DNA of 23,149 nt from a virus. The stretch lies in IMG/VR virus record IMGVR_UViG_3300027867_000041, positions 1 to 23,149 of that record; one strand, given 5' to 3'. Below, in pieces: positions 1 through 23,149 of this stretch. The stretch's first letter is position 1. Each line of letters opens with the position of its first letter. A model generated the notes under the pieces. The model was not told the origin of the DNA. It saw only the letters and a list, made by a program, of their open reading frames with translations, and made no database searches. Position numbers and translations under genes: made by a program.

Positions 1-251
1 ATATATAATATATATATGTATATATAAAAGACTCAATAACACTCAAAACGACCGACAACGCCAACGACCGCCGAAAGTAAAACTGACCCATCTAGACGCG
101 AAACGTGGCGCAATTCGCTAAGTGCCTGCCTGCCTTGACGTTACTGCCAGTTCGAGACGACGGAAAATGAGCGTTTCAGATTTTTTCGCACTCGCTTGGC
201 GTTTTCTGACGTGAACTGTCGTGGTTGAAAATTTCAGACTAAATGATTCTT
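1..251. other. AT-rich left edge, no gene recognised
   Basis: No convincing gene is seen in this stretch. The first 30 bases are almost pure alternating A and T. Two copies of ACGACCG follow, at 48-54 and 64-70. The rest lies downstream of the leftward 40-aa gene and would be its 3' flank, but I see no clear stem-loop with a T run on the minus strand. A 15-codon plus-strand reading frame at 168 has only a weak upstream purine stretch and is not called. Confidence 0.4.
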
Positions 252-374
252 TCAATTCATTAATTTGAACAGTTTAATTGCCATACAAAAGGCAGACAAT
301 TCTGCGTTCTGCTGCTTTTGAGTCAAAAGGCCGGTCTTGATTGGATACTGCTTGATAAATTCTTGTAGAGTCAT
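252..374 (-). CDS. Small hypothetical phage protein, 40 aa
   Basis: This leftward reading frame of 40 codons begins MTLQEFIKQYPIKTGLL and ends KLFKLMN. The start is well supported: the minus strand reads AGGAG, then a short A-rich spacer, then ATG, with the SD complement at about 382-388. The peptide is mixed hydrophilic with several Gln and Lys residues, one Cys and no obvious membrane helix. It is the last gene of the leftward group and lies downstream of a 10-bp stem-loop at 411-443. I do not recognise a family, so no function is assigned. The strong ribosome site is the main reason to call such a short frame. Confidence 0.6.
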   Translation of the reverse strand: MTLQEFIKQYPIKTGLLTQKQQNAELSAFCMAIKLFKLMN

Positions 375-410
375 TTTGTTTTCTCCTGAAGTTTGCAATT
401 AACTACAAGT

Positions 411-443
411 GAAGACTGGAATCCTCATAAAACTCCAGTCTTC
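411..443 (-). other. Perfect 10-bp stem-loop between leftward genes
   Basis: GAAGACTGGA at 411-420 is exactly complementary to TCCAGTCTTC at 434-443, with a 13-nt loop. It lies between the 163-aa and 40-aa leftward genes. No T run follows on the minus strand, so a classic intrinsic terminator is not supported. A processing site, an RNA-stabilising hairpin or a factor-dependent attenuator are possible. Confidence 0.5.
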
Positions 444-545
444 TATCTAGCTAATTGAGACGACTATTGTTGCACCAGATTTTCTCTTTCTTCGCCTTTT
501 GGAGCAGAGACAGAAGAAAGCAGTTTTTCTGGATTCTTACTTTCT

Positions 546-1037
546 TCACTTTCCCGCCTTCAACTGAGAGGCGACAATTCCGGGCTTAATTAAAGCCACT
601 GCGTCTTCAATCGAAACGTTTGCAGAGCCACTGTAATTCTTAACAACGGCCTTGAACATTTTCTGAATCTCTTCAGGCCAAGTCTTGTCAACAAACTCTG
701 CAATCGGGTCTGAAGCTTCCTTATACAGAATTTCGTTGTCTCCGAGAATGAGTCGGCGAACTACAAACGCTTCTCCTTCGGCTTCGGAGAGTTTGTCTCC
801 GCCTGTCAAATGCATAAACTCAGTGAATGAAGTAGGAAGAGTTTCCGGCTGAGTTTCATCCCAGTTCTCGTATTGAATTTCCTGCGGATTCCGACCGCGA
901 GTCAATCCGAGACTAGTTCTAGTTCCCTTTCCAGTCTTTCCGGCATTCAATTTCACTTCACGCGCAGCCATTTCCGCAGTTCGCGCAGCCAAAGCCGCTT
1001 TCTTTTCCGCGTCGGTCTGTTCAGCAGTAGTTGTCAT
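546..1037 (-). CDS. Hypothetical phage protein, 163 aa
   Basis: The start has a good SD on the minus strand (AAAGGA, 7 nt, ATG). The N-terminal 45 residues are Ala/Lys/Glu-rich and charged (AEKKAALAARTAEMAAREVK) and then basic with glycine (NAGKTGKGTRTS), a likely flexible or helical arm. The rest (about residues 50-160) is acidic and globular-looking, with DPIAEFVDKTWPEEIQ and SIEDAVALIKPGI. I recall similar unnamed proteins in other metagenomic phages but know no function. It is the largest leftward gene, so it could be an early or regulatory protein, but this is only inference. The 3' end is odd: the last codons contain GGGAAAG immediately before the TGA, and another frame stays open past the stop with protein-like composition (see findings). 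Confidence 0.8.
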   Translation of the reverse strand: MTTTAEQTDAEKKAALAARTAEMAAREVKLNAGKTGKGTRTSLGLTRGRNPQEIQYENWDETQPETLPTSFTEFMHLTGGDKLSEAEGEAFVVRRLILGDNEILYKEASDPIAEFVDKTWPEEIQKMFKAVVKNYSGSANVSIEDAVALIKPGIVASQLKAGK

Positions 1038-1111
1038 TTTCGTTTTCCTTTGAGTGTGTCGGGTAATTCCGACAAGAGAATTGTCTCATGTTTCGGGTCG
1101 AGAGTCAAGGG

Positions 1112-1261
1112 TTATTTGGTGATTACACCTTCCTTTTTGCAGCCCTTTGCGGCGACTGTCTTAATTCCACAAATGTAATACCGCTTTGGAGTCGAACCGC
1201 AATAAGCGCAACGGAGTCGAGCGAACGAAGTGAGCGAGAGACAAACTTTACACTTATACAT
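1112..1261 (-). CDS. Small six-cysteine zinc-finger-like protein, 49 aa
   Basis: This leftward frame begins MYKCKVC and ends KKEGVITK. The minus strand carries GGAGA five or so bases before the ATG, which supports the start. Cysteines occur as C4-x2-C7, C18-x2-C21 (CAYCG), C31 and C41, spacing typical of a small zinc ribbon. Residues 22-45 are basic and could contact nucleic acid. It sits between the 63-aa and 163-aa leftward genes, about 45 nt from the former. The stretch coding for residues 8-17 comes from a GAGCGA-rich low-complexity segment, which may be an insertion between the first two Cys pairs. No specific family is recognised. Zinc binding and a regulatory or nucleic-acid role are inferred from Cys spacing only. 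Confidence 0.6.
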   Translation of the reverse strand: MYKCKVCLSLTSFARLRCAYCGSTPKRYYICGIKTVAAKGCKKEGVITK

Positions 1262-1306
1262 GGTTCTCCAAAATCTGAAATCTGAACTATTCAGGAATCA
1301 GGACCA

Positions 1307-1498
1307 CTAGCGTAGAACCTTTTTGATAATAGCTAGGCACTTGAGACAATTTACATCTTTTGGATTGGAACTAGCTTGTCTATTTTCGCCTTTTGTTTTA
1401 CAAGCAATCGATGCTCCGAACCGGAAATGTATCACCTTGCCATCTTCGCCTTCGTCTCTGTAGCCAGTGTCCATACTAGTATATAAAGCATAGCTCAT
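1307..1498 (-). CDS. Small phage protein with Cys motif, 63 aa
   Basis: This is the first gene leftward of the control region. It runs from MSYALYTS to IIKKVLR. Visible features are H24 in KVIHFRFG, C33 (ACKTKG), and C51-x2-C54 (NCLKCL). A beta strand with His, then one Cys, then a CxxC near the C-terminus is a layout I associate with many tiny unnamed phage proteins, where it probably forms a metal site. No SD precedes either the ATG at 1498 or the in-frame ATG at 1474. The candidate leftward promoter at 1516-1543 would give a leader of only about ten bases, so near-leaderless initiation is possible. Function unknown. Confidence 0.6.
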   Translation of the reverse strand: MSYALYTSMDTGYRDEGEDGKVIHFRFGASIACKTKGENRQASSNPKDVNCLKCLAIIKKVLR

Positions 1499-1515
1499 AC
1501 CAGGTCGCTACCAGG

Positions 1516-1543
1516 CATATAACCACAACATCTGGTATAACAA
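1516..1543 (-). promoter_or_regulatory. Candidate leftward promoter
   Basis: On the minus strand TTGTTA (1538-1543) and TATATG (1516-1521) are separated by 16 nt, each matching the sigma-70 consensus at four of six positions. It would start transcription just before the 63-aa leftward gene. ACCAGG occurs directly repeated at 1499-1504 and 1510-1515 (11-bp period), and an ACCA/TGGT inverted pair spans 1522-1536, so operators may overlap it. The match is moderate. Confidence 0.3.
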
Positions 1544-1584
1544 CGGCCGCTAGCTACCATATATAGATGTGTAAATAAAGTCTC

Positions 1585-1622
1585 TGGAGCCGTAGCTCTA
1601 TAATGTTGGAGCCGTAGCTCTA
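1585..1622 (+). repeat. Tandem 16-mer repeat, period 22
   Basis: TGGAGCCGTAGCTCTA occurs identically at 1585-1600 and 1607-1622. Each copy contains the short inverted repeat GAGC-CGTA-GCTC. The unit resembles the 5' acceptor and D-stem start of a tRNA (GGAGCCG, TA, GCTC), and GCTC of copy one can pair with GAGC of copy two, but no full tRNA can be drawn. It could be an iteron or operator pair or a tRNA-derived remnant. Confidence 0.7.
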
Positions 1623-1817
1623 TTGTTGAAAATCCTTAGGAAATATCAGCTTCTTTATGGAGACAGGCATCATCCGTGCCAGTCAATTCCAGACCCTACC
1701 CAGCAGCCACCATATTTTGGGACTCCGGCTTGCAATACAGTGCGGACTATTCACCTCACTCTAATGAAAAGAATAATAAATCACATTCTAATAAAGAATA
1801 TAATGAAAAAGGATTAA
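1623..1817 (+). CDS. Doubtful 64-aa reading frame in control region
   Basis: An open frame with a TTG start right after the tandem repeat codes for 64 residues. The middle is Pro-rich (SIPDPTQQPPYFGTP) and the C-terminus is basic and Ile/Lys-rich. GGAG from the second repeat copy lies about 11 nt upstream of the TTG, which is a marginal SD. No promoter is evident for it and no family is recognised. It may be a small accessory gene or a chance open frame in the control region; I lean to chance. Confidence 0.2.
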   Translation: MLKILRKYQLLYGDRHHPCQSIPDPTQQPPYFGTPACNTVRTIHLTLMKRIINHILIKNIMKKD

Positions 1818-1845
1818 TTCTGCACAATCAAAAAATAAAATAAAA

Positions 1846-1864
1846 ATTCTGAAAAAATCAGAAT
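1846..1864. promoter_or_regulatory. Inverted repeat, possible operator
   Basis: ATTCTGA and TCAGAAT are exact reverse complements separated by five A residues. The element ends 47 bp upstream of the -35 hexamer at 1912. Related ATCTGAA words recur nearby at about 1863, 1923, 1274 and 1281, which suggests half-sites of one regulator. The A/T richness means a chance origin cannot be excluded. Confidence 0.4.
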
Positions 1865-1911
1865 CTGAAATCTTCAGCGCCTCCGGAGGTTTTTGCTAAC
1901 AAAACGAGGGC

Positions 1912-1940
1912 TTGACAAAAAAATCTGAACCGGATATACT
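1912..1940 (+). promoter_or_regulatory. Strong sigma-70-type rightward promoter
   Basis: TTGACA (1912-1917) is a perfect -35, the spacer is exactly 17 nt, and TATACT (1935-1940) is a five-of-six -10. Transcription would start near 1947 and give a leader of about 28 nt before the ATG at 1975. It is the only consensus promoter seen in the window and is placed to drive the whole rightward block. A perfect host-type promoter suggests reading by unmodified host RNA polymerase. Confidence 0.8.
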
Positions 1941-1974
1941 AGGATTCTCAGTCGAGGTGTCGGGGGAATAGTGT

Positions 1975-2193
1975 ATGAATAATACAGATAGAATGAAAGA
2001 ATCAGCTGAACGCAGAGCATTAATAGCCGCAAGCGGGATAGCGAAAAGAGTTTCTGATAGGATTACGTTTCCTAAACTTTATTGTAATTGCCCTCCTAGA
2101 GAAGTTAAAGCTTTAACGACTCGTTACGACTGGAATAGCTACGTAGAATATTGTGACAACTGCAAGCTCCTGCTTCGCAGAGAAAATGAATAG
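1975..2193 (+). CDS. Small zinc-finger-like protein, 72 aa
   Basis: This is the first gene after the strong promoter. The ATG is preceded by a GGGGGA purine stretch about ten bases upstream. The N-terminal half is helical and charged (MKESAERRALIAASGIAKRVSD). The C-terminal half carries C37-x-C39 (LYCNCPPRE) and C60-x2-C63 (YCDNCKLL), a four-Cys arrangement that could bind one zinc. The final residues are basic and acidic. The following 42-aa Cys-rich gene begins three bases after its stop. No family recognised; a DNA- or RNA-binding or adaptor role is only a guess. Confidence 0.7.
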   Translation: MNNTDRMKESAERRALIAASGIAKRVSDRITFPKLYCNCPPREVKALTTRYDWNSYVEYCDNCKLLLRRENE

Positions 2194-2196
2194 GCA

Positions 2197-2325
2197 ATGG
2201 CTACTAAGTGTATGGTTTGTGGATGTCCTGTAGCTTTTAGATTGAAGCAAGCATCTACAGTAGGTGAATCTTTGTGTTGGCCTTGTTGGGTTTGGGCAGG
2301 TAGAATCCTCAAATATCCTTGGTGA
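2197..2325 (+). CDS. Mini zinc-ribbon-like protein, 42 aa
   Basis: A short frame starts three bases after the previous stop and ends six bases before the next ATG, so it fills the gap exactly. It reads MATKCMVCGCPVAF at the start and contains C5, C8, C10 and later C27-x2-C30 (LCWPCWVW). Two CxxC pairs about 20 residues apart are typical of a zinc ribbon, and the C-terminus is rich in Trp. No strong SD is present, so translation is probably coupled to the upstream gene. Metal binding is inferred from Cys spacing; the role is unknown. Confidence 0.65.
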   Translation: MATKCMVCGCPVAFRLKQASTVGESLCWPCWVWAGRILKYPW

Positions 2326-2331
2326 AAGTAT

Positions 2332-2829
2332 ATGATCATTAATAATGATGAAGCTTCTAAGAGATTGAATTCTCCGTTGAATCTAATTAATAAACTTCGT
2401 GAAACGAAGGCTAATGCAAAAGCTAAAGCCGCAATGGCCATATTCATTCCTCAAAACAGAAAGGAGGTTACAGCTGAATCCATTCCCATTGGTTCCAGAG
2501 TTAATGCCGGGGTTCAGCATCCGGCAGAAAACACTGAAACATTAGATTCAATATTAGAGAACAGCGAAGCTCAGATAAGCTTAGGACTTGCTCATGACTC
2601 AGCTCTTAAGTTGTTAAATAGTTCAATAACAAGATTATCAAATAATATAGACGAAGTTAAAGCTGAGAAATTGCCACAAGCAATACTCGCAGCTAGTAAA
2701 GTCGTAGAATCAATCCGCCGCGAACGTAACGAAGCACTGAAGAATAATAAAGACCGAGAAGTACATTATCACTTCTATACGCCGGAACAGAAAACTTTAA
2801 CAGACTACGAAGTAATCGAGGTTCAATAA
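2332..2829 (+). CDS. Hypothetical phage protein, 165 aa
   Basis: The ATG follows a GGTGAAAG purine stretch. The N-terminus (DEASKRLNSPLNLINKLRETK) is helical and basic. A probable disordered stretch follows (about residues 50-70), then a helical region (SLGLAHDSALKLLNSSITRL, AASKVVESIRRERNEAL) that may form a coiled coil, and a conserved-looking end REVHYHFYTPEQK. I recall this C-terminal signature from unnamed proteins of other metagenomic phages. A helical, DNA-packaging-associated small terminase is one possibility because no other TerS candidate is obvious before TerL, but four kilobases separate them and no helix-turn-helix is clear. Function left open. Confidence 0.75.
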   Translation: MIINNDEASKRLNSPLNLINKLRETKANAKAKAAMAIFIPQNRKEVTAESIPIGSRVNAGVQHPAENTETLDSILENSEAQISLGLAHDSALKLLNSSITRLSNNIDEVKAEKLPQAILAASKVVESIRRERNEALKNNKDREVHYHFYTPEQKTLTDYEVIEVQ

Positions 2830-2840
2830 AGTCTGAGACA

Positions 2841-3194
2841 ATGGCTGAAGAGTCAGTTGCTGGAGTTATTTCGGCTGAGATTCCCAAGCAAGTAGTAGGA
2901 CTGATTCCAGCTTCAATTCCACCGACTACAACAACTGAGCAGAATTTAGTAACTGCTGGACAAAGAAGAATAAACCTAATATGGGAGTGGACACAATCTA
3001 TAATCTCTGTGTCTGTTGTATTGGCTAATATGATAGTAGCAGTTTATGACGGAGTAGTAAATAAAGCTCCAGCATTTCCTACCGTCTTGTCGTCAGCACT
3101 CTTTCTAGTTGTCGGCTTTTATTTCTCTAGAACTAATCATTCTGCAATAGGTGGAGTCGGTGATAAGACGGCAACAATTTACGCAGGACGTTGA
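2841..3194 (+). CDS. Holin-like two-helix membrane protein, 117 aa
   Basis: A Pro/Thr-rich N-terminal arm (residues 1-38) precedes a basic QRRINLIWEW segment and two hydrophobic helices, about residues 50-69 (SIISVSVVLANMIVAVYD) and 80-95 (ALFLVVGFYF). A short C-terminal tail reads SRTNHSAIGGVGDKT. The pattern QRRxNLIWExTQ, membrane helix, loop, membrane helix, FGFYFxRTNH is one I associate with small phage inner-membrane proteins annotated as holins. The next gene, an exported phosphatase, starts immediately after its stop, and the endolysin lies about 2.6 kb downstream, which suits a lysis role. Membrane location is strongly suggested; hole formation is inference. Confidence 0.7.
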   Translation: MAEESVAGVISAEIPKQVVGLIPASIPPTTTTEQNLVTAGQRRINLIWEWTQSIISVSVVLANMIVAVYDGVVNKAPAFPTVLSSALFLVVGFYFSRTNHSAIGGVGDKTATIYAGR

Positions 3195-3662
3195 TTGACT
3201 AGGTTCTTAACGGCCGTTGCGACGGTATTATTCTATTCTACAATCCTCTCTGCACAACCGACCGTATTAGATCCTCCTAATCCAACCTGGAGTAATACTA
3301 ACGCAGCAAACATTGCTAGTTATATTCCAGTAGCCGCAAGCATCGTATATGATTCGTATAAGTCTTATAAGTCTGAAAACAGAAAACGAAGTTTTCTGAT
3401 GCAAGGAATAAAGACTGGAACTAACCTTGGAGCGGCCGAGGCTATTAAATTGTTAATTCACAGAATCAGACCTGATATGTCAGATAATAAATCATTTCCA
3501 TCAGAACACACTGAACTTAGTGCGATGGGAACTTCAATAGCAGTATCAATCCCATTGGCAGCCGGAACGGGCTATCTTCGGATGGCTGCAAACAAGCATT
3601 TCCTGACTGATACAATTACAGGATTGGGAATTGGTTTCCTTACAGGACGTTACATTAGATAG
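3195..3662 (+). CDS. Exported PAP2-superfamily phosphatase, 155 aa
   Basis: The TTG start abuts the previous stop and has AGGA six bases upstream. Residues 1-20 look like a signal peptide or anchor, with a likely cut near ILSA/QP. The three phosphatase motifs of the type-2 phosphatidic acid phosphatase family are visible: K85 with R92-P93 (KLLIHRIRPD), FPSEHT with S103 and H105 (canonical PSGH, here E replaces G), and R129-x5-H135-x3-D139 (LRMAANKHFLTD). All expected catalytic residues are present. Known substrates in the family are lipid phosphates such as undecaprenyl pyrophosphate, phosphatidate and lipid A, acted on at the periplasmic membrane face. At 155 aa it is shorter than typical six-helix members. 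Its place beside a holin-like gene suggests an envelope role in lysis or superinfection control; the substrate cannot be read from the sequence. Confidence 0.8.
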   Translation: MTRFLTAVATVLFYSTILSAQPTVLDPPNPTWSNTNAANIASYIPVAASIVYDSYKSYKSENRKRSFLMQGIKTGTNLGAAEAIKLLIHRIRPDMSDNKSFPSEHTELSAMGTSIAVSIPLAAGTGYLRMAANKHFLTDTITGLGIGFLTGRYIR

Positions 3663-3691
3663 CACCGAGCGACTGAAAGGAGCGAGGTGAA

Positions 3692-3889
3692 ATGAATTGG
3701 ACAGCACTTCTACAAGTCGTCTTGAATGTATTCGAAAAAAATCCACAATTGGCTGAAACTCTTCTCACTACTCTATTTAGTTTATTTGCTAATAATCCTC
3801 CGCTAGTTGCTAAAGCCGTTCAGGTCGGATTAGCTCATGCTTCTGCAATAGCTCCGGCAGCTCATGTAGTTGAGGTTAAAGCGGCATGA
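3692..3889 (+). CDS. Small hydrophobic/amphipathic protein, 65 aa
   Basis: A good SD (AGGAG within GAAAGGAGCGAGG) precedes the ATG. The product begins MNWTALLQVVLNVFEKNPQ and is dominated by Leu, Ala and Val with few charges, giving amphipathic helices rather than one clean membrane span. The stop overlaps the next start (ATGA), so it is translationally coupled to the 47-aa membrane protein. Such small hydrophobic proteins in a lysis neighbourhood may be membrane-acting, but no family is recognised. Confidence 0.65.
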   Translation: MNWTALLQVVLNVFEKNPQLAETLLTTLFSLFANNPPLVAKAVQVGLAHASAIAPAAHVVEVKAA

Positions 3890-4029
3890 ATATGCATCTT
3901 CTCTTGTTAGTGTTTGCATTCGTATTATTTGTTTTAGCAGCTATTCCATTCACTCCGACTGAACCCTATTGGAATAGACTCTGTGCAGCAGGACTGGCTT
4001 GTTGGGTGGCTGCTAGTTTATTTGGATAA
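3886..4029 (+). CDS. Small membrane protein, 47 aa
   Basis: The start overlaps the preceding stop as ATGA. The product has a hydrophobic helix at about residues 4-22 (HLLLLVFAFVLFVLAAIPF), a short polar loop (TPTEPYWNRL), and a second hydrophobic stretch at 33-46 ending with LFG. Tiny two-helix proteins with a Leu-rich first helix, a Pro-containing loop and an A-G-LA-W second helix are common, unnamed phage membrane proteins. An accessory lysis role is plausible from context but unproven. Confidence 0.65.
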   Translation: MNMHLLLLVFAFVLFVLAAIPFTPTEPYWNRLCAAGLACWVAASLFG

Positions 4030-4032
4030 AGA

Positions 4033-4188
4033 ATGCAACTCTTCACACTAGCCAACGGCAATGTAATTAATCTGGTACAGGTTGTAGAGATTGTAGGTCT
4101 TGTTATTCATATGACTAATGGAACATCGATCACAATAACGGCCGAAGATAAGATTAACATCTTGCGGCTTCCGTTGATTGTAGTTTAG
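4033..4188 (+). CDS. Small hypothetical beta-rich protein, 51 aa
   Basis: The frame starts three bases after the previous stop, with GGATAAAG just upstream as a weak SD. The sequence is mostly alternating hydrophobic and polar residues (GNVINLVQVVEIVGLVIHMT, then NGTSITITAEDKI), as in a small beta barrel or sheet. No Cys and no membrane helix of full length. It exactly fills the space between its neighbours, which supports it being real. No family recognised. Confidence 0.55.
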   Translation: MQLFTLANGNVINLVQVVEIVGLVIHMTNGTSITITAEDKINILRLPLIVV

Positions 4189-4203
4189 TTCAGGAGAATC
4201 ATA

Positions 4204-4560
4204 ATGGCAACTGTTGTTGCTGCCATGTCGGGAGTTCCTTTTCAGCAGTTAGTAGCTACAACAACTGGGTCAGGGACTGTGTTAGCCATTCCCATGAGTT
4301 GGAGAAATCATACTTGGATTATAACAGGTGCGGCCGGGATTACGGCAGGTAGTGTACAAATAGAAACAGGAACAGATCCCACATTAGATACTGGAACATG
4401 GGCCGCTGTAGGGGCCGCAGTGACCCCATTATCTAGCACTGATTTACTTGTTCAAGCAACAGGTATATTTGAGTTTCTAAGAGCTAGAGTAGCCACAACT
4501 ATTTCTGGAGGTGGTGCTCCTTCTGTTACTGTTACATATATTGGAGGAAAGAGCTTCTAA
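4204..4560 (+). CDS. Probable small virion-type beta protein, 118 aa
   Basis: A strong SD (CAGGAGAATCATAATG) supports the start. The protein is Ala/Thr/Gly/Val-rich with regular beta-strand alternation and very few charged residues. Segments such as SVQIETGTDPTLDTGTWA and ATGIFEFLRARVATT are typical of small phage structural or decoration-type beta-sandwich proteins. It sits outside the main head block, between small membrane proteins and the FN3 protein. A structural role is inferred from composition only. Confidence 0.65.
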   Translation: MATVVAAMSGVPFQQLVATTTGSGTVLAIPMSWRNHTWIITGAAGITAGSVQIETGTDPTLDTGTWAAVGAAVTPLSSTDLLVQATGIFEFLRARVATTISGGGAPSVTVTYIGGKSF

Positions 4561-4566
4561 TTAGTT

Positions 4567-4638
4567 ATGAAAGATAAGCTTTATAGGCTGTTACGATGGT
4601 TTGTCGTATCGTTATTCAAAGGAACTCCTGAAAAGTGA
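4567..4638 (+). CDS. Possible 23-aa leader or membrane peptide
   Basis: ATG at 4567 opens 23 codons (MKDKLYRLLRWFVVSLFKGT, then PEK) whose stop overlaps the next ATG as TGATG. The peptide is basic at both ends with a short hydrophobic centre. No SD is close. It may be a translational-coupling leader for the FN3 gene or a micro-membrane peptide; chance is also possible. Confidence 0.3.
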   Translation: MKDKLYRLLRWFVVSLFKGTPEK

Positions 4639-5276
4639 TGTTCAGCATTTTGGTTTTGATTCTTCTTCAACGGCCTGCTACATTCATGCTTCAATCTAGT
4701 ACTACTGGGGCCGTTACGGCCTCTTGGAGTGCTAATGCTCCGTCAGATAATGTAGTAGTTTATAGGCTATACTACGGAACGGCCTCGAATATATACACAA
4801 CTACAATAGATATAACTGCTCCATTAACTTCTGTAGTTGTTCCAAATCTCACAACAAATACAACATACTATTTCGCAATTCAAGCTCGTGCTGCGACTTT
4901 GTTTTCTGCTCTTTCTCCAGAGGTTTCTATAACAATTCCTCAAGCAAATCCATGTTTAGATAGTGGTGGAAACAATGTTGTTCAACTCCGTGTTTTATCA
5001 TTCACGTCGCTGTTAGCTGCTAACGGCCTTGGGCAGCTATTGTGGACTATCACATCAGTAGCTAGAATAGTAAATATTACAGCAACTCTCAATGGCAATC
5101 CAATATCAGTGATTAACGGAGCTGATAGTAAAACACTAGATCTTGCGCGAAGCGCAGGAGTGAATTTCAATGCTCCTTCTACAAGTGGAGCTTATACTTT
5201 AGTAGTAAGCGCAGTAGATATTAACGGTTGTAAAGCTGATACTAGTTCGATAACACGAATAGTAAATGTTCCTTGA
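4638..5276 (+). CDS. Exported fibronectin type III protein, 212 aa
   Basis: Residues 1-12 (MFSILVLILLQR) resemble a short signal or anchor. Residues 26-101 match a fibronectin type III fold: W30 in ASWSA, YRLYYGTAS, and the hallmark LTTNTTYYFAIQARAA near the end. A Cys-containing linker (NPCLDSGG) leads into a second beta-sandwich-like domain (about 110-212) with a late Cys (INGCKAD). ATG 4638 overlaps the upstream peptide stop as TGATG; a GTG three bases earlier is an alternative start. FN3 domains in phages usually bind carbohydrate or cell surface in virion proteins. Being exported and lying in a lysis-like block, it might act outside the cell or be a virion protein whose hydrophobic N-terminus is not cleaved. 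Confidence 0.7.
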   Translation: MFSILVLILLQRPATFMLQSSTTGAVTASWSANAPSDNVVVYRLYYGTASNIYTTTIDITAPLTSVVVPNLTTNTTYYFAIQARAATLFSALSPEVSITIPQANPCLDSGGNNVVQLRVLSFTSLLAANGLGQLLWTITSVARIVNITATLNGNPISVINGADSKTLDLARSAGVNFNAPSTSGAYTLVVSAVDINGCKADTSSITRIVNVP

Positions 5277-5409
5277 TTCTTGGAGAAAGAGGTTGTCAGA
5301 CGTATACAACATCACGATAAACATTCGGAGACATAAAAGAAAGAAGATTAGGAAGTTAGTTCTTAAATTCGGACAACCAACTTGGAAGACGATAGAAGGA
5401 AAACAAACA

Positions 5410-5796
5410 ATGGCAACTCCAGTGATTCCCGGTACTCCCGCAGCCGCAGTGATGGCAGATGGTCAGCAACTATCTGCTACGATAACTCCAGAAGATGCTA
5501 ATGGGAATGTAGTTCCTATTCCTGATGGTGACGCAGTAGTTTGGTCTAGCTCTGATCCAACTATTGTTACCGTAACGGCATCTGTTGATGGTCTTTCTGC
5601 CGTTTGCGCTAGCGCAGCAAAGGTTGGCAGTGTCACGATTAATGTTGTAATTAATAGTGCCGCTGGAGTCGCCGTCGCTTCTGCATCAGGCACTATTCAG
5701 GTAACACCAGCCGGTTTGAGTCAGGTAGCAATTAGTTTTGGTGCTCCTTCCGCAATAGCACCCGGAACAACGGCTGGAGTAGCTAAAGCTAAATAA
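5410..5796 (+). CDS. Bacterial Ig-like (BIG2-type) domain protein, 128 aa
   Basis: From ATG 5410 (AAGGA nine bases upstream) the product has a short N-terminus and then a BIG2-type Ig-like pattern: LSATITPEDANGNVVPIPDG, VVWSSSDPTIVTVTAS, VCASAAKVGSVTINVVIN, ending SGTIQVTP. The W-S-S-S-D-P-x-x-V-T-V core and the following gly-containing strand are characteristic. The Ala-rich tail ends AGVAKAK. The frame is open further upstream to 5266, and TTG 5293 also has a well-spaced GGAGA, which would add a 39-residue basic arm. Ig-like domains in phages typically decorate virions and bind host glycans. Confidence 0.75.
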   Translation: MATPVIPGTPAAAVMADGQQLSATITPEDANGNVVPIPDGDAVVWSSSDPTIVTVTASVDGLSAVCASAAKVGSVTINVVINSAAGVAVASASGTIQVTPAGLSQVAISFGAPSAIAPGTTAGVAKAK

Positions 5797-5855
5797 TAGT
5801 TTGAGACGACGTGACAGAGAGAAGCGGGAATGAACGTAGGAAAGTGATAAGAAGA

Positions 5856-6245
5856 ATGCCAAAGTATCCTCAGACTGTAATTGATTTGGGGAAAGCAATT
5901 GCACATGCTGAAGGTTTTGGTGTTCCCGGCACTGTTCCAACTAGGGCTCATAATCCGGGTGATCTGAAAATCCCTAACTGGAATGGTGCCGTTACAGGCA
6001 CGGAAGGCATTTCTGTATTCCTAACTGATGAACAAGGCTGGGATGCTCTGTATGATCAGCTCTTAAGAATTCAAGTTGGAAATTCTCATGTTTATAGATT
6101 AGAGATGACATTTACTGAGTTCTCTAGACACTGGACTGATACACAAGAAACTAACTGGATAGACAATGTAATGTATTTATTGCAATCATTAGGTCATTCA
6201 GTTGATGAACAGACAAAACTTGGTGATTACTTTAGCAATGGTTAA
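5856..6245 (+). CDS. Lysozyme-like murein hydrolase (probable endolysin)
   Basis: The 129-aa product from ATG 5856 starts MPKYPQTVIDLGKAIAHAEG. E19 in AHAEGFG is placed as the catalytic Glu of lysozyme-superfamily transglycosylases. It is followed by RAHNPGDLK (residues 30-38), the equivalent of the NNPGNL motif in phage muramidases, then TEGISVFLTDEQGWDALYDQL, where F-x-T/D...GW-AL-x-QL is also typical. No signal peptide is seen, consistent with release through a holin. GTG 5811 and GTG 5844 are in-frame alternative starts; the conserved part begins after 5856. It follows the Ig-like gene and lies 12 nt before terL. A virion-associated hydrolase is the main alternative. Confidence 0.75.
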   Translation: MPKYPQTVIDLGKAIAHAEGFGVPGTVPTRAHNPGDLKIPNWNGAVTGTEGISVFLTDEQGWDALYDQLLRIQVGNSHVYRLEMTFTEFSRHWTDTQETNWIDNVMYLLQSLGHSVDEQTKLGDYFSNG

Positions 6246-6257
6246 CCAGCGAAGCTG

Positions 6258-7967
6258 ATGCCTACAAATCTAGCTAACGGAATAGAACTTGGAGATCCTG
6301 GCAACGGCTTCTATGAAGACTATCTCAGAGAAAGAAATATTAAACCACATCCAGTTCAGGAACAGCTTTTAACTCTTCCAGATGAAATCTTTGAAGCCCT
6401 ATATGGAGGAGCTGCTTATGGAGGAAAGAGTTGGATTCTTACGTTGCTCCCGCTATTTCGTGGATTCTACAAATTTAGGGGTTATAAAGGAATTATACTT
6501 AGAAACAAATTCCCAGACTTGGAAAGAGAGATAATACGTCTTTCTAAAGAATATTATCCAAAAACTGGAGCAAAGTATAATGAACAAAAACATAGCTGGG
6601 AATGGCCAGAGTACAACTCATATCAGGATTTCGGACACGTTCAGCATAGTAGTGATATTGCTATGTATGATTCTAGCCAATATAACTATTGTTCTTTCGA
6701 TGAGCTCACGCATTTTTCTGCTTATCCATATCATTATATGGTTGGTTCTCGTGTTCGTCCTTCGTCATCATTTAACATTGCAATCGTCAGAAACGGTTCG
6801 AATCCCGGAGGAGTAGGCCAAACATTTGTTTATGATAGATTCGTTAAGCCATTCGAAGATGGTAATAGAATCATTCGTGACAAGTCTACAGGTCTTCTAC
6901 GGATATTCATTCCAGCTAAAGCTGAAGATAATCCTTATGGAATGGAATACGATCCGTTATATGTTAAGAAACTCGAGATCCTTAAGACAGTCTCCGAAGC
7001 AGAATATAGAGCAAAAAGATTTGGCGACTGGCATGCATTTAAAGGCTCCGTTTTTACTACATTCAGACCACTTAGATTTCCAGGTGAGCCAGATAACGCA
7101 CTGCATGTTATTAAACGATTTCAAATACCTGAATGGTGGCCAAGAGTACTGTCAATTGACTGGGGAAAACGGGCAATGTGCCATGCAATGTGGATTGCAA
7201 TTTCTCCAAATCATAGAGCTTATATCTACAGAGAACGAGCTTGGTATAACAAGGACATAAGTCAATGGGCTAATGAGATTAGAGAACTTGTATATGAGAA
7301 TAGTGAAACAATTCTTCAGACCACACTTTGTGGGAGTGCTTGGCAGAGTCGAGGTGGAGAATTGATTTGTGATGAGTTCCAGCGTTATTCTAGATTGGTT
7401 CCTTCTTCATCGGAGAACTCTCCTGGTTCCAGGGTGGCTGGATTGCAATTAATACATGACTATTTGAGGTGGGAGAAAGTTGCTTCATTAAAGTCAAAAG
7501 GTGAGTTCTATGATATGCAATTAGCTCAGGGAATATATAGGAAATACGGGCCGGTCGCACTGGAGGCATATAAGAAACAATTCTATGATGAACCAGAAGA
7601 AGATAATCTTCCAGTTCTACAAATCTTCGAAGAGTGCAAAGTTTTAATTGATACAATTCCAATGGCCGTTTATGCCGAGGATAAACCGGGCCGTCCTGCG
7701 GAGGATATTGCTGAATTTGAAGGAGATGATCCTATTGATAACTTGAGATATGCCTGCAAGACTATTAAACGATATTTAGCCGGTGAGATTTCCGGTTTGG
7801 ACTTAGCGGCCAAGAAACAACTAGTAATGACTGATTATGGAGTAGATAATGATACAACTAGAATGTATAGAAGACTAGAAGCAATTGAGATGCATGACCA
7901 TCATACTCTTCAGGATTGTATTCCTGTTAGCCGTCGAAGTAGATTTGCAAGGAGGATGGTGCATTAA
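6258..7967 (+). CDS. terL: Terminase large subunit
   Basis: This 569-aa protein is the ATP-driven DNA packaging motor and headful or cos nuclease. The ATPase domain has a Walker A at residues 50-58 (GGAAYGGKS), an LRNKFPDLER adenine/arginine-type segment after it, a Walker B at 144-149 (YCSFDE) with catalytic Glu, and a coupling-like SNPGG at 181-185. The RNase-H-like nuclease domain starts near 295, with D301 in LSIDWGKR as the first metal ligand and DDPIDNLR (490-496) supplying the last Asp. Length and motif order are normal. It is followed by a stop-start overlap (TAATG) with the next small gene. The extra C-terminal 75 residues are basic and Arg-rich at the end (SRRSRFARR), possibly for portal or DNA contact. 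Confidence 0.95.
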   Translation: MPTNLANGIELGDPGNGFYEDYLRERNIKPHPVQEQLLTLPDEIFEALYGGAAYGGKSWILTLLPLFRGFYKFRGYKGIILRNKFPDLEREIIRLSKEYYPKTGAKYNEQKHSWEWPEYNSYQDFGHVQHSSDIAMYDSSQYNYCSFDELTHFSAYPYHYMVGSRVRPSSSFNIAIVRNGSNPGGVGQTFVYDRFVKPFEDGNRIIRDKSTGLLRIFIPAKAEDNPYGMEYDPLYVKKLEILKTVSEAEYRAKRFGDWHAFKGSVFTTFRPLRFPGEPDNALHVIKRFQIPEWWPRVLSIDWGKRAMCHAMWIAISPNHRAYIYRERAWYNKDISQWANEIRELVYENSETILQTTLCGSAWQSRGGELICDEFQRYSRLVPSSSENSPGSRVAGLQLIHDYLRWEKVASLKSKGEFYDMQLAQGIYRKYGPVALEAYKKQFYDEPEEDNLPVLQIFEECKVLIDTIPMAVYAEDKPGRPAEDIAEFEGDDPIDNLRYACKTIKRYLAGEISGLDLAAKKQLVMTDYGVDNDTTRMYRRLEAIEMHDHHTLQDCIPVSRRSRFARRMVH

Positions 7968-8167
7968 TGCAACCACATGAAGAGAGAGTTGTAGTAGAAA
8001 AGAAAGAGTTAGATGAGAAAATAATGAAGTTGAATACTTTTATTATTAGTAATAAGATTTTTCAAGAGTTATCAGAGGACGATAAAGATTTACTTGAGGC
8101 TCAACGTGTTGCTATGGAAGAATACTCAGAGATTCTAGGGCATCGCATTCATAGATTTAATTCATGA
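7967..8167 (+). CDS. Small helical protein, crAss001_48-related type, 66 aa
   Basis: It starts within the terL stop (TAATG). The sequence MQPHEERVVVEKKELDEKIMK, a central NTFIISNKIFQELSEDD, and the end EEYSEILGHRIHRF follow a pattern known from small helical phage proteins annotated as crAss001_48-related: xRVxxEKxELDxKxxKLxxFI, then LLxxQxxxMxxYSxILxxRIxxF. It is probably a two- or three-helix bundle. The function of that family is not known to me. Its stop overlaps the next start (ATGA), so it is coupled within the packaging operon. Confidence 0.7.
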   Translation: MQPHEERVVVEKKELDEKIMKLNTFIISNKIFQELSEDDKDLLEAQRVAMEEYSEILGHRIHRFNS

Positions 8168-8529
8168 CCAGATTCTTTCTTAGACTATTCGGAATTAGAG
8201 ATTTTGAACCTTGTTCTAGTTGCGAGAATCTAAAAGAACAACTCAGATTTGAGAGAGATAATAATCAGAGATTTGTTGATACACTTATTCAGATAATCTC
8301 GCCGAAGGCGGTTGAGCAGCCTCCTGTGGAGATAAATCAAATAGCCGCAAGCTCCGCATTATTTAGTCGTCGGAGAGCAGCAATGGAAGCAAAGGATAGA
8401 GAAGAAGCTAGAATATTAAAGAATTCTACTAATTTAGGAAAGCCTGACGATGCGATAAAGAAGCTAGAACATGAGATGGGCATAGCAGATTACGATAATT
8501 CAATCCAAAGAGCAGAAGAAGGAGTGTAG
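8164..8529 (+). CDS. Hypothetical phage protein with CxxC and coiled coil, 121 aa
   Basis: The start overlaps the preceding stop by four bases (ATGA). A short hydrophobic, basic N-terminus (MTRFFLRLFGI) is followed by CSSCENLKEQL (C17-x2-C20) and a helical stretch to about residue 45 likely to form a coiled coil. A Pro-containing linker (PPVEINQIA) and a charged region (LFSRRRAAMEAKDREEA) follow. I recall unnamed phage proteins with the same layout next to terminase or portal genes. An amphipathic N-terminus suggests membrane or protein contact. No function assigned. Confidence 0.7.
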   Translation: MTRFFLRLFGIRDFEPCSSCENLKEQLRFERDNNQRFVDTLIQIISPKAVEQPPVEINQIAASSALFSRRRAAMEAKDREEARILKNSTNLGKPDDAIKKLEHEMGIADYDNSIQRAEEGV

Positions 8530-8535
8530 AAATCA

Positions 8536-8766
8536 ATGGCAAACGCAGCACCGGCTACTGTAACGACATCATTGGCAACTGGACCAGGACAAGCATTGAG
8601 TTCAGTTAAGTTTACAGATGTTAATTCTATTGAGGTTGATTTCCTTCGTAATCTATTGAAAATTACACGTTCTGGTTCTGGCTCAACTCTAATATGTGCA
8701 TATGACGCTGCGGCTACTATTACTTGGACCGTAGCGGCTGGTGTTTCTACATTGGCATTTAGCTAA
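8536..8766 (+). CDS. Small beta-rich protein, 76 aa
   Basis: GAAGGAG at the end of the previous gene lies about 12 nt before the ATG. After an Ala/Thr-rich N-terminus the protein consists of alternating beta residues: VKFTDVNSIEVDFLRNLLKI, then SGSTLICAYDAAATITWTV and a terminal LAFS. It ends five bases before a gene of nearly the same size with a similar strand layout and the same final Ser, so the two may be tandem paralogues. Probably a small virion or capsid-associated protein, from position and composition. Confidence 0.65.
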   Translation: MANAAPATVTTSLATGPGQALSSVKFTDVNSIEVDFLRNLLKITRSGSGSTLICAYDAAATITWTVAAGVSTLAFS

Positions 8767-8771
8767 AATCA

Positions 8772-9008
8772 ATGGCTAATCAACCAATAATCATTGGAAC
8801 TGTAAAAGTTACAGCTAAAGACATAAACGGAAATAATATTGCTAAACAATTCAACTCTGTATATTCTTTGTCATTCGATTATAATAAAGGAATGATTAGT
8901 CTTGTAGATGTTACTGGACAATTTTATTTTCCATTAATTCCTATGACTACATTGACATACACAATGACTCCTGGTCCTAGTGCTACGCATACTATCGTAA
9001 TGAGTTAG
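8772..9008 (+). CDS. Small beta-rich protein, 78 aa, possible paralogue
   Basis: The gene starts five bases after its neighbour with AAAATCA before the ATG and no clear SD. The product begins MANQPIIIGTVKVTAKDING, continues with FNSVYSLSFDYNKGMISLVD and ends TIVMS. The order of strands, the F-x-x-V-x-S-[IL]-x-[VF]-D core and the final Ser parallel the 76-aa protein upstream. It is likely a small all-beta virion protein. Similarity to the neighbour is by eye and weak in identity. Confidence 0.65.
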   Translation: MANQPIIIGTVKVTAKDINGNNIAKQFNSVYSLSFDYNKGMISLVDVTGQFYFPLIPMTTLTYTMTPGPSATHTIVMS

Positions 9009-9009
9009 T

Positions 9010-9369
9010 ATGGCTGCCTGGAACAGCTCATCGTTAGGCTTTAGTGATCATAATGGTATGAGACAGAGTAGTGGTTTGCTTAAAAATTTAACAGAGCGTA
9101 TTAGCAAACAGCATTTGACTGAGCATCGTATGTTCGGAAGTAGGAGAGGACATACACAAGCTAATCCATTGAAAATAGGCAAGAAGTTTAAGATGAAGGG
9201 TAAAGGAACAACTAGAACATTGAGCAGTTCTGATAAATCAACAAGTCCTAAAGGTGGAGGTATTAGTCCTTCGATTGAAGAGTTTGATAAGATGATGTCA
9301 AGAGTAGCTGGTAAGAGTTCTACTGGGTTTGGTGGAAAGAAGATGTTCAGCCGCAAGTCATTTGGATAA
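9010..9369 (+). CDS. Basic, low-complexity hypothetical protein, 119 aa
   Basis: The ATG follows the previous stop by one base with no SD, so translation is probably coupled. The protein is rich in Ser, Gly, Lys and Arg and has almost no acidic residues until residues 89-93 (SIEEFDKM). Segments such as KIGKKFKMKGKGTTRTLSSS and GKKMFSRKSFG suggest a flexible, nucleic-acid-binding or head-associated protein. It sits directly before the portal gene. No family recognised; a minor virion or packaging-accessory role is an inference. Confidence 0.6.
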   Translation: MAAWNSSSLGFSDHNGMRQSSGLLKNLTERISKQHLTEHRMFGSRRGHTQANPLKIGKKFKMKGKGTTRTLSSSDKSTSPKGGGISPSIEEFDKMMSRVAGKSSTGFGGKKMFSRKSFG

Positions 9370-9372
9370 ATA

Positions 9373-11856
9373 ATGTTTCCACCTAATCCGCCTAATCAAC
9401 CTCCGCCGCAACAGCCGCAGAAAGAAAAGAAGAAGAGAGAACAGTCTGAACAGGAATTTGATGAAATTTCTTCATTGCTAAAGACTGTTTCAGATCACTT
9501 CATTGCAGAAGATAGGATGACTCGTGAAAGACAGATTAGACACTGGAGACGGCTCAAACTTTATTGGGCCAACTTCAGCCAGATTTATTGGAGCGAAGTT
9601 GCACATGATTATAGAATATACAATAGGGACATCAACGCTACAGACACAGACCAGGACTATTATGATAAACCAGTCAACATTTTCAAGGCCTTTCTTGAGA
9701 CAATTATTGCGGCACTTTCAATTCAAATCCCTGCTATAAACTGTGTTCCAGATGATGCCGATAATCCACTAGATTTACAGACGGCTAAAGCCGGAGATGA
9801 AATTTCTAAGCTAATTTATAAACATAATGATGTGATGTTCTTGTGGCTTCATGCTCTCTATATTTACTGTACAGAAGGGATGATCTGTTGCTATTCGTAT
9901 CCAAAGGCTAAGAAAGAGTATGGAACATACGATAAGCCTAAATATAAAGATGAAGAAATACAAGCTAGAGTCTGTCCGCAATGTGGTTCTCGTCAGCCAG
10001 ATGAAGCATTCTCGGAAGAAGAAGAATTTGAATTTGAGCCGGATGATGACGATGTAGACATTAAGAATGCACTAAGCGAAGGACCAATCTGTCAGGAGTG
10101 CGGAGCACAGCTTGATAAAGATCTCCAGAAGACTAAGCTAATAGTTCCAAGATTAGTCGGAGTAACGGCCGAACCTAAGAGTCGAATTTGTTTAGAAGTA
10201 TATGGTGGATTGTACGTTAAGGTTAGTAATACAGCTAAATGCCAAGAAGACACTCCTTATTTGATTTATAGTTATGAAACTCATTATTCTAATGCACTAG
10301 AATGTTATCCTGATTTGCGTGAAAAGATGCCGCACGGTGGATGGTCTAACATTGGAGTTTCTGATCCATACGAGCAGTATGGCCGTCTTAACACTCAATT
10401 CCGTGGAGAGTTTCCAGAAGAGAATGTAACTGTTAAAAATTGTTGGCTGCGGCCTTCTTCTTTTAACGTTTTACCTGAAGATGATTACAAGAAGCTAAAA
10501 AAGAAGTTTCCAGATGGATGCCGTTTCGTAATGGTTAATGATATTCCGGCAGAATATGAGAATGAATCACTGGATGACCATTGGACTCTGACTGAGAATC
10601 CAATGAGTGATTTTCTGAATCATGATCCTCTTGGAGAGCTTCTAACTAATATTCAGGATATTGTTAATGATCTTATTTCACTGACATTGCAAACTATTGA
10701 GCATGGCATTAGTCAAACATGGGCCGATCCGGCCGTTGTTAATTTCGCAGCTCAAAGACAAATAGAAGCAATGCCAGGTACTATCACTCCTACTAAACCA
10801 ATATCAGCCTCAAAGAATGTAGGAGAAGCATTCTATTCGTCAAAGACGGCCAGTCTAGCTCCAGAAGTATTTGCATTCTATAAGATCATTCAAGAAATGG
10901 GACAGTTTGTTTCTGGTGCTCTTCCGAGCATATTCGGAGGAAATCAAGCCGCTGGGAGTTCTAGAACAGCTAGCGAATATGCAATGTCTAAAGGCATGGC
11001 ATTGCAGAGATTACAGACTCCCTGGCGGATGATGACCATCTGGTGGAAGAAGATATTTGGTAAAGTAATACCGATGTATATTAAGAACCTATACGAAGAT
11101 GAAAGAGTTGTTGAAAAGGATGAACAAGGTAATTTCATTAATGTCTTTATTAGAAAAGCTGAGCTTGACGGCCGCATTGGGAGTATTGAATTAGAACCAG
11201 ATGAGAAACTCCCAATTTCAGATGAGCAGCAAGCTGATTCGATTATGCAGTTATTCCAGATAAATAACCAGGAAGTCACAGCGGCATTGATGGACCCTGA
11301 GAATCTCCCATATATTGCTAAAATCATCAAGATTCCAGAGTTCAGAATTCCTGGTGAAGACGATAGAGAAAAGCAATTCGAAGAAATTAATGAGCTGATA
11401 AATGCTTCTCCAATTCCTCCCGACCCTCAAGCTGTTCAACAGTTTCAACAAGCATCTCAGCAAGCGCAGCAGGCACAACAAGCTGGAATGCCTCCGCCGC
11501 AAATACCTCCACAGCCGCAAGAACAGCCATCAGTTCAAATAGATCAAGATGTAGATAATCATCAGATTGAAGCAGTTATTTGTAAAAATTGGTTAATTAG
11601 TAGTGCTGGAAGATTAGCAAAACGAGAGAATCCTAACGGCTATAAAAATGTATTATTACATATGAAAGCTCACATGGCTATTGTTCAACAGCAACAGCAA
11701 GCACAGCAATTACATCAAGATCAAATGCAATTAGCTACTGGGATGGAAAAGAAGAAAATTGGAGAACCAAGCGGAAATACTCAGGAGGCTAAGCCGAAGC
11801 ATCCTGAAAAAATAAAGACTGGAGCTCAAGGTGCCGATAGAAGTCCTATCTCCTGA
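9373..11856 (+). CDS. Portal protein with zinc-ribbon-like insertion, 827 aa
   Basis: The protein is the dodecameric DNA gate at one head vertex, inferred from position after terL and before the scaffold, size, and portal-like segments: an N-terminal helix (RQIRHWRRLKLYWAN), DKPVNIFKAFLETIIAALS, the long wing/stem helix region LLTNIQDIVNDLISLTLQTI, and the clip-to-stem stretch GSSRTASEYAMSKGMALQRL that recurs in podoviral P22-like portals. Length is near that class. C201-x2-C204 and C240-x2-C243 with an acidic run between them (about 214-228) form an inserted zinc-ribbon-like module. The first 16 residues are Pro/Gln-rich, and residues about 690-730 and 778-795 are Gln-rich and probably disordered. 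Its 3' end overlaps the scaffold start by 26 bases. Confidence 0.9.
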   Translation: MFPPNPPNQPPPQQPQKEKKKREQSEQEFDEISSLLKTVSDHFIAEDRMTRERQIRHWRRLKLYWANFSQIYWSEVAHDYRIYNRDINATDTDQDYYDKPVNIFKAFLETIIAALSIQIPAINCVPDDADNPLDLQTAKAGDEISKLIYKHNDVMFLWLHALYIYCTEGMICCYSYPKAKKEYGTYDKPKYKDEEIQARVCPQCGSRQPDEAFSEEEEFEFEPDDDDVDIKNALSEGPICQECGAQLDKDLQKTKLIVPRLVGVTAEPKSRICLEVYGGLYVKVSNTAKCQEDTPYLIYSYETHYSNALECYPDLREKMPHGGWSNIGVSDPYEQYGRLNTQFRGEFPEENVTVKNCWLRPSSFNVLPEDDYKKLKKKFPDGCRFVMVNDIPAEYENESLDDHWTLTENPMSDFLNHDPLGELLTNIQDIVNDLISLTLQTIEHGISQTWADPAVVNFAAQRQIEAMPGTITPTKPISASKNVGEAFYSSKTASLAPEVFAFYKIIQEMGQFVSGALPSIFGGNQAAGSSRTASEYAMSKGMALQRLQTPWRMMTIWWKKIFGKVIPMYIKNLYEDERVVEKDEQGNFINVFIRKAELDGRIGSIELEPDEKLPISDEQQADSIMQLFQINNQEVTAALMDPENLPYIAKIIKIPEFRIPGEDDREKQFEEINELINASPIPPDPQAVQQFQQASQQAQQAQQAGMPPPQIPPQPQEQPSVQIDQDVDNHQIEAVICKNWLISSAGRLAKRENPNGYKNVLLHMKAHMAIVQQQQQAQQLHQDQMQLATGMEKKKIGEPSGNTQEAKPKHPEKIKTGAQGADRSPIS

Positions 11857-13102
11857 TAATTCTGGAATAAAGCCATCAGCAAAAACGGCTGATGATATTA
11901 ATGATCTCTTCAAGGAGATAGACAGTGAAGACTCTGGTCATAAAACTAAAGAGCGAGATGCGGCTAAAGGAGATAAAGAAGGAGGTAGAGAAACTAGAGA
12001 ACTTCCTGAAAAAGACAGAGACGAAAAAGAAGAAGATGAATTAGAGCTTAAAGAACCTGACGAGGAAGATGAAGAGAAGCTAGATTTAACTAAAGAAGAT
12101 GATTTTGAAATTCAAACTCCTCCAAGGAAGAAGGAAATATTAAAGAAGTATCCTGAGCTATTTAAAGATTATCCATTCTTAGAAAAGATGATGTATCGTG
12201 ATAGACAATGGAATGAGATTTTCGGTAGCTTTGATGACGCTAAGGAGTTGGCAGATAAGGCTGAAGTTTTTAGTAATTTTGAAAATCAACTATTGGCCGG
12301 AAACACTACTGATATTCTAAATGAAGTAAAAGAGGCTGATAAAGCAGCATTTGATAAAATAGTTGATGATTATTTACCGGCCTTACACAAAGTTGACAAA
12401 GAAGCATATTATCAAGTTGTCGGAAACTTAAATCGTAGATTAATTTTGGAGATGGTTCAGGAAGCTAATGATACAAATAATGATGACTTAAAGCAGGCCG
12501 CTCTGCTCGTCAACCAATTCGTTTTCGGCACGTCAAAGTTCACTGCTCCGCAGAATAGAACTCAGAATAATAATGGGCAGCAGAACGAAGTTCAACAAGA
12601 ACGTATTAATTTTGTTAAAGAACGGTTCGAAACGGCCCGTGATGATCTTCAAACAAAAGTTGATAACACTCTTAGGGCGACTATATCAGATTATATTGAT
12701 CCTAAAGGAGTCATGAGTAGTTATGTTAAGAAGAATGCTGTTACTGATGCTATGAAAATACTGACTAGTTCTATTGCAAGAGATCCAAGTGTTATTAAGA
12801 ATCTTGATACATTGTGGAGAACAGCATTTAACACTAAGTTCTCAAAAGATAGTCTAAGCAAGATTCAATCATTCTATCTTAGCAAGGCCAAGGGGAACCT
12901 TAAAAATGCGATTCTCAAAGCTCGTTCTGAAGCTTTGAAAGATCTAGCACCTCGTCATAGAGAAACTGATGACGATACAGACAGGGAAGAAGAAACTCGT
13001 CCACAAAGACGACAAATTAGTGCTGGCCGTCCAAGCCAATCAACTGGTAAAAACCAAATGAAGAAAGGTGAATCCGTAACCGATTTCTTTATGCGAGATT
13101 GA
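11831..13102 (+). CDS. Probable scaffolding protein, 423 aa
   Basis: The GTG start lies inside the portal gene and has GGAG six bases upstream. The first 110 residues are extremely charged (runs such as KDRDEKEEDELELKEPDEED) and probably disordered. The middle (about 110-380) is predicted helical with little aromatic content (EVKEADKAAFDKIVDDY, LQTKVDNTLRATISDYIDP). The C-terminus is basic and polar (RPQRRQISAGRPSQSTGK) and ends GESVTDFFMRD. This acidic-arm, helical, basic-tail architecture between portal and major capsid genes fits an assembly scaffold that leaves the head. No Ser-His protease motif is seen. Function is from position and composition, not from a recognised domain. Confidence 0.8.
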   Translation: MPIEVLSPDNSGIKPSAKTADDINDLFKEIDSEDSGHKTKERDAAKGDKEGGRETRELPEKDRDEKEEDELELKEPDEEDEEKLDLTKEDDFEIQTPPRKKEILKKYPELFKDYPFLEKMMYRDRQWNEIFGSFDDAKELADKAEVFSNFENQLLAGNTTDILNEVKEADKAAFDKIVDDYLPALHKVDKEAYYQVVGNLNRRLILEMVQEANDTNNDDLKQAALLVNQFVFGTSKFTAPQNRTQNNNGQQNEVQQERINFVKERFETARDDLQTKVDNTLRATISDYIDPKGVMSSYVKKNAVTDAMKILTSSIARDPSVIKNLDTLWRTAFNTKFSKDSLSKIQSFYLSKAKGNLKNAILKARSEALKDLAPRHRETDDDTDREEETRPQRRQISAGRPSQSTGKNQMKKGESVTDFFMRD

Positions 13103-13112
13103 GGTTTAATAT

Positions 13113-14366
13113 ATGCCAGGACAAGTAGTTGAATCTGTAGTTGCCGGAACAGAGCTGGAACGTGTGTTGCCGAAAGTGACTACGGTCTTTGAAAGCGATG
13201 ACACCTTTTTTGGAAATATTAAAAAAAGAGATGTAGAAGTAGTTAGCTATAGAGAGATGCGAGCACCTATGGAACTAAGACCAGGTGGTCGTTTTCAATA
13301 TTTTAATCCCGATGGTGGAGATATGGGCCGCGGTGGTGGTCCTACTTGGGATAAAGCCGTTCTGCGTCCTGTATTTCTATCAGAGAATATTGAATATACT
13401 AAACTAACTCAGTGGTCTACAGATGACCGTAGAAAGTCTGTTATCAACGCAGTCCGTCGTTTGACTGCGGGAGCTACTGTCGAAATTAAAAGACAGCTAG
13501 ATGCTCAACTACAAGGTACTGGAACCGGCCAAGTAGGAACTATTACTACTCAGACTACTACTGCTGGAGTAGATACGTATGTTATGGATGCCGAATTTGG
13601 TGCACGGCTAGTAAGATACGATCAAGTAGTGCAGGTTTATGATACTACTTTGGCTACATTTAGAGGAAAGGGTGTTGTAACGCTATGGGACGTTGAAGCA
13701 AAGACTATTAACGTCACTCCAGCAATTACAGGCTCTACAAATACAGATGTATTAGTTGTAGATGGATTGACTAATCCTACTGCACTCCCTGGATTGTATG
13801 GTGTTCCATATCATCATAGTAATGCTAGTACAGGCACTTGGTTGGGTTATGATAGAGCTACAACTCCTGAAATTCGAGCTAATCGAGTTAATGGAAACGC
13901 TAGTGCTCTAACACTGCCACTTCCAAGACTAGCAATCAATAAGATTGGTAATAGAGTTGGTATTGATAATAACTTTGATCCTCAGGCTTGGACACATCCT
14001 TGTCAAGCTCAGGCTTATGAAGAGATTGGACAGCTAATTTCGATTATCCATAAAGCACCTAAAGATGAATCTTTGAATTTGTATTTTGGTGATAACATGC
14101 AGCTTGCTGGTGCTCCAATCCGGCAGCATTTTAATTGGTCTAAGAAACGTATTGATTTTATTGTTAGCTCTGTTTGGGGCCGCGCTGAGATATTGCCTAT
14201 TGGATTCTATACGAGTGATGGCCGTCGCATCTTTGAACTTCGTGGTAGTTCAGGAGGCGTTGCGGCTGCTGATATTTTCTATATGGTCGTGGGATTTCAG
14301 ACCTTCGTGCTCAATCCCGCAGCTTGTGCATATATCGATAATTTGGCTATTCCTTCTGGATACTAA
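13113..14366 (+). CDS. Major capsid protein, 417 aa
   Basis: GAGG eight bases before the ATG supports the start. Position after the scaffold and the clean soluble composition point to the coat protein. Recognisable coat-like stretches are an N-terminal ELERVLPKVTTVFESDDTFF, GGRFQYFNPDGGDMGRGGGP as a long glycine-rich loop, VFLSENIEYTKLTQWSTDDR, and a C-terminal DIFYMVVGFQTFVLNPAACA that gives the last beta strands of an HK97-like fold. Length is within the podoviral coat range. The downstream gene has its own very strong SD. The HK97 fold is assumed from the order of genes, as no structural comparison could be made. Confidence 0.88.
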   Translation: MPGQVVESVVAGTELERVLPKVTTVFESDDTFFGNIKKRDVEVVSYREMRAPMELRPGGRFQYFNPDGGDMGRGGGPTWDKAVLRPVFLSENIEYTKLTQWSTDDRRKSVINAVRRLTAGATVEIKRQLDAQLQGTGTGQVGTITTQTTTAGVDTYVMDAEFGARLVRYDQVVQVYDTTLATFRGKGVVTLWDVEAKTINVTPAITGSTNTDVLVVDGLTNPTALPGLYGVPYHHSNASTGTWLGYDRATTPEIRANRVNGNASALTLPLPRLAINKIGNRVGIDNNFDPQAWTHPCQAQAYEEIGQLISIIHKAPKDESLNLYFGDNMQLAGAPIRQHFNWSKKRIDFIVSSVWGRAEILPIGFYTSDGRRIFELRGSSGGVAAADIFYMVVGFQTFVLNPAACAYIDNLAIPSGY

Positions 14367-14378
14367 AAGGAGAATAAA

Positions 14379-14717
14379 ATGAGTGACCAACTCTTTCAGA
14401 ACATTTCAACTGTTCAATCAGGACTACAGCCTACTCCTATTACAGTTACAGCTGCTGCTACTATTGCACCACAGAATTTTCTAACTGTTTTGACTGGTAA
14501 TACTGCTGTTTCAACTATTATTCCACCTGTTACCGGAGTGCATATGCTAGCTATTATGGCCGGAACGACTACTGGTTTTACAACTGGTGGGAATATCGTT
14601 GGAGCCACAACTACAGTAGCTAGTAGAGTTTATCTATTCGTATTTAATCCACTAACAGATGCTGGATTTGCTACAACTGGTGGACATTACTTGCTTGTTA
14701 GTTCAACTACGAGCTAG
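14379..14717 (+). CDS. Probable capsid decoration or minor head protein, 112 aa
   Basis: AAAAGGAGAATAAAATG is the strongest SD in the window, implying high expression matched to the coat protein. The product is almost all beta: SGLQPTPITVTAAATIAPQN, TIIPPVTGVHMLAIMAGTTT and VASRVYLFVFNPLTDAGF. It has one His in GVHML and one in GGHYLLV, and almost no charge. A small, highly expressed beta protein right after the coat gene is the usual arrangement for decoration (cement) proteins. The alternative is a head fibre base or other virion protein. A hairpin follows its stop. Confidence 0.7.
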   Translation: MSDQLFQNISTVQSGLQPTPITVTAAATIAPQNFLTVLTGNTAVSTIIPPVTGVHMLAIMAGTTTGFTTGGNIVGATTTVASRVYLFVFNPLTDAGFATTGGHYLLVSSTTS

Positions 14718-14722
14718 CGGAG

Positions 14723-14752
14723 TGTGCAGGCTGGAGAAATCTGGCCTGCACA
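14723..14752 (+). other. 9-bp hairpin after decoration gene, SD in loop
   Basis: TGTGCAGGC (14723-14731) pairs perfectly with GCCTGCACA (14744-14752) around a 12-nt loop. No T run follows, so it is not a standard terminator. The loop contains GGAGA (14733-14737), the only SD-like motif upstream of the glycosyltransferase ATG at 14759. The hairpin could reduce read-through or translation after the head genes, or present the SD. Confidence 0.65.
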
Positions 14753-14758
14753 AATAAA

Positions 14759-15505
14759 ATGAAACAAAAAAAGATTTTAGTGGGCTTGTCAACTGGTGAA
14801 CACATTCGTAGGGCTGAGTTTCTGCCATCATTCATAGGCTTGATGCGGCCAGAGAATTGTTTTACAGCAACAGTTCATGGTCAATCACCTGCTAAATCAA
14901 GAAATCTGCTAATAGATAGAGCTATAGAAAATGATTGTACACACATCCTATTGCTCGACGATGATATGATTCCTCCGTCAGATACATTGATAAAACTAGT
15001 TGAGCACAATAAAGATGTCGTGTCGGCATTATATCTTTTGAGATCATTTCCACATAGACCTGCACTTTTCGATAAAGCATACGAAAACGGCAAGTGTAAA
15101 TTCATGTCTCTCACTCCTGAACTTTCAGGACTAGTCGAAGGAGTGAATTGCGGATTAGGCTGTGTTTTAATTGCAACTAGAGTGTTTGAGAAGATGGAAA
15201 GACCTTATGTAAGATTGGGAGAATTAGAACAGGATGAGTGGTGTGATGATGTAGGATTCTTCAACCGAGTTAAGAAAGCAGGTTTTAAGGTATTTTGTGA
15301 CCTTGATTGTCCAGTTGGACATATGACTAATTTAACTATTTGGCCGGAAAAAGTTAACGGTGTATGGTTAACGAATTACAAACATCCTGATGGTAATATT
15401 CATATTGCACAGAATATATTAACTGATGCACAGATTAAAGAACAAGAAGAAAAGAATGACGCTTTATCATTAAAATCACGCAAACATTCTCTGTCTCACG
15501 TTTAG
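14759..15505 (+). CDS. GT-A fold glycosyltransferase, 248 aa
   Basis: This looks like a nucleotide-sugar-dependent glycosyltransferase of the GT2-like class. After an initial strand (KKILVGLST) come SPAKSRNLLIDRAIE (residues 43-57), then HILLLDDDMIPP (63-73) with the metal-binding D67-D68-D69, VVSALYLLRS (87-96), a Gly-rich acceptor loop GVNCGLGCVLIATRVFEKM, and D159-E160-W-C-D163-D164 followed by FNRVKKAGFKVFCDLDCPVGH with H188. This DxD, late acidic pair and final VGH order is classic for GT-A enzymes. The C-terminus is charged and helical. It lies among virion genes between a decoration-like and a fibre-like gene, so glycosylation of a virion protein is an attractive inference; DNA modification is the alternative. 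No SD except in the hairpin loop. Confidence 0.85.
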   Translation: MKQKKILVGLSTGEHIRRAEFLPSFIGLMRPENCFTATVHGQSPAKSRNLLIDRAIENDCTHILLLDDDMIPPSDTLIKLVEHNKDVVSALYLLRSFPHRPALFDKAYENGKCKFMSLTPELSGLVEGVNCGLGCVLIATRVFEKMERPYVRLGELEQDEWCDDVGFFNRVKKAGFKVFCDLDCPVGHMTNLTIWPEKVNGVWLTNYKHPDGNIHIAQNILTDAQIKEQEEKNDALSLKSRKHSLSHV

Positions 15506-15511
15506 TGAGAT

Positions 15512-15525
15512 CGTGCTAACGCACG
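15512..15525 (+). other. Short hairpin just upstream of an SD
   Basis: CGTGC (15512-15516) and GCACG (15521-15525) form a GC-rich 5-bp stem with a TAAC loop, directly followed by GGAGAAGGA and the ATG at 15539. It may act as a 5' stabilising hairpin or processing site for the downstream mRNA. Confidence 0.4.
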
Positions 15526-15538
15526 GGAGAAGGACAAA

Positions 15539-16252
15539 ATGTCAACAGTAACGATGGACCCAACCCCGGCATCATTTACACCAATCAATATGTTCGCAAT
15601 GTTGCGAGCTATGGTGAACAACAATGTGCCATTTCTAACTATTTCTGGAGCACCTGTAAATGGAGCTTCTGGTTCATTCGCTGGACAAGCTGGTCCTGGA
15701 GTCGGATTAGTTGACTATTTGAACGGAATAGAGTATCAGAATACTGGAACTCTAGCATCTCCAGTTTGGACTAGACAGACTGTTGCCGCAACGGGGTTAA
15801 CATCGAATCAGATTAATGCTGGTATTATCCAGACTATTACCGGACAGATTAGTGCCGCTAATATTATTGCAACTACTGCTGGAGCACTAGGACATGCTAA
15901 TGGTGTTATCATGGTTCCAGCTTGTGCCGCTAAGTCTGTAAACGTTCTATTGTCAGCTACAATAGCTATGGACTTTCTAACTGCCGCTTACACGGCTGGT
16001 GGAAATACTACGGTTAATATTGGTGGAGGTGGTGCCGCATTGACTGGATTAGTTAATACAACTACATTCATTCAGGCCGCAAGCGACGTAATCATCAACT
16101 TGGTTCCACTCGCAGCAACAAATCTTAGTTATGTAACTGGTGCTAATAGTTTGAATCTAGTGACTAGTATTGCTCCGACTAATCCAGGGACTGCTGCTGG
16201 AGTAATTAACTATCAAGTAACCTATCAGACAATTCCTGCTCTGATTGACTAG
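15539..16252 (+). CDS. Virion structural protein, head-fibre-like, 237 aa
   Basis: A very strong SD (GGAGAAGGA) precedes the ATG. The N-terminal part includes GASGSFAGQAGPGVGLVDYL and EYQNTGTLASPVWTRQ, a pattern I know from phage structural proteins where a short strand ladder describes a virion attachment module. A coil-like segment follows (LTSNQINAGIIQTITGQISA). The C-terminal half (about 112-237) has GHANGVIMVPACAAKSVNV, AAYTAGGNTTVNIGGGGAAL and a final YQTIPALID, a beta domain recurrent in phage virion proteins. High expression signals and composition suggest an abundant particle component such as a head fibre. It is the first gene after the glycosyltransferase and thus a candidate acceptor. 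Confidence 0.7.
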   Translation: MSTVTMDPTPASFTPINMFAMLRAMVNNNVPFLTISGAPVNGASGSFAGQAGPGVGLVDYLNGIEYQNTGTLASPVWTRQTVAATGLTSNQINAGIIQTITGQISAANIIATTAGALGHANGVIMVPACAAKSVNVLLSATIAMDFLTAAYTAGGNTTVNIGGGGAALTGLVNTTTFIQAASDVIINLVPLAATNLSYVTGANSLNLVTSIAPTNPGTAAGVINYQVTYQTIPALID

Positions 16253-16270
16253 TTTTTGGAGTTCTGAAGG

Positions 16271-16801
16271 ATGGAGCTAAGAGAGAGCATCGAGTCGATA
16301 AATTCACGATTATCTGATGAGTTTGGAAGAGATATAGGCGACGGACGGCCGTTTTATCGTGTAGTTTGGAGTGATGATCAATTTGAGAAAAGAATAACTA
16401 CGCATACACATTTTGGAGATGAGCTAATTCATCCAGAAGTTAGATTGTTGCCAAAATATAAACAATATATTCAGCATAGATACGTCTTAGAACGGCTAAC
16501 TCCTATTGTGGGAGAGACTGATCTTGTAGATAAAATAGCATATGAAGTTGTATGGACATTTCAGGATAAAAAAGGCAATTATCTACCGCCTTGGTTTGAA
16601 GCGTGTAAATTTATAGTTGAGAATATTCTTATGAATCTAGGAGCTAAGAATTACTATGCTAAATATAAGGATATTATGGATGAAGAGCACTACTTAGCTG
16701 AAGTCCAAAAAATGCAAGACGAACTTTTTGGTAATGAGACGGACGTTGGAGATCACTTAGCGTATGGGACAGGAGTTGTAGTTCCTGGAAGGATTAATTA
16801 A
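16271..16801 (+). CDS. Conserved hypothetical head-region protein, 176 aa
   Basis: GGAG and GAAGG lie just upstream of the ATG. The product is hydrophilic, with aromatic-rich segments: GDGRPFYRVVWSDDQFEKR, RLLPKYKQYIQHRYVLERL, then KIAYEVVWTFQDKKGNYLPP and a helical, acidic C-terminus. The stretches RPxxRVVWSxD, KY...RYxLExLTP and YE-VWxFxDxxGNYLPP match a family of unnamed proteins I recall near the head genes of metagenomic podoviruses. It is probably cytoplasmic or a minor virion protein. No enzymatic motif is visible. Its stop overlaps the next start (TAATG). Confidence 0.7.
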   Translation: MELRESIESINSRLSDEFGRDIGDGRPFYRVVWSDDQFEKRITTHTHFGDELIHPEVRLLPKYKQYIQHRYVLERLTPIVGETDLVDKIAYEVVWTFQDKKGNYLPPWFEACKFIVENILMNLGAKNYYAKYKDIMDEEHYLAEVQKMQDELFGNETDVGDHLAYGTGVVVPGRIN

Positions 16802-17520
16802 TGGCTGAAGTTGGAGCACCGATCATTGCTGGAAATACCCCATTAGAATTTACTAATAGTTTCTTGAATAGCCGCAGGCTAGTTCGAGCTCAGAAAAATC
16901 CGATGGATAAATGTACTATTATTAGTATTTATCCTAGGGAGATTAATGAAGTTAAACATACGATTGAGCCAGGACATTTTCATATTGAAGCTGGAACGTT
17001 TGAGAATCCTTCAATCCTAATAGTTGGTTCTAGCTCATGGTTTAAGGATATTGACGTGGCACAGCCTATGATAGAGATTCCAAATAGTAGTATACAAATA
17101 GCTGAATCTATCATTAAAGATTATGCGGGCAGTTTGCTCGGCGTCACTCCGGATGTTGGGCCAGGGTTGTTTTTTGTTTTGGGAGAATATAAGATTTTAG
17201 ATATTAAAATGAAATATAAGAATGAGTTAGATAGAGCTAATGAGAAACAGATACGATGGTATCAAATACTAGTTCGTCTTGCAGATAGTTTGTGGGCTCG
17301 GAGTAATGGAAACCCATTGGTGATTTCAGATGATGCTAGATTAGCCGCAAGGAGCTTACATCAAAATGATAAACCGTGGCTGAAAGATTTTGCTGCTATT
17401 CAACGAGTGCCTTGCCGCTTCTGTGGAAATTTAAGAGATCCCGCGTTCCCAATCTGCGCTGCTTGTAAGGCAATAGAACCTACGCATCCACTCGCCAAAG
17501 AGATAAAGTTTGCTATATGA
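16801..17520 (+). CDS. Conserved hypothetical protein with C-terminal zinc ribbon, 239 aa
   Basis: It starts inside the upstream stop (TAATG). The N-terminal part has IYPREINEVKHTIEPGHFHI and NPSILIVGSSSWFKDID, then IPNSSIQIAESIIKDYAGSL. A central helical region includes NEKQIRWYQILVRLADSLWA, followed by SNGNPLVISDDARLAARSL. The C-terminus holds C205-x2-C208 (PCRFCGN) and C219-x2-C222 (ICAACKA), a clear four-Cys zinc ribbon. I recall the same layout in unnamed proteins of related metagenomic phages, always beside the 176-aa protein type. A role in head or connector assembly is possible. The next start overlaps its stop (ATGA). Confidence 0.72.
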   Translation: MAEVGAPIIAGNTPLEFTNSFLNSRRLVRAQKNPMDKCTIISIYPREINEVKHTIEPGHFHIEAGTFENPSILIVGSSSWFKDIDVAQPMIEIPNSSIQIAESIIKDYAGSLLGVTPDVGPGLFFVLGEYKILDIKMKYKNELDRANEKQIRWYQILVRLADSLWARSNGNPLVISDDARLAARSLHQNDKPWLKDFAAIQRVPCRFCGNLRDPAFPICAACKAIEPTHPLAKEIKFAI

Positions 17521-17873
17521 GCATAACAGCATCTCGGACAGTCCAGATTCAATATTCAGGAGACATGAGTTCTCAGATAATTAATTCTGCTATTGACAAT
17601 ACAACAGCATTCGGTGAAACAGATACAGATACTCTAGCAATTGGAGCTAACACAATAACAGCACCGGTAGTATCTGGATTGACTATTTCAGGATTAACCA
17701 TAATACCACCTGCCGGAAATGTCAATCTGATAATACTCAAGGGAGTAACTGGCGACGTTGGAGTGCCATTACATAAAACGGACCCGACTTCTATAGCATT
17801 GGATTCTACATTTGTTAGTTTAGTATTGACAGTTACTGTTGCAGTAGTCGGAGTTCGTTTGATTTGGACGTAA
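17517..17873 (+). CDS. Small beta virion protein, 118 aa
   Basis: It starts four bases inside the upstream gene (ATGA). The sequence begins with RTVQIQYSGDMSSQIINSA and then a beta-rich core including SGLTIIPPAGNVNLIILKGV, VPLHKTDPTSIALDS and the end VVGVRLIWT. The P-P-A-G-N-x-N-L-I-x-L-K-G-V-T-G-D and HKTDPTSI elements are ones I associate with a small phage structural protein type. Size, composition and location next to the adaptor gene suggest a minor virion or decoration protein. Confidence 0.65.
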   Translation: MSITASRTVQIQYSGDMSSQIINSAIDNTTAFGETDTDTLAIGANTITAPVVSGLTISGLTIIPPAGNVNLIILKGVTGDVGVPLHKTDPTSIALDSTFVSLVLTVTVAVVGVRLIWT

Positions 17874-17876
17874 TTC

Positions 17877-18590
17877 ATGCCAAGACCTAGTGACATCATT
17901 ACGACCGTATCAGGACTCATGAATGACAGTGCACAAACACTTTACACGAATGCTGTTTGTTTGCCATTTCTGAATCTTGCATTAGATGAACTTCAAGAAA
18001 TTTACGAGCAGAATGGATTGCCAATCACCAACGAAACGAGTGCTGCTATAACGATTCTATCATCGAGTGCTAACACTAAGATAATAACAGATATAGGATT
18101 TGATACAGTTCCGGCTCTTCCGTCCGATTTGATAGAAATCCAAGATCTATGGGAATCACCAACTGGATTGAATAAATGGACTGAAATGGTGAAAAAAGAA
18201 TTTATTCCTAACTATCTAAAAGATGGGACCCAAATCTCTCAGTTTTTGATTTGGGCATGGGAGCACGGACGAATCAAGGTGGTTACAGCTAATCAGAATA
18301 ATGATATTAAGATAGATTATACTGCTTCGATATTTAACACTCCTATTCAAATCAAAGATATTGCTGTGAGTCTGCCATTTACGAATATAAAAACTTATTT
18401 AGAGTACAAAACAACGGCCCTATGCAGTATGTTTATTGCTGAAAACGAGACTAGAGCACAAGCTTTAGACAGTCTTGCAGGAACCGCATTGAATAGAGCA
18501 CTCGGGATTCCGATCAAAGGTATGCAATCTGTAGTTACGAGAAGACGGCCGTTTCGACATTCGTTTAAACATCGCGGAATAAGCTATTAG
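17877..18590 (+). CDS. Head-tail adaptor (connector) protein, 237 aa
   Basis: The N-terminal helices (IITTVSGLMNDSAQTLYTN, VCLPFLNLALDELQEIYEQ) and the middle strand region (DLIEIQDLWESP, WAWEHGRIKVVTANQNNDIK, IDYTAS) follow the pattern of podoviral adaptor proteins that sit below the portal and complete the head, such as the P22 gp4 type. The pattern is a helical bundle, a beta core with L-WE-x, then a final helix ending RRRPFRHSF. It lies directly before the nozzle-like gene, as expected. The helical AALCSMFIAENETRA segment is also typical. Assignment rests on pattern and neighbourhood. Confidence 0.7.
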   Translation: MPRPSDIITTVSGLMNDSAQTLYTNAVCLPFLNLALDELQEIYEQNGLPITNETSAAITILSSSANTKIITDIGFDTVPALPSDLIEIQDLWESPTGLNKWTEMVKKEFIPNYLKDGTQISQFLIWAWEHGRIKVVTANQNNDIKIDYTASIFNTPIQIKDIAVSLPFTNIKTYLEYKTTALCSMFIAENETRAQALDSLAGTALNRALGIPIKGMQSVVTRRRPFRHSFKHRGISY

Positions 18591-18592
18591 CC

Positions 18593-20113
18593 ATGTCTCC
18601 AGTCAGAGATCATCAAGGAATAACATTAGCAACATTTAATGGTTTGTGGAATAGGGGAGATCCAGATACAACTCCTATCGACCATTTTAGTGATTGCAAT
18701 AACATCAGATTTATAGGAAATTCATTCAAATGGCGAGACGGGATAGGAATATCGCAAAATGTAGCCGTTCCGCTCTACAATATTAAGAGAATCTACAACT
18801 ATCCTACACAGACTGCGAATACGTTGTTAGTTCTAACCTGGGATGGAACTACTGGAATCATCTATCATGTAGTTTCTTCGATTTTAACATATTCAATACT
18901 AACAATCATTGGAATGGAAGATTTTGCTTTTGTTCCTTATGCTGGTAGAGCATTCATCTCTCCTTTTTCATCTATTATAGTTGGAACCAATGTTATTGAG
19001 GTTGGTTTAGCTAATCAATTCTTATATGTTTACGCTGGTGACGGAACGGCCGCTAGGAAGGCTGCTGGTTCTGGAATGACTGGAACCATGACAGTAGCTT
19101 TTGGGGCCGCTGGACATACAGATCCAGGATTACATATATTTGGATTCGTATCACAAACTATTTCTGGTTATAATGCTCCTCCAGGTATTTTAACTAGCTT
19201 TACGACAGTTGCTGCTAGCTCTGTATCTTTTGGAAGCATTCCAACATCAGGTGATCCAACTGTTGTTAAACGATTACTTGTTTCGTCGAAGGCTATTGAT
19301 CCAACTGTATTTGCTGCAAGTCCAGATTTGACTGGATATGAACTCTTTTTTGTTCCAAATGGAGTTATTAACGATAACACTTCAACATTCTTGAATAATA
19401 TATCATTTTATGACGCCGATTTGCTGGCTGATGCATCTAATCTTTTATCAAATTATACAGCAATTCCTGCTGGAGCCTCATTGAGTTTATATCATGAAAG
19501 ACTATGTTTAGCGGCTACAGCTACAGACATATCTTTAATGTTAGTTTCTCAACCAGGTGAACCTGAAGCCATTAATCAGATTACCGGTCTTATCGTAGTA
19601 CCGCTAGATGGAAATCCAATTACTAATGCTCAAGAAATGAGAGATGTTCTATATGTATTTAAGAGAGCTAGAACCATAGCATATGCTGATAATGGAGGAG
19701 ATCCTGTTTCTTGGCCGTCCACAATTATTGACAATGCTTTAGGAACTTGTGTTCATGGAATAGCTACTGTTTTAGACTCCGGAAGTTCATCAATCGACTA
19801 TTTGATCATCTGCACATATCAAGGGATTAGTCAATTTAATGGAAAATACGTAGTTCCTGAACTTTCATGGAAGGTTGAAGGTTTTTGGAAGACTCTTGAT
19901 CGTACTAAATTCAATATTATACAGATAATTAATGCTCCGATTCAAAAAGAGATATATGTTGTATTGCCAACTAGGAATATGTTAATTGGAAATTATGCAA
20001 ATGGAATGGACTGGAAGAATATTAGGTGGAGTCCTTGGTCATTTTCGATGCCAGTTAATTCTGTTGCCGTTCAGAATATTTCTGATATTATTCTTGGGAT
20101 GAATCTAACGTAA
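18593..20113 (+). CDS. Tail nozzle/hub-like protein, 506 aa
   Basis: The product is nearly all beta with repeating blade-like strands, typical of the beta-propeller nozzle proteins of short-tailed phages (P22 gp10 or T7 gp12 class). Visible elements are FNGLWNRGDPDTTPIDHFSD near the N-terminus, with early NNIRFIGNSFKWRDGI, then YNYPTQTANTLLVLTWDG, YHERLCLAATATD in the middle, MRDVLYVFKRARTIAYADNG and DYLIICTYQGISQFNG later. The start of such proteins often has a short list of features with xxDNxxFRxGxxxxRxG, which is matched here. No SD is seen; it starts two bases after the adaptor stop. Its stop overlaps the next start (TAATG). Confidence 0.72.
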   Translation: MSPVRDHQGITLATFNGLWNRGDPDTTPIDHFSDCNNIRFIGNSFKWRDGIGISQNVAVPLYNIKRIYNYPTQTANTLLVLTWDGTTGIIYHVVSSILTYSILTIIGMEDFAFVPYAGRAFISPFSSIIVGTNVIEVGLANQFLYVYAGDGTAARKAAGSGMTGTMTVAFGAAGHTDPGLHIFGFVSQTISGYNAPPGILTSFTTVAASSVSFGSIPTSGDPTVVKRLLVSSKAIDPTVFAASPDLTGYELFFVPNGVINDNTSTFLNNISFYDADLLADASNLLSNYTAIPAGASLSLYHERLCLAATATDISLMLVSQPGEPEAINQITGLIVVPLDGNPITNAQEMRDVLYVFKRARTIAYADNGGDPVSWPSTIIDNALGTCVHGIATVLDSGSSSIDYLIICTYQGISQFNGKYVVPELSWKVEGFWKTLDRTKFNIIQIINAPIQKEIYVVLPTRNMLIGNYANGMDWKNIRWSPWSFSMPVNSVAVQNISDIILGMNLT

Positions 20114-21354
20114 TGCCAACAGTAACATTAACTCTTGGTGGAGCCTCTCAAGATCATTGTGTTACTCCACCATTTTCTAATTATTGGAACTCAACAACAA
20201 TTATTGGAAATTCAGTTTCACTTAATAACATAGTTTTACAAATTGTTGAAGCAAACACATTTCTTCCTACATTTGCTTCTATCATATCTGCTACTTTAAA
20301 TATTACTACTGCCTTTGCTGGACATACTACTTCATCAACTGAAATCTTTTTATATGCAGCACTTAATGCTACTGATTTTGAGACTTCATTAGCATTTATA
20401 ATTGGTTCATATGGTGTTCTAAATAAGCCATATGGAACATATGCAATTCCTCTTACTCACGATCCAGCTTGGCCATATGCTGCTCAATATCCTTATATTG
20501 GTTATCTTATAAATGGATATAGCTCTAATTCTCAAATTGGTATAACATCTGCGAACGTAGTTATAGTCTATAATAGTATTGATGTCACGGCAATCACACC
20601 CACGAACGGCCCGATTAAAGGTGGAACTCCTATCGTTATTTCAGGTGATGGATTCTCAACAGTTAGCTCTGTCACATTTGACGGCATTGCGGCTACATCA
20701 GTAGTAGTAGTTAATTCTAATACTATTACTTGCATAACACCTCCGCACGCAACTGGTGTTTATATAGATGTTGTTATTACTGCAACTGATGGTTCTATAG
20801 CAACTCTTCCAGCTTCCTATCAGTATAGAAATGTCCCATTTTCGTGGACTATTAATGGGATTCCATCAATCGCTGGAAATCCTCCAACGGTTCCATTAGA
20901 TTATAATAATCCAATCAATATTGTAACTACTGGTCCGAATGGAGTTCCAACTGGAGTGATTTCTCCTGGTGCAATTCCTGTTCCGGATGGGATAACTACA
21001 CCGATATATATTACGTACACTCCTATATCTGGTTCTCCTATAACAATAGAAGTTCCTTCATTACCTCCTGGAATTGATCCAACTACTCCAATTCCTCCAG
21101 GAACTATTCCAACTCTTCCGCTTCTTCCTGGTATAAATCCTAGTATTCCTGTAGTTTTATCTGGCACCCCGACGGAGTTTTCAGGAACTGTAGCATTAGG
21201 ATTATTTACTATCACGATAGTTAATGGTGCCGGAATTTATGTTATCACTCCTGGGAATACAGCAGATACGCTGTATGTGAATAGTCCAATTAATAATACT
21301 ACTGCTCAAGTGAAATTTCCAGATCCATTCGTCAAAACAGCTTTTATCCCATAA
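20113..21354 (+). CDS. IPT/TIG-domain tail or fibre protein, 413 aa
   Basis: Residues 1-155 form an Asn/Thr-rich beta domain. Residues 157-238 match an IPT/TIG Ig-like fold: AITPTNGPIKGGTPIVISGD, then GFSTVSSVTFDGIAATSV, and ITCITPPHATGVYIDVVIT. A following region (about 270-345) is unusually rich in Pro and Gly with recurring P-x-x-P-P-G units (PSLPPGIDPTTPIPPGTIP), likely extended. The end (about 350-413) is another small beta stretch. The start overlaps the nozzle stop. IPT/TIG domains in phages are carried by tail or fibre proteins and thought to bind host surface sugars, so a receptor-contact or fibre-anchor role is inferred. Confidence 0.75.
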   Translation: MPTVTLTLGGASQDHCVTPPFSNYWNSTTIIGNSVSLNNIVLQIVEANTFLPTFASIISATLNITTAFAGHTTSSTEIFLYAALNATDFETSLAFIIGSYGVLNKPYGTYAIPLTHDPAWPYAAQYPYIGYLINGYSSNSQIGITSANVVIVYNSIDVTAITPTNGPIKGGTPIVISGDGFSTVSSVTFDGIAATSVVVVNSNTITCITPPHATGVYIDVVITATDGSIATLPASYQYRNVPFSWTINGIPSIAGNPPTVPLDYNNPINIVTTGPNGVPTGVISPGAIPVPDGITTPIYITYTPISGSPITIEVPSLPPGIDPTTPIPPGTIPTLPLLPGINPSIPVVLSGTPTEFSGTVALGLFTITIVNGAGIYVITPGNTADTLYVNSPINNTTAQVKFPDPFVKTAFIP

Positions 21355-21357
21355 GAA

Positions 21358-21663
21358 ATGGCCAAGAAAGCTACAGTCACAGACGAACAAGTAATTAATC
21401 ATTATGGCGCTGTTAGATTACGTGTTAATGGCTCAGGAAATCTTTTAATGACACTGTTCAGCTTTGATGAGGTTAGGAATAATATTCTAGTGCCAGTTCC
21501 ATTACAGACTACAACAAGTACAGAGCCAAATAGATTAAGTAACTTTACTCAGCAGAGAGCTAAGTTGATGATTAGTACGCAGAATATAAATGAAACATTT
21601 CAAATCTCTAAAATTATAGTATTTGTCAAGCCAGTAGCAAAATCATTCCCAGAAACTAGCTAA
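21358..21663 (+). CDS. Small virion-associated hypothetical protein, 101 aa
   Basis: The ATG is three bases after the previous stop with a weak purine stretch. The product starts MAKKATVTDEQVINHYGAVR and continues LRVNGSGNLLMTLFSFDEVR, then SNFTQQRAKLMISTQNINET and a beta end KIIVFVKPVAKSFPE. I recall unnamed proteins with the V-R-L-R-V-x-G-S-G-N-L-x-M-T-L signature beside fibre genes in other metagenomic phages. Probably a small tail- or fibre-associated component; no domain is recognised. Confidence 0.65.
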   Translation: MAKKATVTDEQVINHYGAVRLRVNGSGNLLMTLFSFDEVRNNILVPVPLQTTTSTEPNRLSNFTQQRAKLMISTQNINETFQISKIIVFVKPVAKSFPETS

Positions 21664-21668
21664 CTGAA

Positions 21669-23149
21669 ATGGCAACAACCATCGATCCTGCCCGTCTATA
21701 TGCAATCTTGATGAATACTGGTCTACAGAATAAAGACCAGCCTCTTTATCAAGTAATACATGATTTGATTGCGACTCTTGTATCTGTTAATACTCAAGTT
21801 ACTACTCTTCTTTCTACTATTGCTAGTTCTCCGTCAATTTCTCCGTCATCTGGTAGTTCTAAAATAATGCAAACGATTCCATTTTTTGATGATAATAGCA
21901 GTGACGATTTCTTTTTTCCGCCAAGCAGCAGTAATTCAAATTCGTCATCAATATTGGATGATAATTCTACAAATGCTAATATGTATCCAGTGTGGGTGAA
22001 TGCAACTCCTGGGAATCAGCAATTAGAAACATCTTCGACTGAATTAATTTGGAATCCTAATTTTGGTTCTTTTGGTTTTAATGTTATTCCACCAGATAAT
22101 GAATATCGAGTTATTATTAAAGCCGTTGCGGCCGGTTCCATTTCAGCATTATCATTAAGAATGAATTTAGGTAGTGCTCCTGGAGTATTTGATAGCCGAG
22201 TAATGTCAATTGTTAATGAGGGATTTTCACAGCAATTTTTTACTATTAATTTATCTTCTACAGCTGTACAAGTTAAATCTGGAGTCGCTGGAGTTAATTT
22301 AGGTTTAGATTTAGCAACTATTGGTGCTGCTCCATTAACATTAAGTACTGCTGCAACAATTAGATGGACTCTTTATCCTACTGGTGGATTTTCTAATACT
22401 GGAGTTGATCCTAGTGCAACTAATGTAGCAGTAGCTGGAAATCTTGCTGTTAAAGGATTAATTACTGGTAATTTACCAGTTCAGGGTTTAATTAATTGGG
22501 ATAATGATGTTGATGATTGGCCGAATTTCACTCCTATAATTCAGAATTTTACTGGAATAATAACTGATAACCAAAATAATATTGCAGTAACCTCAACAGA
22601 TGGAATGGCTGTTAAAAATGAAACTCCATCAACTGCTGGTGTTCCAATCCAACAGTCTCCAAGATTACGATTTAGAAGTCATGTTTGGAATACTACTACT
22701 CCAGCAGATAATACGAGTGATTTCTGGTGGGAGAGTGTTCCTATAAGTGCAGCAGCACCTAGAGGATTAATGCAACTTGGCACATCACAGAATGGGGCAG
22801 CCGCAACGTTCCCATTTTCTGTGACAGATCAAGGTATTCTAACATCTGCAAATGAATTAAATAGTACTAGTGGAGGATTGACTATTAATCAAGGTGGACA
22901 GATTACTTGGGGAGCACGTGGCCGTATCAATACTCCAGCAGATGCACAATTTAATTTTGTTAATCATGCAATAACAATTGGTGTTGGATTTGATGTTTCT
23001 ACTACTGCATTACTGAAGATTCGCACATTAGCACAAACAGGTGATGGTTCACTCTCAGCTCTTAACATTACAACTTCTGGAACTTTGATTGATAAATCAT
23101 ATAATATTGCAGCTCCAGTAACTCTTGGAACTGTAGTAATGTCTGCTGG
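21669..23149 (+). CDS. Partial tail-fibre-like protein, more than 493 aa
   Basis: The frame opens at ATG 21669, five bases after the previous stop, and remains open to the window edge, so the 3' end is missing. The N-terminus reads ATTIDPARLYAILMNTGLQN, then KDQPLYQVIHDLIATLVSVN, a helix-like anchor pattern I associate with phage fibre proteins. A Ser/Asp/Phe low-complexity linker follows (about 55-90, with DDFFFPP). The middle has a jelly-roll-like beta domain (about 100-260). Later come DFWWESVPISAAAPRGLMQL, PFSVTDQGILTSANELNS and GQITWGARGRINTPADAQFN, typical of repetitive fibre shafts. It is likely the receptor-binding fibre or a fibre neck. The missing C-terminus would carry the tip. Confidence 0.75.
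   Translation, partial: MATTIDPARLYAILMNTGLQNKDQPLYQVIHDLIATLVSVNTQVTTLLSTIASSPSISPSSGSSKIMQTIPFFDDNSSDDFFFPPSSSNSNSSSILDDNSTNANMYPVWVNATPGNQQLETSSTELIWNPNFGSFGFNVIPPDNEYRVIIKAVAAGSISALSLRMNLGSAPGVFDSRVMSIVNEGFSQQFFTINLSSTAVQVKSGVAGVNLGLDLATIGAAPLTLSTAATIRWTLYPTGGFSNTGVDPSATNVAVAGNLAVKGLITGNLPVQGLINWDNDVDDWPNFTPIIQNFTGIITDNQNNIAVTSTDGMAVKNETPSTAGVPIQQSPRLRFRSHVWNTTTPADNTSDFWWESVPISAAAPRGLMQLGTSQNGAAATFPFSVTDQGILTSANELNSTSGGLTINQGGQITWGARGRINTPADAQFNFVNHAITIGVGFDVSTTALLKIRTLAQTGDGSLSALNITTSGTLIDKSYNIAAPVTLGTVVMSA

What the first reader, a model, noticed from the sequence alone, without database searches (positions are those of the whole stretch)
3195..3662. Phage-encoded exported PAP2 phosphatase next to a holin-like gene
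All PAP2 catalytic residues are present (K85, R92, S103, H105, R129, H135, D139), with Glu replacing Gly in the PSGH motif, and a signal-like N-terminus. It is translationally abutted to a holin-like gene. Acting on undecaprenyl pyrophosphate or lipid A at the periplasmic face could disturb wall precursor recycling at lysis, or alter the surface to block superinfection. I do not know this as an established phage lysis component.
Basis: partly seen in the sequence, partly recalled or inferred. Interest (0 to 1): 0.62.

Follow-up and report, generated by a model that had tools for sequence, protein, structure and literature searches.

The report
Phage-only miniature exported PAP2 phosphatase
A soil phage carries a shortened, exported phosphatase of the PAP2 family; its relatives form a branch found so far only in viral contigs and often sit beside or fused to phage lysis-type genes, which suggests (but does not prove) that phages use it on the host envelope late in infection.

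Summary
ORF 3195-3662 (155 aa, TTG start directly after the TGA of the previous gene) has a signal peptide and every PAP2 catalytic residue. It passes Pfam's PAP2 cut-off, and a 45-sequence alignment gives a confident PAP2-like model whose best PDB matches are B. subtilis PgpB and A. aeolicus LpxE. The catalytic residues are conserved in phage relatives and the gene is under purifying selection. New here: it belongs to a clade of shortened PAP2 proteins (100/100 support) found only in viral contigs. Compared with long bacterial relatives it lacks about 10 residues between motifs C2 and C3 and the C-terminal tail, has Glu in 'SEHT', and has no membrane-grade helix after the signal peptide. E. 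coli UppP YbjG has Asp at the same site, so Glu is not anomalous. The two-TM neighbour is real but its holin role is unproven, and its family usually lacks PAP2. Two other lineages place PAP2 directly behind a SleB-type cell-wall hydrolase and another fuses it to a TM/coiled-coil protein; two lineages place it among replication genes. Best reading: an accessory, late periplasmic phosphatase acting on envelope lipid phosphates, probably the undecaprenyl carrier. Substrate and effect on lysis are untested.

The parts
3195..3662 (+). miniature exported PAP2 phosphatase gene (155 aa, TTG start)
   Evidence: Pfam PAP2 above cut-off; AF2 pLDDT 88.3, pTM 0.79; Foldseek to 5jki/6ebu; dN/dS 0.17-0.23
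3195..3254 (+). signal peptide (aa 1-20, likely cleavage after LSA), no lipobox Cys
   Evidence: sequence; all full-length phage relatives have a matching N-terminal hydrophobic stretch
3447..3473 (+). PAP2 motif C1: K85-x6-R92-P93
3498..3509 (+). PAP2 motif C2: P102-S103-E104-H105 (Glu at the Gly position)
   Evidence: PSDH in E. coli YbjG
3579..3611 (+). PAP2 motif C3: R129-x5-H135-x3-D139; only 23 residues lie between H105 and R129
2841..3194 (+). two-TM membrane protein (117 aa), holin-like topology, function unproven; its stop TGA abuts the PAP2 start
   Evidence: family in 35 viral contigs; directly followed by a SleB-type hydrolase in L120
3692..3889 (+). 65-aa protein of unknown function, conserved in the close lineage
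3886..4029 (+). 47-aa hydrophobic membrane protein, 98-100% conserved in the close lineage
5811..6245 (+). candidate peptidoglycan hydrolase / lysin (weak homology)
   Evidence: PHROG 873 'endolysin' E=6e-4; 30% to 'lytic tail protein' of Tunturiibacter phage Tunturi_5, E=1e-5; no Pfam hit
6258..7967 (+). terminase large subunit, marks the late operon
   Evidence: PHROG 979 E=2.3e-27

Best explanation
The gene encodes a catalytically intact, minimal PAP2-superfamily phosphatase that is exported and works at the periplasmic face of the cytoplasmic membrane late in infection. It is an accessory gene that phages tend to place in or near the lysis part of the late operon. Most likely mechanism: it removes phosphate from an envelope lipid phosphate reachable from that side, most plausibly the undecaprenyl carrier (C55-PP or C55-P), upsetting carrier recycling while the lysin and membrane proteins act. 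Shown: PAP2 sequence and predicted fold, signal peptide, conserved active site, purifying selection, phage-only clade, lysis-type neighbours in several lineages. Inferred: late timing (from operon position), membrane-face location, substrate, and benefit to lysis.
For: Pfam PAP2 above cut-off. Profile of 45 relatives hits LpxE 3e-13, B. subtilis PgpB 8e-13 and human phospholipid phosphatases, with acid phosphatases far weaker. AF2 model pLDDT 88.3; Foldseek top hits 5jki and 6ebu, probability 1.00. Catalytic residues invariant in the first 11 phage relatives. dN/dS 0.17-0.23. Phage clade 100/100. Lysis-type neighbours: abutting two-TM gene in the window lineage; SleB-type hydrolase (PF07486, 45.8 bits) 11 nt upstream in G007; SleB-type hydrolase (63 bits) with 1-nt TGATG overlap in L156; in-frame TM/coil fusion followed by small membrane proteins in L085-L087. 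The two-TM family is itself directly followed by a SleB hydrolase in L120. E. coli PAP2 enzymes PgpB, YbjG and LpxT dephosphorylate C55-PP on the outer side of the membrane (PMC4641660).
Against: Two lineages (G005, G006) carry the gene among replication/nucleotide genes and two (G004, G010) at the end of the late operon. The two-TM family usually occurs without PAP2. The mature protein has no TM-grade helix (max hydropathy 1.2 against 2.3-2.4 in PgpB/YbjG), unlike known C55-PP phosphatases. Converting C55-PP to C55-P alone would help wall synthesis rather than stop it. No substrate or phenotype data; host unknown; the lysin in the window is only weakly identified.
Confidence: 0.38

Rival explanations
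1. A soluble periplasmic acid phosphatase (working like class A non-specific acid phosphatases) that releases phosphate from nucleotides or sugar phosphates for phage or host use; position near lysis genes is incidental.
For: Signal peptide, no TM-grade helix after it, GRAVY about -0.1; Foldseek also finds class A acid phosphatases at probability about 0.9; placement among replication/nucleotide genes in G005 and G006.
Against: Profile matches to acid phosphatases are about ten orders of magnitude weaker than to lipid phosphatases; direct coupling to cell-wall hydrolases and fusion to a membrane protein in some lineages.
Confidence: 0.27
2. A surface-modifying phosphatase (lipid A or other glycolipid phosphate) that blocks superinfection by related phages or alters the host surface.
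For: LpxE is among the nearest solved relatives; long relatives in other viral contigs sit in a metallophosphatase-PAP2-glycosyltransferase cassette, which fits lipid/glycan modification.
Against: Those long forms are a separate branch; late-operon placement fits poorly with early exclusion; A. aeolicus LpxE has Asp at the C2 His position (SGDT) whereas this protein keeps His; a host outer membrane is not established.
Confidence: 0.17
3. A passive cargo gene (moron) with no role in lysis or exclusion, moved between phages by chance.
For: Patchy presence; varied positions.
Against: Purifying selection, a deep phage-only clade with shared architecture and repeated lysis-type neighbours.
Confidence: 0.13

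Closest known systems
PgpB / YodM of Bacillus subtilis (PDB 5jki), PAP2 lipid phosphate phosphatase
   Same: PAP2 core, same catalytic residues and order; best Foldseek hit
   Different: integral membrane enzyme, over 200 aa; here 155 aa, no TM-grade helix after the signal peptide, shorter C2-C3 segment
YbjG / PgpB / LpxT (E. coli PAP2-type C55-PP phosphatases)
   Same: PAP2 active site facing the periplasm; YbjG has an acidic residue in PSDH, like PSEH here
   Different: multi-TM (hydropathy max 2.3-2.4), 33-37 residues between C2 His and C3 Arg instead of 23; activity on C55-PP shown there, unknown here
LpxE lipid A 1-phosphatase (Aquifex aeolicus, PDB 6ebu)
   Same: fold and profile similarity
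   Different: SGDT instead of SEHT at C2; membrane enzyme; no lipid A evidence here
Unnamed bacterial signal-peptide PAP2 proteins of 175-200 aa (Sphingomonadales, Vibrio, Bacteroidota, Comamonadaceae)
   Same: closest cellular relatives by sequence; same motifs and signal peptide
   Different: about 10 residues longer between C2 and C3, extra C-terminal tail, mostly Gly or Asn rather than Glu in C2; separate clade
Class A non-specific acid phosphatases (PhoN/PhoC)
   Same: exported, soluble, PAP2 fold
   Different: longer, weak profile match

Membership tests
PAP2 superfamily (PF01569) | Score above Pfam gathering cut-off | tested here: met
   31.3 bits against 27.2
PAP2 superfamily (PF01569) | Three motifs KX6RP, PSxH, RX5HX3D with catalytic residues | tested here: met
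PAP2 superfamily (PF01569) | PAP2 helical fold | tested here: met
   AF2 pLDDT 88.3; Foldseek top hits are PAP2 enzymes, best E=2.5e-3, probability 1.00
PAP2 superfamily (PF01569) | Phosphatase activity | not testable with these tools
   needs an enzyme assay
PAP2-type undecaprenyl pyrophosphatase (PgpB/YbjG/BcrC) | Several transmembrane helices | tested here: not met
   max hydropathy 1.2 against 2.3-2.4
PAP2-type undecaprenyl pyrophosphatase (PgpB/YbjG/BcrC) | C55-PP phosphatase activity | not testable with these tools
   needs an assay
Lipid A 1-phosphatase LpxE | NCBIfam equivalog match | tested here: not met
   no NCBIfam hit for the window protein
Phage holin (two-TM neighbour) | Two or more TM segments in a small protein | tested here: met
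   two segments of 1.7
Phage holin (two-TM neighbour) | Match to a known holin family | tested here: not met
   no Pfam, NCBIfam or INPHARED match; PHROG 'membrane protein' E=0.056 only
Phage lysis component (PAP2 gene) | Consistent linkage to lysis genes across lineages | tested here: inconclusive
   direct in the window lineage, G007, L156, L085-L087; absent in G005, G006; unclear elsewhere

The most novel reading that the evidence does not exclude
A phage-specific, miniaturised periplasmic PAP2 enzyme that dephosphorylates the undecaprenyl carrier (or another envelope lipid) as a dedicated accessory step of host lysis: an enzymatic lysis component beyond holin, endolysin and spanin.
Probability: 0.2. 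Interest if true: 0.82.

Novelty: new variant of a known kind. Interest (0 to 1): 0.52.

Why it matters
Phage lysis is described in terms of holins, endolysins, spanins and single-gene inhibitors of wall synthesis. A conserved phage-only phosphatase lineage coupled to cell-wall hydrolases would add a lipid-phosphate chemistry step and a new place to look for wall-carrier inhibitors. Even if its role is different, it is the smallest PAP2 architecture met in this work and appears to lack membrane helices, which makes it a tractable protein for structure and substrate work.

Tried and rejected
AF2 with only four close relatives failed (pLDDT 41) and was replaced by the 45-row alignment. The only INPHARED hit for the protein, MT838090 'Bacteriophage sp.', looks like Bacteroidales chromosomal DNA (dgkA-like gene, two-component system and TolC-like gene around it) and was not counted as a phage relative. 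The first scan of bacterial genomes with a narrow alignment found nothing; the second, with a broader one, found 48, and those measured are the long form. Ten literature searches found no paper linking PAP2 to phage lysis; hits were phage names (PaP2) or host genes; only open-licence PMC papers were searchable. The idea that Glu in PSEH signals an altered or dead enzyme was dropped because it is clade-wide and YbjG has Asp. An internal start separating PAP2 from the TM/coil part in L085-L087 was looked for; TTG codons exist but none with a convincing ribosome-binding site. A formal test of linkage to lysins was not possible; a rough hand estimate (one lysin in about 50 genes, about 14 lineages, 2 directly downstream) gives a chance of about 0.03, ignoring shared ancestry.

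Full report
Observation. It starts with TTG directly after the TGA of the 117-aa upstream gene, with AGGA six bases upstream. Pfam PAP2 scores 31.3 bits against a cut-off of 27.2. The window is a virus record with terminase and major head protein matches.

Relatives. Scans of viral contigs found the same gene in the same order in a 35-kb contig 99.99% identical over the 11.7 kb compared (G001) and in L003, L004 and L005, and more distant relatives in L013-L020, L085-L087, L096, L097, L156 and L160. In the first eleven phage sequences the invariant positions include E77, K80, R87-P88-D89, S91-D92, S98, H100, R125, H131 and D135 in L014 numbering; Glu in SEHT/SEHS occurs in ten of the eleven, Met in L015. 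L156 keeps SEHT but has one extra residue around the C3 His. Against L004 and L005 dN/dS is 0.17 and 0.23.

A phage-only clade. Bacterial relatives are mostly 175-200 aa, have 33 residues or more between the C2 His and C3 Arg, and many carry a C-terminal tail ending in an aromatic residue. The phage proteins lack about ten residues there and lack the tail. In a tree of 55 sequences the phage forms and L160 make one group with 100/100 support, apart from the bacterial forms and from long forms in other viral contigs. L160 lies inside that group but has a longer gap (31), so shortness is not perfectly fixed. The only-in-viral-contigs statement rests on the collections and search patterns used here.

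Fold and location. With 45 sequences AF2 gives pLDDT 88.3 and pTM 0.79. Foldseek's best solved matches are B. subtilis PgpB (5jki; E 2.5e-3, probability 1.00) and A. aeolicus LpxE (6ebu); the profile of the same alignment matches LpxE at 3e-13 and PgpB at 8e-13, with class A acid phosphatases near 5e-3. After the signal peptide the window protein reaches only 1.23 in 19-residue hydropathy, against 2.37 for PgpB and 2.32 for YbjG. It is therefore more likely peripheral or soluble in the periplasm, or held by an uncleaved signal anchor, than a multi-TM enzyme. The gap between C2 His and C3 Arg is 23, against 33 in YbjG and 37 in PgpB, and YbjG has PSDH, so an acidic residue at the Gly position is compatible with an active enzyme.

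Neighbours. In the window lineage the order is two-TM protein, PAP2, 65-aa protein, 47-aa membrane protein, structural genes, weak lysin candidate, terminase. In G007 a SleB-type cell-wall hydrolase (PF07486, 45.8 bits) ends 11 nt before PAP2. In L156 another SleB-type hydrolase (63 bits) overlaps the PAP2 start by one base, TGATG. In L085-L087 PAP2 is the C-terminal part of one ORF with a TM segment and coiled coil, followed by small proteins including a two-TM one (Thivi_2564 family in L085). Others differ: G005 and G006 place it among replication and nucleotide genes, G004 and G010 at the end of the late operon behind a large virion-type protein, L096 and L097 behind the terminase. The two-TM family occurs in 35 viral contigs; among the contigs tested only the window lineage has PAP2 beside it, while L120 has a SleB-type hydrolase directly after it. 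PAP2 is thus an accessory gene that tends to land in the lysis region, not an obligate holin partner.

Mechanism. Known E. coli PAP2 enzymes PgpB, YbjG and LpxT dephosphorylate C55-PP on the outer side of the membrane (PMC4641660). An exported PAP2 domain placed beside wall-degrading genes is best read as acting on envelope lipid phosphates late in infection, the undecaprenyl carrier being the most accessible. Going from C55-PP to C55-P would help wall synthesis; a harmful effect would need C55-P or another substrate, so this step is inference. A soluble acid phosphatase and a surface-modifying exclusion enzyme remain live rivals.

Verdict. The gene is real, PAP2 membership is met on sequence and predicted fold, and the clade and its architecture are a new variant of a known family. 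The lysis hypothesis gains circumstantial support and remains unproven.

Noticed in passing
L085 7737-8468, L086 6786-7544, L087 7719-8462: PAP2 domain fused in frame behind an N-terminal TM segment and coiled coil; G007 encodes a similar-looking TM/coil protein as a separate gene (L073 13216-13698), but phmmer did not link the two.
   Followed up: partly
L147-L149, L151 around the match: Viral contigs with a three-gene cassette in L148, L149 and L151: calcineurin-like phosphoesterase, long-form PAP2, family 4 glycosyltransferase (L147 shows the first two), suggestive of lipid or glycan modification.
   Followed up: partly
35 viral loci, e.g. L112-L145: Widespread small membrane protein family with 'GQRKINLIWEYTQ...GFYFSRTNHAAIGGIG', often next to other small membrane proteins; holin candidate without a named family.
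   Followed up: partly
L006 (MT838090.1): GenBank record named 'Bacteriophage sp.' looks like Bacteroidales chromosome: dgkA-like gene beside a long PAP2 gene, two-component system, TolC-like gene.
   Followed up: partly
L045 5010-5570 and L048 2057-2590: Bacterial relatives with SFPSDT in place of the C2 His; A. aeolicus LpxE also lacks it (SGDT).
   Followed up: no
L018 1140-1376, L156 2553-2789: A 78-aa protein of unknown function sits just before PAP2 (L018) or before the lysin-PAP2 pair (L156); similar small proteins lie downstream of PAP2 in G008 and G011.
   Followed up: partly
window 14759-15505: Glycosyltransferase-like gene shortly after the major head protein gene (PHROG 1574/12406).
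   Followed up: no
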